A program made the position numbers and the translations under genes. A model generated the notes under the pieces. It did not search any database, had not been told where the DNA came from, and worked only from the letters and a program-made list of their open reading frames with translations. From Prevotella sp. (lineage in GTDB: Bacteria > Bacteroidota > Bacteroidia > Bacteroidales > Bacteroidaceae), in assembly GCA_017548275.1 (NCBI GenBank), contig JAFZAH010000023.1, positions 124,001 to 188,000 of the forward strand: a stretch of 64,000 nucleotides of DNA. The letters run 5' to 3'. This document shows positions 1 to 64,000 of the stretch, piece by piece; position 1 is the first letter of the stretch, and every line of letters starts with the position of its first letter.

Positions 1-228
1 GAGCATGGCCATACGATTGTCGCCGCTCGTCACGTTCACACCGGCAGCCTGACCGCTCAGCGCTGAGAGCGAGTTGGTAACCAGACCTTTGTTCATACGG
101 CTTTCCGTCACCTTATCGACCGAACCGGTCTGTATGAGACTTGTCGCAGTGCTGTCGGTGGTGGTATATTGCCCCATGGCTGTCGCCATGGCAAATGAAA
201 GGACGGTTGTCAGGATGATTTTTTTCAT
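1..228 (-). CDS. TonB-dependent receptor, N-terminal fragment (runs off window start)
   Basis: The reverse strand encodes 76 residues from an ATG at 228 and stays open to the window edge. The first ~18 residues are a signal peptide (MKKIILTTVLSF...). The region around residues 48-76 (NKGLVTNSLSALSGQAAGVN) reads like the start of a TonB-receptor plug domain, as in SusC/RagA family outer-membrane transporters. There is no carboxypeptidase-like regulatory domain between signal and plug, unlike the complete SusC at 53187. The substrate cannot be told. The plug assignment is by resemblance only; the barrel lies outside the window. Confidence 0.6.
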   Translation of the reverse strand, partial: MKKIILTTVLSFAMATAMGQYTTTDSTATSLIQTGSVDKVTESRMNKGLVTNSLSALSGQAAGVNVTSGDNRMAML

Positions 229-335
229 CAAAAATTATCGTTATGAGATTCAGACCACAAAAATACAAATTATCTTGAACAATTATGCAATTTCAATCCG
301 ATAATTTGTCATCAGTAAAATAATCGGTTGTTTTT

Positions 336-367
336 TTTGCTAATTAAGTAAAAGAGTGCTATTTTTG
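336..367 (+). promoter_or_regulatory. Bacteroidota-type promoter for the 391 lipoprotein gene
   Basis: TTTG at 336-339, a 20-nt spacer and TATTTTTG at 360-367 match the Bacteroidota sigma-ABfr consensus (TTTG / TAnnTTTG). The start codon follows 24 nt after the -7 box. Confidence 0.6.
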
Positions 368-390
368 CACGATTAACTGATAAAAATGAG

Positions 391-912
391 ATGAAAGATT
401 CTATGAAACATCGATTATGGGTGATACTTTCCATGTTCACCATGTTGTTGACATTATCATCTTCGTCATGTGACAAAGACGATGACGAGGATGACGATGC
501 CGCGTCGGAACTCAGTATCTTGGGCGTGTGGCAGGAACAATTGAAGGATGATAAGACATTCTCGGACGGGATTATTGTCGTGGAGCAAAACAGATGGGTA
601 GTTTACGGCAAACTCAGAACAGATGTCATTGACCAGATGATGGCCTCTGTAGGCAAAGATGCCCCGGCACTCAGCGCTGATGTGTTTTATAAAATACGGG
701 AGGTGAAAATCAAAAAAATAGAATATTCGTCGAAGGACAGCGGCAAGATAATCGTGGAAAACGACAGAGAAGTGTCAGTGCTCTTCCGCAATCTGACTGC
801 CCGGACAGTAGAGACAAAAGGCGATGACCCCGCAGCGAAATGGGAAGCCCTGAAAAGACTCGACAAGATGCCCGCCGTCAAGGATTTACCCAAAGAGTAT
901 AAAACGGAATGA
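391..912 (+). CDS. Exported lipoprotein, probably surface-exposed
   Basis: This is a 173-residue protein with a lipoprotein signal peptide: charged start, hydrophobic core, and LSSSSC with the lipidated Cys at residue 27. Directly after the Cys comes an acidic run (DKDDDEDDD). Such a run resembles the lipoprotein export signal that sends Bacteroidota lipoproteins to the outer face of the outer membrane, so surface exposure is inferred. The rest (residues 40-173) has alternating beta-like segments and a motif (ILGVWQE) typical of small lipocalin-like domains, but I do not recognise a family. Start at 391 fits the promoter at 336-367; ATG 403 is an alternative. It stands alone and converges with the next gene. 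Confidence 0.75.
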   Translation: MKDSMKHRLWVILSMFTMLLTLSSSSCDKDDDEDDDAASELSILGVWQEQLKDDKTFSDGIIVVEQNRWVVYGKLRTDVIDQMMASVGKDAPALSADVFYKIREVKIKKIEYSSKDSGKIIVENDREVSVLFRNLTARTVETKGDDPAAKWEALKRLDKMPAVKDLPKEYKTE

Positions 913-965
913 ATACTTAGGCCTTCCCCGATTTTCTTAGATTCTCGTAGAATTACCTAAAAATA

Positions 966-995
966 CAGAGGCACCCCCCATGGGCGGTGCCTCTG
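966..995 (-). terminator. Hairpin terminator, probably bidirectional
   Basis: CAGAGGCAC at 966-974 pairs with GTGCCTCTG at 987-995. Read leftward it is followed by a T-rich run, so it suits the FMN-binding gene; it also lies just past the 391-912 lipoprotein gene. Confidence 0.65.
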
Positions 996-1022
996 TTATC
1001 TTCTTACCTATAAAAACTGCTT

Positions 1023-1427
1023 TTATTTGCGGTTTTTGAAATATTTCAGTCCGCGGCGCACATTTTCGATGACGGCTTTCGACGAAAGGGTTGCTCCGGT
1101 CACCACATCTACTTGTGCGGTCTGTGCTTTGGCCACGGTCATGCCGTTCCATTTATCCAAAAGATTCTTTTTCACTTTAGCGAAATAACGCGGTGTCTCA
1201 TCATTGGGCAGCGCTTCAATTTTCTCAATCTTATTGCCTTTGATGTAAATCTTCACAGGGGTGATGTTGTTGTATCCGACCACATCCTTTGCCAGTGTGG
1301 TGGTGTTCACCACAGTCATGCCGCCTTCTTTCGTGATAACGTTATCCTTTCCGGGCATGGCGGCGGTCAGTGTGGCAGTCAGCGCAATGACGCAAAGAGC
1401 CACTGTCAATAAAGTCATTTTTCTCAT
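1023..1427 (-). CDS. Exported FMN-binding domain protein
   Basis: This is a 134-residue protein with an N-terminal signal peptide (MRKMTLLTVALCVIALTATL) and a single FMN_bind domain. The motif DVVTGATLSS near residue 108 matches the flavinylation site of the family, where FMN is attached through a phosphoester to the Thr (established for NqrC/RnfG and related proteins). The protein should therefore act in the periplasm as a small flavin electron carrier. Its redox partner is not visible here; no Nqr/Rnf genes or ApbE transferase are nearby. I start it at ATG 1427 rather than the longer frame at 1490 because the signal peptide begins there and a TATATTTG box (1467-1474, minus strand) sits upstream. 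Confidence 0.8.
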   Translation of the reverse strand: MRKMTLLTVALCVIALTATLTAAMPGKDNVITKEGGMTVVNTTTLAKDVVGYNNITPVKIYIKGNKIEKIEALPNDETPRYFAKVKKNLLDKWNGMTVAKAQTAQVDVVTGATLSSKAVIENVRRGLKYFKNRK

Positions 1428-1538
1428 TTTTGTGCTAAAAATTGGGTTGTATTGTTTTTTTCGTTGCAAATATAGTGCATTTCTCTGCAAAAACTACTAA
1501 TTTTGCCCTGAAAATAATAATCATTAACTTTTTCACCC

Positions 1539-2708
1539 ATGTCTGAAACCGGAAAGTTTGAACCTACCCGTCTGTTGCCTGTAGATACTGTCCTTCATGG
1601 CAAGTATCGTGTGCAGCGCTATCTGTCGTCGGGCGGATACGGCAACACGTATGCCGTGTCATCGGTCGATTTCGGTCAGCGTCTGGCTGTGAAAGAGTTT
1701 TTTATCCGTGGCGTGAATCATCGCGATGCTGACCAACTGACCGTGAAGGTGAGCAACAGCGAGAATGTGTCGATGTTTGAGAAACAGTTGGCGAAGTTCA
1801 AACGCGAGGCGGAGCGTATCAGTTCATTGCACAACGACCACATCGTGCGGGTGCATGACTGTTTCGAGGAAAACGGAACGGCATATTATGTGATGGACTA
1901 TATCGACGGTGAGTCGCTGGATGCCCGCCTGACACGTATGCGACAGCCACTGTCCGACGAGCAGGCGCGGCGGGTGCTCATGCAGTTGCTCGATGCGTTG
2001 CGCACCGTCCATGCCCACGGCATCTGGCATCTCGACTTGAAACCCGCCAATGTGATGATAGACCAGGACAACCGCGTGCGACTCATCGATTTCGGTGCCT
2101 CCAAACAGGCACAGTCGGTCGAAGAGCCGACGTCAACCACACTATGCTATACGCGCGGTTATGCTCCTTCGGAACAGATACGGATGCAGATAGACCGCTT
2201 CGGGCCATGGACCGACCTTTATGCCTTGGGTGCCACCCTCTATCACCTGCTCACCTGTCACCGGCCGCCCGAGGTGGACAGCGATGAATATTCCGAGGCG
2301 GTGTTTCAGTTCCCCGAGAGCGTGGGCGGCACACTGCGCCAAATCGTTTTCTGGCTCATGCAGCCGACCATTGCCCGCAGGCCCAAATCGGCCGATGAAG
2401 TGTTGGCACTGCTTTCAGGAAAGGAGGTGCCGACGGATAGTGCTGATGATTCGGATGATTCTGAGAATTCGGACACTCCAAACGTGCCGGGCGATGACCA
2501 TATCCCGACAGTCAGGGTTGAACCGCTGGAAAACCAGTTTCATAAGCGCGACAAGATGGTGGATCGTCGTCAGCACATTTTGGCCATCATCTGCATCATC
2601 GGTGTGCTTCTGCTGTTGGCGGCATGGCTTTTCTCTGAGCACCTGAAAACCCTCCAGCCCGTCCGCAATGTCGATACCATCGTGATTGAGAAGAAAACAA
2701 ATGCTTAG
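1539..2708 (+). CDS. Membrane-anchored serine/threonine protein kinase
   Basis: This 389-residue protein has an N-terminal Hanks-type kinase domain (about 23-290) and one C-terminal membrane helix (about 347-366). Visible motifs are the glycine loop SGGYGNTY (31-38), the ATP lysine in AVKEFF (K52), the catalytic loop HLDLKPAN (D166, K168, N171) and IDFG (D184). The catalytic Asp is preceded by Leu, so it is a non-RD kinase. An acidic, Ser/Asp-rich linker (about 300-325) joins kinase to membrane. The short extracytoplasmic tail (~25 residues) has no PASTA repeats, so it is unlikely to sense muropeptides directly. Substrates are unknown. A TAATTTTG box at 1498-1505 may be its -7 element. The next gene is a convergent membrane protease. 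Confidence 0.9.
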   Translation: MSETGKFEPTRLLPVDTVLHGKYRVQRYLSSGGYGNTYAVSSVDFGQRLAVKEFFIRGVNHRDADQLTVKVSNSENVSMFEKQLAKFKREAERISSLHNDHIVRVHDCFEENGTAYYVMDYIDGESLDARLTRMRQPLSDEQARRVLMQLLDALRTVHAHGIWHLDLKPANVMIDQDNRVRLIDFGASKQAQSVEEPTSTTLCYTRGYAPSEQIRMQIDRFGPWTDLYALGATLYHLLTCHRPPEVDSDEYSEAVFQFPESVGGTLRQIVFWLMQPTIARRPKSADEVLALLSGKEVPTDSADDSDDSENSDTPNVPGDDHIPTVRVEPLENQFHKRDKMVDRRQHILAIICIIGVLLLLAAWLFSEHLKTLQPVRNVDTIVIEKKTNA

Positions 2709-2741
2709 CAACCATTGCTCATCCTTAAATAATACACGACA

Positions 2742-3626
2742 TTAGAAGAATGCATTGAACACGCTGTCCAAGATGCCGTTCAGCCACTCGGGGAATACCC
2801 AGAAGAACAGGATAATGAAGACGAAACCTATCCAAGCGCAAATCTGAGTGAATTGCTGCGACGGTTTATTGCCTGTAATTATCTCGTATAGCGCAAACAC
2901 GATAGCCCCGCCGTCAAGCGGATAAACGGGCAGGATGTTCAAAAACGCCAGTAAAAGTGATATTACCGCTATCGGCCTGAAAATGTCGTAGCATCCGTCA
3001 GACATGTATGGCAAGGTAATATACAAAATGAGGAATGTGGCGATGTTGAACAGTACTCCCGCTGCGGAGACAAGCATACGTTGCCATGCTGGCTTGTCTT
3101 CGATATAGGGAGAGACTGACGGCCCTGGCTCTATCTCAAAAGTGTCGGCGTCTGATTCTTCCTCCTCATTTGATGTCCGTGATTCGAACACCGTGACACC
3201 ACCTAAGGGCAGTGCCCCCAAACTCCATTTGATGTTTTGCCACGAACTGCCTCTCGTGTCTTGTTTGGGCTTGTAACTGATAAACGGGAGGAAGAACACC
3301 TGCATCTCCTTGATATGGCAACCGAAAGACTTGCCCATTATCACATGGCCCAACTCATGAATGATGATAACCACAGCCAGAAAGAGATAGAATTTCCAAT
3401 CTGAAAAACTTTCACTGCCATGAAACAGCACGAAACAGATACCCGCCCCCAATAACAGATTAACCCAATTGAAGGTTAACCCGTCTTGGGGCTCTTCGTC
3501 ATCTTCAAGGTACGACGGTGGCGGTGTCTGCTCCATTTCTTCGTCAGACACTTGTTCTTCCATTTCTTCTATGGGCTCAGGATTGCCCTCTGATGGATAA
3601 TTGTTGATTTCGTTCTCGTTCATCAT
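2742..3626 (-). CDS. M50 (site-2 protease) family membrane metalloprotease
   Basis: This is a 294-residue polytopic protein. An acidic N-terminal tail (1-50, rich in Glu and Pro) precedes several hydrophobic segments. The zinc motif HELGH is at residues 90-94, inside a membrane helix, and the second family signature NILPVYPLDGG lies at 230-240 with the third zinc ligand Asp 238. Both catalytic elements are intact, so it is likely an active intramembrane protease. A hydrophilic acidic loop (150-180) separates the two halves; no PDZ domain is visible, and the protein is shorter than RseP. Substrates are unknown; regulated proteolysis of a membrane regulator is the family norm. TATCTTTG on the minus strand (3656-3663) is a plausible -7 box. 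ATG 3623 is an alternative start. Confidence 0.85.
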   Translation of the reverse strand: MMNENEINNYPSEGNPEPIEEMEEQVSDEEMEQTPPPSYLEDDEEPQDGLTFNWVNLLLGAGICFVLFHGSESFSDWKFYLFLAVVIIIHELGHVIMGKSFGCHIKEMQVFFLPFISYKPKQDTRGSSWQNIKWSLGALPLGGVTVFESRTSNEEEESDADTFEIEPGPSVSPYIEDKPAWQRMLVSAAGVLFNIATFLILYITLPYMSDGCYDIFRPIAVISLLLAFLNILPVYPLDGGAIVFALYEIITGNKPSQQFTQICAWIGFVFIILFFWVFPEWLNGILDSVFNAFF

Positions 3627-3756
3627 AAATTAAAATAGTTTTATGTTTTTCACCACAAAGATAATATTAAAATCTGAGAAACTCGCTCATCTTTATTGAT
3701 AAGAATTGAAGAAATGAAGGTGTGGAGACTATCGTTATGTTAGAATAACTAAGGAA

Positions 3757-3812
3757 GCCCACCCTGGGAGGGTTAGGGTGGGTCTCTACTTGGGGAGGGT
3801 CAGGGTGGATTG
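3757..3812. repeat. Dispersed GGGAGGGTyrGGGTGG palindrome element, two copies
   Basis: Two adjacent copies of a short element (CCCTGGGAGGGTTAGGGTGG, then GGGGAGGGTCAGGGTGG) lie downstream of the YiiX-like gene. The same element recurs at 5613, 30864, 42116, 42898, 47976 (inverted) and 49289. Confidence 0.75.
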
Positions 3813-3815
3813 CTG

Positions 3816-4358
3816 TTATAACAAATCTGAGGGTGCCACCACCTTTTGGTCAGGTTTGATGCCTCTATTTTTCATCGCCCCCTGAATCTTTTTGTCACTG
3901 ATGTTGTAGTCTTTCACCGGGCGAGGCTGACAGAGTTCGATGCCCAACTGTTTTTTGTAGATGTCATAAATCAGTTCCGAGCAGTACCATTTGTCGTTGT
4001 CGAAGCGGAAAGCCAGGTCGTATGGCTTGCCCAAGTACTGTTTGTAATCAATCTTGAGTGTCCGGTCTATCACGCGCCTGCTCTTGATGCTGCCGCCGTC
4101 ACCTTGGGCTATCCATAGCTGCAGGGGTGTCAGTCTCACTGTTTTCGACGCTTCCAGCACATACATCTCTTTATCTTTCTCGATAATGATGCCGCAGTGG
4201 GTCCATTTCGACCCTGTCGCCTTCTTAATCAGAGATGACTGCTTGCTCTTGGATATTTGAAACACAATGTCGCCTTCTTTGTATTCGGCATGGCCCAGAC
4301 AGGCGAATCCGCTGACTGCGATTAGAATAATCGTTAATATGAATAGTATTTTTTTCAT
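3816..4358 (-). CDS. YiiX-like permuted NlpC/P60 papain-fold amidase
   Basis: This 180-residue protein has a signal peptide (MKKILFILTIILIAVSGFA). The segment KEGDIVFQ followed by SKWTHCGI (His 54) and, further on, DKWYCSELIYD (Cys 126) matches the circularly permuted papain-like YiiX/DUF830 layout, where the catalytic His precedes the catalytic Cys. The family hydrolyses amide bonds in cell-wall peptides or lipid-linked substrates; here the location is the periplasm or outer membrane. Cys 20 lies at the signal-peptide end (GFACLG), so lipidation is possible but not clear. It lies in a leftward run of five genes; the upstream gene ends 65 nt away. Confidence 0.8.
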   Translation of the reverse strand: MKKILFILTIILIAVSGFACLGHAEYKEGDIVFQISKSKQSSLIKKATGSKWTHCGIIIEKDKEMYVLEASKTVRLTPLQLWIAQGDGGSIKSRRVIDRTLKIDYKQYLGKPYDLAFRFDNDKWYCSELIYDIYKKQLGIELCQPRPVKDYNISDKKIQGAMKNRGIKPDQKVVAPSDLL

Positions 4359-4423
4359 TTTTTTGTTTGTCCGGTAACGGTTTGTGTATTTTAACTTAAA
4401 AAATTAGTAGTAAAAAGTCTCTT

Positions 4424-4738
4424 TTACTTTGTTTTTTTCCATACTTTTTCTTTCGAATCATAAACAAAATAATCATCAAACCCTATGCAATAATAAACCT
4501 GGTAATTGGCACTATCTATTTTCATGTAATGTGGTCCTTCTTGCATATTCTCTATATAGTTTAATTCATTTAAGTCTTCTGGAAGCATATTCGTCTTTAT
4601 TCTATACATTTCTATTTTGTTAATGACTTCTTCTCCTTTCTTTATATAATCGTTTTCTTCCCATTTTGTCTTGAGTATTATAGTAACAATTAAAACGATA
4701 AAAAACAATAATAACAAAACGAACAATATCCTTTTCAT
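4424..4738 (-). CDS. Small membrane-anchored protein, AT-rich, unknown
   Basis: This is a 104-residue protein with one N-terminal hydrophobic helix (about 4-22) and a soluble remainder. The stretch after the helix (KKGEEVINKIEMYRIKTN, then LPEDLNEL) resembles the post-helix region of type IV pilin-like or T2SS-G-like proteins, but the prepilin peptidase motif is absent. I would not name a family. Base composition is clearly more AT-rich than the neighbouring genes (runs of ATA, AAT and TTT codons), which hints at recent acquisition or relaxed constraint. It lies in the same direction as the flanking YiiX-like and archaemetzincin-like genes. Confidence 0.65.
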   Translation of the reverse strand: MKRILFVLLLLFFIVLIVTIILKTKWEENDYIKKGEEVINKIEMYRIKTNMLPEDLNELNYIENMQEGPHYMKIDSANYQVYYCIGFDDYFVYDSKEKVWKKTK

Positions 4739-4813
4739 ATTACATTATGGATTATCTTTTGTATAAACAGGTCTTGTGGACATATTAGTTCTTGATGTTT
4801 TGTCGCTTCCCGT

Positions 4814-5485
4814 TCAGAGTTTTATTTTCGCCTTGCAATCTGCACACAGACGTTTTTCCGACGACCTCATGGCTCCTTCCCGGATGAGACAGGTCGGGTC
4901 GTTTTTCGCGCAGTGGTGGAGTTTGCAGAACGAGTGGAAGAACTCGTGCATCATCACCTTCCAGAATTGTGATTTGTCTTTCACTCGGAAATCGGATGCC
5001 ACACACGTTTTTTTCGACATGATGGACAACCCCTGCACGCCCCAGTCGGGGATGTCGCCCTTTGTTGCGGAGATGTCATCATGCAGGATGATGATGGTGG
5101 CATTGTGATCGTTGTCGGGGAAGTGATTGATAATCTTCTCCGCACGGTAGCGGCTCTTATTGTCGTTCTTGAGTGTCTCGGGTAGTTTCACGTTGGGCAG
5201 GACCTCAACGTCGAGTTCGTAGCCTAAGTTCTCCTTGAGGGCTTTCTTGATGCTCGGTATCAGCGCCTCTGCTTGTTTCTCTGTGAAAGTGTTGCAGGGT
5301 TGCAACTGCACGACGGGCGGACAGGTGCAGCGCATCGCTACGCCTTCTTCCTTTGCGGTTTGCTCTTCAGTGTCCACGGTTGGTGTTTCATTGCCGGACT
5401 CTTGTTTGTTACAACTGGTCATAAAGGTCATGATGGCCAGAAAACAACACGCGATAATTGCTTGAATGGATTTTTTGTTATTCAT
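4814..5485 (-). CDS. Archaemetzincin-like zinc metalloprotease lipoprotein
   Basis: This is a 223-residue protein from ATG 5485. The signal peptide ends in FMTSC, so Cys 25 is probably lipidated. Residues 180-190 read HEFFHSFCKLH, a metzincin-type HExxHxxxxxH zinc site, followed by Cys 192, Cys 199 and a C-terminal CADC pair (214-217). This Cys pattern is that of archaemetzincins, which bind a second structural zinc. Two departures are visible: the usual Gly of HExxHxxGxxH is Cys 187, and the first Cys is displaced by one residue. A further Cys cluster (RCTCPP) is present near the N-terminus. Most archaemetzincins are cytosolic, so an exported, lipidated form is unusual. Minus-strand TAAATTTG lies at 5516-5523. 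Confidence 0.75.
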   Translation of the reverse strand: MNNKKSIQAIIACCFLAIMTFMTSCNKQESGNETPTVDTEEQTAKEEGVAMRCTCPPVVQLQPCNTFTEKQAEALIPSIKKALKENLGYELDVEVLPNVKLPETLKNDNKSRYRAEKIINHFPDNDHNATIIILHDDISATKGDIPDWGVQGLSIMSKKTCVASDFRVKDKSQFWKVMMHEFFHSFCKLHHCAKNDPTCLIREGAMRSSEKRLCADCKAKIKL

Positions 5486-5596
5486 GTTTGTTGTTATGTT
5501 TGATGTTTTGTGTTGCAAATTTAATAACAACAGTATAGGCATTCCAAATATATTGATTGGTTTTGTATGAACTGTGGGGATTTCTGTACGAAATCA

Positions 5597-5646
5597 TGAA
5601 GAGTCCCCATGAGCCCCCTCCGAAGAGGGGGTAGGGTGGGGGGGCT
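5597..5646. repeat. Dispersed palindrome element copy
   Basis: CCCCCTCCGAAGAGGGGG followed by TAGGGTGGGG, a copy of the element described at 3757. It ends at the stop codon of the 5646-6089 gene. Confidence 0.7.
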
Positions 5647-6089
5647 TATGCCCGTTCGGGCTCGTCTCCTGCGGAGACCTTCTTCACGTACATGTATTTG
5701 GGGTAGTGCCCCAGGACGAACAGGGTGACCGGGCACAGCCAGATGTCGCGGTCGAAGCCCTCGAGGTTGCGCACCTCGTAAGTGGAGCCGCCGGTCAGCG
5801 AGTGCTCCTTCTGCACCAGTTCGGCATAGCCGTCGAGTTCGAGCCTCTTCTTCGAGGGGCGCACCAGCACCTCGGTCGTCATGTCATCGTCCGACAGGAA
5901 GGCGCACATCTTGTCTGCGCCAGCCACCATCAGCAGATTGTGATGGTCGAACGGCCAGTTGGGGAAATCCACGTACCAGAGACCGTCCTCCTCGTGGTTG
6001 AATTTGATTCTGTACTCGTCTCTCTTGCCGAAGACGCTTCTCGACATGGTTTTTGCACCATGCACCAGATCACGGATTGTGTACTGCAT
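5646..6089 (-). CDS. Hypothetical cytoplasmic protein
   Basis: This is a 147-residue soluble protein with no signal peptide or membrane helix. I recognise no family. It is rich in aromatic and charged residues: DGLWYVDFPNWPFDHHNLLM near 36-55, then DDDMTTEVLVRP, then DRDIWLCPVTLFVLG near 113-127. The pattern suggests an alpha/beta fold with no obvious catalytic motif. The C-terminal residues (AGDEPERA) abut a dispersed repeat. Upstream, TATTTTTG on the minus strand (6155-6162) would be the -7 box, and an inverted repeat (6124-6142) lies in its leader. The start at 6089 is the only good ATG. Confidence 0.6.
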   Translation of the reverse strand: MQYTIRDLVHGAKTMSRSVFGKRDEYRIKFNHEEDGLWYVDFPNWPFDHHNLLMVAGADKMCAFLSDDDMTTEVLVRPSKKRLELDGYAELVQKEHSLTGGSTYEVRNLEGFDRDIWLCPVTLFVLGHYPKYMYVKKVSAGDEPERA

Positions 6090-6123
6090 TGTAATCAGGT
6101 TAGTTAAACAAAAATGACATCTA

Positions 6124-6142
6124 TTGCGTGGTATTTACGCAA
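6124..6142 (-). promoter_or_regulatory. Inverted repeat TTGCGT-N7-ACGCAA, possible operator
   Basis: A perfect 6-bp dyad with a 7-nt centre lies in the leader of the 5646-6089 gene, downstream of its likely -7 box (6155-6162). GTATTTGCGTA at 6181 is a half-site-like sequence. Operator function is inference. Confidence 0.3.
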
Positions 6143-6321
6143 CAAATATCATGCCAAAAATACGGCTGTCATTTTGCCGTGTATTTGCGTAGTCGAAAAT
6201 ATTTTTCAAAAAAGTGCATTTTTTTCAAAAAAACAGGAAAAAAACGTGTTGAATTAACAAAAAATCCTATATTTGCATCATCATAAACGACAATTATCCT
6301 CATAATAAAACTTTTCAACCC

Positions 6322-7182
6322 ATGACGATTATTCCGATAATGAGAAAAACGCTGACAGCAGCACTGTTTTTGGTTGCATTTTCAATCAATTGTTTCGCCG
6401 ACAATCGCGACACGTATAAAACCATCTCCTACGAAGTGGAGCAACCTGGTGCCACTTCCGAAGTGTCGGTCGATTTTCCCGTAGATGTGCGCGAACCGGT
6501 GCGCACCGCCGTCATCGATTATATCTTCGAGACGTTGAGGGCGTTTAAGGGCGATGCGCTGCCCAACACCCCGGCACCGAAAAACTGCACCGAAGCGGTT
6601 GTCAAACCCATTCTCAGCCAGTTTACCGAGACACTCGCTTCATGGTATGGTGGCGAACAGCAGGAATATGCCGCATCGCTGGCCGAAGAGGGCGAGACCT
6701 ACGATGTGCTATGGTACATCAACATAGCCGTCAACAAAGCAGCGGAAACACCGCAGTATGTCAGTTACACCAGTTACCTCGGTGACTTTCAGGGTGGTGC
6801 GCATGGTCAAAGTTATTCCGACGCCATCACCATTCGCAAGTCCGATGGTAAACGCATCAAAGACATCTTCCGCGATGGCGTTGAAGCGCAAATCCAACCG
6901 CTGCTATGGAAATATCTGCTCATCGACTATGAGTCTGAAGAGGATAAACAAGAGTACCGTAATGGGATTATGGACTACCTTGACTTTCAAAATACCGACA
7001 TCGTCCCTTTACCTGAAGTCTCTTACCTCGCCCCAGACGGTGTACACCTCACATACCAATATTATGAAATATGTCCCTGGGCGATGGGGGCTCCCGATCC
7101 CGTCATCCCTTACAGTGAAGCCCTGCCCTATCTGACCAAAGAGGCCGCCCAACTGGTGAAATCTGTCAAGACAAGGAGATAA
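6322..7182 (+). CDS. RsiV/DUF3298-family exported protein
   Basis: This 286-residue protein has a signal peptide that really begins at MRKTLTAALF (ATG 6340); the frame can also start at 6322. After the signal comes a beta-rich N-terminal part (about 30-130, the DUF4163 position) and a C-terminal part containing LGDFQGGAHGQSY, the GGAH signature of the DUF3298/RsiV family. Members include anti-sigma-V RsiV and the extracellular part of the deacetylase PdaC, which bind peptidoglycan-related ligands. No sigma factor or deacetylase domain accompanies it here, so it may be a free periplasmic ligand-binding protein. TATATTTG at 6268-6275 is a good -7 box. It converges with an AraC gene across a heptamer array. 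Confidence 0.75.
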   Translation: MTIIPIMRKTLTAALFLVAFSINCFADNRDTYKTISYEVEQPGATSEVSVDFPVDVREPVRTAVIDYIFETLRAFKGDALPNTPAPKNCTEAVVKPILSQFTETLASWYGGEQQEYAASLAEEGETYDVLWYINIAVNKAAETPQYVSYTSYLGDFQGGAHGQSYSDAITIRKSDGKRIKDIFRDGVEAQIQPLLWKYLLIDYESEEDKQEYRNGIMDYLDFQNTDIVPLPEVSYLAPDGVHLTYQYYEICPWAMGAPDPVIPYSEALPYLTKEAAQLVKSVKTRR

Positions 7183-7229
7183 ATAGGATAAAGGGATTTG
7201 AGGTTAGATATCTTAAGGTTATAAGGCCT

Positions 7230-7301
7230 CCACGTTCAACGTTCCACGTTCCACGTTCCACGTTCAACATTCAACATTCCACGTTCCACGTTCAACGTTC
7301 A
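7230..7301. repeat. Heptamer tandem array (GTTCAAC / GTTCCAC / ATTCAAC), ~10 units
   Basis: About ten head-to-tail 7-nt units fill the gap between two convergent genes. The array runs into the 3' end of the AraC gene: its last two codons (Glu, Arg) and TGA stop are read from the repeat. The same heptamer family is at 12152, 33311 (opposite orientation), 39521 and inside the gene at 62683. Confidence 0.9.
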
Positions 7302-8176
7302 CTGCTTCTGTATGCCAGTGGTGACATGCCTGACCGTTGCTTGAAATAATTGGTGAAGGCCGACTGGTCGTTGAATGACAGTTCGTCGGCTATTTCGCCG
7401 ATGGTCATGGAGGTGGTTTTCAAAAGCCGGCACGCCTCATTGTAGAGAAAATTCGACAAATACCCATAGACTGTGTTTCCGCTTACGGTGCGCACCGTTC
7501 GCGACAGGTAAGCGGTGGTGATGTTCAGTTTGTCGGCATAAAACTTTATCTGCCGCTCTTTGCGGAAGTTTTGTGCGGCGAGGTAAATGAAAATCTTGAA
7601 AATATTCTCCTTGTGTTTTAAGTCATGTGTGCCCACCGTGTCGCCATACAACTGTTCGGCCAGAAACAGTTGCATAATATGCACCTGATATTTCACCATC
7701 TCATCTTTATATATGCGTGGCTGTTGGATGGTTTTCCTGATTTGCTCAAAGTGATTGTATAGTTCTGATGCCTTCGACTCGTCGAGATGGAACAGGGGCA
7801 AAGTGGTGAAAATCTCAAATGGTATCGTACTGCGCAGGTTGTCATCCAAACGAAGCATCTCATCGAAATATGCCGCCTCAATAAGCAGAATTGCCGCTGC
7901 GGCACGCGAAGAACATCCTTGGCACATGAACGTCATGTGGGGAGGCATAATCATCAGATCGTGCATTTCCAGATGTATTTTCCTGCCGCCGATGTCAAAA
8001 TCCGCGTCACCATAAATCATCAGCACCAACGAATAGAAATTGGGTATCACGCTCTGCCCGAACGTCTGCGACATCAACTCTTGATGGAAATCGACACAAG
8101 CCACCGATGCTCCATATACATCGGGTATATGAAACTGGTCGGTAAAATCGGGCAGATTAAAAATCGTTGTAGGCAT
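7292..8176 (-). CDS. AraC-family transcriptional regulator
   Basis: This is a 294-residue cytoplasmic regulator. The N-terminal ~170 residues are a cupin-like ligand-binding region (GDADFDIGGRKIHLEMHDL near 55-73). The C-terminal ~100 residues carry the double helix-turn-helix: YADKLNITTAYLSRTVR in the first half and IGEIADELSFNDQSAFTNYF then SGMSPLAYR in the second. It is transcribed divergently from the dicarboxylate carrier gene, 218 nt away, so it probably controls the dcu-ansB-porin-aspA operon; the effector may be aspartate, fumarate or a related acid (inference). It has its own promoter at 8197-8228. Its C-terminus ends inside a heptamer array, which supplies the stop codon. Confidence 0.88.
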   Translation of the reverse strand: MPTTIFNLPDFTDQFHIPDVYGASVACVDFHQELMSQTFGQSVIPNFYSLVLMIYGDADFDIGGRKIHLEMHDLMIMPPHMTFMCQGCSSRAAAAILLIEAAYFDEMLRLDDNLRSTIPFEIFTTLPLFHLDESKASELYNHFEQIRKTIQQPRIYKDEMVKYQVHIMQLFLAEQLYGDTVGTHDLKHKENIFKIFIYLAAQNFRKERQIKFYADKLNITTAYLSRTVRTVSGNTVYGYLSNFLYNEACRLLKTTSMTIGEIADELSFNDQSAFTNYFKQRSGMSPLAYRSSER

Positions 8177-8196
8177 GAATGATTATTTAGGTTTTG

Positions 8197-8228
8197 CAAA
8201 AATAACAAAAATAAATGATTTGTGCAAA
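8197..8228 (-). promoter_or_regulatory. Promoter of the AraC regulator gene
   Basis: On the minus strand TTTG (8225-8228), a 20-nt spacer and TATTTTTG (8197-8204) match the Bacteroidota consensus. The predicted leader is very short (about 14 nt). Confidence 0.6.
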
Positions 8229-8323
8229 AAAAACAAGGTGCAATAAAACATGAAAAACGCATTTGGTTCGTTTTTTACAAATTTCCGTCGCTTTTTTATA
8301 AACGGCCGTGACCGGAATGCCAT

Positions 8324-8331
8324 TATCTTTG
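8324..8331 (+). promoter_or_regulatory. -7 box (TATCTTTG) of the dcu-ansB-porin-aspA operon
   Basis: TATCTTTG fits TAnnTTTG, but no TTTG lies 19-20 nt upstream. A missing -33 element is what one expects of an activator-dependent promoter, in keeping with the divergent AraC gene. Confidence 0.5.
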
Positions 8332-8394
8332 CAACCGGAAACCATAACTATTAAAAGCCTACAGTCGAATCTAATCAAACAATATATTAACCTT

Positions 8395-9741
8395 ATGGCA
8401 ACAGCACTTATCTTATTACAACTGGCCATCGTGCTGGCATTGATTTTCATCGGTGCGCGCGTGGGCGGTATCGGTCTGGGTATCTATGGCATGGTGGGTG
8501 TGTTCATCCTTGTGTTTATCTTCGGATTACAACCCGGCAAACTGCCCATCGACGTGATGCTCATCATCGTGAGTGTCATCACGGCGGCTGCGGCGCTACA
8601 GGCGGCGGGAGGTCTCGACTACATGGTCGGACTGGCTGCCAAGTTCCTCCGCAAACACCCCAACCACATCACGTTCTACGGACCGCTTACCACATGGCTC
8701 TTCTGCCTCGTGGCGGGCACCGCGCACACCTCTTACTCATTGCTGCCCATCATCTCGGAGATAGCCAAAAACAGCAAGGTGCGCCCCGAGCGTCCCATGA
8801 CCGTGGCCACCATCGCCGCATCGCTCGGCATCACGGGCAGTCCCGTTTCGGCAGCCACAGCGGCCATCATCAGTGCCGACCTGCTGGGCGGACAGGGCAT
8901 CGAGTTGAAAGACATCATGATTGTCTGCATACCCGCCTCGCTCATCGCCATCCTTGTGGCTTCGTTTGTGCAGAATTTTGTAGGGAAGGAACTGGAAGAC
9001 GACCCCGAATATCAGCGCAGGGTGAGAGAGGGCATCATCAATCCTGAAGCAGAAGCGCAGAAGATGCAGCAAATGGAGACGAATCCCAACCCGCGTGCCA
9101 AATACTCCGTGTTGGCGTTCCTCTTTGGCGTGTTCCTTGTGGTGCTCTTCGGCAGTGTGCCCTCATTGCGCCCGTCGTTCACCGTCGATGGCGAGACCAC
9201 ACAACTGGGCATGCCCCACTGTATAGAAATCATCATGATGTCTGTCGCCGCCCTCATCCTTTTGGTGGGCAAGGCCGACGTGAAGAAAGCCGTCACAGGA
9301 AATGTCTTCGGTGCCGGTATGAACGCCATGGTGAGCATCTTCGGTATCGCATGGATGGGCGACACCTTTTTCAACGGCAACTTGGAGTTCTTCCGTTCCA
9401 ACATCGCCGATCTGGTCACCCAGTACCCGTTCCTCTTCTCTGTGGCACTGTTCTTTATGAGCATCATGCTCTTCTCGCAGGCAGCCACCGTGCGCACGCT
9501 CTATCCGTTGGGCATCGGTCTGGGCATCTCGCCTCTGGCACTGGTTGCCATGTTCCCCGCCGTCAATGGCTATTTCTTCATCCCCAACTATCCCACCGAG
9601 GTGGCTGCCATCAACTTCGACACTACCGGCACGACACGTATCGGCAAATATGTGCTCAACCACTCCTTCCAGTTGTCGGGTTTCATCACCACCTTTGTCT
9701 CCATCGCCGTGGGCTATCTCATCATCACACTATTCTATTAA
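8395..9741 (+). CDS. dcuB: Anaerobic C4-dicarboxylate transporter, DcuA/DcuB family
   Basis: This 448-residue inner-membrane carrier has about ten or more hydrophobic helices across its whole length and the conserved Dcu segments GGLDYMVGLAAKFLRKHP (about 75-92), AGTAHTSYSLLP (about 110) and GITGSPVSAATAAI (about 145). Length matches the family (433-446 in E. coli). It would exchange fumarate or aspartate for succinate during fumarate respiration. I chose ATG 8395 over the 8308 frame because the first hydrophobic helix starts there and the promoter box lies at 8324-8331. It is the first gene of an operon with ansB 39 nt downstream. DcuA and DcuB cannot be told apart from this alone. Confidence 0.9.
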   Translation: MATALILLQLAIVLALIFIGARVGGIGLGIYGMVGVFILVFIFGLQPGKLPIDVMLIIVSVITAAAALQAAGGLDYMVGLAAKFLRKHPNHITFYGPLTTWLFCLVAGTAHTSYSLLPIISEIAKNSKVRPERPMTVATIAASLGITGSPVSAATAAIISADLLGGQGIELKDIMIVCIPASLIAILVASFVQNFVGKELEDDPEYQRRVREGIINPEAEAQKMQQMETNPNPRAKYSVLAFLFGVFLVVLFGSVPSLRPSFTVDGETTQLGMPHCIEIIMMSVAALILLVGKADVKKAVTGNVFGAGMNAMVSIFGIAWMGDTFFNGNLEFFRSNIADLVTQYPFLFSVALFFMSIMLFSQAATVRTLYPLGIGLGISPLALVAMFPAVNGYFFIPNYPTEVAAINFDTTGTTRIGKYVLNHSFQLSGFITTFVSIAVGYLIITLFY

Positions 9742-9780
9742 AAAACCATTTTCCAACCTTTAATACCAAAAACTGTTATT

Positions 9781-10830
9781 ATGAAAACAATGCGTAACAT
9801 TTTCGTGCTCTTAGCACTGTTGGTTTCTGTCAACATCGTTGCAAAACCTAAAATCCGTATCATCGCCACAGGCGGAACCATCGCCGGTGTGAGCGAGTCT
9901 GCTACTTCTTCCGCTTACAGCGCCGGACAAGTGGGTGTGCAAACACTTATCGACGCTGTGCCGCAAATGCTGTATCTGGCCGACATCAGCGGCGAACAAC
10001 TGGTGAACATCGGTTCACAGGACATGAACGACGAGGTGTGGCTGAAACTGGCCAAACGCATCAACCAACTGCTCAATGATGAGGGTTATGACGGTGTGGT
10101 CGTCACTCACGGCACCGACACCATGGAAGAGACCGCCTACTTCCTCAACCTGACCGTGAAAAGCGACAAACCCGTCGTGCTCGTGGGTTCCATGCGCCCC
10201 TCTACAGGCATCAGTGCCGACGGACCGGGCAATCTCTATGCCGGTGTGGCTGCCGCTGCCAGTCCCGCATCGAAAGGCCGTGGTGTGATGGTCTGCATGA
10301 ACAACCTGCTGCTCGACGCAAAGGATGTCATCAAGATGCACACCACCGACGTGGCTACTTTCCAGAGTGCCAACTACGGCAAAATCGGTTATGTCTATAA
10401 TGGCGAGGCTATCTACAACCGCACCATCGACAATGCACACACCGTGAACAGCGAGTTTGACGTGAAGAACCTCGACCGTCTGCCCCGCGTGGGTATCGTC
10501 TATGGCTATGCCAACTGTTCACCGCTGCCTATGCAGGCTTTTGTCGATGCCAACTTCGACGGTATCGTGCTGGCTGGTGTAGGTGACGGCAACTTCTACA
10601 AAGACGTGTTCGATGTGGCACTGAAAGCCCGCGAGAAAGGCATCAACATCGTGCGCTCATCGCGTTGTCCCACAGGTCCCACCTGTCTCAACGGCGAGGT
10701 TGACGACGATAAATATCAGTTTGTGGCCGCTCTCACGCTCAATCCGCAGAAAGCACGCGTACTGCTCATGCTCGCTCTGACCAAGACTCATGATTGGAAA
10801 CAGATTCAGGAGTATTTCAAGAAATACTAA
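9781..10830 (+). CDS. ansB: Type II (periplasmic) L-asparaginase
   Basis: This 349-residue protein has a signal peptide (MRNIFVLLALLVSVNIVA) followed by the asparaginase/glutaminase fold. Both catalytic triad signatures are visible: IIATGGTIAG (nucleophile Thr in GGT) and VVTHGTDTMEETAYF (Thr-Asp pair). It hydrolyses asparagine to aspartate and ammonia in the periplasm. In this operon the aspartate would be taken in or deaminated by aspartase (12194) to fumarate, feeding the carrier upstream. Length is the usual ~330-350. The overall organisation recalls the anaerobic asparagine pathway of enterobacteria, here with a porin added. Confidence 0.95.
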   Translation: MKTMRNIFVLLALLVSVNIVAKPKIRIIATGGTIAGVSESATSSAYSAGQVGVQTLIDAVPQMLYLADISGEQLVNIGSQDMNDEVWLKLAKRINQLLNDEGYDGVVVTHGTDTMEETAYFLNLTVKSDKPVVLVGSMRPSTGISADGPGNLYAGVAAAASPASKGRGVMVCMNNLLLDAKDVIKMHTTDVATFQSANYGKIGYVYNGEAIYNRTIDNAHTVNSEFDVKNLDRLPRVGIVYGYANCSPLPMQAFVDANFDGIVLAGVGDGNFYKDVFDVALKAREKGINIVRSSRCPTGPTCLNGEVDDDKYQFVAALTLNPQKARVLLMLALTKTHDWKQIQEYFKKY

Positions 10831-10877
10831 TGAGAAGTGAGTGAACAACAAACAATCTTTATTACAAATCAATACTT

Positions 10878-12110
10878 ATGAAACGCATTCTATTATTCGG
10901 ACTGTTGCTGGGCGCCGCTGTCACAGCCAACGCACAGGGCAACAACACCCGCATGGGCGGCAACGACGGTGACTACCAGAGCATCGTGGAGCGCATCACC
11001 AAATTGGAGAAGAAGAATGACATGTTTAATGTCTATTTCAACTATGCTGCCAGCGCACGGGCTACTGAAAACGACGGCACTTGGGAGACAGGCATCGCCA
11101 ACAAACAGTTGCGCTTGGAAATCAAAGGTAACCTCACCGACAAACTGTTCTATCGTTTGCGTCACCGCATGAACAAGAGCAATGCCGCCAAAGGCCAGGA
11201 CAATTTCGCCAAAGCCACTGACATCATGATGGTGGGATACAATTTCAGCGACAAACTCTCGGTCATGGGAGGTAAGATGTGCCAGATATGGGGCGGATTC
11301 GAATTCGACGAGAACCCCATGTATATCTACGAGTATTCCGACATGGTCGAGAATATGGACAACTTCATGGCCGGTGTAACCGTCTCATACAAACCCGTGC
11401 CCACACAGGAAATTGCAGTCGAGGTGTCCGATGCCAACAACGGCAGATTCTTCGAGGATCATGGCGATGATGCCATGGCGGTAAACAACGGCAGCGTGAG
11501 ACCTCTCCAACAGTCGCACAACCCGCTGACCTATATCGTCAACTGGAACGGCTCGTTCTTCAACGACATCTTCCAGACACGCTGGTCATGGGGATTGCAG
11601 ACACAGGCTCGCGGCAAATACTCGCGCATGTTGGTGCTCGGACAAAGGCTCAACCTGCCTACCTTCCAATGGTATGTCGATTATATGGGCGCATTCGACG
11701 GCATGGACCGTCTGGGCATCGCCTCCGGTGAGGCTATGGATGCCTATTTCGAGTCAGCAAGAGCCACCGACTACACCATGCCTGTCGCTCCCGACAACGG
11801 CTATTTCAGCGATGTGCATTACAACTCGTTCATCACCAAGGCCAACTGGCAGTTTGCTCCGAAATGGAACTTGATGCTTAAAGGCACCTACGAGACAGCA
11901 AGCGTCAGCAAAATCGAGATGCTCAAAGACTATCGCAAGTCGCTGGGTTACATCGGTTCTATTGAGTATTATCCCGACAAGACCCAAGACCTGCGCCTCT
12001 TCCTAGCTTATGTGGGCAAACACATCGACTACAGCGACAAGTGCGGGTTGAAAGACTACAACACCAACCGCATCGAACTTGGTTTTATGTACCGCATCAA
12101 GTGCTACTAA
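10878..12110 (+). CDS. Outer-membrane porin, phosphate-selective porin O/P-like
   Basis: This 410-residue protein has a signal peptide ending in TANAQG, a short coiled-coil-like segment (SIVERITKLEKKNDMFNVY) and then alternating amphipathic beta strands to a C-terminal aromatic strand (RIELGFMYRIKCY). This layout is that of OprO/OprP-like porins common in Bacteroidota. Placed between asparaginase and aspartase genes, it probably lets asparagine, aspartate or dicarboxylates cross the outer membrane (inference). The terminal strand ends in Cys-Tyr instead of the usual terminal Phe. Spacing is 47 nt from ansB and 83 nt to aspA, and the latter gap contains a few ATTCAAC units. Confidence 0.75.
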   Translation: MKRILLFGLLLGAAVTANAQGNNTRMGGNDGDYQSIVERITKLEKKNDMFNVYFNYAASARATENDGTWETGIANKQLRLEIKGNLTDKLFYRLRHRMNKSNAAKGQDNFAKATDIMMVGYNFSDKLSVMGGKMCQIWGGFEFDENPMYIYEYSDMVENMDNFMAGVTVSYKPVPTQEIAVEVSDANNGRFFEDHGDDAMAVNNGSVRPLQQSHNPLTYIVNWNGSFFNDIFQTRWSWGLQTQARGKYSRMLVLGQRLNLPTFQWYVDYMGAFDGMDRLGIASGEAMDAYFESARATDYTMPVAPDNGYFSDVHYNSFITKANWQFAPKWNLMLKGTYETASVSKIEMLKDYRKSLGYIGSIEYYPDKTQDLRLFLAYVGKHIDYSDKCGLKDYNTNRIELGFMYRIKCY

Positions 12111-12151
12111 TACTCAATTCACAATCAAAATCTTCAATGCGCGCAGCGCAA

Positions 12152-12170
12152 CCATTCAACATTCAACATT
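12152..12170. repeat. Short ATTCAAC heptamer run
   Basis: Two to three units (ATTCAACATTCAACATT) lie between the porin gene and aspA, of the same family as the array at 7230. Confidence 0.7.
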
Positions 12171-12193
12171 TGTAAATAAACATTCATAATACT

Positions 12194-13609
12194 ATGTCAG
12201 ATCAAAAATTTAGAGTAGAGAGCGACCTGTTAGGTGAACTCAAGGTACCGGCCGACGCATTATATGGCGTACAGACACAACGTGGTATCAACAACTATCA
12301 TATCTCACGCAAAAAGATGCGCGACTATCCCGACTATGTCATCGCCATCGCATACGTGAAATTGGCTGCCGTGCAGACCAATCACACACTGGGTGTCATC
12401 AATGACGAGGTGGCTGGCGCCATCAGTCAGGCATGCCGGGAAATTATCGACGGCAAATGGCACGAGAACTTCCCCATCGACATGATGCAGGGCGGTGCCG
12501 GCACATCGGTCAATATGAACGCCAACGAGGTGATTGCCAACCGCGCACTTGAAATCATGGGTCATGAGAAGGGCGACTACCAGTATTGCCTGCCCAATGA
12601 CCATTGCAACTGCGGACAGTCAACCAACGATGTCTATCCCACGACCATCCGTCTGGCGCTCATCCGCATGAACAAGAGTCTGGTGGCTTCACTCACCGGT
12701 CTCATCAGCGCTCTGCGCTACAAAGCAGAGGAGTTCCGCGACATCATCAAGATGGGCCGCACACAGTTGCAGGATGCTGTGCCTATGACCAGCGGACAGG
12801 AGTTCAACGCATACGCTAACAACCTGGAAGAGGAAATCCTCAACCTGGAGCGCAATGTGAAACTGCTGCACGAGATTAACATGGGTGGCACAGCCATCGG
12901 TACAGGTTTGAATGCCGTGCCGGGATTCGCAAAATTATGCGCCGCCAACCTGAGCAAACTTACTGGCGAGGCTTTCGTGTCTGCCGCCGACCTGGTCGAG
13001 GCTACTCCCGACACTGGTGCTTACGTGAGTTACTCCAGCGCACTAAAACGACTGGCTGTGAAAGTGTCTAAGATGTGTAACGACCTCCGTCTGATGGCTT
13101 CCGGACCGCGCTGCGGACTCAATGAGATTAACCTGCCGCCGAAGGCTCCCGGCTCATCCATCATGCCGGGTAAGGTCAATCCCGTCATCCCCGAGGTGGT
13201 CAACCAAGTGTGCTTCAAGGTCATCGGCAATGACACCACCGTGACCTTCGCAGCCGAGGCCGGACAGTTGCAACTCAACGTCATGGAGCCAGTTATCACC
13301 GAAGCGCTCATCGAGAGCCTCTTGTGGATGAAGAATGCTATCGACACCCTCACCGAGGAGTGTGTGCTCGGCATCACCGTCAACAAAGAGCGCTGCTTCG
13401 AGATGGTGAAGAACTCCATCGGCATCGTCACAGCCCTCAACCCCTACATCGGTTACAAGACCTGTACCAAGGTGGCAAAAGAGGCGTTAGACACCAACCG
13501 CTCGGTGTACGATATCGTGCTCGAGAAGAAACTGATGTCACAAGAAGAACTCGATGCCGCCCTTGACCCGAAGAACATGCTCAACCCGCATTCCTTCAAG
13601 GTGAAGTAA
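12194..13609 (+). CDS. aspA: Aspartate ammonia-lyase (aspartase)
   Basis: This is a 471-residue cytoplasmic enzyme of the fumarase/aspartase superfamily. It contains the family signature GSSIMPGKVNP (about 315-325), with the catalytic Ser in the flexible loop, plus TSTN-like and GRTQLQDAVPMT segments. It converts L-aspartate to fumarate and ammonia. The GRTQLQDAVP form and the length (E. coli AspA 478) favour aspartase over fumarase, as does the asparaginase upstream. Last gene of the operon, followed 21 nt later by a strong terminator. Confidence 0.95.
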   Translation: MSDQKFRVESDLLGELKVPADALYGVQTQRGINNYHISRKKMRDYPDYVIAIAYVKLAAVQTNHTLGVINDEVAGAISQACREIIDGKWHENFPIDMMQGGAGTSVNMNANEVIANRALEIMGHEKGDYQYCLPNDHCNCGQSTNDVYPTTIRLALIRMNKSLVASLTGLISALRYKAEEFRDIIKMGRTQLQDAVPMTSGQEFNAYANNLEEEILNLERNVKLLHEINMGGTAIGTGLNAVPGFAKLCAANLSKLTGEAFVSAADLVEATPDTGAYVSYSSALKRLAVKVSKMCNDLRLMASGPRCGLNEINLPPKAPGSSIMPGKVNPVIPEVVNQVCFKVIGNDTTVTFAAEAGQLQLNVMEPVITEALIESLLWMKNAIDTLTEECVLGITVNKERCFEMVKNSIGIVTALNPYIGYKTCTKVAKEALDTNRSVYDIVLEKKLMSQEELDAALDPKNMLNPHSFKVK

Positions 13610-13630
13610 GCAATAGACAAATACGGTAAC

Positions 13631-13665
13631 AAGAGGGTATGCCCAAAAAACAGGCATACCCTCTT
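13631..13665 (+). terminator. Strong intrinsic terminator after aspA
   Basis: A perfect 13-bp stem (13631-13643 with 13653-13665) with a 9-nt A-rich loop is followed by GTTTG. It closes the dcu-ansB-porin-aspA operon. Confidence 0.85.
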
Positions 13666-13771
13666 GTTTGTGTTCGGTATTATTGGTGTCCGCTAAAATA
13701 GTGCAGGATTTATCAGAGTGCGGAGAAACATTGGCTTAGTCGTGCATTTCTACGGATGTGGGCTTATCTTC

Positions 13772-13958
13772 GCCCCGGAGGGGCAACGAGCACACAGCCC
13801 AAGGCAACGCCTTGGGTAAATCGTTGTAAGAAAAACTTCGCCCTGTAAGGGCAAAAGCGGTTGACAGTCAATGCTTTTGCCCTTATAGGGCGAAGGCTAC
13901 ACACACGTTTATCCCCAGGGCAGCGCCCTGGGCTATGTGCAGATTGGCCCTGCAGGCC
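13772..13958. repeat. Composite GC-rich palindrome block (REP-like)
   Basis: The block fills most of the 372-nt gap between aspA and the M28 gene. It contains GCCCC-N3-GGGGC (13772-13784), CCCAAGGC-N3-GCCTTGGG (13798-13816), a 22-bp inverted repeat with one mismatch and a 14-nt loop (13837-13858 with 13873-13894), CCCAGGGC-N3-GCCCTGGG (13914-13932) and GGCCCTGCAGGCC (13946-13958). No gene is credible here. Confidence 0.85.
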
Positions 13959-13981
13959 GCTTTTTAGCGAATACCAATATT

Positions 13982-15244
13982 TCAATACCTTTCAATGAAA
14001 TCGGTCACTAAACGGAATACGGGTTCGTAACTGTCGAAGACGGCATGCTTCCAATTGTCATAGATGGTGTGGTAATACTGGAAAGCATCGCCCTCTTGAT
14101 TCTCGAGGAAGATGCAGGGCACATGACGCGCTGCAAAAGGATAGTGGTCGCTGTTAGCAGCCAGTTCTCCCTTATCCAGCGCTTTGAAGTAATGCTTCTC
14201 GCCGTTAATCTGCTCAAAGAGGTTGTAGCCCCGCATTCCCTCTTCGCTCACCTCGCAATACTGCACGGGGTTATTGTCACCAATCATGTCGATGTTGAAC
14301 AGATAGCGTATCTGCTCCAGCGGGACGATGGGGTTTTGGACAAAGTACTCAGAGCCTCTGAGATTTGCATCCTCGCCCGAGAAGGAAAGGAAATACATGT
14401 CGTAAGGAGGACGGTGCTTGGCATAGTATGCCGCCAATGTGACAATCGCTGCCGTGCCTGATGCGTTATCGTTAGCGCCGGCATAAAATATCTTCTTGCC
14501 CAAGTTGCCTATGTGGTCATAATGCGCCGTAAAGACATAGCAACTGTCGTGCCTCACTCCCTCTACCTTGGCGATGACGTTAAACAAACCGTAGTCCTTC
14601 AGGAATTGGTTGTCAACATTGACGCGTACAGATTTCACTCCCTCAATGGCTTCCGGTGTCACCCAGATGATTGGTTTGTCCACCACCTTCTCGCCATAAG
14701 CCTTATAGAATTTGATTGGTGAGGGCCATGTCTGGAGCAGGCCGGCATTGGTGCAACCGCCAGCCTTCTGAAGACGGGAGAAAGCCTCGCGATGATTGTA
14801 GGCGAACCAGAAGTCACAACATACCAAGGCATTGGCATATTCGGGCTTTTGCAAGTCGGCAAACATGCGGTCGGCATCAAAATTCAGCGTGTCCACATGA
14901 TACACAGGGAACTCCCCGTGAACTCCGGGAGAATACTCTCGCATGGAGAAATCCACACCTGCCCGCAGTTTCTTGCCGTCGGCCCACATTTCCATCTTTC
15001 CGCAAAAGGTGTTGATGTCTATGGTGAAAGGCTGTACGATTACCTCGTCAACACCAGCCTTTTTATACTCCTTCTGCAGGTATTTCCCGGCCTTGTTGGC
15101 ACCGTCTTTCGCATAGCCCCTGCCTTGGTACTTGGCGGAACTAATCGCCTTGACTATCCGCTTGTAATGCGTTAAATCCTGGGCCTGCACCTGCATGGCC
15201 GACAGTATCAAAATGAGAAACAGAATACAATTGCTCTTTTTCAT
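13982..15244 (-). CDS. Exported M28-family zinc metallopeptidase
   Basis: This 420-residue protein has a signal peptide (MKKSNCILFLILILSAMQVQA). The peptidase core holds the di-zinc site expected of M28: FTAHYDHIG (His), GANDNASGTA (bridging Asp), SFSGEDANLRGS (catalytic Glu region), IDMIGDN (Asp) and a late HYPF (His). It should be a periplasmic or surface aminopeptidase releasing N-terminal residues from peptides. It lacks a PA insert, and the ~200-residue N-terminal part is of mixed fold. The upstream gene ends 65 nt away in the same direction. Confidence 0.85.
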   Translation of the reverse strand: MKKSNCILFLILILSAMQVQAQDLTHYKRIVKAISSAKYQGRGYAKDGANKAGKYLQKEYKKAGVDEVIVQPFTIDINTFCGKMEMWADGKKLRAGVDFSMREYSPGVHGEFPVYHVDTLNFDADRMFADLQKPEYANALVCCDFWFAYNHREAFSRLQKAGGCTNAGLLQTWPSPIKFYKAYGEKVVDKPIIWVTPEAIEGVKSVRVNVDNQFLKDYGLFNVIAKVEGVRHDSCYVFTAHYDHIGNLGKKIFYAGANDNASGTAAIVTLAAYYAKHRPPYDMYFLSFSGEDANLRGSEYFVQNPIVPLEQIRYLFNIDMIGDNNPVQYCEVSEEGMRGYNLFEQINGEKHYFKALDKGELAANSDHYPFAARHVPCIFLENQEGDAFQYYHTIYDNWKHAVFDSYEPVFRLVTDFIERY

Positions 15245-15309
15245 CTTTTTTATTGATTTATCCCCTCATAACTCCTTACCTTAACTACCGCTCATAACTC
15301 CCTAACAAT

Positions 15310-15525
15310 CTAAGAGAGTCCGCTAATCACCAGGAAACCTCCCAGTACGACGAAAACAAATCCTAATGCCCGCGTAACAACAACATAACTTTTAGATGGT
15401 TGCTCTCCTCCTTTCGTTTTCCACTTTTCTGTGATTTTCCATATTTTGTTTGGCATTAGCAACAAACAAAAACCTATTAAACACAGAACAATCCCCGCAA
15501 TGAATTCTTGTCTTATCATTTCCAT
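15310..15525 (-). CDS. Small two-helix membrane protein, DUF6199-like
   Basis: This 71-residue protein has two hydrophobic segments (about 8-24 and 51-69) joined by a charged loop. The pattern, a helix, then MPNKIWKITEKWKTKGGEQP, then a helix after SYVVVTRALG, resembles DUF6199 membrane proteins (resemblance from memory, not searched). Function is unknown. A full promoter match lies upstream at 15589-15620, and the M28 gene follows 65 nt downstream, so the two may be co-transcribed. Confidence 0.65.
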   Translation of the reverse strand: MEMIRQEFIAGIVLCLIGFCLLLMPNKIWKITEKWKTKGGEQPSKSYVVVTRALGFVFVVLGGFLVISGLS

Positions 15526-15588
15526 GACTGATGTATTTTTTTAATTTTACAGAAACCTCTTATATTATATAGGCGTTGATTTCTGCGG

Positions 15589-15620
15589 CAAAAATACAGC
15601 AAAAGTGTCATATCTGCAAA
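15589..15620 (-). promoter_or_regulatory. Promoter of the 15310-15525 gene
   Basis: On the minus strand TTTG (15617-15620), a 20-nt spacer and TATTTTTG (15589-15596) match the consensus. The rest of the gap 15526-15808 holds only TTCTGTG-like low-complexity sequence and an ACTCAACC run next to dgt. Confidence 0.6.
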
Positions 15621-15808
15621 TATCTGGGATATTCTGTGCAATTCTGTGATGAATGGTCGGGTATTCCGCAAATAGTCAACCGATATCCGCATTCGTCACG
15701 AAACCGTTTCGCATTTTTTGGATAATAAACATATGTAGATTGTGACAGGTATTTTCACTAACCAAAGAAGCAATTAGAACACTCAACCCTAAACACTCAA
15801 CCTTCAAC

Positions 15809-17146
15809 CTAAACAATCGGCAACGCCACGCCCATGATTTTCTGATAGACATCGAGGGCGTAGATGTCGGTCATGCCGCTGATATAGTCGATGACGGCCA
15901 TGAGGCGTGTCTCGAGGTCGGGGGCGTCGATATCGTATTGGCTGCTGACGCGCCCGATGAGTTGCTGCGAGTAGAAACGGTCGGGCGTGAGCACCGCTTC
16001 GACCATGTGGCTCATGAGTGTCTCCATGATTTTATAACCCGACAGTTCCACGTCGAGCACCGGCTTGCTGTTGTAGATTTTTCGTTTTGAAACTTTCTTA
16101 CAAACGTCATAAGCGTCACGCGCCCTCTCGCTGATATGTTTGATGAGGCTGCCTTGGAAGGTGCCGCAGAGAATCTCTTCCTCGTGTTCGATAAATGCCT
16201 TGGCGCATTCATACTCTAACAATCCGATGACGCGCGCCCGCATGTAATTCACTTTTTCGTTGTTGTCTGTCACCCCTTCTTCCACGATACGCTCGGCCAT
16301 TTGTTTCTGCGTTTTCTCGTCGAAAAATCCTGACAATAATTGCCGGGTTTCATCGTATGACAACAGCCTCAGTTTGTGGGCGTCCTCAATGTCCATAATC
16401 TCGTAGCAGATATCATCGGCGGCTTCTACGAGATAGACCAGCGGATGGCGCGCGCAGCGCAGCGGCTGCCCTTCGCCGGAGAGCCGCAGCAGTCCCAGTT
16501 CGTCGGCAATCCGCTCGTAGTACGCCTGTTCAGTAGAGAAGAATCCGAACTTCCCGTGTTCGCCGGCGAGCGACGAGGCGAAGGGATATTTCACAATCGA
16601 TGCCAACATAGAGTAGGTGAGCACGAACCCGCCCGGCCGGCGGCCCTTGAACTGGTGTGTGAGCAGACGGAACGCGTTGGCGTTGCCCTCGAAATGCGTC
16701 ACGTCGTTCCAAAACGCCTCGCTCGTCTGGTGTTGCAGCGGTTGTCCTTTGCCCTCGCTGAAAAACGTCTGTATCGCCTTCTCGCCGGAATGGCCGAAGG
16801 GCGGGTTGCCCATGTCGTGTGCCAGGCATGCCGCCGACACGATGGTGCCTATCTCCTCGAACAGTGTGCCCTGCAGATGCGGATGCCGCTGGCAGAGCGC
16901 ATGCGCCACGTCGTTGCCGAGCGACATGCCCACGCTGGCCACTTCCAGACTGTGTGTCAGCCGGTTGTGCACGAAGATGCTACCTGGGAGGGGAAATACT
17001 TGTGTCTTGTTTTGCATACGTCTGAACGGCGCGGAGAAAATCAGACGGTCATAGTCGCGCTTAAACTCCGAACGGTCGTCGTGGCGCAAGGGATGACGGT
17101 ATTCTTGTCCCAGCCGTTTATTGGATATCAGTCGAAGCCAATCCAT
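15809..17146 (-). CDS. dgt: Deoxyguanosine triphosphate triphosphohydrolase
   Basis: This 445-residue HD-domain enzyme hydrolyses dGTP (and often other dNTPs) to the nucleoside plus triphosphate. The N-terminal RSEFKRDYDRLIFSAPFRRM, the helix NRLTHSLEVASVG with the first metal His, and the ACLAHDMGNPPFGHSGE segment with the His-Asp pair are all intact dGTPase signatures. Length is normal for the long type. It is divergent from dut with a 228-nt gap; both genes control dNTP pools. A minus-strand TACTTTTG box lies at 17250-17257. Confidence 0.92.
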   Translation of the reverse strand: MDWLRLISNKRLGQEYRHPLRHDDRSEFKRDYDRLIFSAPFRRMQNKTQVFPLPGSIFVHNRLTHSLEVASVGMSLGNDVAHALCQRHPHLQGTLFEEIGTIVSAACLAHDMGNPPFGHSGEKAIQTFFSEGKGQPLQHQTSEAFWNDVTHFEGNANAFRLLTHQFKGRRPGGFVLTYSMLASIVKYPFASSLAGEHGKFGFFSTEQAYYERIADELGLLRLSGEGQPLRCARHPLVYLVEAADDICYEIMDIEDAHKLRLLSYDETRQLLSGFFDEKTQKQMAERIVEEGVTDNNEKVNYMRARVIGLLEYECAKAFIEHEEEILCGTFQGSLIKHISERARDAYDVCKKVSKRKIYNSKPVLDVELSGYKIMETLMSHMVEAVLTPDRFYSQQLIGRVSSQYDIDAPDLETRLMAVIDYISGMTDIYALDVYQKIMGVALPIV

Positions 17147-17374
17147 AGTTGTTATTTAGTTTTTTTCTAGGAATTCCTAGGTTTTCCTGTGTGAGTGAAG
17201 AAAGAGATAGAACAGGGGGCGTTCAAGCCGTTTTTCCCTGTCTGAGTTGCAAAAGTAATCTAAATTTGGTAAAAAACGCTCATTTCGCGAATGGAAAATG
17301 CCGTAAAATGATTATTTCTCTTTATTTTTGCACAAAATTTATCAATAAGCATCAAAAGCGAAACTCAATCAGTC

Positions 17375-17812
17375 ATGATACAGATAAAAGTCGTCAACAA
17401 GGGACATCAGCCCCTGCCCCAATACGCCACCGCGCAGAGTGCCGGAATGGATTTGCGTGCTAACCTCTCCGAACCTGTCGTGCTCCGTCCGATGGAGCAC
17501 CGCCTCATCCCCACAGGACTGCATATCGCTTTGCCCCCGGGATTTGAGGCGCAGGTGCGTCCGCGCAGCGGATTGGCGTTGAAGCATGGCATCAGCGTGC
17601 TCAACAGTCCGGGCACCATCGACGCCGACTACCGCGGCGAAGTGGGCGTGTTGCTGGTGAATTTCTCCGACCGTGATTTCGTGGTCAATGACGGTGAGCG
17701 TATCGCCCAGATGGTCATCGCCCGTCACGAGCAGGGCGAGTGGATAGAGACCGCCGAACTGGATGCCACCGAGCGCGGCGAGGGCGGTTACGGACACACC
17801 GGAGTCAAATAA
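17375..17812 (+). CDS. dut: dUTP diphosphatase
   Basis: This 145-residue trimeric dUTPase carries all five family motifs in order: [39 protein letters not shown] and the C-terminal GEGGYGHTG arm. It converts dUTP to dUMP and pyrophosphate in the cytoplasm, keeping uracil out of DNA and supplying thymidylate synthesis. TATTTTTG at 17323-17330 is the likely -7 box. It is first in a rightward operon with the TPR, DUF4292 and EnvC-like genes, the next of which starts 8 nt after its stop. Confidence 0.95.
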
Positions 17813-17820
17813 CAGAAAAA

Positions 17821-19587
17821 ATGAGACATCGCCATCTACTCATAGTCATGATGGCCGTCATCGGATGGATGGCGGCAGCATTGCCCTCGGCAGCCCAGAA
17901 GAAATGGAAGGTTCCGTCGTCGGATGCCGAAACAATGATTGACACCCTGTCGGCCAACGACCAGCGGCGCTATGAGTATTTCTTCTTGGAGGCCATCCGC
18001 GAGCAGGAGCGTGGCAATTATTCCAATGCTTTCAGCCTGTTGCAACATTGTCGTGACATCAATCCTGATGCCGCAGAGGTGTATTTTGCCCTCTCGTCGT
18101 ATTATGTCGAGATGGAGAATGACACGATGATGATACAGTGCATGGAGCGCGCGTCGGCACTTGCTCCCGACAATGACACTTATCTGGAGCGGTTGGGGCA
18201 GACCTACTTGAAGATACGCGATTACGATAAGGCTGTGGATGTGTATGAGCAACTGGCATCGCACAACCTTCACCGTACGGATGTGCTCGAGGTATTGCAA
18301 CAGTTGTATCATTTCAGAAAGGACTATGACAACCTCATCAAAACGCTCGACAGGATAGAAATCATCGAGGGCAACTCCGAGGAGACCGCGCTCGCCAAGA
18401 TGCAGATTTACGCCATGCAGGGCAAGAAAAACGAGGAATATAAGGTGTTGCGCGACCTGGTGAAGAAACACCCGTACGACCTCAACTACCGCGTCATGAC
18501 CGGCAACTGGTTGTTGCAAAACGACCGTGCGAAGGAAGCCCTCAACGAATACCGCTACGTGCTGAAACAGGAGCCCGACAATCAGGCCGTTCAGTTCTCC
18601 CTGCTTGATTATTACAAGGCACAGGGGCAGGAGAAAGCCGCACAGCAGTTGCGCGACCATCTGCTCATGAGCGACAAGACCGATGCCGAGAACAAGATAC
18701 TGCTCATCCGCCAGCTTATCAACGAGAATGAGCAGGCTGGAGGCGACAGTACCGTAGTGCTGAGGTTGTTCGAGCGGTTGTTGCAACAGCCGAAACCCGA
18801 TGCCGACATCGCAGAACTGCGCGCCGCCTATATGGACTTGAAGAAAATGCCTGCCGACAGTGTCAATGCCGCGCTCGAGCGTGTGTTGCAGATAGCGCCC
18901 GACAACGCCGGGGCACGCTTGCATCTGATACAGTCTGTCTGGCGCACGGAGAATTACGATGCCGTCATCCGCTTGTGCCGCCCGGCGTTGGAATACAATC
19001 CCGACGAGATGGCCTTCTATTATTACCTCGGGTTGGCGCATTACCAGAAGGATGAGCGCGACGAGGCCCTTGACGCCTTCCGCCGTGGGGTGGGGCAGAT
19101 CAATTCGGAGAGCAACCGCGATATCGTGGCCGACTTCTATTCCATCATGGGCGACATCCTCCACCAAAAAGGACTTGACCAGGAGGCCTTTGCCGCATAC
19201 GACAGTTGTCTGCATTGGAATCCGGACAACATCCCTTGTCTGAACAATTACGCCTATTACCTGAGCGAACGCGGACAAGACTTGGTGAAAGCCGAGCAGA
19301 TGAGTTTCCGTACCATCAAGGCACAGCCCGACAACAGCACCTATCTCGACACCTACGCATGGATTCTGTTCATGCAGGGCCGTTACGAGGAGGCCAAAAT
19401 ATACATCGACCAGGCACTCAAGAATGACAAAGACCCCGGTGGGGTGGTCATCGAACATGCCGGCGACATCTACGCCAATCTCGGCGACATGGACAAGGCC
19501 CTCGATTATTGGCAACAGGCTGTAAAGGAGGGCGGCGGTTCCGACCTGCTCGAAGAAAAAGTAAGACAGAAAAAATATATCAAATAA
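17821..19587 (+). CDS. Exported tetratricopeptide-repeat protein
   Basis: This 588-residue protein begins at ATG 17821, where a signal peptide starts (MRHRHLLIVMMAVIGWMAAA). It consists almost entirely of TPR-like helical repeats, visible as recurring A-L-Y and P-D-N motifs (INPDAAEVYFALSSYY, LAPDNDTYLERLGQTYLKI, PDNIPCLNNYAYYLSERG, QPDNSTYLDTYAWILF). Such proteins act as periplasmic or outer-membrane scaffolds. In Bacteroidota the order dut - TPR - DUF4292 - EnvC-like is recurrent as far as I know, which suggests a role in envelope assembly, possibly with the lipoprotein downstream. The longer frame from 17740 overlaps dut and lacks a signal peptide. Confidence 0.85.
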   Translation: MRHRHLLIVMMAVIGWMAAALPSAAQKKWKVPSSDAETMIDTLSANDQRRYEYFFLEAIREQERGNYSNAFSLLQHCRDINPDAAEVYFALSSYYVEMENDTMMIQCMERASALAPDNDTYLERLGQTYLKIRDYDKAVDVYEQLASHNLHRTDVLEVLQQLYHFRKDYDNLIKTLDRIEIIEGNSEETALAKMQIYAMQGKKNEEYKVLRDLVKKHPYDLNYRVMTGNWLLQNDRAKEALNEYRYVLKQEPDNQAVQFSLLDYYKAQGQEKAAQQLRDHLLMSDKTDAENKILLIRQLINENEQAGGDSTVVLRLFERLLQQPKPDADIAELRAAYMDLKKMPADSVNAALERVLQIAPDNAGARLHLIQSVWRTENYDAVIRLCRPALEYNPDEMAFYYYLGLAHYQKDERDEALDAFRRGVGQINSESNRDIVADFYSIMGDILHQKGLDQEAFAAYDSCLHWNPDNIPCLNNYAYYLSERGQDLVKAEQMSFRTIKAQPDNSTYLDTYAWILFMQGRYEEAKIYIDQALKNDKDPGGVVIEHAGDIYANLGDMDKALDYWQQAVKEGGGSDLLEEKVRQKKYIK

Positions 19588-19600
19588 ATGGGTGGATAAA

Positions 19601-19627
19601 GTAGTTAAGGAAGTTAAAGAAGTTAAA
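19601..19627. repeat. 9-nt tandem array (GAAGTTAAA), 3 units
   Basis: Three 9-nt units lie between the TPR and DUF4292 genes; the reverse complement of the same unit forms the array at 32335. Confidence 0.75.
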
Positions 19628-19722
19628 GGGCAATACTCCAGTGGCGTTGGTTTTTAGGCTGCTAAAGACTTTAAGCAGTCTATATCGTCATCAATGGGGC
19701 TCACTCCATAAATATTCGGATT

Positions 19723-20613
19723 ATGAGAAAATATCTATCAATATCGTTGCTGGTGGCGGCTCTCCTGTTGAGTGGCTGTGCATCCAAGCGTAAGGTGGTC
19801 GGTCCCGGACAAACGACCGTCAGCGGACAACAAAGCACCAGCGGCACCAGCACGCTTGATGCAGCAGAGAAACTCAATATCGTCAGAGCGACTGCCGACC
19901 AGGCGGTATATCAGCGTAATATTGTCGCAAAAATCGATTTCTCTGTCAATACGGGCAAGAAAAACATCTCGCTCGACGGGCAGTTGCGCATGCGTCGCGA
20001 CGAGGTGATACGTCTGCAGATTGCGCCCCTCGGACTGGTCGAGGTGGCTCGCATCGAGTTCACACCCGATTATGTGCTCCTGATGGACCGCGTGCATAAA
20101 AACTACGTCAAAGGCGGTTACGATGAGGTGGGGTTCTTACGTGCTAACGGACTGAATTTCTACTCATTGCAAGCGCTGTTTTGGAACCAATTGTTCAAGC
20201 CCGGAGCACAGAAGATTGGCGAGGCGGAATATGGCCAGTATGATGTGGAAAAATCGTCCGTATGCCGCATTTTGCTGCATCAGGACAAGATGGATTACGC
20301 ATGGACCGTGGCCACTGGCAACAATGCGGGGCGCATCCAGCAGGTGTCTGCGGTGTTTCATGACCCCAAAAACGGCGATTCCACCCTCGAATGGAACTAT
20401 GACAAATTCAAGTCGATGGGGTCGAAATATTTCCCCTATGACCATCGTGCGACTCTGACCACCAACGCATTGAAAGGAAAGAAAACCGTCACGGTGGGCT
20501 TGGAAATCAACAAGATAACAGATGACGCCAACTGGGAGACGCAAACCAGTGTGTCGAATAAATACAAGAAAGTGTCGGCAGAAGACATTCTGGATCAAAT
20601 AACGGGTATGTGA
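19723..20613 (+). CDS. DUF4292 outer-membrane lipoprotein
   Basis: This 296-residue lipoprotein has lipobox LLSGC with Cys 19. The body matches DUF4292, a Bacteroidota family with a LolA/LolB-like half-barrel: KIDFSVNTGKKNISLDGQLR followed by RLQIAPLGLVEVARIEFTP and VKGGYDEVGFL. LolB-like folds bind lipids or acyl chains, so a role in lipoprotein or lipid handling at the outer membrane is plausible (inference). Its stop codon overlaps the start of the EnvC-like gene (TGATG), so the two are translationally coupled. Confidence 0.85.
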   Translation: MRKYLSISLLVAALLLSGCASKRKVVGPGQTTVSGQQSTSGTSTLDAAEKLNIVRATADQAVYQRNIVAKIDFSVNTGKKNISLDGQLRMRRDEVIRLQIAPLGLVEVARIEFTPDYVLLMDRVHKNYVKGGYDEVGFLRANGLNFYSLQALFWNQLFKPGAQKIGEAEYGQYDVEKSSVCRILLHQDKMDYAWTVATGNNAGRIQQVSAVFHDPKNGDSTLEWNYDKFKSMGSKYFPYDHRATLTTNALKGKKTVTVGLEINKITDDANWETQTSVSNKYKKVSAEDILDQITGM

Positions 20614-22358
20614 TGATGAAGAAAACCGGTTTACTCATATTGCTCATGATGGTGTTCGCTTTAGGGGCGAATGCCCAACAACGGCGCGGCGGAAAAGCAA
20701 AAGCGAAAACACAGACTACCGCCAAGAAAACTACCCCGCAAAAGGGAAAGAAAAGCAAAGGTAATAAAGGCAAGACCGCTGATTACACCAACGAGGAAAT
20801 CCGCGGACTGCAAAACCAGCGCACGAAAATTCAGCAGGAAATCAAGACCCAACAGGGGAAACTCAGCGCCAACAAGGCCGATGTGCAAAAACGGTTGCAA
20901 AACCTGGCGGAAATCAATGGTGAGATTGACGATAAGCAGCGTGATATCGACGGGTTTGAGGAGGAAATCACAGACCTTAACGGCAAAATCAAACTCTTGG
21001 AGGCTCAGGTGTCGAGTTTGCAGCGCCAACTCAACGAACGCAAGCAGAAATACGTGAAATCCATGCGCTATTTAGCGCGCCACCGGGCAATACAAGACAA
21101 ATTGATGTTTGTGTTCAGTGCCAACAATCTCACACAGGCCTACCGCCGTTTGCGCTTTGTGCGCGATTATGCCAAATATCAGCGCACCCAGGGTGAGTTG
21201 ATTAAGCAGAAACAGGCCGAGATAGACAAGAAGAAAGACCAGTTGCGTGTCGCCCGAAATGATAAGAATGTGCTGTTGAAGAAAGGCAAGGACGCAAAGC
21301 GCGAATTGCAATCGAAGCAGGATGAGCAGCAGAAGGTGGTCAGCAGTCTGCAAAAAGAGCAGAAAGCCATTCAGGGCATCATCGATGAGCAGCAGCGCAA
21401 ATATGCAGCCCTTAACACCGAGATTGACCGCTTGGTGGCGATTGAGGTGGAGAAGGCGCGCCAGCGTGCTGAAGCCGAACGTAAAGCCCGTGCCGAGGCA
21501 GAGCGCAAGGCCCGTGCCGAGGCAGAGAAGAAACGTAAGGAGGAATTGGCCCGCAAGAAAGCCGAGGCTGAGGCCCGTGCCCGTGAGAATGAGCGTCGCA
21601 TAGCGGAGGCGAAAGCCGAGGAGGCGCGTCGTCGCGAGTTGGCGCAAAAGGCGGAACGTGAGGCGGCTGCCGCTAAAGCCCGTGAGGAAGAGATTCGTCG
21701 GAAGAATGCAGAGCGCGAGGAGGCCGAGCGTAGTCGTCGCGAGATAGCCCGTGCCGAAAAAGCCGAGCGCGAGCGTCAGAAAGCCGAGCGCGAAGCCGCA
21801 GCGGCAGAACAGGCTGCCCGTGAGGCGGAGGCCGCCCGACAGGCTGCCGAGCGCAAGGCCGCAGCAGAGCGTGAGCGCGCGGCACAGGAGATGGCCATGG
21901 CCGACCGTCGTGCCGAGGAACCCGCCGCCGATCCCCTCTCTACCGCCGACCGCAGGATGAGCGGCTCGTTCAGCAGTTACAAGGGGCGTCTGCCCATGCC
22001 GCTGAGCGGTTCATGCCGCATCGTCAGCCATTTTGGCACACGCAATGTTGACGGATTGAAGGATGTGAAACTCGACAATAAAGGCATCAATATCTTGGGG
22101 CAGTCGGGGGCGCAGGTGCGCAGTGTGTTCGACGGCGAGGTCAGCGCCGTGGTCGAAGTGAACGGCATGATGGTGGTCATGGTGCGTCACGGCAGTTACA
22201 TCTCTGTGTATTGTAACCTGAAAAACATAGCAGTGCGTCAGGGACAACACGTGACCATGAACCAGAAACTCGGAAATCTGAGCAGCGACAACACCCTCCA
22301 CTTCCAGTTAAGGCACGAGAAAGAAAAACTCAATCCAGAAGCGTGGCTGGGGAGGTAA
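20613..22358 (+). CDS. EnvC-like murein hydrolase activator (degenerate M23 domain)
   Basis: This 581-residue exported protein has a signal peptide (to about residue 22), a basic linker, a long coiled coil (about 65-265), a very Ala/Glu/Arg/Lys-rich helix (about 275-430) and a C-terminal LytM/M23 domain (about 460-581). In the LytM domain the zinc-binding HxxxD position reads NKGIN, and the later HxH is HFQ, so the enzyme is probably inactive and works, like E. coli EnvC, by activating a cell-wall amidase at division. The coiled coil in EnvC binds FtsEX. ATG 20613 overlaps the upstream stop; ATG 20616 is an alternative. It ends before a 9-nt repeat array. Confidence 0.88.
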   Translation: MMKKTGLLILLMMVFALGANAQQRRGGKAKAKTQTTAKKTTPQKGKKSKGNKGKTADYTNEEIRGLQNQRTKIQQEIKTQQGKLSANKADVQKRLQNLAEINGEIDDKQRDIDGFEEEITDLNGKIKLLEAQVSSLQRQLNERKQKYVKSMRYLARHRAIQDKLMFVFSANNLTQAYRRLRFVRDYAKYQRTQGELIKQKQAEIDKKKDQLRVARNDKNVLLKKGKDAKRELQSKQDEQQKVVSSLQKEQKAIQGIIDEQQRKYAALNTEIDRLVAIEVEKARQRAEAERKARAEAERKARAEAEKKRKEELARKKAEAEARARENERRIAEAKAEEARRRELAQKAEREAAAAKAREEEIRRKNAEREEAERSRREIARAEKAERERQKAEREAAAAEQAAREAEAARQAAERKAAAERERAAQEMAMADRRAEEPAADPLSTADRRMSGSFSSYKGRLPMPLSGSCRIVSHFGTRNVDGLKDVKLDNKGINILGQSGAQVRSVFDGEVSAVVEVNGMMVVMVRHGSYISVYCNLKNIAVRQGQHVTMNQKLGNLSSDNTLHFQLRHEKEKLNPEAWLGR

Positions 22359-22371
22359 GAGCGTAGGTATT

Positions 22372-22434
22372 TCTAGACATTCTAGATGTTCTAGGTATTC
22401 TAGATGTTCTAGACCTTCTAGATATTCTAGGTAT
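22372..22434. repeat. 9-nt tandem array (TTCTAGANN), 7 units
   Basis: Seven head-to-tail 9-nt units, each with TCTAG, fill the gap between the convergent EnvC-like and M20 genes. Confidence 0.9.
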
Positions 22435-22451
22435 TGATAGGACACCTTAAG

Positions 22452-23507
22452 TTATCCTATCAATAACTCCACATACTTCTTAATGGCATCTTCCACTTCG
22501 CTGATGAGGATATACTCGTCGGCGCTGTGGGAGCGTGACGATTGTCCTGGACCCAGTTTCATCGACGGGAAAGGCATCAAGGCCTGATCGCTGAGGGTGG
22601 GCGAGCCGAAAGGAGTCATACCCATAGCGATACACCGTTGCACCAAGGGATGGTCTGGGTTGATATGCGAGGATTGCAGACGTGTGCTGCGCGCTTTTAC
22701 CTCACTCCGCACTTGCGACTGGATAAAAGCCAACACCTCCTCATTGGTATAAAGTTCGTTGGTACGCACATCGACCGTCATTTCGCAACGGTCGGGCACC
22801 ACATTGTGTTGGGTGCCGGCGTGGATGACCGTGACGTTCATTTGCGTGGCGCCCAAGAATTCGCTCACACGCTGAAAACGGTAACTGCGCAACCACTGCA
22901 GGTCGTCGAGCGCCTCATAGATTGCATTCACGCCCTCTTGACGCGCCGCATGGCCCGACTGTCCGTGTGCAGTGATGTCGAGCACCATCAGCCCTTTCTC
23001 TGCGATGGCGGGTTGCATACCCGTAGGCTCACCCACAATCGCTACATCTATCTTCGGCAGATAGGGCAGAGCCTTACGGAATCCGTCGGCACCTGACACC
23101 TCCTCTTCGGCAGAGGCCAGAAAGACCAGGTGATAGGGGCATGCGTGCACCGACAGATAACGATATGCTTGCAACAGCGACACCAAGCCGCCGCCGCAGT
23201 CGTTACTGCCTAGACCGTAGAGCCTGCCGTCTTCGATGACAGGGGTGAAAGGGTCGCGTGTCCAACTGCTCACGGGCTTGACTGTGTCGATATGCGCGTT
23301 GAGAAGCAGGGTAGGGCGCTGATCGTCGTTCTGTCCGCTGTCAATGAGGATGTTGTTGCCGATGCGCTGCGGTTCCAGTCCGTAGTCGCAGATGGTATGT
23401 TCCAATGCGTCGGCGGCACGTGTCTCGACACGGCTGACGGACGGGATGCTAATCAATTGCTGAAGCAGCCGTATGGCTTCGTCGGTAAAGGTCTGATTCA
23501 CATTCAT
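22452..23507 (-). CDS. argE: M20-family deacylase, probably acyl-ornithine deacetylase
   Basis: This is a 351-residue cytoplasmic metallohydrolase of the M20/ArgE/DapE group. Visible metal-site motifs are AHIDTVKP (His and Asp), SNDCGGGLVS (bridging Asp), ASAEEEVSG (catalytic and metal Glu) and the C-terminal FPSMKLGPG, where a final His would be expected from SRSHSADEYI. In arginine synthesis it would remove the acetyl (in Bacteroidales often succinyl) group from ornithine. No other arg genes are in the window, so DapE or another M20 role cannot be excluded. ATG 23507 is used because the longer frame (23543) reads into the promoter region. Confidence 0.7.
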   Translation of the reverse strand: MNVNQTFTDEAIRLLQQLISIPSVSRVETRAADALEHTICDYGLEPQRIGNNILIDSGQNDDQRPTLLLNAHIDTVKPVSSWTRDPFTPVIEDGRLYGLGSNDCGGGLVSLLQAYRYLSVHACPYHLVFLASAEEEVSGADGFRKALPYLPKIDVAIVGEPTGMQPAIAEKGLMVLDITAHGQSGHAARQEGVNAIYEALDDLQWLRSYRFQRVSEFLGATQMNVTVIHAGTQHNVVPDRCEMTVDVRTNELYTNEEVLAFIQSQVRSEVKARSTRLQSSHINPDHPLVQRCIAMGMTPFGSPTLSDQALMPFPSMKLGPGQSSRSHSADEYILISEVEDAIKKYVELLIG

Positions 23508-23687
23508 GGTTGCAAAATAACGACTTTTTACCGGAAAAACCACGTTAATGTGCCTTTTTTTCTCTCAAAACAGGTAAAAACATGCCCTTCAACCCAATAA
23601 TTGTTGAAAAAACGTGGCGGATTCCCATAAAAATCATATATTTGCACACCAAATACAAGTATATCAACCATTAAAAAACCAAGCATC

Positions 23688-24443
23688 ATGAAGAGATTGC
23701 TCATATTAATGTTGACCATGCTGTTGGTCTCCACGTCGCTGATGGCGCAAAAAGTGTGGGAACGTTACGCATGGGAGGGAACGCTTAACGGTAAAATCTC
23801 TATCCGCCTTGCCATTGAGGTCAATGACGTGGGCATCGTGGCGGGAAGCATCTGTTATTACAAGGCGAAGAATGCCAAACCCATCTTGGTGGTGGGCGAC
23901 TACAACGAGAATGCTTACATCTTCCTCTCTGAGTATCTTCCCGACGGCACCGTCACGGGTTATATCAGTATTCAGGTGAAGAACGGCTTGCCCGTGGGTA
24001 CATGGACCAACCCCAAGACCGAGCAAGAATACACATTTCAGGGGATGCGTAAAATAGCCTTTCCTGCCGGATATGGAGGAAAATTGACCCCTGAGAACCC
24101 CGGGAATATCGGTCAATATTACGGCTATTCTATCTATAACAAAAACATGGAGGACTATACTGGCGGTCACTTCAAATTCCGTGGCGCCGGCAAGAACAAG
24201 ATACATTTCGATGCCACAAATGTGCCGCGTAATATTGCCGAAGGTCAGAGCGAGAAGGGACGGCCCGCCGTGCTGAATGGCAACCACTTTGTTTACAACA
24301 ATGTCAACGAGTGTGGTTACGGCTTTGAGGCGTATTTCTATCCGCAGTTCATGGTGGCTCGTAACATTTCCGACTACGACACTTTCGATTGTTTCGGTAT
24401 GGGCGCTACGCTCAGCGGCGTGTATATCAAGAAGAAACAGTAA
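23688..24443 (+). CDS. Exported protein of unknown function
   Basis: This 251-residue protein has a clear signal peptide (MKRLLILMLTMLLVSTSLMA). The mature part is beta-rich, with WEGTLNGKISIRLAIEVND near 29-47, a repeated G-Y/T-W rhythm (TVTGYISIQV, VGTWTNPK) and an aromatic, Gly-rich C-terminal half. I recognise no family and see no catalytic motif; a lipocalin-like or small beta-barrel fold is possible. TATATTTG at 23637-23644 is a good -7 box. It appears monocistronic, with a 181-nt gap to the next gene that holds only GGAGCAAGG-type low-complexity sequence. Confidence 0.65.
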   Translation: MKRLLILMLTMLLVSTSLMAQKVWERYAWEGTLNGKISIRLAIEVNDVGIVAGSICYYKAKNAKPILVVGDYNENAYIFLSEYLPDGTVTGYISIQVKNGLPVGTWTNPKTEQEYTFQGMRKIAFPAGYGGKLTPENPGNIGQYYGYSIYNKNMEDYTGGHFKFRGAGKNKIHFDATNVPRNIAEGQSEKGRPAVLNGNHFVYNNVNECGYGFEAYFYPQFMVARNISDYDTFDCFGMGATLSGVYIKKKQ

Positions 24444-24624
24444 AACAGGAGCAAGGAGCAGGGGGCAAGAGAATACCTCAGTGCAGTAGTGGCATTCCCT
24501 ATTCCCAGGGTTTCCACCTCTCCCGGAGAACCCAATTCTCCCATCATTCCCCATAACCCTCAAATAGTGAACTGTTGCCTCCACTCCTCCTCTCCTCAAT
24601 ACCCCCCCTCAATCATAAAATCAA

Positions 24625-25230
24625 ATGAGAAAATTATTTTATTTTGCACTTTGCCTGTTGGCATTGACCACGGCATGTAAGAAAGAGCAGACACAACCTG
24701 TAGCACAAGAAGGCATGGACACGACAGCGACAGAACAGGTTGACACCGCCGCCCAGCGTTTGGAGGCCGAACGGCTGGCAAAGATAGAAGAAGAGACCAA
24801 GGAGATTGAGAAATCGGTAACGCACATCTACCAGCAGGTGGATGTGGCCTATCGGAGCAGTCCCGTGGGCAAGAGCATCGATTTGGATGCGTTGTATTGT
24901 ACTGCCGACTGGTTGCAAACAATGGAAGCCGTCCGTGCTAAGGATGCCCAGAAACAAGACGAGATAGGGTTCTTCGATGCCGACTACTGGGTGATGGGCC
25001 AGGATGTGGCAGGTTCGATAACAGTCAGCGACATCGCTGTGGACAGTCTGGATATAGACGAGGGTAAAGCACAGGTCTTCCTTAATTTGCACAACGGTCC
25101 CGGCAATGAGCCTCTGCGCCTGAACATGCTGTATGAGAAGGACCAGTGGCGCATCGACGAGTTTACGACGCTCGAGCCCGACACGTTTTCGTGGAAAGCG
25201 AACATGAAGGAGTATTTGAAGAAGAAATAA
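24625..25230 (+). CDS. Lipoprotein, DUF3828-like
   Basis: This 201-residue lipoprotein has lipobox ALTTAC with Cys 18. A charged Glu/Lys helix (about 45-70, RLEAERLAKIEEETKEIEK) precedes a compact domain (75-195) that ends with QWRIDEFTTLEP. The last motif and the layout resemble DUF3828 domains, which are of unknown function; this is a tentative match. It is followed by an intrinsic terminator at 25266-25302. Confidence 0.6.
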   Translation: MRKLFYFALCLLALTTACKKEQTQPVAQEGMDTTATEQVDTAAQRLEAERLAKIEEETKEIEKSVTHIYQQVDVAYRSSPVGKSIDLDALYCTADWLQTMEAVRAKDAQKQDEIGFFDADYWVMGQDVAGSITVSDIAVDSLDIDEGKAQVFLNLHNGPGNEPLRLNMLYEKDQWRIDEFTTLEPDTFSWKANMKEYLKKK

Positions 25231-25265
25231 CCCCGTGTAACCCATGCCGCCCCGCATAATTTCAT

Positions 25266-25302
25266 AAAAATCGCCAAAAACTTTTGATTTTAGGCGATTT
25301 TT
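25266..25302 (+). terminator. Intrinsic terminator, overlapping the next promoter
   Basis: AAAAATCGCC (25266-25275) pairs with GGCGATTTTT (25293-25302), with a 17-nt loop. The loop contains the -33 TTTG of the acyl-CoA synthetase promoter. Confidence 0.7.
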
Positions 25303-25312
25303 TGTATTTTTG
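25283..25312 (+). promoter_or_regulatory. Promoter of the acyl-CoA synthetase operon
   Basis: TTTG at 25283-25286, an 18-nt spacer and TATTTTTG at 25305-25312. A second box, TATCTTTG, is at 25316-25323. Confidence 0.55.
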
Positions 25313-25346
25313 CAGTATCTTTGCATGTTATAAAAACTTTGAGAGT

Positions 25347-27155
25347 ATGCAGACGAAGTGTCATCTTTCTATTCTGATACACGAACAGGCTAAGAAATAT
25401 GGCTCAAGGCCTGTTTTGACCTATCGTGAGTTTGGCAGCCTGAAATGGAAAACAGTCACATGGAACTATTTCTCGCAGCGGGTGAAGCAGGTGTCCAACG
25501 CACTGCTCAACCTCGGCGTGTCCGTGCAGGAAAACATTGGCGTGTTCTCGCAAAACACGGTGCAGTCGCTGTACTGTGATTTCGGGGCTTTCGGCATCCG
25601 TGCCGTTACCATCCCCTTCTATGCGACGAGCAGCGAGGAGCAAATCCGCTTCATGATTGCCGACGCGCAAATCCGCATCCTTTTCGTAGGCGAGCAGGAA
25701 CAATACGACAAGGCGTTCCGCGTATTCGCACAATGCCCCACCATGGAGCGCATCATTGTGTTCGACAACAGTGTGCGCATCAGTCCCCATGATGCCTCCA
25801 CCATCTATTTCGACGATTTCCTCAACCTCGGCAAGGATTATCCGCGCCAGAGCGAGGTGGAGAAACTGTGGGGCGAGGCCAACGAGGAGGACATCGCCAA
25901 TATCCTTTATACCAGTGGCACCACGGGCGACAGCAAGGGTGTCATACTCTCCTACAGCCAGTACCATGCGGCCATGGAGGCCAACGACAAGTGCGTGCCT
26001 GTGGGCGAGAATGACCGCGTGATGAATTTCCTGCCGTTCACCCATGTGTTCGAGCGTGGATGGACTTACCTCTGCCTGACTGAGGGCGCAAGGCTCATCG
26101 TCAATACATACCCCAAAGAGATACAGGAGTCGATGCGCGAGACACATCCCACCTGTATGTGTGCTGTTCCGAGATTCTGGGAAAAAGTCTATGCGGGCGT
26201 GAAAGCCAAGTTGGATGATGCGTCGGGGGCGAAAAGAGCGTTGTTCAAGAACGCGCTCAAAACAGGCCGTAAGCACAACATCGAATATCTGAGCAATGGC
26301 AAGCGTCCGCCCGTAGGACTCAGCCTGCGCTACCAGTTCTACAATAGGACCGTTTTCAGTCTCATTCGCAAGGAACTGGGACTTGAGGACGCCCATTTCT
26401 TCCCTACGGCCGGCGCGCGCGTGTCGGAGGAGGTCGAGGAGTTCATCCACTCCATCGGCATCAACATGATGGTAGGTTACGGACTGACTGAGAGTCTCGC
26501 CACGGTGTCGTGCAATCATTTGGGAGAACCGTTCACCATCGGGTCAGTGGGAATACCCATCGAAGGCATCGAAGTGAAAATCGGCGAGAACGACGAGGTG
26601 CTGCTCAAGGGACCGACCATCACACGTGGCTATTACAAGCGTGAGCAGATGACGGCCGACGCGTTCGATGAGGAAGGATTCTTCCATACAGGCGACTCCG
26701 GTTATCTGCAGGATGGCGAGTTGTTCCTCAAGGAACGCATCAAAGACCTGTTCAAAACCTCGAACGGCAAATATATCGCCCCGCAGATGATTGAGGCGAA
26801 ACTGCTCGTGGACCGGTATCTCGAACAGGTGGCCATCATCGCCGACGAGCGAAAATTCGTGTCTGCGTTGGTCGTGCCCAACTACGAACTGTTGGAGGAG
26901 TATGCGCGCGAGCACGGCATGATATTCGCCTCGCACGAGGAGATGTGTGCCGACCAGCGCATCATCGACATGGTGATGGAGCGTATCGACACCCTGCAGC
27001 AAGGGCTGGCGTCGTATGAGACGGTGAAGCGTATCACCCTCTTGCCGGAGATGTTCAGCATGGAGAAAGGTGAACTGACCAATACGCTGAAGATACGCCG
27101 GAGTGTGCTCAATAAGAACTATGCGGCACAAATCGAGGAAATGTACAAAGAGTAA
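25347..27155 (+). CDS. Long-chain acyl-CoA synthetase (AMP-binding family)
   Basis: This 602-residue adenylate-forming enzyme activates fatty acids to acyl-CoA through an acyl-adenylate. The P-loop-like motif ILYTSGTTGDSKGVIL (about 206-221), the A5 motif MVGYGLTES (about 381) and the A8 region FHTGDSGYL with KERIKDLFKTSNGKYIAPQ are all present. The catalytic Lys lies in the C-terminal subdomain (KGELTNTLKIRR). Start is ATG 25347 downstream of two promoter boxes. The prfB gene starts 4 nt after its stop, so the two share a transcript. Confidence 0.9.
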   Translation: MQTKCHLSILIHEQAKKYGSRPVLTYREFGSLKWKTVTWNYFSQRVKQVSNALLNLGVSVQENIGVFSQNTVQSLYCDFGAFGIRAVTIPFYATSSEEQIRFMIADAQIRILFVGEQEQYDKAFRVFAQCPTMERIIVFDNSVRISPHDASTIYFDDFLNLGKDYPRQSEVEKLWGEANEEDIANILYTSGTTGDSKGVILSYSQYHAAMEANDKCVPVGENDRVMNFLPFTHVFERGWTYLCLTEGARLIVNTYPKEIQESMRETHPTCMCAVPRFWEKVYAGVKAKLDDASGAKRALFKNALKTGRKHNIEYLSNGKRPPVGLSLRYQFYNRTVFSLIRKELGLEDAHFFPTAGARVSEEVEEFIHSIGINMMVGYGLTESLATVSCNHLGEPFTIGSVGIPIEGIEVKIGENDEVLLKGPTITRGYYKREQMTADAFDEEGFFHTGDSGYLQDGELFLKERIKDLFKTSNGKYIAPQMIEAKLLVDRYLEQVAIIADERKFVSALVVPNYELLEEYAREHGMIFASHEEMCADQRIIDMVMERIDTLQQGLASYETVKRITLLPEMFSMEKGELTNTLKIRRSVLNKNYAAQIEEMYKE

Positions 27156-27158
27156 GAC

Positions 27159-28280
27159 ATGATTACGAGCGACCAACTGAAAGATGTGCTGGAGCGGGCC
27201 GACGCATTGTACCGCTACCTTGACATCGACCGCAAGAAAATTGAATACGAGGAGGAGGAACTGCGCACGCAGGCACCTGACTTTTGGGAAGATCCCAAAC
27301 GGGCGCAGGTGCAGATGAAAAAGGTGAAAGACATCAAACGATGGATTGACGGCTACAAACAGGTGCGCGACTTGGCCGACGAACTGCAACTGGCTTTTGA
27401 TTTTTATCGCGATGAGATGGTGACCGAGGAAGAGGTCGATAACGACTATGCGGCTGCCATCAAAGCCATTGAGGACCTGGAACTGAAAAACATGCTGCGC
27501 CAGAAGGAAGACCCGATGGACTGTGTGCTGAAAATTAACAGTGGTGCAGGAGGCACGGAGAGTCAGGACTGGGCACAGATGCTCATGCGTATGTATATGC
27601 GCTGGGCTGAGGCTCATGGCTATAAGGTGACGGTGAGCAATATGCAGGATGGCGACGAGGCCGGCATCAAGAGTGTCACCATGGAGATTGAGGGCGGTGA
27701 GTATGCCTACGGATACCTGAAGAGCGAGAATGGTGTGCACCGGTTGGTGCGTGTGTCGCCTTTCAACGCACAAGGAAAACGCATGACCAGTTTCGCCAGC
27801 GTCTTCGTCTCGCCACTGGTCGATGACACCATCGAGGTGTATGTCGATCCCGCCAAACTGTCGTGGGACACTTTCCGAAGCAGTGGAGCGGGCGGTCAGA
27901 ACGTCAACAAGGTGGAATCGGGTGTGCGCCTGCGCTATTGGTACACCGACCCTGACACGGGCGAAGAGGAGGAAATCCTCATCGAGAACACCGAGACGCG
28001 CGACCAGCCGAAAAACAAGGAGAAGGCGTTGCTCTTGCTCAAATCACAACTCTACGACCGTGCCATGAAGAAACGCCTGGAGGCACAGGCGAAAATCGAA
28101 GCCGGCAAAAAGAAGATAGAGTGGGGCAGCCAGATTCGCAGTTATGTGTTTGACGACCGCCGTGTGAAAGACCATCGCACCAATTACCAGACCACAGACG
28201 TGGATGCCGTGATGGACGGTAAAATCGACGGTTTCATCAAAGCCTATCTCATGGAATTTCCGGTCACGGAGGAAACCTGA
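27159..28280 (+). CDS. prfB: Peptide chain release factor 2, without programmed frameshift
   Basis: This 373-residue class I release factor recognises UAA and UGA. The anticodon-like SPF tripeptide is at residues 200-202 and the peptidyl-hydrolysis GGQ at 245-247. Most bacteria carry an in-frame UGA around codon 25 and need +1 frameshifting; here the frame is continuous. At that place (codons 20-22) the sequence reads TAC CTT GAC, i.e. the slippery CTT joined directly to GAC, as if the extra T were lost. Its own stop is TGA. Neighbours are the acyl-CoA synthetase upstream and a 49-residue membrane protein 39 nt downstream. Confidence 0.95.
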   Translation: MITSDQLKDVLERADALYRYLDIDRKKIEYEEEELRTQAPDFWEDPKRAQVQMKKVKDIKRWIDGYKQVRDLADELQLAFDFYRDEMVTEEEVDNDYAAAIKAIEDLELKNMLRQKEDPMDCVLKINSGAGGTESQDWAQMLMRMYMRWAEAHGYKVTVSNMQDGDEAGIKSVTMEIEGGEYAYGYLKSENGVHRLVRVSPFNAQGKRMTSFASVFVSPLVDDTIEVYVDPAKLSWDTFRSSGAGGQNVNKVESGVRLRYWYTDPDTGEEEEILIENTETRDQPKNKEKALLLLKSQLYDRAMKKRLEAQAKIEAGKKKIEWGSQIRSYVFDDRRVKDHRTNYQTTDVDAVMDGKIDGFIKAYLMEFPVTEET

Positions 28281-28319
28281 TATCCCGACTCAAATCTCAA
28301 ATCTCAAACCTAACATAAT

Positions 28320-28469
28320 ATGAGCAACAAACAAAGAAAAAACGCAAAGATTGCCGCTCGTCAGAAGAGAGAGCAGCAACAGGGCAGTACAGTGGTGAAA
28401 TGGATTTTCGGTGCGCTGATACTATTGGCCATCGGTTTCGTGTGCTATACCATGTGGCTGACAACCTGA
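28320..28469 (+). CDS. 49-residue membrane protein
   Basis: An ATG at 28320 opens a 49-codon frame ending TGA 28469. The product has a very basic N-terminus (MSNKQRKNAKIAARQKREQQ) and one hydrophobic helix (about 27-47), giving a type II anchored miniprotein with a cytoplasmic positive tail. The next start codon lies 1 nt after its stop, so it looks like a genuine member of the prfB-CYTH operon. I recognise no family. The Lys/Arg/Gln-rich tail could touch RNA, ribosome or phospholipid (speculation). Confidence 0.6.
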   Translation: MSNKQRKNAKIAARQKREQQQGSTVVKWIFGALILLAIGFVCYTMWLTT

Positions 28470-28470
28470 T

Positions 28471-28971
28471 ATGAGCGGACTGGAGATTGAGCGGAAGTTC
28501 CTTGTCAAGAAAGGCATCGATTTCAAAAGCCGCGCTTACGCTTCCCGCCATATCCGGCAGGCCTATATGCCTTGTAAGGGTGTTACGGTGCGGGTGCGGA
28601 CAAGCGACGATCAGGCGTATCTCACCATCAAGGGACCGTCAACAAACGGCGGTCTTTCGCGTTATGAGTTTGAAAAAGAAATCACACTCGACGAGGCTGA
28701 GCATCTCATGCAACTCTGTGAGCCGGGCATAATCGACAAGCACCGTTACCTCATCAAGAGCGGTGACCTGAAGTTTGAAGTCGATGAGTTCCATGGCGAC
28801 AATGAGGGGCTTGTGATGGCCGAGGTGGAACTCCACTATGAGGATGAAGCCTACGAGAAACCCGATTTCATTGGCATGGAGGTGACGGGCGACCGCCGTT
28901 TCTACAACTCACATTTGCGCCGTATGCCGTTCATCATTTGGCGCGCCACCTTACCAGAAGAATACCGATAA
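28471..28971 (+). CDS. CYTH-domain triphosphatase-like protein
   Basis: This 166-residue protein spans a single CYTH domain, starting with the hallmark EIERKFLVK (the ExExK triphosphate/metal site), followed by VRVRTSDDQAYLTIKG, YEFEKEI and FEVDEF, which supply the tunnel Arg, Lys and Glu residues. Small stand-alone CYTH proteins hydrolyse inorganic triphosphate or thiamine triphosphate. It starts 1 nt after the preceding stop. Its last 38 nt overlap the convergent VanZ-like gene. Confidence 0.88.
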   Translation: MSGLEIERKFLVKKGIDFKSRAYASRHIRQAYMPCKGVTVRVRTSDDQAYLTIKGPSTNGGLSRYEFEKEITLDEAEHLMQLCEPGIIDKHRYLIKSGDLKFEVDEFHGDNEGLVMAEVELHYEDEAYEKPDFIGMEVTGDRRFYNSHLRRMPFIIWRATLPEEYR

Positions 28972-29323
28972 GGGCTGCCAGGGTACAGCCCGTGGCATTG
29001 GCGGCAAAATCGAGCCACTCACCGCTTCTGCGCCCTCCGGTGCAGTAGGCCTGTAGCAGTTCGATGACTCCGCTCATCACCACCGGTGCGAGCCAAGCCC
29101 AAAGAAACAGTTTGCGTCCGTCGATACGTTTGTGTCGGCGGACGTATTCCGTCCATATTACCCCGCAGGTGAACAGATACATCAACGTGTGTTCCCATTT
29201 GTCGATGTAACTGATGTTGTCGAGCGGTGTGGATGGTGGCGTGCAGAAACAAAGCACCCAGATGATGACTATCATCGCGCACGAAAAGGGGTAGCAGGTG
29301 ATAAAATGACGTAAAATCCGCAT
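28934..29323 (-). CDS. VanZ-like membrane protein
   Basis: This 129-residue protein has four predicted membrane helices and the VanZ-family features DKWEHTLMYLFTCGV (Lys/His near 41-46) and VIELLQAYCTGGRRSGEWLDFAANATG (Glu and Asp in the second conserved segment, split here only for description). VanZ relatives reduce sensitivity to some glycopeptides, but most homologues are of unknown envelope function. It overlaps the CYTH gene by 38 nt at their 3' ends. Confidence 0.8.
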   Translation of the reverse strand: MRILRHFITCYPFSCAMIVIIWVLCFCTPPSTPLDNISYIDKWEHTLMYLFTCGVIWTEYVRRHKRIDGRKLFLWAWLAPVVMSGVIELLQAYCTGGRRSGEWLDFAANATGCTLAALIGILLVRWRAK

Positions 29324-29405
29324 CTTTTCTTAGAATTTCCTAATTTGTTGCAAAATTAAAGCATTTTTTTGTAATTTTGCCGAATTAAAGGAGGGTTTTT
29401 CTGAC

Positions 29406-29428
29406 AGTGCCGCATAGAGGCATTTTTT
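29406..29428 (+). promoter_or_regulatory. Leader hairpin with T-run before the Na+ transporter gene
   Basis: AGTGCC (29406-29411) can pair with GGCATT (29419-29424, one G-T pair), followed by a T run. It lies between the likely -7 box TAATTTTG (29372-29379) and the start codon at 29438, so it could act as a weak attenuator. The stem is short. Confidence 0.3.
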
Positions 29429-29437
29429 ATTTTTGAA

Positions 29438-30814
29438 ATGATGGAAAAGACGACAAGAGCAAGTTTCGGCAGCAAATTAGGCATCATCTTGGCTACGGCA
29501 GGCTCAGCGGTTGGATTGGGCAATATCTGGCGCTTCCCTTATATGACGGGTTCTAACGGCGGTGCGGCGTTTATCTTTATCTATGTCGCATGTGTGTTGG
29601 TGCTCGGTATCCCCTGTATGGTCAGTGAGTTTGTCATTGGCCGCCGGGGTGCAGCCAATGCCGCGCGCGCTTACGGCCGTGTGGGCAAGAGCAAGATGTG
29701 GAAGTTGGTGGGTTTCCTCGGCGTTTTAGCCGGTTTTCTCATCGCAGGTTATTATTCGGTGGTGTCGGGCTGGTGTCTCGAGTATGTCTATGGTTCGGCT
29801 TTCAACAAGATAGGCGAGGGCACGGACGCCATCCATGGCTATTTCCAATCGTTTGTCCAAGACCCGATTCGTCCGGTGTTTTGGGCTGTGCTATTCTTGC
29901 TGATCAGCCATTTTGTGATTATCCGCGGTGTGCGCAACGGTATTGAGAAAGCCTCGAAGGTGCTGATGCCTACCTTGTTCATCCTCCTTTTGGTTATCGT
30001 AGTGTCAGCGTGCTTGCTGCCCGGTGCCGGCAAAGGCATAGCCTTCTTGTTCAAACCTGAGTTTGACAAGGTTGACGGCAATGTGTTCCTCGGAGCGCTC
30101 GGACAGTCATTCTACTCATTGAGTTTGGCCATGGGTGCCATTTGTACCTATGCCTCTTATTTCTCGCGCGATACCCATTTGACGAAGTCGGCGGTGCAAA
30201 TCAGCGTCATCGACTGTCTGGTGGCCATCCTTGCCGGTTTGATGATATTCCCTGCGGCCTTCTCCGTGGGTGTCAATCCCGACTCGGGACCGTCGCTGCT
30301 GTTTGTCACCCTGCCCAATGTTTTTCAACAGGCATTCTCGCCTCTGATAGGTTATGTGGTGTCGCTGATGTTTTATGCGTTGTTGTCGCTGGCGGCATTG
30401 ACGTCCATCATTTCGTTGCATGAGGTGAGCACGGCCTACCTTGAGGAGGAGATGAATATCTCGCGTAAGAAGGCGGCGATGATTATCACGGCTTGTTTCG
30501 CAGTGATAGCGACGTTCTGCTCGTTGTCGCTGGGTAAGTTCGAAGGTTTGTCTCTCTTCGGTTTGCCCCTGTTTGATTTGTTCGATTTCTTCACCGCTCA
30601 GATACTCCTGCCTATCGGCGGGTTCCTCACTTGCATCTTCCTTGGCTGGTTTGTGCCCAAACAGACTGTGCGCGACGAGTTGACCAATGGCGGCACCCTG
30701 CGTGGCACGTTCTTTGCCGTCTATCTCTTCCTCATCCGCTTTGTCTGCCCGTTGTGCATCCTCGCCGTCTTCCTCCACCAGTTCGGAGTCTTCCACTGGG
30801 TAGGATTCTTGTAA
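29438..30814 (+). CDS. Na+-dependent transporter, NSS/SNF family (first of a tandem pair)
   Basis: This is a 458-residue polytopic inner-membrane protein with 11-12 hydrophobic helices. The family signature ATAGSAVGLGNIWRFPYM (about 16-33) covers the unwound helix 1, which binds substrate and sodium in LeuT-type transporters. NSS members in bacteria take up amino acids such as tyrosine, tryptophan, leucine or methionine; the specificity here is unknown. The start may be the second ATG (29441). It is followed after 97 nt, including a dispersed palindrome, by a paralogue. Confidence 0.92.
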   Translation: MMEKTTRASFGSKLGIILATAGSAVGLGNIWRFPYMTGSNGGAAFIFIYVACVLVLGIPCMVSEFVIGRRGAANAARAYGRVGKSKMWKLVGFLGVLAGFLIAGYYSVVSGWCLEYVYGSAFNKIGEGTDAIHGYFQSFVQDPIRPVFWAVLFLLISHFVIIRGVRNGIEKASKVLMPTLFILLLVIVVSACLLPGAGKGIAFLFKPEFDKVDGNVFLGALGQSFYSLSLAMGAICTYASYFSRDTHLTKSAVQISVIDCLVAILAGLMIFPAAFSVGVNPDSGPSLLFVTLPNVFQQAFSPLIGYVVSLMFYALLSLAALTSIISLHEVSTAYLEEEMNISRKKAAMIITACFAVIATFCSLSLGKFEGLSLFGLPLFDLFDFFTAQILLPIGGFLTCIFLGWFVPKQTVRDELTNGGTLRGTFFAVYLFLIRFVCPLCILAVFLHQFGVFHWVGFL

Positions 30815-30863
30815 GGTTCAGGAACACCCTGGATAATGCTAAGAAATCCTTGAACCTCTATAA

Positions 30864-30894
30864 GCCCTCTCCCTTTGGGAGGGTCGGGGTGGGT
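30864..30894. repeat. Dispersed palindrome element copy
   Basis: CCCTCTCCCTTTGGGAGGGT followed by CGGGGTGGG, identical in form to the copy at 42898. It sits between the two transporter genes. Confidence 0.8.
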
Positions 30895-30911
30895 AAATAC
30901 TTTCAATAAAT

Positions 30912-32261
30912 ATGTCAGAAAGAGGTCACTTCAACACCCGTTTGGGAATCATACTTGCCACGGCTGGCTCGGCTGTAGGCTTGGGCAACGTGTGGCGTTT
31001 CCCGTTTATGACAGGCCAGAACGGGGGAGCGGCCTTTATCCTTATCTATCTGGGGTGCGTCTTTCTGTTGGGCATCCCGGGCATGGTGGCGGAGTTTATC
31101 GTAGGCCGTCACAGCAACACCAATGCCGCCCGTGCTTACCGTAAGTTGGCAGGTAAGACCCCGTGGGCTGTGACGGGTTATCTTGGTGTCATCACGTCGA
31201 TGATTATCCTCGGTTTTTATGCCGTGGTGGCTGGTTGGTGTCTGCAATATCTGTTGGTGTCTATAGGCGGTCAGTTGGTCGGCAATCCGCAGGAGGTGGC
31301 AGATTATTTTGGTTCTTTCGCCTCGAATCCATGGAAACCGGTTGTTTGGACTGTCGTGTTTATCTTCCTCACTCATCTGGTGGTGGTCAGGGGCATACGT
31401 CATGGCATCGAACGTGCATCGAAACTGATGATGCCCGTGTTGCTGGTGCTGTTGGTGGTCATCGTCATTGCCTCGTGTTTGTTGCCGGGTGCCTCGGCGG
31501 GGATTAAGTTCTTGCTCCAGCCCGATTTCTCGAAACTTAGCGGTAGCGTGTTCTTGGAGGCATTGGGACAGGCCTTTTTCTCTCTTAGTTTGGGCACTGC
31601 CTGCCTGTGTACCTACGCCTCGTATTTCAAGCGTGAGACGCATCTGGTACGCTCTGCCACGCATATCGCATTGCTCGATTCATTCATCGCCATCATGGCG
31701 GGTCTGATGATATTCCCCGCGGCCTTCTCCGTGGGCATCAATCCCGACTCGGGTCCCTCGCTCATCTTCATCACGCTGCCCAACGTGTTCCAACAGGCCT
31801 TTTCGCCTGCTGTGGGGTACGTCATCTCGATATTGTTCTATTTCCTGCTGGCGCTCGCAGCGCTCACCTCCACCATCTCCATGCACGAGATAGGCACTGC
31901 CTTCTTCCATGAGGAGTTGCACGTCTCTCGGCAGAAAGGGGCATGGGTGGTCACGGTTGTCTGCTGTGTCATTGGCGTGCTCTGCTCACTGTCAATGGGT
32001 GCGGTTGACAGTTTGAAGATTGGCGGCATGACGCTGCTCGACTTCTGTGACGGTCTCACCGCTCAGATATTGCTGCCTGTGGGTGCATTGCTCACATGTC
32101 TGTTCGTGGGGTGGTACATCCCGCACAAGATTGTGGCCGATCAATTGACCAATTGGGGCAAAGGCAAAACCACGGCCTATCATGTGTTCCTCTTTTTGGT
32201 CAGATTCGTCTGCCCCCTCTGCATCGTTGCCGTCTTCCTCCATCAGTTGGGAGTGATATAA
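30912..32261 (+). CDS. Na+-dependent transporter, NSS/SNF family (second of a tandem pair)
   Basis: This 449-residue paralogue of the preceding gene has the same helix 1 motif (AGSAVGLGNVWRFPFMTG) and the same overall helix pattern. Residues differ within the probable substrate site (IWRFPYMTGSN against VWRFPFMTGQN), so the two may carry different amino acids. The gene pair looks like a local duplication that is old enough to have diverged; the spacers are unrelated apart from the repeat. Confidence 0.92.
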   Translation: MSERGHFNTRLGIILATAGSAVGLGNVWRFPFMTGQNGGAAFILIYLGCVFLLGIPGMVAEFIVGRHSNTNAARAYRKLAGKTPWAVTGYLGVITSMIILGFYAVVAGWCLQYLLVSIGGQLVGNPQEVADYFGSFASNPWKPVVWTVVFIFLTHLVVVRGIRHGIERASKLMMPVLLVLLVVIVIASCLLPGASAGIKFLLQPDFSKLSGSVFLEALGQAFFSLSLGTACLCTYASYFKRETHLVRSATHIALLDSFIAIMAGLMIFPAAFSVGINPDSGPSLIFITLPNVFQQAFSPAVGYVISILFYFLLALAALTSTISMHEIGTAFFHEELHVSRQKGAWVVTVVCCVIGVLCSLSMGAVDSLKIGGMTLLDFCDGLTAQILLPVGALLTCLFVGWYIPHKIVADQLTNWGKGKTTAYHVFLFLVRFVCPLCIVAVFLHQLGVI

Positions 32262-32334
32262 GATGAAAGGGCAAGGAGCAAGGGGCAAGGAGTAAGAAAC
32301 GACTGCCCCGGTCCTCCCCAATTCGTAAACTATT

Positions 32335-32370
32335 GTCTTTAACTTCTTTAACTTTCTTAAATTCTTTAAC
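32335..32370. repeat. 9-nt tandem array (TTCTTTAAC), 4 units
   Basis: Four 9-nt units lie before the helix-hairpin-helix gene; the unit is the reverse complement of that at 19601. A GCAAGGA-type 7-nt run lies just upstream (32265-32297). Confidence 0.75.
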
Positions 32371-32388
32371 TACCCTCAACCTTCCCCC

Positions 32389-33306
32389 ATGTCTTTCAAA
32401 GAATTCCTCACTTTTCAGAAGTCAGACCGTAAGGTGCTTATCGTCGTGCTGGTAGTGGCGGCGGCGTTGGCGGCGGTGTTATTCTTCGTGGGGGGCGGCA
32501 TGGAGAAGACGACGGTCAGCGAAGAGGATTCTCTGGCGGTGGCTCCTGTGAAATGGAAGAAGAACGACAGCACACGTTACGGTCGCAAATACCCTCCCCG
32601 TGAACGAAAATACTATCAGGTGAACGGTCGTCAGGCTGAACTCTTTCCCTTTGATCCGAACACTGCCGACAGCACTGATTTCCAAAAATTGGGACTACAG
32701 GACTGGCAGATTCACAATATTTATAAGTACAGAGCAAAAGGCGGCGTTTATCGCAAGCCCGAGGATTTCGCGCGGCTCTACGGATTGACCGTCAAGCAAT
32801 ACAAGCAGATGGAGCCATATATCCAGATTTCCTCCGACTATGCCCCGGCTGCCACGTTAGTCGAGGAACATGAACCCTACGTGCGCGATACGCTGATGTA
32901 TCCCGTGAAACTGACTGCCGGCGAGCACGTAGTGCTCAATAGCGCCGACACCACCATGCTGAAGAAGGTGCCCGGCATAGGCAGCGCTTTCGCCCGTGCT
33001 ATTGTGCGCTATGGTGAGCATTTAGGCGGTTACTACAGTGTGGAGCAGTTGCGTGAGATAGAAGGCTTTCCTGAAGCGGCGTTGCCCTATTTCGAAATCA
33101 GAGGAGCGCAAGTACAAAAACTCAATCTCAATAAAATGAGCGTTAATGAGTTGAAAAAACACCCGTATCTTGGGTTTTATCGCGCTCGTGCCATCGACGA
33201 TTACCGCCGAATGAAAGGCCCGTTGCGAAGTCTCGACGACCTGCGTCTGCACCGCGACTTCCCGCCCGATGTCATCGAAAAACTCAAACCCTATGTGGAA
33301 TTCTGA
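32389..33306 (+). CDS. Membrane-anchored helix-hairpin-helix protein (ComEA-like)
   Basis: This 305-residue protein has a single N-terminal membrane helix (about 17-37) and an extracytoplasmic part with three helix-hairpin-helix units: around 95-135, 180-225 (KKVPGIGSAFARAIVRYG, the canonical hairpin) and 245-300. ComEA-type proteins bind incoming DNA during natural transformation; multi-HhH proteins with a membrane anchor are widespread in Bacteroidota and their DNA-uptake role is not established. No com genes are near. Its stop codon is followed 9 nt later by a heptamer array. Confidence 0.85.
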   Translation: MSFKEFLTFQKSDRKVLIVVLVVAAALAAVLFFVGGGMEKTTVSEEDSLAVAPVKWKKNDSTRYGRKYPPRERKYYQVNGRQAELFPFDPNTADSTDFQKLGLQDWQIHNIYKYRAKGGVYRKPEDFARLYGLTVKQYKQMEPYIQISSDYAPAATLVEEHEPYVRDTLMYPVKLTAGEHVVLNSADTTMLKKVPGIGSAFARAIVRYGEHLGGYYSVEQLREIEGFPEAALPYFEIRGAQVQKLNLNKMSVNELKKHPYLGFYRARAIDDYRRMKGPLRSLDDLRLHRDFPPDVIEKLKPYVEF

Positions 33307-33310
33307 GTAC

Positions 33311-33375
33311 GTTGAACATTGAACATTGAACGTTGAACATTGAACGTTGAACATTGAACATTGAACATTGAACAT
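33311..33375. repeat. Heptamer tandem array (GTTGAAC / ATTGAAC), 9 units
   Basis: Nine 7-nt units, the reverse complement of the array at 7230, directly follow the helix-hairpin-helix gene. Confidence 0.9.
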
Positions 33376-33400
33376 CCATTTCTACACTTCTCATCATTGG

Positions 33401-33505
33401 ACTATTGTCTGAACTCCTGAATTTCTGAACTCCAGACTCCTGAACTTCCCGTTAGATAACTATTGTCTAAACTCCTGAACTCCAGACTCCTAAACTCCTA
33501 AATAG
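33401..33505. repeat. CTCCTGAA-type low-complexity block with a ~58-nt direct duplication
   Basis: ACTATTGTCT begins at 33401 and again at 33459, each time followed by repeated GAACTCCTGA / ACTCCAGACTCC units. It fills the rest of the gap before the 33513 gene. Confidence 0.7.
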
Positions 33506-33512
33506 CACACCT

Positions 33513-34307
33513 ATGAAAAGAAAAACTTTTTTAGTGGCATTGGCAGCCCTTCCTTTCTTGCTGGCAGCATGTGGGGATAAACCAGCCAACCAATCGCAAT
33601 CCGCTGATAATCAAGAAAAAGCGGCAGTAGAAGAAAAATCCGAAACATCAAAAGCAAAGAAAGCCGATGCTGACAAGAATGTGGCCGACGACGATCCGGA
33701 TGCTTTGTTAATTGGACAAATAGATGCCATCCGTAGTGTGTGGGCATCAAAGCCTCTGAAAGGTGTCGCTGCCGGTAAAACAATCGATATCGAGCGCTTC
33801 GCCTATGCTTTCTGCAAGGAATATCCCAATTTCGATGCCAACAAGGCCATCTACGACTATATCGTATCTCCTGCGACGTATAAAGAGAAGAATTCGTATT
33901 TCCGCGTCGAGAGCCAGAAGAAGTACGGATATCTCTCATGCAGGGCTGAGTTGCAGGTCAGTTGGGATACGTATTGCTGCTACTGGAAACGCAACAACGG
34001 CCATTGCCTCGTGGCTTTCTGGATGGAACAGGGGCATGAGAGCGAACCGCACGCCACCGACGGGTTGTTGGTCTTCTATGACTATAATCCCGCTACCGAT
34101 ACTATGACTCCTGAGACCAGTCTCGCCAAGAAAGTGGAAGAGGCCATGAGCCCCTTCGATGAATTTAGTGTCAATCTTCCCGCGCAGGGTAAGGACATCG
34201 AACTCACCGGTTATAAAATTGATATAGAAAATGACTCCGCCGAGGGCACCGATTACCTCCTCCGCTGGAACGGCTATGACTTCAAGATGGAGAAAGTGAA
34301 AGAATGA
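33513..34307 (+). CDS. Lipoprotein of unknown function
   Basis: This 264-residue lipoprotein has a signal peptide ending in LLAACG (Cys 20). A low-complexity linker rich in Gln, Ser, Glu and Lys (about 24-60) leads to a globular domain (65-264) with four Cys around CRAELQVSWDTYCCYWKRNN (two adjacent Cys), which may form disulfides. I recognise no family. The C-terminal part is beta-rich (LTGYKIDIEND, DYLLRWNGYDFKM). Monocistronic, closed by the terminator at 34337-34369. Confidence 0.65.
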   Translation: MKRKTFLVALAALPFLLAACGDKPANQSQSADNQEKAAVEEKSETSKAKKADADKNVADDDPDALLIGQIDAIRSVWASKPLKGVAAGKTIDIERFAYAFCKEYPNFDANKAIYDYIVSPATYKEKNSYFRVESQKKYGYLSCRAELQVSWDTYCCYWKRNNGHCLVAFWMEQGHESEPHATDGLLVFYDYNPATDTMTPETSLAKKVEEAMSPFDEFSVNLPAQGKDIELTGYKIDIENDSAEGTDYLLRWNGYDFKMEKVKE

Positions 34308-34336
34308 CCTGACTCCTGACCACACATGATATTATC

Positions 34337-34369
34337 AAAAAGAGGACACGCCAAATTGTCCTCTTTTTT
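34337..34369 (+). terminator. Intrinsic terminator after the 33513 lipoprotein gene
   Basis: AAAAAGAGGACA (34337-34348) pairs with TGTCCTCTTTTT (34357-34368), with an 8-nt loop and a T run. Confidence 0.85.
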
Positions 34370-34470
34370 GTTAGGTAAACAAATATTATGAAAAAGCCAT
34401 CATCGAAACACAACTCTTATATTGACAGGAGAAATCCATGCCTCATGACCCTACTTGTCTAAAAAGACAA

Positions 34471-34492
34471 AAACCGCTGAAAACAGCGGTTT
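34471..34492 (-). terminator. Terminator of the tRNA-Pro gene
   Basis: AAACCGCTG (34471-34479) pairs with CAGCGGTTT (34484-34492), with an AAAA loop. Read leftward it lies 10 nt past the tRNA and is followed by a T run. The stretch 34370-34470 holds nothing else I can support. Confidence 0.8.
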
Positions 34493-34501
34493 TTTATAGT
34501 G

Positions 34502-34574
34502 TCGGGATGAGGCGACTCGAACGCCCGACCCCTACGTCCCGAACGTAGTGCGCTACCAACTGCGCTACATCCCG
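34502..34574 (-). tRNA. tRNA-Pro, anticodon CGG
   Basis: On the minus strand the 73 nt fold as a complete cloverleaf: acceptor CGGGATG with CATCCCG, D arm GCGC/GCGC with AGTTGGTA, anticodon stem CTACG/CGTAG around TTCGGGA (anticodon CGG, G37), five-nt variable loop, and T arm GGGCG/CGCCT around TTCGAGT. The discriminator base is A. CCA is not encoded. It decodes CCG. A promoter lies directly upstream and a terminator downstream, so it is an independent unit between a lipoprotein gene and murF. Confidence 0.96.
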
Positions 34575-34602
34575 ATTGCCCTTGATTTCTCAAAAAGCGG
34601 TG

Positions 34603-34634
34603 CAAAGGTAGTCAGTTTTCACGATACTGACAAA
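34603..34634 (-). promoter_or_regulatory. Promoter of the tRNA-Pro gene
   Basis: On the minus strand TTTG (34631-34634), a 20-nt spacer and TACCTTTG (34603-34610) match the consensus; the tRNA 5' end is 28 nt downstream. The remaining gap to murF ends in an AACCTCTCACCTCC-type repeat. Confidence 0.65.
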
Positions 34635-34741
34635 TTTTCGGGCATTTTTCTTTTGGAAATTGTCGGAGATGGGGGGTTGACGCGCTATCTTCTTGTTTGT
34701 GGTGAAGCAATCTCTAACCTCTCACCTCCAACCTCTCACCT

Positions 34742-36043
34742 CTAAAGCAGGGGTGGCAATTGATACAGTTTCGTTCCGTTGCTGCCCTTGATGAGAATGT
34801 AATAGCCGCGCGGTTTCTCTTCGGCGATGGCGGCTTTTACGGTCTCTACATCGGTGAATTTGCGGAAGGGGCAGTCAGTCTGGGCGAAAGCATCGCCTAC
34901 GAGCCATACCACGTCGATGCCGCTGGTCTTGAGCAGGTCTGCCACCTTCTGATGCTCCTCGGCGGTGGAGGCGCCCAGTTCGCGCATATCGCCCAGAATG
35001 GCCATCTTCGGCGATACCTCCATATCGCGGAAATTGGTCAGTGCGGCGTTCATGCTGGTGGGGTTGGCGTTGTAAGCATCGATGATGAGGTGGTTGTCGG
35101 CCGTATGCTCCAGTTGCGAACGGTTATTGCTCGGGATGTAACCTTCCAGCGCATGGTTCACCTGTTCGATGCTGACACCGAATTGTAGTCCGATGCAGGC
35201 TGCTGCCAACATATTAAAGATGTTGTATGCGCCGATGAGATGCGTCTGCACGGTTTGGGGCTCGCCCTGTGCCTGTTGCCATGTGAACCGCAGATAAGGC
35301 GCGCATGAGATGACGCTACCTTTGACGGCTAGGCGCGGATCGTCGGTGGTTCCGTAGCGCACGAGTCGCAGTCCGTCGGCGATGCCCAGCAGATGCTCGT
35401 TCTCGTTATGGATGAAGACAGTGCTGTCGTTTCGCGTGCGCAGGAAATCATAGAGTTCGCCTTTGGTGCGGATGACACCCTCAAAACTGCCGAAACCCTC
35501 GAGATGCGCCTTGCCCACGTTGGTGATGATGCCGCAGTCGGGTTCCACGATGTTGACCAATGTGCGTATCTCCCCCGGATGGTTGGCACCCATCTCCACC
35601 ACGGCGATGTCGTGTTCGCGGGTGAGTCGCAACAACGTCTTCGGCACCCCGATATGATTGTTGAAGTTGCCCTGTGTGTAAAGCACGTTGTACTTCTCGC
35701 TGAGCACCGTGGCGATGAGTTCCTTGGTCGTGGTCTTGCCGTTGGTGCCCGTCACGCCGATGATTTTCGTGCCGATGGCGCGCCGGTGTTCACGGGCAAG
35801 CATCTGGAGTGTTGTCAGACAGTCATCGGTCAGGATATAACGGTCGTCGCCCTCGACGGCATACTCCTTCTCGTCGATGACGGCATAGGAACAACCTTTC
35901 TCCAGTGCCATGGCAGCAAAGGCGTTACCATTAAACGACTCGCCTTTCAAGGCGAAGAAAATAGACCCCTCGGGACAGTCGCGACTGTCGGTGGTCACCT
36001 GCGGATGGCGCAGGAATATGCTGTAAAGTTCTCTTATTTCCAT
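34742..36043 (-). CDS. murF: UDP-MurNAc-tripeptide--D-alanyl-D-alanine ligase
   Basis: This 433-residue Mur ligase adds D-Ala-D-Ala to UDP-MurNAc-tripeptide, the last cytoplasmic step of the peptidoglycan precursor. The N-terminal region has the MurE/F-type DSRDCPEGSIFFALKGE motif, the central domain the ATP loop GVTGTNGKTTTKEL (about 99-112), VVEMGANHPGEI and NAYNANPTSM with DAYNANP, all typical of MurF. Length is normal. It is apart from ddl, found at 46959. A minus-strand TACTTTTG box lies at 36065-36072. Confidence 0.96.
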   Translation of the reverse strand: MEIRELYSIFLRHPQVTTDSRDCPEGSIFFALKGESFNGNAFAAMALEKGCSYAVIDEKEYAVEGDDRYILTDDCLTTLQMLAREHRRAIGTKIIGVTGTNGKTTTKELIATVLSEKYNVLYTQGNFNNHIGVPKTLLRLTREHDIAVVEMGANHPGEIRTLVNIVEPDCGIITNVGKAHLEGFGSFEGVIRTKGELYDFLRTRNDSTVFIHNENEHLLGIADGLRLVRYGTTDDPRLAVKGSVISCAPYLRFTWQQAQGEPQTVQTHLIGAYNIFNMLAAACIGLQFGVSIEQVNHALEGYIPSNNRSQLEHTADNHLIIDAYNANPTSMNAALTNFRDMEVSPKMAILGDMRELGASTAEEHQKVADLLKTSGIDVVWLVGDAFAQTDCPFRKFTDVETVKAAIAEEKPRGYYILIKGSNGTKLYQLPPLL

Positions 36044-36156
36044 GTCTTTTTCTTAATGTGTTTGCAAAAGTAATGTTTTTCGCCGAAACATCGTTTGATA
36101 TTTGATTATTTTTTCGTAACTTCGCAGCGGAATATACTTAAATCGTCAGAAAGCGA

Positions 36157-36987
36157 ATGCAGTATCATGATACCATCCGTGTGGGGGGCAAGTTGCTCGA
36201 CTTGTCGTCACCCGTCGTGATGGGCATACTCAATGTCACGCCCGACTCTTTCTATGCCGGCAGTCGCCAGCAGACGGACGATGCCGTGGCGCACCGTGCA
36301 GAAGAAATCGTTGAGCAGGGCGGTGTGATAATTGATGTGGGCGCCTGCTCTACGCGTCCCGGTGGTGAGCAACCCACGGCAGAGGAGGAGATGTCGCGTC
36401 TGCGTCGAGGACTGTCGGTGGTACGTCATGTCTGTCCCGATGCCATCCTCAGCATTGACACCTACCGCCCGGAAGTGGCGCAGATGAGTATCGAGGAGTT
36501 TGGCGCGGCCATAATCAATGATGTGACCGGAGGCGTTGAGCGTGACGCGGAGGGCGTGGCTGCGATATTCCGTGTGGCGGCACGCGAGCGTGTGCCATAC
36601 ATACTGACCTCTGTACAACCATCGATACGTGAGGTGCTGCTGACGTTTGCCCGCGATGTGGCGCAGTTGAATGCGTTGGGTGTGGCGGATGTCATCCTCG
36701 ACCCGGGCTTCGGTTTCGGCAAGACGCTGGAGCAGAATTATGAGGTGCTCTCACGTATGGGTCAGTTACAAGTAATGGGTCTGCCGGTGCTGGCAGGTGT
36801 GTCGCGCAAATCGATGATTTACCGTGCACTGGGCATCACACCCGACGAGGCACTCAACGGCACTACCGCCCTCCATATGACGGCGTTGCGCCAAGGCGCG
36901 TCTATCTTGCGCGTGCACGATGTGCGCGAGGCTGTGGAGTGCTGCCGATTGTGGAAAATGATTATAGAATCGGAGGTTTCGGAATAA
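36157..36987 (+). CDS. folP: Dihydropteroate synthase
   Basis: This 276-residue TIM-barrel enzyme joins p-aminobenzoate to 7,8-dihydropterin pyrophosphate in folate synthesis and is the sulfonamide target. Signatures present are VMGILNVTPDSFYAG, DVGACSTRPGGE, DPGFGFGKTLEQNYEVL and the C-terminal RVHDV. It is divergent from murF with 113 nt between. It probably shares a transcript with cdaA downstream across a gap that holds a 9-nt repeat array. Confidence 0.95.
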   Translation: MQYHDTIRVGGKLLDLSSPVVMGILNVTPDSFYAGSRQQTDDAVAHRAEEIVEQGGVIIDVGACSTRPGGEQPTAEEEMSRLRRGLSVVRHVCPDAILSIDTYRPEVAQMSIEEFGAAIINDVTGGVERDAEGVAAIFRVAARERVPYILTSVQPSIREVLLTFARDVAQLNALGVADVILDPGFGFGKTLEQNYEVLSRMGQLQVMGLPVLAGVSRKSMIYRALGITPDEALNGTTALHMTALRQGASILRVHDVREAVECCRLWKMIIESEVSE

Positions 36988-37003
36988 TCCTGGGGTCCCC
37001 TAC

Positions 37004-37057
37004 AATCCCCAGGACTCCCAGACCTCCCAGAGTTCCCAGGACTCCCATAACCCCCAG
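37004..37057. repeat. 9-nt tandem array (NNNTCCCAG), 6 units
   Basis: Six 9-nt units fill most of the gap between folP and cdaA. Confidence 0.85.
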
Positions 37058-37081
37058 AAGGAATAATTTAAACAGTCAGAT

Positions 37082-37873
37082 ATGTTTTTAGATTTTGGTG
37101 TGAAAGATGCCATTGACATTATTCTGGTGGCGCTTTTATTGTACTATCTCTACCGCCTGATGCGGGTGTCGCGTTCGCTCAACGTGTTCATCGGCATTAT
37201 GGTGTTTGTCGTCATCTGGCTGTTTGTGAGCCGTGTATTGGAGATGCGTCTGCTCGGGTCCATCCTCGACAAGTTGGTTAGCGTGGGTGCCATCGGCATC
37301 GTCATCCTGTTCCAAGACGACATCCGCAAATTCCTCTATAACCTGGGCGCACATCGTCGTGTGGCAAGCCTGGTCAATTTCTTCTCGTCGTCAAAACGAC
37401 GCGATGAGCGAAAGAAACAGCAAAACGACTCCATCCTGCCCATCGTGAGAGCCTGTCAGAATATGGCAAGAGGCAAAGTGGGAGCGCTGATCGTGATGGA
37501 GCGTAACAAATCGTTGGAGGAGGTGGTTGTGACCGGCGACCTCATCGATTCGGCCATCAACCAACGGCTCATCGAGAATATCTTCTTTAAGAACTCTCCC
37601 CTCCACGATGGCGGTATGATTATCGTGCGCAACCGCATCAAGGCGGCGGCGTGCATCTTGCCAGTGTCTCACGATTTGCATATCCCCAAGGAATACGGAC
37701 TTCGTCATCGCGCGGCATTGGGTATCTCGCAGGAGACCGATGCCGTGGCTATCGTCGTGAGCGAGGAGACAGGACGCATCAGCGTAGCCATCAACGGAAA
37801 ACTCAACCCCCGCCTCTCAGCCGAGGATTTGGAGAGTATCCTCAGCACCGAGATGGCTGTCATGGAAGAGTGA
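37082..37873 (+). CDS. cdaA: Diadenylate cyclase CdaA
   Basis: This 263-residue protein makes cyclic di-AMP from two ATP. It has three N-terminal membrane helices (about 11-24, 33-50, 62-77), a short linker and a DAC domain (about 115-255). The catalytic motif appears as LHDGGM (Asp 176; most CdaA have DGA) and RHR at 208-210 is intact. In other phyla cdaA is followed by cdaR and glmM, but here it is followed by pta, so the usual regulator gene is missing from this locus. c-di-AMP controls potassium and osmotic balance. Confidence 0.92.
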   Translation: MFLDFGVKDAIDIILVALLLYYLYRLMRVSRSLNVFIGIMVFVVIWLFVSRVLEMRLLGSILDKLVSVGAIGIVILFQDDIRKFLYNLGAHRRVASLVNFFSSSKRRDERKKQQNDSILPIVRACQNMARGKVGALIVMERNKSLEEVVVTGDLIDSAINQRLIENIFFKNSPLHDGGMIIVRNRIKAAACILPVSHDLHIPKEYGLRHRAALGISQETDAVAIVVSEETGRISVAINGKLNPRLSAEDLESILSTEMAVMEE

Positions 37874-37929
37874 CCGAAAAAACCATGAGAGATTTCAATC
37901 AAATAATAATAACCAATAACCTTAAGACT

Positions 37930-38937
37930 ATGGATTTAATAAAGCAAATCATTGAGCGTGCGAAGAGCAACAAACAACGCATCGTTCTTCCCGAGGCTAC
38001 AGAAGAGCGTACACTGAGAGCCGCCGACCGTGTGTTGGCAGAGGATGTGGCCGACCTGATACTCATCGGCAATCCCGACGAGATTCATCGTTTGGCAGCG
38101 GAGTGGGGACTGACCCACATCGACAAGGCCACATTGATAGACCCTGAGAATAACCCCAAGAGCGAAGTATATGCCCAATTGCTGGCCGAGTTGCGCAAGA
38201 AGAAAGGCATGACTATCGAGCAGGCCCGTGAACTGGTGAAAAACCCGCTTTATCTGGGTTGTATGATTATCAAGACCGAGGGCGCCGACGGGCAAATCTC
38301 TGGCGCGCTGAGCACTACGGGTGAGACACTGCGCCCTGCCCTGCAAATCATCAAATGCGCACCGGGCATCACCTGCGTGAGCGGTGCCATGCTGCTGTTG
38401 ACAAAGAAACCCGAGTTTGGCGAGAACGGCGTGCTTGTGGTCGGCGATGTGGCCGTCACTCCCATGCCCGATGCCGACCAGTTGTCGCAAATCGCCGTGT
38501 GTACCGCCCAGACAGCCAAGAGCGTGGCCGGGTTTGACGACCCGCGCGTGGCGATGCTCAGTTTCTCGACCAAAGGCAGTGCCACACACGAGGTGGTGGA
38601 CAAGGTCATCGAGGCCACACAGAAGGCTCGTGAACTGAATCCGATGCTGAAGATTGACGGCGAGTTGCAGGCTGATGCCGCTCTTGTTCCTTCAGTAGGC
38701 TCGAAGAAGGCACCGGGCAGCACCATCGCCGGCAAGGCCAACGTACTGGTGTTCCCCAACCTCGAGGTAGGTAATATCGCGTATAAACTGGTGCAGCGTC
38801 TCGGCGACGCCATCGCCATCGGCCCCATCCTGCAAGGTATCGCACGCCCGGTGAACGACCTCAGCCGCGGTTGCTCCGTCGATGACATCTACTATCTCGT
38901 CGCCATCACCGCCTGCCAAGCCATGGACGCTAAATAA
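37930..38937 (+). CDS. pta: Phosphate acetyltransferase
   Basis: This 335-residue enzyme interconverts acetyl-CoA and acetyl-phosphate. It is of the short type with only the PTA_PTB catalytic domain (starting IIERAKSNKQRIVLPEATEERTL in pieces; conserved VVGDVAVTPMPDADQLSQIA and AGKANVLVFPNLEVGNIAYK regions). ATG 37930 gives the normal N-terminus; a longer upstream frame overlaps cdaA. Normally ackA follows directly; here a GxxExxY cassette of about 560 bp separates them. Confidence 0.95.
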   Translation: MDLIKQIIERAKSNKQRIVLPEATEERTLRAADRVLAEDVADLILIGNPDEIHRLAAEWGLTHIDKATLIDPENNPKSEVYAQLLAELRKKKGMTIEQARELVKNPLYLGCMIIKTEGADGQISGALSTTGETLRPALQIIKCAPGITCVSGAMLLLTKKPEFGENGVLVVGDVAVTPMPDADQLSQIAVCTAQTAKSVAGFDDPRVAMLSFSTKGSATHEVVDKVIEATQKARELNPMLKIDGELQADAALVPSVGSKKAPGSTIAGKANVLVFPNLEVGNIAYKLVQRLGDAIAIGPILQGIARPVNDLSRGCSVDDIYYLVAITACQAMDAK

Positions 38938-38955
38938 TGATTTTTTAGGAAAGTA

Positions 38956-39518
38956 ATATTTCGGAAAGAAATTAGAATAATTAGCATAATTAAGACCAGA
39001 AATTGTATTATACACTTGATTCCTATAATAAAAGGAAATGAACAAACAAGAGTATAAAGATATTTACGATGTGGTGGGTGCCGCTATGGAGGTTCACAAG
39101 ACTCTCGGAAGAGGACTCTTTGAGCCAGTTTATCAGGAAGCACTTGCTATGGAAATGGCAAAAAGAGGGCTGACTGCTGAACGTGAAAAACAACTGCGCT
39201 TGTATTACAAAGGAGTGCAGATGGAAAAAACGTATTTCGCAGATTTTTATTACAAAGGAATAATTATCGAACTGAAATCAGCCGACAGTATCTGTTCTGA
39301 ACATCGTGCTCAATTGTTTAATTATATGCGCATAACAAAAACCTTCAAAGGGATATTAATTAATTTTGGCGAAAAAAGTCTTCGGGCAGAGCGCTATTTA
39401 TATCTTCCTGATGAAGATAATTTTGTTCTGTTGTCACAAGATAATTATAAAGACTACATCACTGAATAAAAAATTTTTGGATAATTATTTTAATTATTCT
39501 AATTTCTTTCTGAAAAAT
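38956..39518. mobile_element. Inverted-repeat cassette carrying a GxxExxY gene, between pta and ackA
   Basis: Segments 38956-38992 and 39482-39518 are inverted copies: 33 of 37 positions match and 20 (38964-38983 with 39491-39510) match without break. They enclose the 39038-39469 gene and nothing else. The interior is much more AT-rich than pta or ackA. No transposase is present and I see no clear target-site duplication. Calling it mobile is inference from the boundary repeats, the odd position and the composition. In RNA the two ends would form a long helix. Confidence 0.6.
39038..39469 (+). CDS. GxxExxY-family protein (PD-(D/E)xK nuclease fold)
   Basis: This 143-residue protein contains the family motif GLFEPVY (GxxExxY, about 26-32) after the helix DIYDVVGAAMEVHKTLG. 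A nuclease-like core follows: FADFYYKGIIIELKSAD, with Asp and the Glu-x-Lys pair of a PD-(D/E)xK site (about 69-83), and a final strand LINFG. The fold suggests metal-dependent nucleic-acid cleavage; no biochemical role is established for this family as far as I know. It is AT-rich, uses AAA/AAT/TAT codons unlike its neighbours, and is bounded by inverted repeats. The gene reads in the same direction as pta and ackA. Confidence 0.88.
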   Translation: MNKQEYKDIYDVVGAAMEVHKTLGRGLFEPVYQEALAMEMAKRGLTAEREKQLRLYYKGVQMEKTYFADFYYKGIIIELKSADSICSEHRAQLFNYMRITKTFKGILINFGEKSLRAERYLYLPDEDNFVLLSQDNYKDYITE

Positions 39519-39520
39519 AA

Positions 39521-39552
39521 CAATTCAACATTCGTAATTCAACATTCAACAT
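39521..39552. repeat. ATTCAAC heptamer run before ackA
   Basis: Three to four ATTCAAC-type units lie between the cassette end and the ackA start codon. Confidence 0.75.
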
Positions 39553-39559
39553 TATTCAT

Positions 39560-40750
39560 ATGAAAATTCTAGTATTAAATTGCGGTTCATCGTCTATCAA
39601 GTATGCCTTGTATGACATGGACACAAAAACAGTGATGACATCGGGCGGCGCAGAGCGCGTAGGACTTGATGGAGCATTTGTGAAAGTGAAACTGGCTAAT
39701 GGCGAGAAGAAACAGATTATGCACGACATACCCGAGCATACCGAGGGCGTGAAGTTCATCTTCTCACTGCTCACCGACCCCGAGATCGGTGTCATCAAAG
39801 ACCTGAAAGAGATTGACGCCGTGGGTCACCGTATGGTGCACGGAGGTGAAAAATTCAATAAGAGCGTCATCCTCACCGACGAGGTGCTCAAGGTGTTTGA
39901 GGAGTGCTCCGACCTCGCCCCGCTGCATAACCCCGCTAACTTGAAGGGTGTCAACGCCGTGAAGGAACTGATGCCGGGACTGACACAGGTGGGTGTGTTT
40001 GACACCGCTTTCCACCAGACCATGCCCCCGAAGGCTTATATGTATGCCATCCCGTACGAACTCTATGAGAAGTACGGCATCCGCCGATACGGATTCCACG
40101 GCACCAGCCACCGCTATGTTTCGGCACGTGCCTGCGAGTTCTTAGGCATCAAGGCTGAAGGCACCAAGATGGTGACTTGCCACGTGGGTAATGGCGGTTC
40201 CATCTGTGCTGTGAAAGACGGCAAATGCGTGGACACCTCCATGGGTCTCACTCCGCTCGAGGGCCTGATGATGGGTACCCGTGCCGGTGATATCGACGGC
40301 GGTGCCGTGACGTTTATCGAGAAGAAACTCGGTCTGGATGCCGACGGTATGTCCAACCTGCTCAATAAGAAGAGCGGTGTGGCTGGTCTGACCGGCGGCA
40401 AGAGCGACATGCGCGACGTGGAGCAGGCTGCCCGCGAAGGCGATGACCGTGCTCGTTTGGCACAGGAAATGTACTTCTATCGCATCAAAAAATACATCGG
40501 CGCATACGCTGCAGCCATGGGCGGACTCGATGTCATCGTGTTCACTGCCGGCGTGGGCGAGAATCAGGTAAGCATGCGTTCCGAGGTCTGTAAAGACATG
40601 GAGTTCTTGGGCGTGAAGTTCGACGAGGAGAAGAACAATGTGCGCGGCGAAGAGGCCGTCATCTCTGCCGACGACTCACGTGTCAAGGTTTTGGTCATAC
40701 CTACTGACGAGGAACTGATGATTGCCACCGACACGATGAATCTGTTGTAG
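39560..40750 (+). CDS. ackA: Acetate kinase
   Basis: This 396-residue ASKHA-fold enzyme makes ATP and acetate from acetyl-phosphate, completing the fermentative route begun by Pta. Signatures are VLNCGSSSIKYALYD at the N-terminus, YGFHGTSHRYVS, TCHVGNGGSICAVKDGK, MGLTPLEGLMMGTR and FTAGVGENQ. Length is normal. The start codon follows a short heptamer array, and the gene ends before a strong bidirectional terminator. Confidence 0.97.
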   Translation: MKILVLNCGSSSIKYALYDMDTKTVMTSGGAERVGLDGAFVKVKLANGEKKQIMHDIPEHTEGVKFIFSLLTDPEIGVIKDLKEIDAVGHRMVHGGEKFNKSVILTDEVLKVFEECSDLAPLHNPANLKGVNAVKELMPGLTQVGVFDTAFHQTMPPKAYMYAIPYELYEKYGIRRYGFHGTSHRYVSARACEFLGIKAEGTKMVTCHVGNGGSICAVKDGKCVDTSMGLTPLEGLMMGTRAGDIDGGAVTFIEKKLGLDADGMSNLLNKKSGVAGLTGGKSDMRDVEQAAREGDDRARLAQEMYFYRIKKYIGAYAAAMGGLDVIVFTAGVGENQVSMRSEVCKDMEFLGVKFDEEKNNVRGEEAVISADDSRVKVLVIPTDEELMIATDTMNLL

Positions 40751-40757
40751 ACATATT

Positions 40758-40792
40758 GGAGTGACAGGAGTGGAGGAGTGACAGGAGTGAAG
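40758..40792. repeat. GGAGTGACA tandem units
   Basis: Four 8-9-nt units follow the ackA stop codon. Confidence 0.65.
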
Positions 40793-40854
40793 ACATTAGT
40801 CCGCGAATAGAGCCCTCCTCATCGGTGTTCCTGTGATTTCATATAAATAAAAAC

Positions 40855-40883
40855 AAGGCGCGTCTCGTTTTGAGATGCGCCTT
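40855..40883. terminator. Bidirectional terminator between ackA and lpxH
   Basis: AAGGCGCGTCTC (40855-40866) pairs with GAGATGCGCCTT (40872-40883, one G-T pair), with a GTTTT loop; A-rich on the left and T-rich on the right, so it can stop both convergent transcripts. Confidence 0.85.
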
Positions 40884-40892
40884 ATTGTTGTT

Positions 40893-41657
40893 TTATAGTT
40901 TGCTTTCACCCTCGATGTATTGTTCGTAGAAGAGGTGCTCACCGTCGAACACCACATAGGTGAAATGCCATATCCAGTCGCCCAGAATCATCATCCTCGA
41001 TTTTCGTGAGACGTTCAGGTCGAGTTCGATGTGGCGGTGCCCGAAGATGAAATAGTCGATATTGTCGTGCGTCTTGATATACTCCTTGGTGAAGAGCACC
41101 AGATGCTCTTTATCCTCACCCATGTAGGGCTCTTCCTTCCCGTCGGGATGTTTCATCCGGCTGTGTTTCGCCCAGTTCTTTCCCAGGCTCATGCCCCATC
41201 GCGGATGGATGAAATTAAGCATCTTCTGACACGTGCGGTTGTGGAATACTTTCCTGAGCAATTTGAATTTCTTGTTAGGGTCGCCCAGCCCGTCGCCATG
41301 CGCCAGGAAAAACACCTTGCCGTATATCTCGGTGGTGAGCGGTTGTTTGTGAACAGTCACACCGCATTCTTTCTCCAGATAGCCGTACGTCCACAGGTCA
41401 TGGTTGCCGGTGAAGAAATGCACCTCAACACCCATGTCCGTCAGTTCCGACAGTTTACCGAGGAACCGAGTGAACCCTTTTGGCACCACATCGTGGTATT
41501 CGTTCCAGAAATCGAACATGTCGCCCAGCAGATAGACAGCCCCGGCCTTATGCTTGATGCTGTCGAGAAAGCGGACCAACCGCCGCTCCTGCGTGCGGGA
41601 GTGTTCGATGGCGAGCGACCCTAAATGGGCGTCGGAGAGAAAATAGATATTCTTCAT
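40893..41657 (-). CDS. lpxH: UDP-2,3-diacylglucosamine diphosphatase, LpxH-type
   Basis: This 254-residue calcineurin-like phosphoesterase removes UMP from UDP-diacylglucosamine in lipid A synthesis. All metal motifs are present: SDAHLG, GDMFDFW, TGNHDLW, LAHGDGLG and FGHRH. Bacteroidota use an LpxH-like enzyme of this length. It is the last gene of a leftward run (efp, GT2, radC, DUF59, lpxH); the DUF59 gene ends 25 nt upstream. Confidence 0.88.
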   Translation of the reverse strand: MKNIYFLSDAHLGSLAIEHSRTQERRLVRFLDSIKHKAGAVYLLGDMFDFWNEYHDVVPKGFTRFLGKLSELTDMGVEVHFFTGNHDLWTYGYLEKECGVTVHKQPLTTEIYGKVFFLAHGDGLGDPNKKFKLLRKVFHNRTCQKMLNFIHPRWGMSLGKNWAKHSRMKHPDGKEEPYMGEDKEHLVLFTKEYIKTHDNIDYFIFGHRHIELDLNVSRKSRMMILGDWIWHFTYVVFDGEHLFYEQYIEGESKL

Positions 41658-41682
41658 GAGCGGTGTATGTCAAAATGATGAT

Positions 41683-42003
41683 TTAGTCCAGTCCCAATTC
41701 CACGAGAGCCTCTTCGCTCATCATGCTCTTGTCCCATTCAGGCTCGAACACCAGTTGCACATTGGCCCCTTTCACGTCTTTCACCGATTCCACCTTCTGC
41801 CGCACGTCTTCAAGGATGAAGTCGGCAGCAGGACAGGTAGGCGCCGTAAACGTCATGTCGATATCTACCGTGTAGTCGTCTTTCACGTCTATCTTGTAGA
41901 TAAGTCCCAAATCATAGATGTTGACGGGTATCTCGGGGTCGAATACGGTGCGCAGCACATCTACGATGCGCTCTTCTATCTGGGTTTTCTCTTCTTGAGT
42001 CAT
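41683..42003 (-). CDS. DUF59/MIP18-family metal-sulfur cluster assembly protein
   Basis: This 106-residue protein is a single DUF59 domain, with DPEIPVNIYDLGLIY (about 29-43) and DIDMTFTAPTCPAADFIL holding the conserved Cys. Family members (SufT, PaaD, Cia2) help place Fe-S clusters into target proteins. No other suf genes are near. Its upstream spacer contains a ~110-nt module also found before the acyltransferase gene at 48092. Confidence 0.9.
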   Translation of the reverse strand: MTQEEKTQIEERIVDVLRTVFDPEIPVNIYDLGLIYKIDVKDDYTVDIDMTFTAPTCPAADFILEDVRQKVESVKDVKGANVQLVFEPEWDKSMMSEEALVELGLD

Positions 42004-42033
42004 GCGAAGAATTATGGTTTAGTGTTCTAAAAA

Positions 42034-42145
42034 GGAGTTAAAGTGATATTGGTCTTAAAGGTTCCTGGGGCCTCGGTTTTCTTAGGAATTCCTAAGTTCT
42101 CCTAAAGTGGGATTTCCCTCCCTTTGGGAGGGTTGGGGTGGGTGC
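42034..42145 (-). repeat. Composite spacer module, copy 1 (upstream of the DUF59 gene)
   Basis: The inverted counterpart is at 47973-48082. About 26 nt around ATTGGTCTTAAAGGTTCCTG (42049 onward) are identical, a CCTAGGA-like middle is similar, and the GGGAGGG palindrome element at the other end (42116-42143) differs by one base. Relative to transcription both copies face the same way: previous gene, palindrome, module, next gene. Confidence 0.8.
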
Positions 42146-42156
42146 CAGGTGTATTG

Positions 42157-42843
42157 TCATAGCCGCCCGTGTTCATTGTAACTGTAATAGTTTCCGTCGG
42201 TGACGATGATATGGTCGAGGAAATGGATACGCATTATCTCGCAGGCCTTTTTGAATCGCTCGGTCAGTCGGTCATCGTCTTTGCTGGGTTTGGTGTTTCC
42301 AGAAGGATGGTTGTGACAGAGCACCAAGATGGTGGCGTTGTTGAGCAAAGCATATTTGAGCGCGATGCGCACATCGACAGACGTCTCGCTGATGCCTCCG
42401 TGAGACAGTCGCACCTCTTTGATGAGGCGGAAGTTCTGGTTGAGCAGTATTATCCACGCCTCCTCCACATCCGTGTCGCGCAGCCGTTCTACCATCAGTT
42501 GGTACATCAGGGCAGGACTGTTGAGTTGTGCGCGTGTCTTCACCTCTTCGAGTTGGCGGCGTTTGCCCAGTTCGCAGGCTGCAATGATGGTGACAGCCTT
42601 CGCCTCGCCGATGCCTTTATAGGCTTTCAGGTCGTCGATGCTCATCTTGCCCAGCATGTTCAACTGGTCATCACAGTCATGCATCACCTGCTTCATCAGT
42701 TCCACAGCCGACACACCGGGTTGTCCCGACCCTATCAGGATAGCCAGGAGTTCGGCGTTGGAGAGAGCGGCGGCGCCATGTGCCAGCAGTCGCTCGCGCG
42801 GTCGGTCTTCCTCAGCCCATTGGGTGATGCTCAGATTTTCCAT
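42157..42843 (-). CDS. radC: RadC-family JAB-domain protein
   Basis: This 228-residue protein has an N-terminal helix-hairpin-helix-like part (SIDDLKAYKGIGEAKAVTI, about 54-72) and a C-terminal JAB/MPN metalloprotease-like domain with the metal motif CHNHPSGNTKPSKDD. RadC is named for DNA repair, but that role is disputed; JAB activity is predicted, not shown. Present in the efp-GT2-radC-DUF59-lpxH run, 86 nt after GT2. Confidence 0.93.
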   Translation of the reverse strand: MENLSITQWAEEDRPRERLLAHGAAALSNAELLAILIGSGQPGVSAVELMKQVMHDCDDQLNMLGKMSIDDLKAYKGIGEAKAVTIIAACELGKRRQLEEVKTRAQLNSPALMYQLMVERLRDTDVEEAWIILLNQNFRLIKEVRLSHGGISETSVDVRIALKYALLNNATILVLCHNHPSGNTKPSKDDDRLTERFKKACEIMRIHFLDHIIVTDGNYYSYNEHGRL

Positions 42844-42897
42844 TTCAGGAGATTTCAGGAGTGAAGGAATTGATGGGTGACACTGATTTGCTAATTA

Positions 42898-42928
42898 CCC
42901 CTCTCCCTTTGGGAGGGTCGGGGTGGGT
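42898..42928. repeat. Dispersed palindrome element copy
   Basis: CCCCTCTCCCTTTGGGAGGG followed by TCGGGGTGGG, abutting the stop codon of the GT2 gene; same as the copy at 30864. Confidence 0.8.
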
Positions 42929-43966
42929 TTATTTATAGAACGTTTTCTCGAAGGCGTGATATTCGTCTTTGCCGAGTATGCAGCGTTTCCACCATGCGCT
43001 GATGAATCCGCAACCGTAGCCGAAGAGTTGTACGAAAGCCGCTCCGATGCTCATGAATCCGATTTTCAGACTCTTGTTGCGGATGGTCGAGTCGACGAGG
43101 ATGATGAGGCAGAACAACAGAATGGGCAACCAGGGTGCCGCGCACAGCCAATAGTAACGGTGGGGATCGCAATAGTGCATCATCAGGCGTCCCACGGCCG
43201 AGGTGATGATGAGGGCGATGACGCCGACGGTGAACACCGTGGGCAACAGATGCACCAGTTTCAGCGAGTCGGGGTATTTCTTATATAGGTTAACGCGCGC
43301 GATGCCGCTGTTGTACACCTGTCGGAAAAACTTGCGGAAATCGGTGCGCCGTTTGTGCCATACCCAAGCCTCGGGGAACAGCCGGCAGCGGTATCCGCCC
43401 TTGAAGATGCGGATGCTCAGGTCGATGTCCTCGCCGAAGCGCATCTTGGAGAAACCGCCCAACTCTTGATAGACCTCGCGGCGGATGCCCATATTGAAGG
43501 AGCGGGGATAGAACTTGTCCAGTTTTTTCTTTCCTCCCCGTATGCCCCCGGTAGTGAAGAAACTCGTCATCGCGTATGAGATGGCCTTCTGCGTGTCGGT
43601 GAAGTCGGTGTGTGCGCTGTCGGGACCGCCGAAAGCATCGGCAGGTTCGCGTTGCAACTCGTCTTCCACGGCTTGCAGGTAGCCCTCGGGCAGCACCACG
43701 TCGCTGTCGAGGATGATGATGTATTCACCCTTCGCCCGTTCCGCGCCGTAGTTGCGGCTTTGTCCGGGACCGGAATTCTCTTTGAAAAAATAATGTAAGT
43801 CGAGTGTGCCGGACAGGCCGTCACACACCGACTTACATGTTTTTTCCGAACCGTCTTCTACGATGATGACCTCGAAGTCATTGAACGTCTGCTTGGTAAG
43901 GCTTACCAACAGTTCTTCAACCTCATCGGGGCGGTTGAAGACGGGTACGATGACCGAATATCTCAT
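42929..43966 (-). CDS. Family 2 glycosyltransferase with C-terminal membrane helices
   Basis: This 345-residue protein has an N-terminal GT-A domain (YSVIVPVFNRPDEVEELL start; DGS at about 37; the metal motif reads ILDSDV near 92; acceptor-side FGEDIDLSIR near 178) and three C-terminal hydrophobic helices (about 240-335). It should transfer a nucleotide-activated sugar to a lipid or polysaccharide acceptor at the inner membrane; acceptor and sugar are unknown. Its start lies 4 nt after the efp stop, so the two genes are tightly coupled. Confidence 0.88.
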   Translation of the reverse strand: MRYSVIVPVFNRPDEVEELLVSLTKQTFNDFEVIIVEDGSEKTCKSVCDGLSGTLDLHYFFKENSGPGQSRNYGAERAKGEYIIILDSDVVLPEGYLQAVEDELQREPADAFGGPDSAHTDFTDTQKAISYAMTSFFTTGGIRGGKKKLDKFYPRSFNMGIRREVYQELGGFSKMRFGEDIDLSIRIFKGGYRCRLFPEAWVWHKRRTDFRKFFRQVYNSGIARVNLYKKYPDSLKLVHLLPTVFTVGVIALIITSAVGRLMMHYCDPHRYYWLCAAPWLPILLFCLIILVDSTIRNKSLKIGFMSIGAAFVQLFGYGCGFISAWWKRCILGKDEYHAFEKTFYK

Positions 43967-43970
43967 CCGT

Positions 43971-44537
43971 TTATTCCTTCACGCGCTGCAGGTAGGAGCC
44001 GTCGCGGGTGTCGACCTGGATGAGGTCGCCCTCGTTGATAAACAGCGGCACGCGAACTTCCACGCCTGTCTCGAGTGTGGCGGGTTTGGTGGCGTTGGTG
44101 GCGGTGTCGCCCTTGATGCCCGGCTCGCTGTGAGTGATGCGCAGGTTCGTCTTCACCGGCATCTCGGCATAGAGAATGGTGTTGGTGTCAGCGTCGCTGA
44201 CCACCTCGACGATGTCGCTCTCTTTCATGAAGTCCACGCCGGTGATAAGGTCTTTGGCGATGGGAATCTGGTCGTAGGTCTCTTGGTTCATGAAGATGTA
44301 GTCCTCACCTTCCATGTAGAGATACTGGTATGAGCGGCGCTCCACGCGCACGTCTTCCAGTGCCTCACCGATATTGAAACGTTTTTCCAGCACTCGTCCG
44401 CTCACCACGTCTTTCAGTGTGGTGCGCATGATGGTGTTACCCTTGCCAGGTTTCACGTGCAGGAAGTCGATGCAGAAATACAACTTGCCGTCCATGCGGA
44501 TGCACGTGCCTTTCTTAATGTCTTGTGATTTAATCAT
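43971..44537 (-). CDS. efp: Elongation factor P
   Basis: This 188-residue protein has the three OB-like domains of EF-P, which helps ribosomes make polyproline bonds. The tip loop reads KPGKGNT (Lys in the PGKG position), the site that is modified in some species; no epmA/epmB-like gene is in the window. Start is ATG 44537, giving the standard MIKSQDIKKGT N-terminus; the longer frame from 44663 runs through the promoter. TAACTTTG on the minus strand (44613-44620) is a plausible -7 box. It is divergent from rpmH. Confidence 0.95.
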   Translation of the reverse strand: MIKSQDIKKGTCIRMDGKLYFCIDFLHVKPGKGNTIMRTTLKDVVSGRVLEKRFNIGEALEDVRVERRSYQYLYMEGEDYIFMNQETYDQIPIAKDLITGVDFMKESDIVEVVSDADTNTILYAEMPVKTNLRITHSEPGIKGDTATNATKPATLETGVEVRVPLFINEGDLIQVDTRDGSYLQRVKE

Positions 44538-44670
44538 AATGGTATTTTGTAAATTTGAAAATAATCGTCTATTTAAGTGCCTTCGTGGCTGTTTTTTGTC
44601 AATTTTCAGGTGCAAAGTTACGGAAAATCCCGAAAAAATCATAAATATTCGCCTAAAAATCACTTAATTC

Positions 44671-44701
44671 TTTGTTATTATAAAAAAAATGTGTACTTTT
44701 G
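44671..44701 (+). promoter_or_regulatory. Promoter of rpmH
   Basis: TTTG (44671-44674), exactly 19 nt, then TACTTTTG (44694-44701): an ideal match to the Bacteroidota consensus, as expected of a ribosomal protein gene. Confidence 0.75.
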
Positions 44702-44746
44702 CAACCCAAAATGAAAAAATAAAACAAATAAAAATAGAACAAAGCG

Positions 44747-44902
44747 ATGAAAAGAACATTTCAACCCCACAACCGCAGAAGAGTGAACAAGCACGGTTTC
44801 CGCGAGAGAATGGCTACGAAGAATGGCCGCCGCGTATTGGCTTCACGTCGTGCGAAAGGTCGTAAGAAACTGAGCGTTTCTGACGAGTTTCATGGAAAAT
44901 AA
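44747..44902 (+). CDS. rpmH: 50S ribosomal protein L34
   Basis: A 51-residue frame gives [20 protein letters not shown], then [20 protein letters not shown], then [11 protein letters not shown]. This is the full-length L34 sequence, very basic and with the conserved KHGFRxRM and LxxRRxKGRxxLS parts. In many bacteria rpmH neighbours rnpA and dnaA; here it stands alone between efp and the PASTA protein gene, with its own promoter and terminator. Confidence 0.98.
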
Positions 44903-44931
44903 CCGTCGGTTCATAGGCGAACAGTAAGAGG

Positions 44932-44968
44932 ACAGGAATAGGCACCCGCTTTGTTCCTGTTTTTTTTA
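44932..44968 (+). terminator. Terminator of rpmH
   Basis: ACAGGAA (44932-44938) pairs with TTCCTGT (44954-44960), followed by eight T residues. Confidence 0.8.
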
Positions 44969-45059
44969 TGTCTGTTATTTAACGCCTTTTAACGGTTGTG
45001 AGTTCTATAACTCCGCGAAAAGCATTACCTTTGCAAGATGATATAACAGTCTGAAAACA

Positions 45060-45794
45060 ATGAGTGGATTTTTCAAGAAATTTTTGAGCAAGCATCTGTG
45101 GGGCAACCTGTTAGCGATGGCCCTGATTGTCGTTTTGCTCTTCTGGGGCATCACATACGCCATGCAACTATATACTTATCATGGCCGTTCGGTCGAGATG
45201 CCTGATATCGTTCACAAGACTTTTGACCAGGCCGAGGCCACACTCGACAGCCTGGATTTGAGTATTGAGGTGAGCGACACCGGTTATATCAAGACGTTGC
45301 CGCCCGATTGCATTCTCGAGCAGTCGATATCCGCAGGCGAGGTCATCAAACCCGGACGCGTCATCTATGTGAAAATCAATTCAGCACATTCGCCCCTGAA
45401 GGCCATTCCCGATATTGCTGACAACAGTTCGCTTCGCGATGCCATCTATCAGTTGGAGACCATCGGATTCAAGCGCATCGGTGTGGAGAGTGTGCCGGGC
45501 GAATACGACTGGGTCTATCGTGTGAAGAGCCGTCACCGTATGTTGAACCCCGGTGATATGCTCTCCACTGAGGATACGCTCTCGCTCGAGGTGGGCGACG
45601 GTTCGCGCGACCAGAGCATCGAGGTGCAGGTGACCGACGCTCCCGTTGACCAGTTCAATGACGATGATGACGAGGTGAAACGCCCGCGTCCGAAACCGAA
45701 GAAGACCGAGGAAGGTGAGGGTGAGCGGCATCATGAGACAGCAGCACCTGCTGCCCCGGCACCACAACCCGCAGCGCCCGCTCCCGCCAACTAA
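45060..45794 (+). CDS. Membrane-anchored PASTA-domain protein
   Basis: This 244-residue protein has one N-terminal membrane helix (about 13-35) and two to three PASTA modules in the periplasmic part (about 45-180: VEMPDIVHKTFDQAEATLDS; ILEQSISAGEVIKPGRVIYV; AIPDIADNSSLRDAIYQLE). PASTA domains bind uncross-linked peptidoglycan or beta-lactams. There is no kinase domain attached, in contrast to Gram-positive PASTA kinases; the kinase at 1539 lacks PASTA. The C-terminal tail is Pro/Ala/Lys-rich. TACCTTTG at 45026-45033 is the probable -7 box. The rluD gene starts 11 nt after its stop. Confidence 0.88.
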   Translation: MSGFFKKFLSKHLWGNLLAMALIVVLLFWGITYAMQLYTYHGRSVEMPDIVHKTFDQAEATLDSLDLSIEVSDTGYIKTLPPDCILEQSISAGEVIKPGRVIYVKINSAHSPLKAIPDIADNSSLRDAIYQLETIGFKRIGVESVPGEYDWVYRVKSRHRMLNPGDMLSTEDTLSLEVGDGSRDQSIEVQVTDAPVDQFNDDDDEVKRPRPKPKKTEEGEGERHHETAAPAAPAPQPAAPAPAN

Positions 45795-45804
45795 CCGATA
45801 GCCC

Positions 45805-46854
45805 ATGACCGATATCAAGACGTTGATAGAAGAACTGGAAGAGGACGACGACCAGCAACTATTTGAACATTTCCGCCTTGAGGTGGATCCGGGTCAGGTG
45901 TCTGTGCGGGTGGATAAGTTCCTCTTCGAACACATGCCCCACTCATCGCGCAACCGGATTCAGCGGGCGGGCGATGCGGGGTTTGTGCATGTCAACGGCA
46001 TACCGGCGAAGAACAGTTACAAGGTGCGCCCGGGCGACGTGGTGACACTGATGCTCGACCGCCCGAAAAACGACACGTCAATCATCCCCGAAGACATCCC
46101 GCTCAATGTGGTGTATGAAGACGATGTGCTGATGGTCATCAATAAACCCGCAGGCATGGTGGTGCATCCCGGATGCGGCAATTTCAACGGCACGCTGGTC
46201 AATGCTGTCGCATGGCATCTGCGCGACCTCGAATCCTACGACCCCAACGACCCTGAAGTGGGTTTGGTACACCGTATCGACAAGGACACCAGTGGACTGT
46301 TGGTTGTGGCGAAGACCCCTGAGGCAAAGTCGCATCTTGGACTGCAATTCTATAACAAGACCACCCATCGCAGTTACAACGCGTTGGTCTGGGGCAATTT
46401 CACAGATGACGAGGGGCGTATCGAGGGCAATATCGGGCGCGACCCGCACGACCGTCTTCGCATGACCGTGTTCCCGCCCGACTCTGATGTCGGAAAACCT
46501 GCTGTCACCCATTACCGCGTCATGGAGCGTTTCGGCTATGTCACCCTCGTGGAATGTGTCTTGGAGACGGGGCGTACCCACCAGATACGCGCTCACATGC
46601 GCCACATAGGCCATCCGCTGTTCGCCGACGAGCGTTATGGCGGCACGGAGATTCTCCGCGGCGAGCGCAGCAGCAGTTACATGGCGTTTATACACAATAG
46701 TCTGCAAATATGCCACCGGCAGGCACTCCATGCCCGCACATTGGGTTTCGTGCATCCGGTCACCGGTCAGCAGATGGACTTCACATCGGAATGGCCCGAT
46801 GATTTCTCCAAACTCATCTCGCGCTGGCGGGCATACATCAAAGGGAAAGGTTGA
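45805..46854 (+). CDS. rluD: RluA-family 23S rRNA pseudouridine synthase (RluD-like)
   Basis: This 349-residue enzyme has an N-terminal S4 RNA-binding domain (VRVDKFLFEHMPHSSRNRIQ, about 32-51) and the RluA catalytic domain with VHRIDKDTSGLLVVAK, where the Asp is the nucleophile. RluD makes pseudouridines in helix 69 of 23S rRNA; the S4 domain and length favour RluD over RluA. It lies in the PASTA-rluD-ddl-acyltransferase run. Confidence 0.9.
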   Translation: MTDIKTLIEELEEDDDQQLFEHFRLEVDPGQVSVRVDKFLFEHMPHSSRNRIQRAGDAGFVHVNGIPAKNSYKVRPGDVVTLMLDRPKNDTSIIPEDIPLNVVYEDDVLMVINKPAGMVVHPGCGNFNGTLVNAVAWHLRDLESYDPNDPEVGLVHRIDKDTSGLLVVAKTPEAKSHLGLQFYNKTTHRSYNALVWGNFTDDEGRIEGNIGRDPHDRLRMTVFPPDSDVGKPAVTHYRVMERFGYVTLVECVLETGRTHQIRAHMRHIGHPLFADERYGGTEILRGERSSSYMAFIHNSLQICHRQALHARTLGFVHPVTGQQMDFTSEWPDDFSKLISRWRAYIKGKG

Positions 46855-46958
46855 CACCCCACATTTCTCCCGTAGTTTCCTTCCCAATGCTCCCGTCATT
46901 CTCATTTTCTCCCATAATTATCCATTGCTCCCATTACTCCCAAAATCAATATACAATA

Positions 46959-47960
46959 ATGAACTCAACCAAACGTACTATCGCAATTGTTTGTGGAGGC
47001 GACTCGTCGGAACACGACGTCTCATTGCGCTCCGCACAGGGATTGTATTCTTTTTTTGACAAAGACCGTTACAATATTTATATAGTTGACATCAAAGGCA
47101 TGGACTGGCATGTCAACCTCAATGACGGCACATCGACACCTATCGACCGCAATGATTTCTCGTTTGTCGAGGACGGTAAGAAGCGGCTGTTCGACTATGC
47201 CTATATCACCATCCACGGCACACCGGGCGAAAACGGTCTGCTGCAAGGCTATTTCGATCTCATAGGTTTGCCTTATTCCACATCGGGCGTGCTGGTCGAG
47301 GCTATGACCTTCGACAAATTTGTGCTCAATCAGTATCTGCGCGGTTTTGGCGTGAGTGTGGCAGAGAGCCTTCTCGTCCGCCGGGGTTATGAGCATCTCG
47401 TAAGCGACGACGATATCATGAGCCGTATCGGAATGCCCTGCTTTGTGAAACCCGCCAATGACGGCAGCAGTTTCGGCGTGTCGAAGGTGAAGAACATTGA
47501 CCATCTGGCTCCCGCAATGCGCAAAGCCATGATGGAGAGCGACGAGGTGATGGTGGAAGCCTTCCTCGACGGTACGGAAATCACCTGCGGATGCTATAAG
47601 ACGAGAGAGAAGAGCGTCATCTTCCCCATCACCGAGGTGGTCACCAGCAACGAGTTTTTCGATTATGACGCCAAGTACAACGGTCAGGTCGACGAAATCA
47701 CTCCCGCCCGCATCCCCGAGGAGACTGCTGAGCGTGTGCGCCAGATTACCAGCGCCATATACGATATCCTCCATTGCAACGGCATCATCCGCGTAGATTA
47801 TATCATTACCAAGAATGCCGACGGCACAGAGAAAATCAATATGCTGGAGGTGAACACCACCCCGGGCATGACTGCCACCAGTTTCATACCCCAGCAGGTG
47901 CGTGCCGCCGGACTCGACATCAAAGATGTCCTGACCGATATAGTGGAGAATCAGTTTTAA
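46959..47960 (+). CDS. ddl: D-alanine--D-alanine ligase
   Basis: This 333-residue ATP-grasp ligase makes D-Ala-D-Ala, the substrate of MurF. It contains the start motif AIVCGGDSSEHDVSLRSA, HGTPGENGLLQGYFDLIGLP, CFVKPANDGSSFGVSKV and EVNTTPGMTATSFIP. The Tyr-Ser residues that favour D-Ala as second substrate (near IGLPYSTSG) are present, so no vancomycin-resistance type is suggested. The spacer before it (46855-46958) is a CTCCCATT-type low-complexity run. ATG 46959 gives the standard N-terminus. Confidence 0.95.
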   Translation: MNSTKRTIAIVCGGDSSEHDVSLRSAQGLYSFFDKDRYNIYIVDIKGMDWHVNLNDGTSTPIDRNDFSFVEDGKKRLFDYAYITIHGTPGENGLLQGYFDLIGLPYSTSGVLVEAMTFDKFVLNQYLRGFGVSVAESLLVRRGYEHLVSDDDIMSRIGMPCFVKPANDGSSFGVSKVKNIDHLAPAMRKAMMESDEVMVEAFLDGTEITCGCYKTREKSVIFPITEVVTSNEFFDYDAKYNGQVDEITPARIPEETAERVRQITSAIYDILHCNGIIRVDYIITKNADGTEKINMLEVNTTPGMTATSFIPQQVRAAGLDIKDVLTDIVENQF

Positions 47961-47972
47961 GGTATTCACCCA

Positions 47973-48082
47973 GACACCCACCCCGACCCTCCCAAAGGGA
48001 GGGAGACGCCCTCGTCCTAGGAGAATCTAGGATGCCCCAGGCCCCAGGAACCTTTAAGACCAATGTCCTTTTAACTTCCAAA
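47973..48082 (+). repeat. Composite spacer module, copy 2 (upstream of the acyltransferase gene)
   Basis: Inverted copy of 42034-42145: the GGGAGGG palindrome (47976-48004), a CCTAGGA-like middle, then CCAGGAACCTTTAAGACCAA ending ten nt before the start codon. Confidence 0.8.
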
Positions 48083-48091
48083 TACCCACCC

Positions 48092-49240
48092 ATGAATATA
48101 CACGATTTTGACGACATCAGGCCTTTTGAGCCCGAGGAATTGCCGGCAGCATTTGACCGTCTGCTGGCCGACCCGCAGTTTATGGCTGTTTTGCCTTATG
48201 TGCTGCCTGCCGTGCCTGTTAACTTGGTGGCGGAAAAGATGCGCGATTGTCATGATAGCCTGGAGTTTCAGAAAACGTTTTGTTACGGTTTCCTCGTCAA
48301 CTTGTTGGAAAAGGCAAGTCTCGGGTGCGACATGGATTCCTCGGCGATTGACAATACCCGCCGTTACACCTTTGTGAGCAACCACCGCGACATTGTGCTC
48401 GATTCGGCGCTGCTCGACAAACTGCTTATCGACGCGGGGTTCACCACCACCTGCGAGATAGCCATCGGTGATAACCTCCTGTCACTGCCATGGGTGAAAG
48501 ACCTCGTCAGGGTCAACAAAGCATTTATCGTGGAGCGTGACCTGCCGCCACGACAACTGCTTATGGCGAGCAAGCGGCTGTCGGAATACATGCACTACGC
48601 CATCAGCGAGAAGAACGAGAACATCTGGATCGCACAACGCGAGGGTAGGGCGAAAGACTCCGACGACCGTACGCAGGCTGCCATCCTGAAGATGATGGCA
48701 ATGGGCGGCGAGGGTTCGGTCATTGATCGTCTGACAGCGCTACATATCGTGCCATTGGCCATTTCTTACGAGTTTGACCCGTGCGACTACCTGAAAGCCA
48801 GCGAGTTACAGCAACGGCGGGACATAGAGGGATTCTCCAAAACCAAGATTGAAGATGTCATCAGTATGAAAACGGGCATCATGGGCTATAAGGGACACAT
48901 CCATTACCATTGTGCATCGTGCATCGACGATTACCTGCGTTCGCTTGACCCCGATATGCCCAAGGCCGAACTCTTTGATGCTGTGGCGGCTCATATCGAC
49001 AGTGAGATACACCGCCACTACCGTCTCTATCCTGCCAATTTCATCGCACTCGATCTGCTCGAAAACAGCCGGGCACATGCCAACCTTTATACGCCCGAGG
49101 ATGAGACTGCTTTCGCACAATATTTCATGGCACAGATGGGAAAAATCGTACTTCCCCAACCCGACCAGACCTTCCTGCGCGAGCGCATGCTGACCATGTA
49201 CGCCAATCCGGCCCGCAACCAAATGAAAGTTCTCTCATAA
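48092..49240 (+). CDS. Glycerolipid-type acyltransferase (PlsC superfamily)
   Basis: This 382-residue protein carries the acyltransferase HxxxxD box as SNHRDIVLDSALL (about 90-102), then a FIVERDLPPRQ stretch and the glycerol-binding-like REGRAKDSDDRT (about 185-196). It lacks membrane helices and is longer than a standard PlsC (about 240), so the specific substrate is uncertain; it may be a membrane-associated acyl-glycerol-phosphate acyltransferase. Start at ATG 48092 follows the spacer module. Same direction as ddl. Confidence 0.8.
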   Translation: MNIHDFDDIRPFEPEELPAAFDRLLADPQFMAVLPYVLPAVPVNLVAEKMRDCHDSLEFQKTFCYGFLVNLLEKASLGCDMDSSAIDNTRRYTFVSNHRDIVLDSALLDKLLIDAGFTTTCEIAIGDNLLSLPWVKDLVRVNKAFIVERDLPPRQLLMASKRLSEYMHYAISEKNENIWIAQREGRAKDSDDRTQAAILKMMAMGGEGSVIDRLTALHIVPLAISYEFDPCDYLKASELQQRRDIEGFSKTKIEDVISMKTGIMGYKGHIHYHCASCIDDYLRSLDPDMPKAELFDAVAAHIDSEIHRHYRLYPANFIALDLLENSRAHANLYTPEDETAFAQYFMAQMGKIVLPQPDQTFLRERMLTMYANPARNQMKVLS

Positions 49241-49261
49241 AATATAATAGTCTCTAGTATA

Positions 49262-49972
49262 ATGATGCCAAACTCTCAACATATTACACCCTCCCCTCGG
49301 GGAGGGATGGGGTGGGGGCTTTTTCTCCTTCTCTTCCTCGCGTCTTGTACCACAGAGAACTATGACACGGGCGACGGCACCTATTCATATCTCACCGCTG
49401 AGTTTGGCGAGGTTTATACCGGCAGCGATGCGAAGATGCAGCGCTTTGTCAGTGACGATGGTTCCGCTGTTGATTTCTGCGAAGCCTACGAGCGCGATTG
49501 GGCCAAGACGCCCGACTCGCTTTATCGTGCCTATGTGCTCTACGACGGGAAAGCCGACCGTACCGGACGCCACGAGGCTTTCTCCATCTCTCAGGTGCCT
49601 GTGCTCCAGGTCAAGGATGCGAAAGACTTGAAAGATGACCTCGCTGATGACCCGATAGTCTGGGAGAGTATATGGGAAAGTCACAACCACCGCTACCTGA
49701 ACCTCTCATTGCGGGTGATGATGGGCGACACGGGTCAGGATAAAGTGTTGCAGAAGGTGGGCGTGGTCTGCGAGGAGACCATTGACCGCGGCGACGGCAC
49801 CCATGAGCACCACCTTCGTCTTTATCATGACCAGAACGGTGTGCCCGAGTATTATTCCGCCTCGACGTACGTCAGCATACCTCTCGACGGTTATCAGTCT
49901 GGCGATGAAATCGTTCTGACCATTAAAACCTACGACGGCGATGTCACCCGCCACATCACGTTAACCAAATAA
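49262..49972 (+). CDS. NigD-like lipoprotein whose signal peptide overlaps a dispersed repeat
   Basis: This 236-residue lipoprotein has lipobox LFLASC (Cys 29). The mature part resembles NigD-like proteins of Bacteroidales, with a beta-rich N-terminal domain and a C-terminal segment ending DGYQSGDEIVLTIKTYDGD. The first 20 codons read through the palindrome element at 49289-49318, giving TPSPRGGMGWGL; the n-region Arg and the first part of the hydrophobic core come from the repeat. ATG 49262 or 49265 would be the start; ATG 49307 inside the repeat also gives a signal peptide (MGWGLFLLLFLASC). NigD proteins are often encoded near bacteriocin-like nig genes; none is seen here. Confidence 0.75.
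   Translation: MMPNSQHITPSPRGGMGWGLFLLLFLASCTTENYDTGDGTYSYLTAEFGEVYTGSDAKMQRFVSDDGSAVDFCEAYERDWAKTPDSLYRAYVLYDGKADRTGRHEAFSISQVPVLQVKDAKDLKDDLADDPIVWESIWESHNHRYLNLSLRVMMGDTGQDKVLQKVGVVCEETIDRGDGTHEHHLRLYHDQNGVPEYYSASTYVSIPLDGYQSGDEIVLTIKTYDGDVTRHITLTK
49289..49318. repeat. Dispersed palindrome element copy, inside coding sequence
   Basis: CCCTCCCCTCGGGGAGGGAT followed by GGGGTGGGGG; the copy is translated as part of the NigD-like signal peptide. Confidence 0.8.
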
Positions 49973-50005
49973 AAAGGTAAAAGAGTCTCTCATTAAAGTA
50001 TTAAA

Positions 50006-50062
50006 ACAATTGGTATAATTCATTCTGTACATTCTTTCATTGTGGTGAATTATACCAATTGT
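50006..50062. terminator. 17-bp perfect inverted repeat after the NigD-like gene
   Basis: ACAATTGGTATAATTCA (50006-50022) and TGAATTATACCAATTGT (50046-50062) are exact inverted copies around a 23-nt loop. It lies between convergent genes and is followed by TCTTATTT. A terminator is the simplest reading, but the stem is AT-rich and the loop large. Confidence 0.5.
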
Positions 50063-50286
50063 TCTTATTTCTTTCCTAATCAAAATCCGCTAATCCGTTG
50101 TCTCTATGGATTAGGGTTTAGAGTTTAGGGTTTAGTGTCCTATTAGGGGAGTACTCTTTTGCTCTTTGCTCCTTTCCCTCTATCAATTACAATCCGTCTA
50201 ATCCGTCAAATCCGTTGTCTTTTTTTGTATTCGTAAAATTCGCTTAATTCGTAGTCGCAAATAAACGTCGGGTGGGTAGTGACTTC
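50063..50286. other. Gene-free spacer with degenerate short repeats
   Basis: The rest of the 314-nt gap holds a TTTAGGG-like run (50111-50137) and AATCCGT / TAATTCGTA-like units (50171-50260). No open frame or RNA fold is supported. Confidence 0.6.
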
Positions 50287-51243
50287 TTAAGGTTTCAGTC
50301 GTGCTGAGAGTTTTTTCAGCATATCTTGAGTCATGCGGGTAATGTCGTAGTTCGGGGCCCATCCCCATTCGCGCCGTGCGCAGGTGTCGTCCATCTTGTC
50401 GGGCCAACTCTCCGCGATACTTTGTTTGAGCGGGTCCACATCGTATTCCATTTCAAACTCCGGCTTGTATTTCTTGATTTCAGCGTAAATCGTTTCCGGG
50501 GCGAAACTCATGGCAGCCACGTTGAAACCGTTGCGGTGAACTAGGCGTTTGGGGTTCGCCTCCATCAGCATGATAGCCGCATTGAGTGCGTCGGGCATGT
50601 ACATCATGTCGAGCAGTGTTCCTTTTTTCAACGGGCAGATGAATTTCTCGCCTCTTACCGCACTGTAGAAGATATCGACAGCATAGTCGGTGGTGCCGCC
50701 GCCCGGAGGGGTGATGTATGAGATAATGCCCGGGAAGCGTACCGAACGGGTATCCACACCGTATTTATGAAAATAATAGGTGCTGAGCAGTTCGGTCGTC
50801 ACCTTCGACACTCCGTAGATGGTGCGCGGGCGCTGGATGGTGTCTTGAGGCGTACGCGTGTGAGGTGTGGTCAGGCCGAATGAGCCGATGCTCGACGGCG
50901 TGAACACAGCGCAGTGCTCCTCGCGAGCCACCTCGAGGATGTTCCACAGTCCGTCGATGCCGATTTTCCATGCCAGACGCGGCTTTGACTCCGCCACCAC
51001 CGACAGCAGGGCTGCCAGGTTGTAGATGGCATCGATGTCATACTTCTTGACCACTTCGCTAATCATCTCGCCGTCGGTCACATCTGCCATCGCCGAGGGA
51101 CCTGACTCCTTCAGTTCGCCTTTGGGCTCTGCGCCTTTGATGTATCCGGCAACAACATGTTCATTCCCGTAACGTTTCCGTAATTCCATCGTCAGTTCCG
51201 AGCCAATCTGCCCTGTAGAACCGATGACCAAGATATTTTTCAT
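50287..51243 (-). CDS. tdh: L-threonine 3-dehydrogenase, NAD-dependent epimerase type
   Basis: This 318-residue short-chain-type dehydrogenase oxidises threonine to 2-amino-3-ketobutyrate. The NAD loop reads VIGSTGQIGSEL, and the catalytic Tyr-Lys pair is in YGVSKVTTELL with SSIGSFG upstream. The family branch (UDP-galactose-4-epimerase-like TDH) has PPGGGTTDYAVDIFY and MMYMPDALNA. ATG 51243 is used because the frame further upstream is AT-rich spacer. The divergent gene is kbl, whose product uses the TDH product. Confidence 0.9.
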   Translation of the reverse strand: MKNILVIGSTGQIGSELTMELRKRYGNEHVVAGYIKGAEPKGELKESGPSAMADVTDGEMISEVVKKYDIDAIYNLAALLSVVAESKPRLAWKIGIDGLWNILEVAREEHCAVFTPSSIGSFGLTTPHTRTPQDTIQRPRTIYGVSKVTTELLSTYYFHKYGVDTRSVRFPGIISYITPPGGGTTDYAVDIFYSAVRGEKFICPLKKGTLLDMMYMPDALNAAIMLMEANPKRLVHRNGFNVAAMSFAPETIYAEIKKYKPEFEMEYDVDPLKQSIAESWPDKMDDTCARREWGWAPNYDITRMTQDMLKKLSARLKP

Positions 51244-51561
51244 ACGATAATCATTTAAGGTTGTGTTTTCGTATGCAAAGTAAATGTTTTTTTTTGAGAT
51301 ATGCTCATTTCTCTCCAAAAAAATCGATAAATATTGAACTTTTATAAAAAATAACATTTCATCTTTCTCAAGTGTCGAAAAAAAGTAGTTACTTTGTAGG
51401 GGGAAAACCGACCCCAATCTCTCGATAGTTAAAAGGGCGTTAGCCAGTTCCCCTCCCATGTAGGGGCGATTTAGTCCTTAAGCGGACAAAATCTTCAAGC
51501 AGGGGTGGGGTCAGTAATTTAAAACCTCAAACCTCAAACCTCAAACCTCAAATCAAATACT
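51244..51561. repeat. Divergent tdh-kbl spacer with palindrome remnant and AAACCTC heptamers
   Basis: The 318-nt gap holds an AT-rich part next to tdh, a partial copy of the palindrome family (CCCCTCCCATGTAGGGGCG at 51450-51468, and AGGGGTGGGG at 51501), and four AAACCTC units (51522-51549) just before kbl. I found no convincing TAnnTTTG box for either gene. Confidence 0.65.
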
Positions 51562-52749
51562 ATGTACGGAAAAATGAAAGAACATCTCAGCCAGACGCTT
51601 GCTGAGATTCGTGAAGCAGGACTTTACAAAGAAGAACGGCTGATTGAAAGTCCGCAACGGGCTGCCATTCAAGTGAAAGGACAGGAAGTGCTCAACTTCT
51701 GCGCCAACAATTACCTGGGCTTGAGCGACCATCCCCGACTCATCGAGGGTGCCAAGCAGATGATGGACCGCCGCGGCTTCGGCATGTCGTCGGTACGTTT
51801 TATCTGCGGTACGCAAGACATCCACAAAGAGTTGGAGGCCGCCATCTCGGAGTATTTCCACACAGATGACACCATTCTCTATGCCGCGTGTTTCGATGCC
51901 AACGGCGGTGTGTTCGAACCCCTCTTCACCGAGGAGGACGCCATCATCAGCGATGCGCTCAACCATGCCTCCATCATCGACGGCGTGCGCCTGTGCAAGG
52001 CCAAACGCTATCGCTATGCCAATGCCGACATGGCCGACCTTGAGCGTTGTCTGCAAGAGGCACAGGCTCAGCGGTTCCGCATCATCTGCACCGACGGCGT
52101 GTTCTCTATGGACGGCAATGTGGCGCCGATGGACCAGATTTGCGACCTGGCCGAGAAATATGACGCGTTGGTGATGGTCGATGAGTCGCACTCTGCCGGC
52201 GTGGTGGGCGCCACAGGCCACGGTGTGAGCGAGTTCTTCAACACCTACGGACGTGTGGATATCTACACCGGCACCCTTGGCAAATCATTTGGCGGAGCCC
52301 TCGGCGGATTCACCACCGGCCGCAAAGAGATTATCGACCTGCTGCGTCAGCGCTCACGGCCTTATCTCTTCTCCAACTCGTTGGCACCTTGCATCATCGG
52401 CGCCTCGCTCGAAGTGTTCAAGATGCTCAAAGAGAGTGACGAGATACACGACCGCCTCGTGGAGAACGTCAATTATTTCCGCGACAAGATGATGGCTGCA
52501 GGATTCGACATCAAACCCACACAGAGTGCCATCTGCGCCGTAATGCTCTACGATGCCAAACTGTCGCAGGTCTATGCCGCCCGCATGCAGGAAGAGGGCA
52601 TCTATGTCACCGGTTTCTATTATCCCGTGGTTCCGAAGGGACAGGCCCGCATCCGTGTGCAGATTTCCGCAGGTCACACCCGCGAGCAACTCGACAAGTG
52701 CATTGCCGCCTTCATCAAAGTGGGCAAAGACCTCGATGTGCTGAAGTAA
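51562..52749 (+). CDS. kbl: 2-amino-3-ketobutyrate CoA ligase
   Basis: This 395-residue PLP enzyme of the alpha-oxoamine synthase family splits aminoketobutyrate with CoA into glycine and acetyl-CoA. The catalytic Lys is in TGTLGKSFGGALGG and the PLP-contacting DESHSAGVVGATGHG is present, as is CANNYLGLSDHPRL. Together with the divergent tdh it forms the threonine-to-glycine pathway, supplying acetyl-CoA to Pta-AckA. Closed by a strong terminator. Confidence 0.93.
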   Translation: MYGKMKEHLSQTLAEIREAGLYKEERLIESPQRAAIQVKGQEVLNFCANNYLGLSDHPRLIEGAKQMMDRRGFGMSSVRFICGTQDIHKELEAAISEYFHTDDTILYAACFDANGGVFEPLFTEEDAIISDALNHASIIDGVRLCKAKRYRYANADMADLERCLQEAQAQRFRIICTDGVFSMDGNVAPMDQICDLAEKYDALVMVDESHSAGVVGATGHGVSEFFNTYGRVDIYTGTLGKSFGGALGGFTTGRKEIIDLLRQRSRPYLFSNSLAPCIIGASLEVFKMLKESDEIHDRLVENVNYFRDKMMAAGFDIKPTQSAICAVMLYDAKLSQVYAARMQEEGIYVTGFYYPVVPKGQARIRVQISAGHTREQLDKCIAAFIKVGKDLDVLK

Positions 52750-52818
52750 AACTTTAATAGGGCAAATGAGTCCAATTGACCCAATAAGGACAATAACCCT
52801 TTTAACCTCATTTTTCCA

Positions 52819-52858
52819 ACCCTTTTCCTCCTGTTTTGGAGGAAGAGGGTGTTTTTTT
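52819..52858 (+). terminator. Strong terminator after kbl
   Basis: ACCCTTTTCCTCC (52819-52831) pairs with GGAGGAAGAGGGT (52838-52850, one T-G pair), with a 6-nt loop, followed by GTTTTTTT. Confidence 0.88.
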
Positions 52859-52944
52859 AACACTTTTCCCCTCAGAAAACCCCTAAATATAAAAAAGTAT
52901 CAAAAAAAAACAACAAAAGATGATAATATTTTTCAATTTTACTT

Positions 52945-52952
52945 TATCTTTG
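52945..52952 (+). promoter_or_regulatory. -7 box (TATCTTTG) of the susCD operon
   Basis: A good TAnnTTTG match, with no TTTG at the right distance upstream, as in many regulated susC promoters. The implied transcript has a leader of about 230 nt. Confidence 0.5.
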
Positions 52953-53186
52953 CACCTTGAAAATATGTACGAATACTTGATTTACCTCAAATCACAGAAA
53001 AAAGAACCTAAGGAAATATTATCATAAAGTCAAACTTAAAGTTTATGCCTATCGAAAAAAGACGGAATTGAACAAAAAGTTTTCACTGCCTTATATATAT
53101 AATAAGGTGGTGAGTATGGTCATTGTGACTAAGTGAACAATCAACAAAGAGTTTATACTATTTAACCTAAGAAAAATAATTAAAGT
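52953..53186 (+). other. Long AT-rich 5' leader of the susC operon
   Basis: About 230 nt lie between the -7 box and the susC start. It holds a small hairpin (CCTTA...TAAGG near 53091-53110) and two mini-frames (ATG 53046, 8 codons; ATG 53117, 6 codons) of doubtful value. No known riboswitch is recognised; a target for a regulatory RNA or protein is possible. Confidence 0.35.
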
Positions 53187-56100
53187 ATGAATTTGAATCT
53201 CAGAAAAACAGTGCTGCTGATGAGCGCATGTGCCGCAATGGGTTTCGCTTACCCGGCATACGCCTCCAACGATTCTGCCCCTCAGGCAGTACAGCAGTCA
53301 AAGACGGTGAGTGGTACTGTCGTCGACGCTGATGGCCCCGTTATCGGTGCCACCGTTATCGAAAAAGGTACTACTAACGGAACGGTTACCGACATCGACG
53401 GTAACTTTACTCTCAACGTGCAGCCCGGTGCTACTATCGTGATTTCTTACGTGGGCTTCAAAACCCAGGAAATCGTAGTGGGCAACCAGTCGTTCATCAA
53501 CGTTAACCTCGCTGAGGACGCTGACGTGCTCGAGGAAGTAGTGGTCGTGGGTTATGGTGTGCAGAAAAAGAAACTCGTCACCGGTGCTACCGTACAGGTG
53601 AAGGGTGAAGACATCGCCAAACTCAACACCACCAACGCTCTTGAAGCCATGCAGTCAAGTTCACCTGGTGTGCAAATCACCCAGTCGTCTTCACAGCCTG
53701 GTAAAGGTTACAATGTTTACATCCGTGGTAAGGGCACCATCGGTGATAACACACCTCTTTATGTTATCGACGGTGTGGCAGGTGGTAGTCTCGACGGCAT
53801 CAACCCCAATGATATCGAGAGCATCGACGTGCTGAAAGATGCTGCATCGGCTGCCATCTATGGTTCCCGTGCTGCTAACGGCGTCATCCTCGTTACCACA
53901 AAACAGGGTAAGGCTGGTAAGATTGAACTCTCCTACAATGGTGCTATCGGTTGGTCGAACGTTTACAAGCGTCCTCAACTGCTCAATGCACAGCAGTACA
54001 TGACCATCTTTGACGAGTACAACTATAACTCTAATGGTGCTAAGATTGATTGGTCAGGTTATGTGCCTGCTGACATTCTTAATAAGGTGGCCAACGGTTG
54101 GGAAGGCACTGACTGGTGGGATGTGTTCACCAACAAGAATGCCGTCCAGAATAACCATTCTGTGACCTTGACTGGTGGTACAGACCGCTCCAAGTTCGCT
54201 ATGTCTTACACCTATACCGGCAACGAAGGTATCATGGGTGCTGACAAGGCTTCATTCTACAAACGTCACACCGTCCGCATCAACAGCGACCATGTGCTCT
54301 TGAGAGTGAAGGACTTCGATGCCATCACCATCGGTGAGAACATCTCCATTGGCTATAATAAGAGCCATGACCTGGCTGAGGGTGGTATGTATTGGAGCTA
54401 TATCCACAGCCTGCTCCAGGTGTCTCCGCTCATGCCGCAGTATGCTGACAACGGCGATATCTATAATTATCAGGATCCTGCTGGTAATGTGACTTATGGT
54501 AATGGCTGGAGCACAGGTATGTTCAACAACCCGTGGGAGGCCCTCTCAAAAGGTGGTTGGAACTCTATGGCTGAGAGCCGCAACGTCAACACCAGTGTTA
54601 CTGCTTTCGCTGTTATCCAGCCTATCAAGGGCTTGAGATTCCGCTCACAGTTCAACTATAACTGGGGTTCTGGAGCATACCGCAACTATTCAGAACCACG
54701 TGCTGATAATCCTATTGGTCCCGTATCTACATATGGTGTAAGCCAGAGTGCTTGGATAAGTGGCAACTGGTCAGTTGAGAACACCCTTACTTACGACCTT
54801 CCTGTTTTCAGTGGTCACAAAATCTCCGCTATGGTCGGTCAGAGTTTCCAGAGCACAGACTGGAGTGCAAACATCAGTGGAAACAACAGCGTTTCTTGGG
54901 GTAGCCAACTCGCAACACTGAAAGGATGGGATTCCGCATGGTTGTCAAACGTCAAACTTACTGATGTTACTACTGCTGGCATCACAGGTAATCCTAATGA
55001 CGAAGAGTATCTTGCTTCTTGGTTCGGTCGTGTGACTTGGGACTGGAACGAGACCTATATGGCTACTGTCACTATGCGTTATGACGGTTCAAGTATCTTC
55101 TCCGACGGTCACCGTTGGGGTCTGTTCCCCTCTGTATCTGCAGGTTGGGTGCTCACCAACGAGCCCTTCATGGAGAGTGTACACAGTTGGATGGACTTCT
55201 TCAAACTCCGCGCATCTTGGGGTCAGAACGGTAACAACCGTATCACCAAATACCAGTATCTGGCAACCATCGCCCTGTCTGGCAGTGCCAACGACAGTGG
55301 TTACAAGTTTGGTTCCGACATGGCAACTTCTACCGCAGGTATTCCTAACACCGGTGCTTACGCAAACATCGTGCCTAACCCCGACCTGACTTGGGAGACA
55401 TCTGAGCAGTTAGACTTCGGTTTCGACGCTCGTTTCCTCGACAGCCGCTTGAATGTGAACTTCGACTGGTATAAGAAGACCACGAAGGACTGGCTTGTCA
55501 CTGGTCCGAGGATTGGTATTATGGGTACCAACCCTGCTTACATCAATGGTGGTGACGTGGAGAATACCGGTATTGAACTCGCTCTCAACTGGAATGACAA
55601 AATCGGCAGCGACTTCCGTTACAACGTGGGTGTGAACTTCGCTACCAACAAGAACAAGGTAACCCGTATTGCTAACGAGAATCACTATATCGCAGGTAAT
55701 GGTAATGTCCTCTCACAGGGTACTGACTATGTCTCACGTGCTGAGGAAGGCTATCCCATCGGTTATTTCTATGGCATGTCATACAGCGGCATCTGGCAGA
55801 ATCAGGCTGAAATCGAAGCCGCACGTGCTGCCGGCAAGGCTGTCCTCGACGATGCAAAACCTGGTGACTGCATCTGGGACGACTGGAACGGTGACGGTGT
55901 GATTGTCGGTAAAGGTGAAGGTGCTGGTACCGATAAGCATCAAATCGGTAATCCTAACCCCGACGTGATGCTCGGTGTTAACCTCGGCTTCTCATGGAAA
56001 GGCTTTGACTTCGCTGTCAACGGTGCCGGTGCATTTGGAATGCAGATCATGCGTTCTTACCGTTCATACGGTGACGACCCCGACCAGAACTACGATACCA

Positions 56101-56453
56101 CCATCCTGAACCGTTGGCATGGTGAGGGTACCTCCAACACAATGCCGCGTATTTCCAATAACGGTCACCCGAACACTATCTGGGTATCCACACGTTATAT
56201 GGAGGATGCTGACTACTTCAAGATTAAGACTGTGACGCTCGGTTACGACTTCAAGAACATTTGGAAGACTTGTCCGTTCCAGCAACTCCGTCTCTATGTG
56301 CAGGCTCAGAACCTCTACACCTTCACAGGTTACACCGGTCTCGACCCAGAGGTAGGTTCAACAGGTGGTGACGTATCCTGGGCATCCGGTATCGACCTCG
56401 GTCTGTACCCGCCAGCCCGTACTTTCTTGGTTGGTGCAAGTATTAAATTCTAA
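53187..56453 (+). CDS. susC: SusC/RagA-type TonB-linked outer-membrane receptor
   Basis: This 1088-residue receptor has a signal peptide (to about 27), a carboxypeptidase-like regulatory domain (about 40-108: TVSGTVVDADGPVIGATVIE ... ISYVGFKTQEIVV), a TonB-box-like DVLEEVVVVGYG (113-124), a plug domain (about 128-240 with YVIDGVAGG and IDVLKDAASAAIYGSRAANG) and a large beta-barrel to the C-terminus (ARTFLVGASIKF). With SusD it imports a bound oligosaccharide or peptide by TonB-driven transport. No glycoside hydrolase, lyase or regulator is adjacent, so the ligand is open. Codons end in T (GGT, GCT) much more often than in neighbouring operons. Confidence 0.96.
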   Translation: MNLNLRKTVLLMSACAAMGFAYPAYASNDSAPQAVQQSKTVSGTVVDADGPVIGATVIEKGTTNGTVTDIDGNFTLNVQPGATIVISYVGFKTQEIVVGNQSFINVNLAEDADVLEEVVVVGYGVQKKKLVTGATVQVKGEDIAKLNTTNALEAMQSSSPGVQITQSSSQPGKGYNVYIRGKGTIGDNTPLYVIDGVAGGSLDGINPNDIESIDVLKDAASAAIYGSRAANGVILVTTKQGKAGKIELSYNGAIGWSNVYKRPQLLNAQQYMTIFDEYNYNSNGAKIDWSGYVPADILNKVANGWEGTDWWDVFTNKNAVQNNHSVTLTGGTDRSKFAMSYTYTGNEGIMGADKASFYKRHTVRINSDHVLLRVKDFDAITIGENISIGYNKSHDLAEGGMYWSYIHSLLQVSPLMPQYADNGDIYNYQDPAGNVTYGNGWSTGMFNNPWEALSKGGWNSMAESRNVNTSVTAFAVIQPIKGLRFRSQFNYNWGSGAYRNYSEPRADNPIGPVSTYGVSQSAWISGNWSVENTLTYDLPVFSGHKISAMVGQSFQSTDWSANISGNNSVSWGSQLATLKGWDSAWLSNVKLTDVTTAGITGNPNDEEYLASWFGRVTWDWNETYMATVTMRYDGSSIFSDGHRWGLFPSVSAGWVLTNEPFMESVHSWMDFFKLRASWGQNGNNRITKYQYLATIALSGSANDSGYKFGSDMATSTAGIPNTGAYANIVPNPDLTWETSEQLDFGFDARFLDSRLNVNFDWYKKTTKDWLVTGPRIGIMGTNPAYINGGDVENTGIELALNWNDKIGSDFRYNVGVNFATNKNKVTRIANENHYIAGNGNVLSQGTDYVSRAEEGYPIGYFYGMSYSGIWQNQAEIEAARAAGKAVLDDAKPGDCIWDDWNGDGVIVGKGEGAGTDKHQIGNPNPDVMLGVNLGFSWKGFDFAVNGAGAFGMQIMRSYRSYGDDPDQNYDTTILNRWHGEGTSNTMPRISNNGHPNTIWVSTRYMEDADYFKIKTVTLGYDFKNIWKTCPFQQLRLYVQAQNLYTFTGYTGLDPEVGSTGGDVSWASGIDLGLYPPARTFLVGASIKF

Positions 56454-56470
56454 TTTGTCAATAATAAGTT

Positions 56471-58390
56471 ATGAAGAAATATATTCTTTCATCGTTGGCT
56501 GTTTTGGCAGCAACTTTGTTTACATCTTGTAACGACATGCTGGACACTGATCCGCGTGTGACGGAGATGACCTCAGCAACATTCCCGGGCAAACCTGCTG
56601 ATGTTGAGGCATTGAATGCGGCTACCTACAGTATCATGAGTACGTTGGGTGGCGGAGATAATAGTGACTCCTTAAATAATATTTTCTTCTGGTGGTGTTG
56701 TATGTCTGACGACTGCTACGGCAGTGGCGGTCTGCAAGACTATATGCCTAAGTCATGGCATCATTTTACAATGCAGGATGCCAACCAGTATGAATATGAC
56801 TGGATTCTTCTCTATGGTGGTATCTCACGTGCCAACAACCAGATTGAAACTATAGACAATGTGCCTTGGACTGATGCTGAGAAAGCACAGCGCGATCAAC
56901 TCCTCGGTGAGGCGTTCTTCATGCGTGGACTCTACACCATGTGGCTCACACAGATGTATGGTGACATTCCTGTGCTCACTTCTACCCTTATTACTGAAGA
57001 GTCGTATCAGCAGGTTAGCGCTGAGGATGTTGTCTATCCGCAGATTATCGCCGACTTCGTTTCCGCCAAGAACCTTATGACAGTTACAAAGGCCAATGGT
57101 TCAGGTCATGCTGACAAGTACTGTGCCGAGGCATTCATGGCTCGTGCATACATGTTCTGGGCTGGCTTCTACAAAGGCGTAGGTGAAATTAAGAACGGTG
57201 CTCCTGAAATCGCTCTTCTTGACCGTAACGGCGAGCCTATCGCTCAGGAGGGTTTGAACGTGTCTTCCGTTTCTAAGGATGATATCGTCAGCGGCCTGAG
57301 AGAAATCATCAACAATGGTGGCTACAAACTCTGCGAGGACTTCCGCTCACTCTGGCAGTACTCCAACAGCCTTCTCTGGGATGAGGCTCATGATGGCGTA
57401 GGCCACGATTACCCGTTCATCGCTGACATGAAACGTGAGAACTGTTTCGACCAGCCCGGTATGGGTAATGGTAACACTGAGGAACTCTTTGCTATTCAGT
57501 TCATGAATGCTTCTTCTTGGAACATTGGCGGTACATATTGCAACCCGCGTATGTATTCTAACTATCTGTCATGTTTCTGGGGTCTTCGTAACGGTGCCTC
57601 CAACGTGAATGGTACCCGTGACTTGACTTATCCGTTCAACCAGGGTTGGGGACAGGGTACTCCTTCTTGCAACATTTGGGATGACTGGACAGCAGCAGAG
57701 AAAGCCGGTGGTTATACAGACAGCCGTAAACTCGCTTCTATGATTGACCTCGAGAACGAACTTGCATCCTATTGCTACGAGAAAGACGACAACGAGGAGT
57801 CAGGTTATGCTGTGAAGAAGTACGCCGATGTTAACCTTGACGCTAACGATGCAGACAATAAAACCTGGTGGGTCCAGTGCGACGGTTATAGTGGCAGCGG
57901 TTCCCTCGGCAACAGTATGCAGGGTGACCACTTCGAGGACTTCTACCTGATGCGTTATGCTGACGTTCTTTTGATGATGACCGAACTTACCGGTGATGCT
58001 CAGTACATGAACCAGGTACAGCGTCGTGCTGGCGTTCCTGAGACTGGCTATTCATTGGCAAACGTTCAGAACGAGCGTCGTTGGGAGTTTGCATTCGAGG
58101 GTCTGCGTTTCAATGATATGCGTCGTTGGACCGGTAAGGACTGCAAGAATAGCGACTATGCTCCAAAGGCTCTTCAGGCACAGGCTGGTAAGCAGATTGT
58201 CTGCCTCGGCGACAAGGCAAACAAGAAAACTATGCAGCACATGACGTGTTCTTGGACTGAGCGTTATCAGGCTACCAATGGTTTCCTGCCTAAACCTCAG
58301 AACCAGATTTCTCTCCATAATGGTGGATTGGAGCAGAACCCCGGTTGGGACACTGCTGACCCCAAGACACAATATAAAGCACTTTATTAA
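56471..58390 (+). CDS. susD: SusD/RagB-type surface lipoprotein
   Basis: This 639-residue lipoprotein has lipobox LFTSC (Cys 20) and the SusD fold: a TPR-like helical core with FMRGLYTMWLTQMYGDIPVLT (about 155-175), and a C-terminal RRWEFAFEGLRFNDMRRWTG characteristic of SusD/RagB. It sits on the SusC barrel as a hinged lid and captures ligand. The gene starts 18 nt after susC, and a third lipoprotein follows. Confidence 0.95.
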   Translation: MKKYILSSLAVLAATLFTSCNDMLDTDPRVTEMTSATFPGKPADVEALNAATYSIMSTLGGGDNSDSLNNIFFWWCCMSDDCYGSGGLQDYMPKSWHHFTMQDANQYEYDWILLYGGISRANNQIETIDNVPWTDAEKAQRDQLLGEAFFMRGLYTMWLTQMYGDIPVLTSTLITEESYQQVSAEDVVYPQIIADFVSAKNLMTVTKANGSGHADKYCAEAFMARAYMFWAGFYKGVGEIKNGAPEIALLDRNGEPIAQEGLNVSSVSKDDIVSGLREIINNGGYKLCEDFRSLWQYSNSLLWDEAHDGVGHDYPFIADMKRENCFDQPGMGNGNTEELFAIQFMNASSWNIGGTYCNPRMYSNYLSCFWGLRNGASNVNGTRDLTYPFNQGWGQGTPSCNIWDDWTAAEKAGGYTDSRKLASMIDLENELASYCYEKDDNEESGYAVKKYADVNLDANDADNKTWWVQCDGYSGSGSLGNSMQGDHFEDFYLMRYADVLLMMTELTGDAQYMNQVQRRAGVPETGYSLANVQNERRWEFAFEGLRFNDMRRWTGKDCKNSDYAPKALQAQAGKQIVCLGDKANKKTMQHMTCSWTERYQATNGFLPKPQNQISLHNGGLEQNPGWDTADPKTQYKALY

Positions 58391-58412
58391 TATTTTATAT
58401 TAAGTAATCAAT

Positions 58413-59156
58413 ATGAAAAAGATATTTTTGTTATTTTCCGCAGTATGTGCTTTCATCGCTTGCGATCCTGTTTCGGAGGATATCAGCAATGACGGTCACA
58501 TCACTCTTGACGAACTCAAGGCGAAGACCACTGTCACTGTTGACAAGGCTGCTGATGGCCTAAACGGTAATGTGATCTCCTGTGAGACCTTGGCACCTGT
58601 CAATGCAAAGTGGGATATTGGTGGTAAGGAATTCGTCGGTAACTATGCTAAAAAGAAGATGAAACTCGGTGATTACGTCGTAGTTCTGAATGCTCTTTGT
58701 GCAGATGGTACCCTACTGACTGCTGATTTCCCCGTATCTTGTCAGGAAATCACTGAGGAACTCCAGAAAATCTACATCTATGGTGCGGATCCTCAAGCGC
58801 AGCCGCCGTTCTCACCCGGTGCTTGGGATGCATCTGCCATGCGTTTCAGCGATAACGAGGGTCAGCATTTCCCCTATCTCTCTGATGATGTATATTGGGG
58901 TTTCAAGACTCTTATCATTGACGTTTCTCAGGCCACTGATGATTTGACCGTAAGAGTAATGTCTGGTTGGTGGGATAATTTCAATGCTGATGGCTCTGAA
59001 ACAATTGTTACATGGGTTTCTGGTTTGAATGAGCTCCAACTCACCGAGGATATTGCTAAGATTTGCGCCAAAGGTAATGGAGGCGGTGCACATGACCTTC
59101 AGTTCATGGTCAAAAGCGGTTCATGTATCGTCAATTCTGTTTACTACGAGGAATAA
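58413..59156 (+). CDS. SusE-position surface lipoprotein
   Basis: This 247-residue lipoprotein has lipobox FIAC (Cys 17) followed by DPVSEDISNDG, an acidic stretch like a surface-export signal. The N-terminal half has Ig-like or fibronectin-like beta strands; the C-terminal half contains WDASAMRFSDNEGQHFPYL, and ends VNSVYYEE. I do not recognise a Pfam family, but its place after susD is that of SusE/SusF-type glycan-binding lipoproteins. It is probably an accessory ligand-binding subunit (inference). Ends before a terminator. Confidence 0.75.
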   Translation: MKKIFLLFSAVCAFIACDPVSEDISNDGHITLDELKAKTTVTVDKAADGLNGNVISCETLAPVNAKWDIGGKEFVGNYAKKKMKLGDYVVVLNALCADGTLLTADFPVSCQEITEELQKIYIYGADPQAQPPFSPGAWDASAMRFSDNEGQHFPYLSDDVYWGFKTLIIDVSQATDDLTVRVMSGWWDNFNADGSETIVTWVSGLNELQLTEDIAKICAKGNGGGAHDLQFMVKSGSCIVNSVYYEE

Positions 59157-59181
59157 TCATTCCTTATCGGTATAATTTAAT

Positions 59182-59215
59182 AATAGGCTGACTCATTCTA
59201 ATGGGTCAGCCTATT
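59182..59215 (+). terminator. Terminator of the susCD operon
   Basis: A 15-bp stem (59182-59196 with 59201-59215, one T-G pair) with a 4-nt loop, followed by TTATT. Confidence 0.85.
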
Positions 59216-59247
59216 TTATTGGGTATATGATACAAATACTTGCTTAA

Positions 59248-59280
59248 TTTGTGGAGTATGAACTTTTTTTTGTAAATTTG
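59248..59280 (+). promoter_or_regulatory. Promoter of the DUF6057 / propeller operon
   Basis: TTTG (59248-59251), a 21-nt spacer and TAAATTTG (59273-59280); the start codon is 30 nt downstream. Confidence 0.55.
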
Positions 59281-59309
59281 CACGAAATTAAATACAGTTG
59301 TCTTTATCT

Positions 59310-61154
59310 ATGGAAATGAAGAAACCCGACAAAGTCTCCAAAATCTTTCTCTATGTAAGTCTGTTGGCTTTCATGGCTTTTGTCTTATATATTTTTCACA
59401 TCAATCAAGAGGTGTTTTATACGGCACATGACCGTTCTGAATTTGTTGTCGGAGAACCTTTTTACCACACTCTCCTTTCAAAGCCTTTTGGTCCGATGCA
59501 GTATGTGGGAGCCTGGCTTACACAGTTTTTCTATCATCCGGCTTTAGGTGCAGGGGTGTTAATAGCCATTTGGATTCTGATATTCTTTGTGGGTGTCAAA
59601 GCGTTCCGCCTGCACGGAAGTTCCATTGCGCTGATGCTTTTGCCCGTCGCTTGTCTGCTTGCATCTGTTGTCGATTTGGGTTATTGGATTTATATCTCCA
59701 CCATCAGAGGCTATTGGTTCTCGCAGTCCGTGGGTTATCTCGTCATGTTGCTGCTCTTATGGGCAGCACGATGCACTCCGCGTAAATGGCATATCGTATG
59801 GTATCTGGTCGCCTTTTTTATCTATCCGGTGCTTGGGTGGTTTGCTTTGCTATTCATACTGTGTCTGGCACTTTCCGAAAAACCGACTTGGCGTGAACTT
59901 ATAGGCGTTGTCCTGCTTTTCTTTACCGCCCACATTTGGCATAACCAACTCTATTCGAACCTGAAAATCGACGATGTGGTGTTGGCTGGATTTCCTCGTT
60001 TCTTTACTTCACTCGACAATAGTAAGCATCTTTCCATCCCGTTCTGGGTGCTCAGTGCTTTATCTATAATCATACCGCTATGCGAGAAGTTTCTGGCAAC
60101 CAAAGTTCAAGGTCTTTCGACGAGCGAAACAGCAAAGCCGAGCGTAAAGTTCAAAATTCATAGTTTTGTCGTTCCCGTCTTTTGTGCCGTTGCTGGCATC
60201 GTCTTCACCTTATCTTTGATGTACTACGACAAGAACTATATCAACGAGATGCGCATGGTGCGCCATGCCGAGGATAACAACTGGAAGGAGATTCTCCGTA
60301 TGGCGGAGGAGAATCCGAAACCGACCCGCACGATGGTTTTCCTCAAGAACATAGCCCTGATGAACGAAGGCGGCCTGCTCGACCGTTCGTTTAAATTGGG
60401 CAACGACGCTGTCAAACTCAACAACCCTGATTCGCTCCATGTCACCCTTTTGGAAATCGCTTCGCCGCTTGTTTACTACAACTATGGTATGATAAATGAG
60501 GCCATCCGATTGAATTTCGAAAATGGCATACAATATGGTTTCTCGCCCTTCTTGTTGAAGACGCTTTCCCGCTGTGCCTTGGCTGCTGGAGATGAGAAAT
60601 TGGTAGAACGCTATACCACTATATTACATCATCATCCTTTCTATGGTAACTGGCAGCCTGCTCCTGTCTCAGAAAAGGTCAAGGAACTGCAGAAAGCCTA
60701 CCCCGACGAACTCACCGGTGTGGAGAACAGCGACAGTTATATTGTCAATACGATTAGTCAATGGACCGATTCCGTCAGCAAGGTGGCTTCAGAACAGGCA
60801 TTATTCTATTCCATGATACGTTGCGACTCTCGTCGCTTTTGGGCATCGTTGCGCAACTGGGTGAAATCGCACATGGATGAAGAATTCCCCCCGCATGCAC
60901 AGGAAGCATATATGCTATACATGGAAAAGGCCCCGGAAAAGAAGCGCATCATGCTCCCTGTCAGTCAGACTGTCTATGACCGTTACAAGCGGTTCTGGGA
61001 TACACTTGAAAACCTGGCAAAACCTGGAATGACTCTTGAACAGGTTGGTGAAAAGATGCGTGAAGAATTTGGTGACACCTACTGGTGGTACAATCTTTTC
61101 GGAAATAAGTTTTTTATCGCAAATAGACCTCTTGGTTATGAACTACATTCATAA
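59310..61154 (+). CDS. DUF6057-like polytopic membrane protein
   Basis: This 614-residue protein has an N-terminal membrane part (about 10 hydrophobic segments within residues 10-325) and a soluble C-terminal half (about 325-614) that looks helical and TPR-like (MRMVRHAEDNNWKEILRMAE, then YYNYGMINEAIRL). I recall Bacteroidales proteins of this kind as DUF6057; the assignment was not searched. Function is unknown. ATG 59310 is preferred to an upstream TTG; ATG 59316 is also possible. The gene is 8 nt from the next and is followed two genes later by a paralogue. A soluble helical tail after many helices recalls O-antigen ligase or Wzy-like and TPR-tailed enzymes, but no active-site motif is seen. 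Confidence 0.75.
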   Translation: MEMKKPDKVSKIFLYVSLLAFMAFVLYIFHINQEVFYTAHDRSEFVVGEPFYHTLLSKPFGPMQYVGAWLTQFFYHPALGAGVLIAIWILIFFVGVKAFRLHGSSIALMLLPVACLLASVVDLGYWIYISTIRGYWFSQSVGYLVMLLLLWAARCTPRKWHIVWYLVAFFIYPVLGWFALLFILCLALSEKPTWRELIGVVLLFFTAHIWHNQLYSNLKIDDVVLAGFPRFFTSLDNSKHLSIPFWVLSALSIIIPLCEKFLATKVQGLSTSETAKPSVKFKIHSFVVPVFCAVAGIVFTLSLMYYDKNYINEMRMVRHAEDNNWKEILRMAEENPKPTRTMVFLKNIALMNEGGLLDRSFKLGNDAVKLNNPDSLHVTLLEIASPLVYYNYGMINEAIRLNFENGIQYGFSPFLLKTLSRCALAAGDEKLVERYTTILHHHPFYGNWQPAPVSEKVKELQKAYPDELTGVENSDSYIVNTISQWTDSVSKVASEQALFYSMIRCDSRRFWASLRNWVKSHMDEEFPPHAQEAYMLYMEKAPEKKRIMLPVSQTVYDRYKRFWDTLENLAKPGMTLEQVGEKMREEFGDTYWWYNLFGNKFFIANRPLGYELHS

Positions 61155-61161
61155 GAAAACG

Positions 61162-62676
61162 ATGAAAAGATATATTAGTCCCTGGTTACAGTTTCTGACA
61201 ACTGCTTTGCTGCTGTTGTCTGCGTGTGCTAATCACCCCGATGTGCCTTCTTCAGCCAAGGAGGCCCAGTGTCTGCCACCTGTCTTCCCCGATTATTGCA
61301 ATATCACCGCGCCTTGCAATATCGCTCCGCTCAACTTCATGCTCCCTGCGGACGAGTACGAAGAGTGTGTGGCGCGTTTCACTACTCCTGACGGCCAGCA
61401 GCAGACATACGGCAGCGGCGTGAAAGTGCAGATGCCTGAGTCGGAATGGCACGAGATGCTTGATGCCTCGAAGGGAAAGAGCATCAAGGTCGAGGTCTGG
61501 GGACAAAAAGGGGGCGAATGGTTGGCGTTCAACCCGTTTGAAATAAATGTGGCCGAAGACCCCATCGACGAATATGTGTCGTATCGCCTTATCGAGCCGT
61601 CGTATATCGCATGGAGTTTCATGGAGATAGCCCAGCGCAACCTCACGTCATTCGAAGAGTCACAGATTTTCAACAACGTGATTACAAGTAATGACATAAA
61701 AAAAGGCCAGTGCGTCAACTGTCACAGTTATCAGAACTACAAGACTGATAATATGCTCTTCCATGTGCGCCTTTCTAATGGCGGTACAGTTATCGTGAAC
61801 GACGGCAAGATTTCGAAAGTGGATTTGAAGCGCGACTATACAATCTCTGGCGGTGTCTATCCGGCATGGCACCCTAAAGCCAAACTGATAGCCTTCTCGA
61901 CCAACAGGACACGTCAGGTATTCCATACTTCAAATCCCAACAAGATAGAGGTTTATGACGAAGCCAGCGACATGATTCTTTACGATGTGGAGACCGACTC
62001 GGTGAGCATCGTCAGCAACGATTCCACGTTGTTGGAGGTCTATCCCACCTGGTCGCCCGATGGCAAATACCTCTACTACTGCAAGTCAGTGCCGCTGCCT
62101 GAAGAGATGCTCGACAAGGATATAAGAACTTTCTACCCAAAAGTTCAATACAACCTCTATCGCCGTTCGTTTGACTTGGCGTCGCATGGCTTTGGCGATG
62201 AGGAACTGGTCTATGATGCTGCTTCGGCTGACAAGAGTGTTACCTTGCCACGTATTAGCCCCGACGGCCGCTATCTGCTTTTCGCCTTGGGTCAGTATGG
62301 CTGTTTCCATAGCCGCCACCGTGATGCCGACATTGTCTGTATCCCGATGGAGCAGTATGCCGGTACTGCCCTCACTGTGGAAACTTCATCGCCCGTTGAC
62401 CTGACGCTCCTCAATAGCGATCGCTATTCCGACAGTTACCCCTCATGGTCGAGCAACGGACATTGGATCATGGTTGCCAGTCGTCGTGTCGATGACAATT
62501 ACAGCCGCATTTTCTTTGCTTATTTCAACAATGGAAAAGTTAGTAAGGCTTTCCTCATGCCGCAGAAAGACCCCGAATACAATACCTTCCTTCTGAAGAG
62601 TTATAACCGTCCGGAGTTCATGGTAGAACCTGTGAAAATCAGTGTCGAAGAGTTCAGCAGGGTATTTGACCGTTAA
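61162..62676 (+). CDS. Beta-propeller (PD40/TolB-like) lipoprotein with a CxxCH motif
   Basis: This 504-residue lipoprotein has lipobox LLSAC (Cys 19). An N-terminal beta domain (about 45-165) leads to GQCVNCHSYQNYKTD near residue 190, where CVNCH is a perfect c-type heme-binding pattern. Then follow PD40-like propeller blades with the typical YPAWHPKAKLIAFSTN, YPTWSPDGKYLYYCK, ISPDGRYLLFALG and YPSWSSNGHWIMVASR. No His/Met-rich axial-ligand region is obvious and no heme lyase gene is near, so heme binding is a prediction. It lies between two DUF6057-like genes, 8 nt and 6 nt apart, so the three act together. Confidence 0.8.
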   Translation: MKRYISPWLQFLTTALLLLSACANHPDVPSSAKEAQCLPPVFPDYCNITAPCNIAPLNFMLPADEYEECVARFTTPDGQQQTYGSGVKVQMPESEWHEMLDASKGKSIKVEVWGQKGGEWLAFNPFEINVAEDPIDEYVSYRLIEPSYIAWSFMEIAQRNLTSFEESQIFNNVITSNDIKKGQCVNCHSYQNYKTDNMLFHVRLSNGGTVIVNDGKISKVDLKRDYTISGGVYPAWHPKAKLIAFSTNRTRQVFHTSNPNKIEVYDEASDMILYDVETDSVSIVSNDSTLLEVYPTWSPDGKYLYYCKSVPLPEEMLDKDIRTFYPKVQYNLYRRSFDLASHGFGDEELVYDAASADKSVTLPRISPDGRYLLFALGQYGCFHSRHRDADIVCIPMEQYAGTALTVETSSPVDLTLLNSDRYSDSYPSWSSNGHWIMVASRRVDDNYSRIFFAYFNNGKVSKAFLMPQKDPEYNTFLLKSYNRPEFMVEPVKISVEEFSRVFDR

Positions 62677-62682
62677 GTTCAA

Positions 62683-64000
62683 ATGAAGCATATCCATCTT
62701 ATATACACGCTCCTTTTCGGTGTGGCGGTCCTCTTGTTTTTCGGGTTGGCATATCCGAATCATCTGCATCATCAGGAGCAGTATCAACTGTTCCTCTTCG
62801 ACTGTGACTATGTGTGGGGTATTGTCAAACTCCCCGGTGGCGTCGCCGACTTGTTAGGCCGTTTTTGCACACAGTTCTTCCTTTATGCTTGGGTGGGCGC
62901 ACTGATTATAGCGGTTCTGCTCATGGCGGTGCAACTCTGGACGCTTCGCCTGTTCAATGTTCAACGTTCAACGTTCAATGTTCAACGTTCAACGTTCAAT
63001 GTTCAATGGTTCTATGGCCTGAGTTTTGTGCCTTCGTTCCTGCTTTGGCTCTTCCTGCTCGACGAGAATGCTCTGTTGGGTGGTGTATGGGCAGTCTTGC
63101 TCACCCTTCACGCCTCTTGGGCCTTCGACAAGTTGCCTGATGGTTGGTTGCGGCGCATTCTGCTCGTTGTCGCTGTTCCCGTACTCTATTGGATAGTGGG
63201 TCCCGTCTGTGTGTTGTTCTTCCTCCTGCAGATTTTCCAACGTTCTACTTCCAATAATGTTCAACGTTCAACGTTCAATAATGCCCAACGTCCAACTTCC
63301 AATAATGTTCAACGTTCAACGTTCAACGTTCAACGTATAATCTTGCTTGTCCTTTTGCTTGCCATGCCCTTCATCCTGTCTTGGCTCCCGGTATCCGCCC
63401 GTAGTCTGTGGACAGGCATCCATTATCACCGCTATCCGACAGAAACCCCGGTCCTCCTTTGGGCAGCGGTTTTGTCCGTCTTCGTCCTTGTTCTCATTGT
63501 TCAACGTTCAACGTCCAATGTTCAACGTTCAACGTTCAATGTTCAACGTCCATTGTTTTTTGCTCTGGTGGCTGTTTGTATGGGATTCTTCGTCTGGAAG
63601 AACAGCAATTTCAAGGCGGAAAAGGTGATGCAATATGATTTCATGGCCTGTCACCAGCAATGGAACCGCATTATCGGTACCATTAATGCTGACAAACCGA
63701 ACAACCAGATAGGTGTCACGGTGCAGAATCTCGCCTTGGCAATGCGCGGTCTGCTCGGCGACCACATGTTCGAATTCAACCAGAACGGCACCTTAGGCCT
63801 TTTACCCGATGTCGAGCGCGATGCGACCAGCCCTATGCCCACAGCCGAGGCGTTCTACCAGTTAGGTCTGGTGAATGTGGCACAACGGTCGGTGTTCGAG
63901 GCTCAGGAGGCCATTCTTGACTTCCAAAAGAGTGCCCGCTGTTACAAACGGCTGGCGCAGACCAACCTCATCAACGGCAACTACGATGTGGCACGCAAAT
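62683..64000 (+). CDS. Second DUF6057-like membrane protein, with repeat inserts (runs off window end)
   Basis: An ATG at 62683 opens a frame that stays open for 439 codons to the window edge. The start (MKHIHLIYTLLFGVAVLLFF) and the alternation of helices and loops match the paralogue at 59310, with QEQYQLFLFDCDY in the place of its N-terminal periplasmic loop. Three blocks of the heptamer GTTCAAC/GTTCAAT are translated in frame as Q-R-S-T-F-N-V repeats (residues about 91-108, 186-218, 273-288), each in a loop just after a hydrophobic helix. Residues ~310-439 begin the soluble half (NADKPNNQIGVTVQNLALAM). It may be functional, or drifting after repeat insertion. Confidence 0.75.
   Translation, partial: MKHIHLIYTLLFGVAVLLFFGLAYPNHLHHQEQYQLFLFDCDYVWGIVKLPGGVADLLGRFCTQFFLYAWVGALIIAVLLMAVQLWTLRLFNVQRSTFNVQRSTFNVQWFYGLSFVPSFLLWLFLLDENALLGGVWAVLLTLHASWAFDKLPDGWLRRILLVVAVPVLYWIVGPVCVLFFLLQIFQRSTSNNVQRSTFNNAQRPTSNNVQRSTFNVQRIILLVLLLAMPFILSWLPVSARSLWTGIHYHRYPTETPVLLWAAVLSVFVLVLIVQRSTSNVQRSTFNVQRPLFFALVAVCMGFFVWKNSNFKAEKVMQYDFMACHQQWNRIIGTINADKPNNQIGVTVQNLALAMRGLLGDHMFEFNQNGTLGLLPDVERDATSPMPTAEAFYQLGLVNVAQRSVFEAQEAILDFQKSARCYKRLAQTNLINGNYDVARK
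62952..63007 (+). repeat. Heptamer array inside the second DUF6057-like gene, block 1
   Basis: Eight contiguous GTTCAAT/GTTCAAC units. Three units (21 nt) encode seven residues, so the frame is kept only because the whole insert is a multiple of three with the flanks. Confidence 0.92.
63237..63336 (+). repeat. Heptamer array inside the second DUF6057-like gene, block 2
   Basis: Clean units at 63259-63279 and 63307-63334 are separated by degenerate copies (CCAATAAT / CCCAACGTCCAAC); a ~48-nt longer-period duplication is visible. Confidence 0.85.
63499..63554 (+). repeat. Heptamer array inside the second DUF6057-like gene, block 3
   Basis: Eight units, two with one base changed (GTCCAAT at 63513, GTCCATT at 63548). 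Confidence 0.9.

Follow-up and report, generated by a model that had tools for sequence, protein, structure and literature searches.

The stretch of DNA analysed here (the window) comprises 64,000 nt of the genome of Prevotella sp. GCA_017548275.1 (G000), and it holds a one-gene cassette between two host genes which we take to be pta and ackA, both names being assumed from the original prediction and the sequence, that of pta without a family search (Table 1). An inverted repeat around a single GxxExxY gene had been proposed at this site, and it was recovered as two arms of 40 nt that are 88% complementary and have 489 nt between them. Local alignment of one non-coding spacer with the other gave a score of 58, a value reached by none of 2000 dinucleotide shuffles (maximum: 37), and the GxxExxY gene is the sole ORF of at least 80 aa that lies wholly within the spacer. 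Extended to ~39004, the left arm resembles a dispersed repeat of ~45 nt (start: TTTCGGAAAGAAATT at 38959). An Rfam search of the whole window at gathering score returned only a tRNA (34502-34574), and the arms were covered by no family. The ATTCAAC array beside the right arm is possibly the leftover of another insertion; compared by eye, its letters appear to resemble the arms of an IVP (PF05635) element which occupies the same place in the relative L086. The 9-nt units of the arms, their dispersed copies and a second protein family with the same layout, all described below, go beyond the original prediction.

Table 1. Features of the pta-ackA spacer and its flanking genes, in window coordinates.
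Feature	Position	Strand	Basis
pta, upstream host gene	37930..38937	+	ORF reading
Left arm of inverted repeat, 9-nt units (TRF 38970-38992)	38953..38992	+	
GxxExxY / PDDEXK_3 protein, 143 aa, D69 E78 K80 Q92	39038..39469	+	
Right arm of inverted repeat, 9-nt units (TRF 39482-39504)	39482..39521	-	
Short array of ATTCAAC (7-nt) units, abuts right arm	39523..39553	.	TRF
ackA, downstream host gene	39560..40750	+	ORF reading

The window protein is a member of the GxxExxY family by profile score above cut-off, with 125.1 bits against TIGR04256 (GxxExxY; cut-off: 35) and 119.3 bits against PF13366 (cut-off: 22). A Pfam scan of this only protein of the cassette returned PDDEXK_3 alone, with no transposase family and no Y1/HUH family. 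D69 is kept in all 130 aligned proteins, E78 in 129 and K80 in 128; all three are present in the window protein, and from the PD-(D/E)xK motif we take them to be the catalytic residues. An AlphaFold2 model of the protein (20 sequences) has a mean pLDDT of 93, and, searched against PDB sequences, the family profile matched no chain at E ≤ 1. The median dN/dS was 0.10 at the second shared site (28 of 78 pairs usable, 50 saturated), which is a rough value given a median dS of 2.0, and 0.11 at pta-ackA, from the single usable pair of 28. The GxxExxY active-site motif is intact and under purifying selection. G000 carries four PF13366 genes, of which three have inverted arms of differing sequence and one (L004) has none; this armless copy (L004 1453-1932) has an altered ExK motif, with VDLL instead of VELK. 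Another GxxExxY site, L002, lies between genes which we take by sequence to be korA and korB. PF13366 is present in 96 of 150 genus genomes and in 101 of 198 sampled phylum genomes (E ≤ 0.001). To our knowledge, neither PF13366 nor PF05635 has an established function. In the full-text literature, from which subscription papers are mostly absent so that an earlier description is possible, no account of GxxExxY/PDDEXK_3 genes with inverted repeats was met, and the available part of PMC8934634 on GxxExxY does not speak of repeats.

We read 49 pta-ackA spacers from 142 genomes with an ackA match, leaving out L091, which has no pta. Twenty of them (L115-L134) had been picked, seven for a PF13366/PF05635 hit beside ackA and the others by hand, so that the shares of the spacer types are not those of a random sample: 8 hold a GxxExxY gene, 9 a PF05635-type gene of one of two subtypes, 10 are gene-less with a length of 74-187 nt, and 22 are very short (15-43 nt). 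Repeats were present at every GxxExxY locus compared at this site (8/8). All nine PF05635-type genes match the family profile built here, and three were verified with Pfam. Five of the ten gene-less spacers score ≥ 30 as inverted repeats; L112, with CACGGATTA-type units, scores 29. The gene-less and short spacers show that cassette-free sites, which the original prediction had asked for in relatives, do exist, though none is a clean empty site. Occupied and empty pairs are at most ~87-90% alike in flanking coding DNA, so that no junction is readable, and no strain-level gain or loss, target-site duplication or exact insertion boundary was found among the species compared, which are too divergent.

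Seven of the gene-less spacers (L087, L094, L102, L104, L107, L127 and L128; 128-187 nt) carry a C-rich/G-rich pair (CCCCTCCC / GGGAGGGG-like), a further repeat type at pta-ackA, of which four score ≥ 30 as inverted repeats. Element-free short spacers (e.g. L106, L108, L095 and L114) show repeated units of 7-9 nt in direct order; the short spacers could be single arms left behind.

The inverted-arm layout is common among GxxExxY genes at other loci. Within the genus, 43 of 55 loci with enough flank have an arm score ≥ 30 and the other 12 are without a clear repeat. This score was reached by 4.8% of 809 arm swaps between loci and by none of 111 control ORFs (six-frame, ≥ 200 aa, some surely spurious). 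Autocorrelation over the 43 arm sets was 0.42 at lag 9 (shuffled: 0.29) and 0.36 at lag 18, with 9 as the best lag in 24 sets. The letters of the arms vary from locus to locus, while the two arms within one locus match. As to the question raised in the original prediction, whether the repeats travel with the gene, the architecture is shared between loci and the letters differ. In the phylum sample, 19 of 29 loci passed and 10 were without a clear repeat (swaps: 5.9% of 561), and the period was blunter (0.32-0.36 at lags 8-12, no shuffle comparison).

A wider set of 36 genome-contig loci, many from Prevotella or Flavobacterium and hence non-independent, gave 30 passes among 35 scored ORFs (without a swap control; three proteins shared with the genus set). 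These passes come from Bacteroidota (including Flavobacterium and Hymenobacter), Fibrobacteres and Chloroflexi records, and their arms are mostly of three units, e.g. ACACAGAG or CATATAAG repeats. Loci L165 (Prevotella), L170 (Planctomycetota, two ORFs), L171 (Kiritimatiellales) and L181 (Armatimonadetes) did not reach the threshold; no ORF was obtained for L189 or L190. GxxExxY relatives were found in 8 plasmid records; among the 6 plasmid loci examined, arms scored ≥ 30 in two (L191: 45; L195: 36) and four were without a clear repeat. Thirteen pattern matches in viral contigs included no relative by tblastn. In the Sphingomonas parapaucimobilis plasmid record (L196), fabD and fabG enclose a GxxExxY gene for which a three-unit array was seen on the upstream side only, and one arm may have been lost. 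At L008, L021 and L040, GxxExxY genes lie inside tandem arrays of gene-less palindromic units (~65 nt at L008).

The same layout is found around PF05635 genes, a family named for the proteins of 23S rRNA intervening sequences (IVP), which is present in 131 of 150 genus genomes (E ≤ 0.001; 120 above cut-off) and in 157 of 198 sampled phylum genomes (E ≤ 0.001). Inverted arms flank 26 of 30 genus PF05635 loci (swaps: 5.3% of 437), with an autocorrelation of 0.58 at lag 8 (shuffled: 0.30) and 8 as the best lag in 17 of the 26. In the phylum sample 16 of 30 loci have arms (swaps: 1.7% of 584), with autocorrelations of 0.47 at lag 7 and 0.44 at lag 8. Within the genus, the unit period sets the two families apart, at ~9 nt for GxxExxY versus ~8 nt for PF05635. 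The sequence GAGTTNAGACAATAG, with which certain PF05635-type arms finish on their inner side, occurs (1 mismatch) at 105 sites in G000, against 1 for the control. On the literature side, the available part of PMC5524665 lists among phage elements a four helix bundle protein whose neighbours are guanylate kinase and an adenylyltransferase, and it mentions no repeats.

Gene-less copies of the window arm are dispersed in the same genome. The arm core GAAATTAGAATAATTANNATAATTA (≤ 3 mismatches) was found at 24 sites in G000, 22 of them beyond the cassette, and the reversed pattern at none. Eight of the 22 copies, in 6 regions, were examined: none lies within an ORF of ≥ 100 aa, no GxxExxY or IVP ORF was found at their loci, and by eye they are alike to the window arm over ~45 nt. 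The copy at L305 is a gene-less inverted hairpin of window arms with 5 nt between the cores, and those at L309-L311 form a direct array with a spacing of 110 nt. Across the genus, window-type arms (≤ 2 mismatches) occur in 18 of 150 genomes, namely in 6 of the 8 with a window-type gene at pta-ackA versus 12 of the 142 others (p = 3e-5), some of which may carry such a gene unseen. Both matches in G148 are the cassette arms themselves, and those in G023 form a pair, separated by 517 nt, at a different locus.

Arrays of two unit types other than that of the window arm were also counted by exact pattern (CACAGA x3 and ACGAATT x3) in the 150 genus genomes, the counts per genome taking in the arms of gene-bearing copies. 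CACAGA x3 was present in 49 genomes and ACGAATT x3 in 44, with up to 123 arrays per genome. Either type occurs in 60 of 96 genomes with PF13366 versus 9 of 54 without (OR: 8.3; p = 6e-8), these genomes being phylogenetically non-independent and their completeness and gene absences being those of MAG-quality assemblies. A logistic model that also took in Y1 (PF01797), PF05635, the AckA clade and genome completeness gave likelihood-ratio p-values of 8e-7 for PF13366, 0.03 for Y1 and 0.52 for PF05635. Within the two AckA clades (the larger takes in 8 genomes that have no AckA match), the counts with versus without PF13366 were 48/67 versus 7/34 (p = 2e-6) and 12/29 versus 2/20 (p = 0.02). At a completeness of ≥ 90%, CACAGA arrays were found in 20 of 43 genomes with PF13366 versus 1 of 27 without, and ACGAATT arrays in 12 of 43 versus 2 of 27 (p = 0.06), which is weak alone. 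Taken singly, Y1 was associated with CACAGA (p = 0.013) and with ACGAATT (p = 0.003).

Of the CACAGA arrays, 25 were examined, each from a different genome and in a locus of 1.5-3.0 kb. No GxxExxY or IVP ORF lies in any of these loci; an inverted partner stands within 250 nt of 11 arrays, and the other 14 have none within this distance. The array unit is often the arm unit of the genome's own genes (G087, G130, G138, G001 and G041); G028, G037 and G044, with CACAGA-like arms and no CACAGA array, do not match in this way.

Arms and proteins diverge together. Likeness of arms correlated with likeness of proteins for GxxExxY (r = 0.34, permutation p = 0.0005; 101 elements, 174 of 5050 pairs dropped as same-site) and for IVP (r = 0.45; 60 elements, 168 of 1770 pairs dropped), a co-divergence which is partly common descent. 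Similar genes with similar arms were found at different sites (L007/L012 versus L008, L021 versus L043, L040 versus L052). At a given site, the two arms of a GxxExxY element are closer to each other than to those of other species, with values of 0.91 within elements versus 0.78 between species at pta-ackA (8 elements) and 0.89 versus 0.83 and 0.82 at the second shared site (13 elements), whereas 5 IVP elements at pta-ackA gave 0.88 versus 0.92 and 0.90, i.e. no concerted change; the within-element values are inflated, since it was the match between the two arms of an element that set the arm borders. Such joint change of the arms resembles RNA covariation and is compatible, too, with a unit recognised as DNA or with conversion between arms.

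By analogy with REP-RAYT and REPIN systems, the cassette probably belongs to a comparable partnership of gene and repeats, in which a PD-(D/E)xK nuclease would replace the Y1 tyrosine transposase. On this reading, the cassette is the copy that bears the gene within a family of dispersed extragenic repeats: a ~45-nt repeat of 9-nt units stands in inverted orientation on either side of a GxxExxY nuclease, and elsewhere in the genome the repeat is found gene-less, as a single copy, a direct array or an inverted hairpin pair. The protein would recognise the repeated unit as DNA and would cut or nick at the arms; gene-bearing and gene-less copies would be moved or copied into intergenic DNA, and most would land behind a transcribed gene and in its sense, a position in which the host may tolerate them. 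The fold of the nuclease, its conservation, its co-occurrence with the arrays and its co-divergence with the arms suggest that it reads and cuts the unit, and we infer that the protein binds or cuts the repeats and thereby spreads them. The idea of a minimal selfish or domesticated element with a nuclease-like protein, one of two readings in the original prediction, is supported by the spacers that are cassette-free or otherwise filled, the tie between repeats and gene and the dispersed gene-less copies.

RAYT genes are described as having, in every case, an inverted REP on each side, while REPs that lack the gene occur at other places (PMC2817692), and REP doublets are known as REPINs (PMC3116915). 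The cassette shares with REP-RAYT, REPIN and BIME systems a gene between two inverted extragenic repeats and a repeat that is dispersed gene-less, alone or in inverted pairs, and in both the repeat and the protein co-diverge (for REP-RAYT: PMC2817692 and PMC3116915). It differs in its protein, which is of the PD-(D/E)xK type (PF13366) where RAYT is Y1/HUH, and in its arms, which are tandem 9-nt units where a REP is one palindrome headed by GT(A/G)G, a head that is absent from the arm copies. The numbers also differ, with 1-123 exact-match arrays per unit type per positive genome versus hundreds of REPs. Because enzyme class and repeat structure differ, the cassette is not a member of the REP-RAYT systems, and it would work like one. 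With MITEs and insertion sequences it has in common inverted ends, gene-less copies and presence or absence at a site; unlike them, it has no match to a transposase family, its ends vary among elements, and no target-site duplication was established.

A quite improbable alternative, in our judgement, is an element that acts at the RNA level in the manner of the intervening sequences of 23S rRNA, whose arms would pair in the pta-ackA mRNA so that RNase III removes the cassette and the insertion into the operon becomes tolerable. Such intervening sequences likewise have a single small ORF between inverted repeats that interrupts a transcribed unit, and their own family, PF05635, is found in the same layout, at pta-ackA in relatives; in Coxiella, the available part of PMC4990558 describes a 28-bp terminal stem which RNase III cuts in vitro. 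The cassette differs in lying between pta and ackA, outside any rRNA gene, in encoding a PF13366 protein and not an S23/IVP protein (PF05635), and in arms with no sign of selected RNA pairing. The helix between the cassette ends was predicted to form, as had been claimed (-154.2 kcal/mol; z: -5.5; 20 shuffles), so that cutting by RNase III could occur. The companion claim that the element is cut out of the operon mRNA was not supported, since G-U was not preferred over A-C: GxxExxY arms have 166 G-U versus 157 A-C mismatches (99 elements of 130 candidates; p = 0.66), and IVP arms, on the coding strand, have 52 versus 101 (60 elements of 82; p = 9e-5), an A-C excess that possibly comes from selection near the start codon. 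The positive control of this comparison, tRNA stems, had 2 usable tRNAs (4 G-U, 0 A-C), which is too few. With no G-U excess between the arms, RNA pairing is not visibly selected, which argues against excision as RNA, as do the gene-less copies dispersed between genes, including the CACAGA arrays without an inverted partner. Among 147 elements whose upstream neighbour is known (156 examined; three proteins in two sets; neighbour strands by simple ORF calling), 136 share its strand, which would suit an RNA-level element, but ordinary operon genes may share this bias.

The same sense orientation, together with the purifying selection on the protein, is what an ordinary host gene of the acetate-pathway operon with a terminator-like or mRNA-stabilising repeat would show. 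This explanation is very improbable given the mixed occupants of the 49 pta-ackA spacers, on which a host-operon function was rejected, and given that GxxExxY genes adjoin unrelated genes at other loci. It is also unlikely, though it has more in its favour, that something else spreads the repeats, be it a RAYT or another transposase, slippage or recombination, with GxxExxY and IVP genes as selfish hitch-hikers or as small defence or toxin-like genes which profit from repeat-flanked sites. Two unrelated protein families share the one layout; arrays occur even where no PF13366 gene was detected, in 9 of 54 such genomes (among them G081, 96% complete); Y1 shows a weak association; and L014 and L035, in the same genome, share a gene of 379 bp at 99.5% identity, the arms around it being rearranged. 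Against a passenger role, the association of arrays with PF13366 exceeds that with Y1 and with PF05635, G075 and G094 have 20 and 16 CACAGA arrays with no Y1 gene detected, the arm letters co-diverge with the protein, and the unit period depends on the family (9 versus 8 nt in the genus).

If the REP-like reading of the cassette is true, a restriction-type nuclease fold would run such a system, and the link to dispersed repeats would give PF13366 and PF05635 a testable job. A wider version, which we regard as conceivable but rather doubtful, is that GxxExxY and the four-helix IVP proteins of PF05635 are two founders of a new repeat-mobilising class, each reading its own unit (~9 nt for the one, ~8 nt for the other) within inverted arrays and spreading gene-bearing and gene-less copies without a Y1 or DDE transposase, and that the 23S rRNA intervening sequences are PF05635 elements landed in rRNA. 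The repeat link would thereby offer an origin for these intervening sequences, and part of the intergenic tandem-unit DNA in these genomes may be accounted for.

Several further arrays were recorded. In the window, two adjacent arrays of GxxExxY-type units (AATCCGTCA; AATTCG-rich) lie at 50191-50215 and ~50228-50255 with no gene between them, and the nonamer TTCTAGATA is repeated seven times at 22371-22435 (TRF). Single gene-less arrays of 8-9-nt units, similar to PF05635 arms, are located at 33409-33446, 33467-33502, 32336-32371, 19597-19628 and 40758-40790, some of them adjoining GACAATAGT- or GACATTAGT-like letters. The arrays at 7229-7301, 33312-33375, 62951-63017 and 63238-63549 are built of 7-nt units (ACGTTCA, TTGAACA, GTTCAAC) and resemble by eye the arms of RSGTSIGAN-subtype PF05635 elements (L086). 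Outside the window, at L139 (G094:C4), PF05635 genes stand amid GTTCAAAG-type arrays which are broken by many tiny hairpins like GGCGGCAAAGCCGC.
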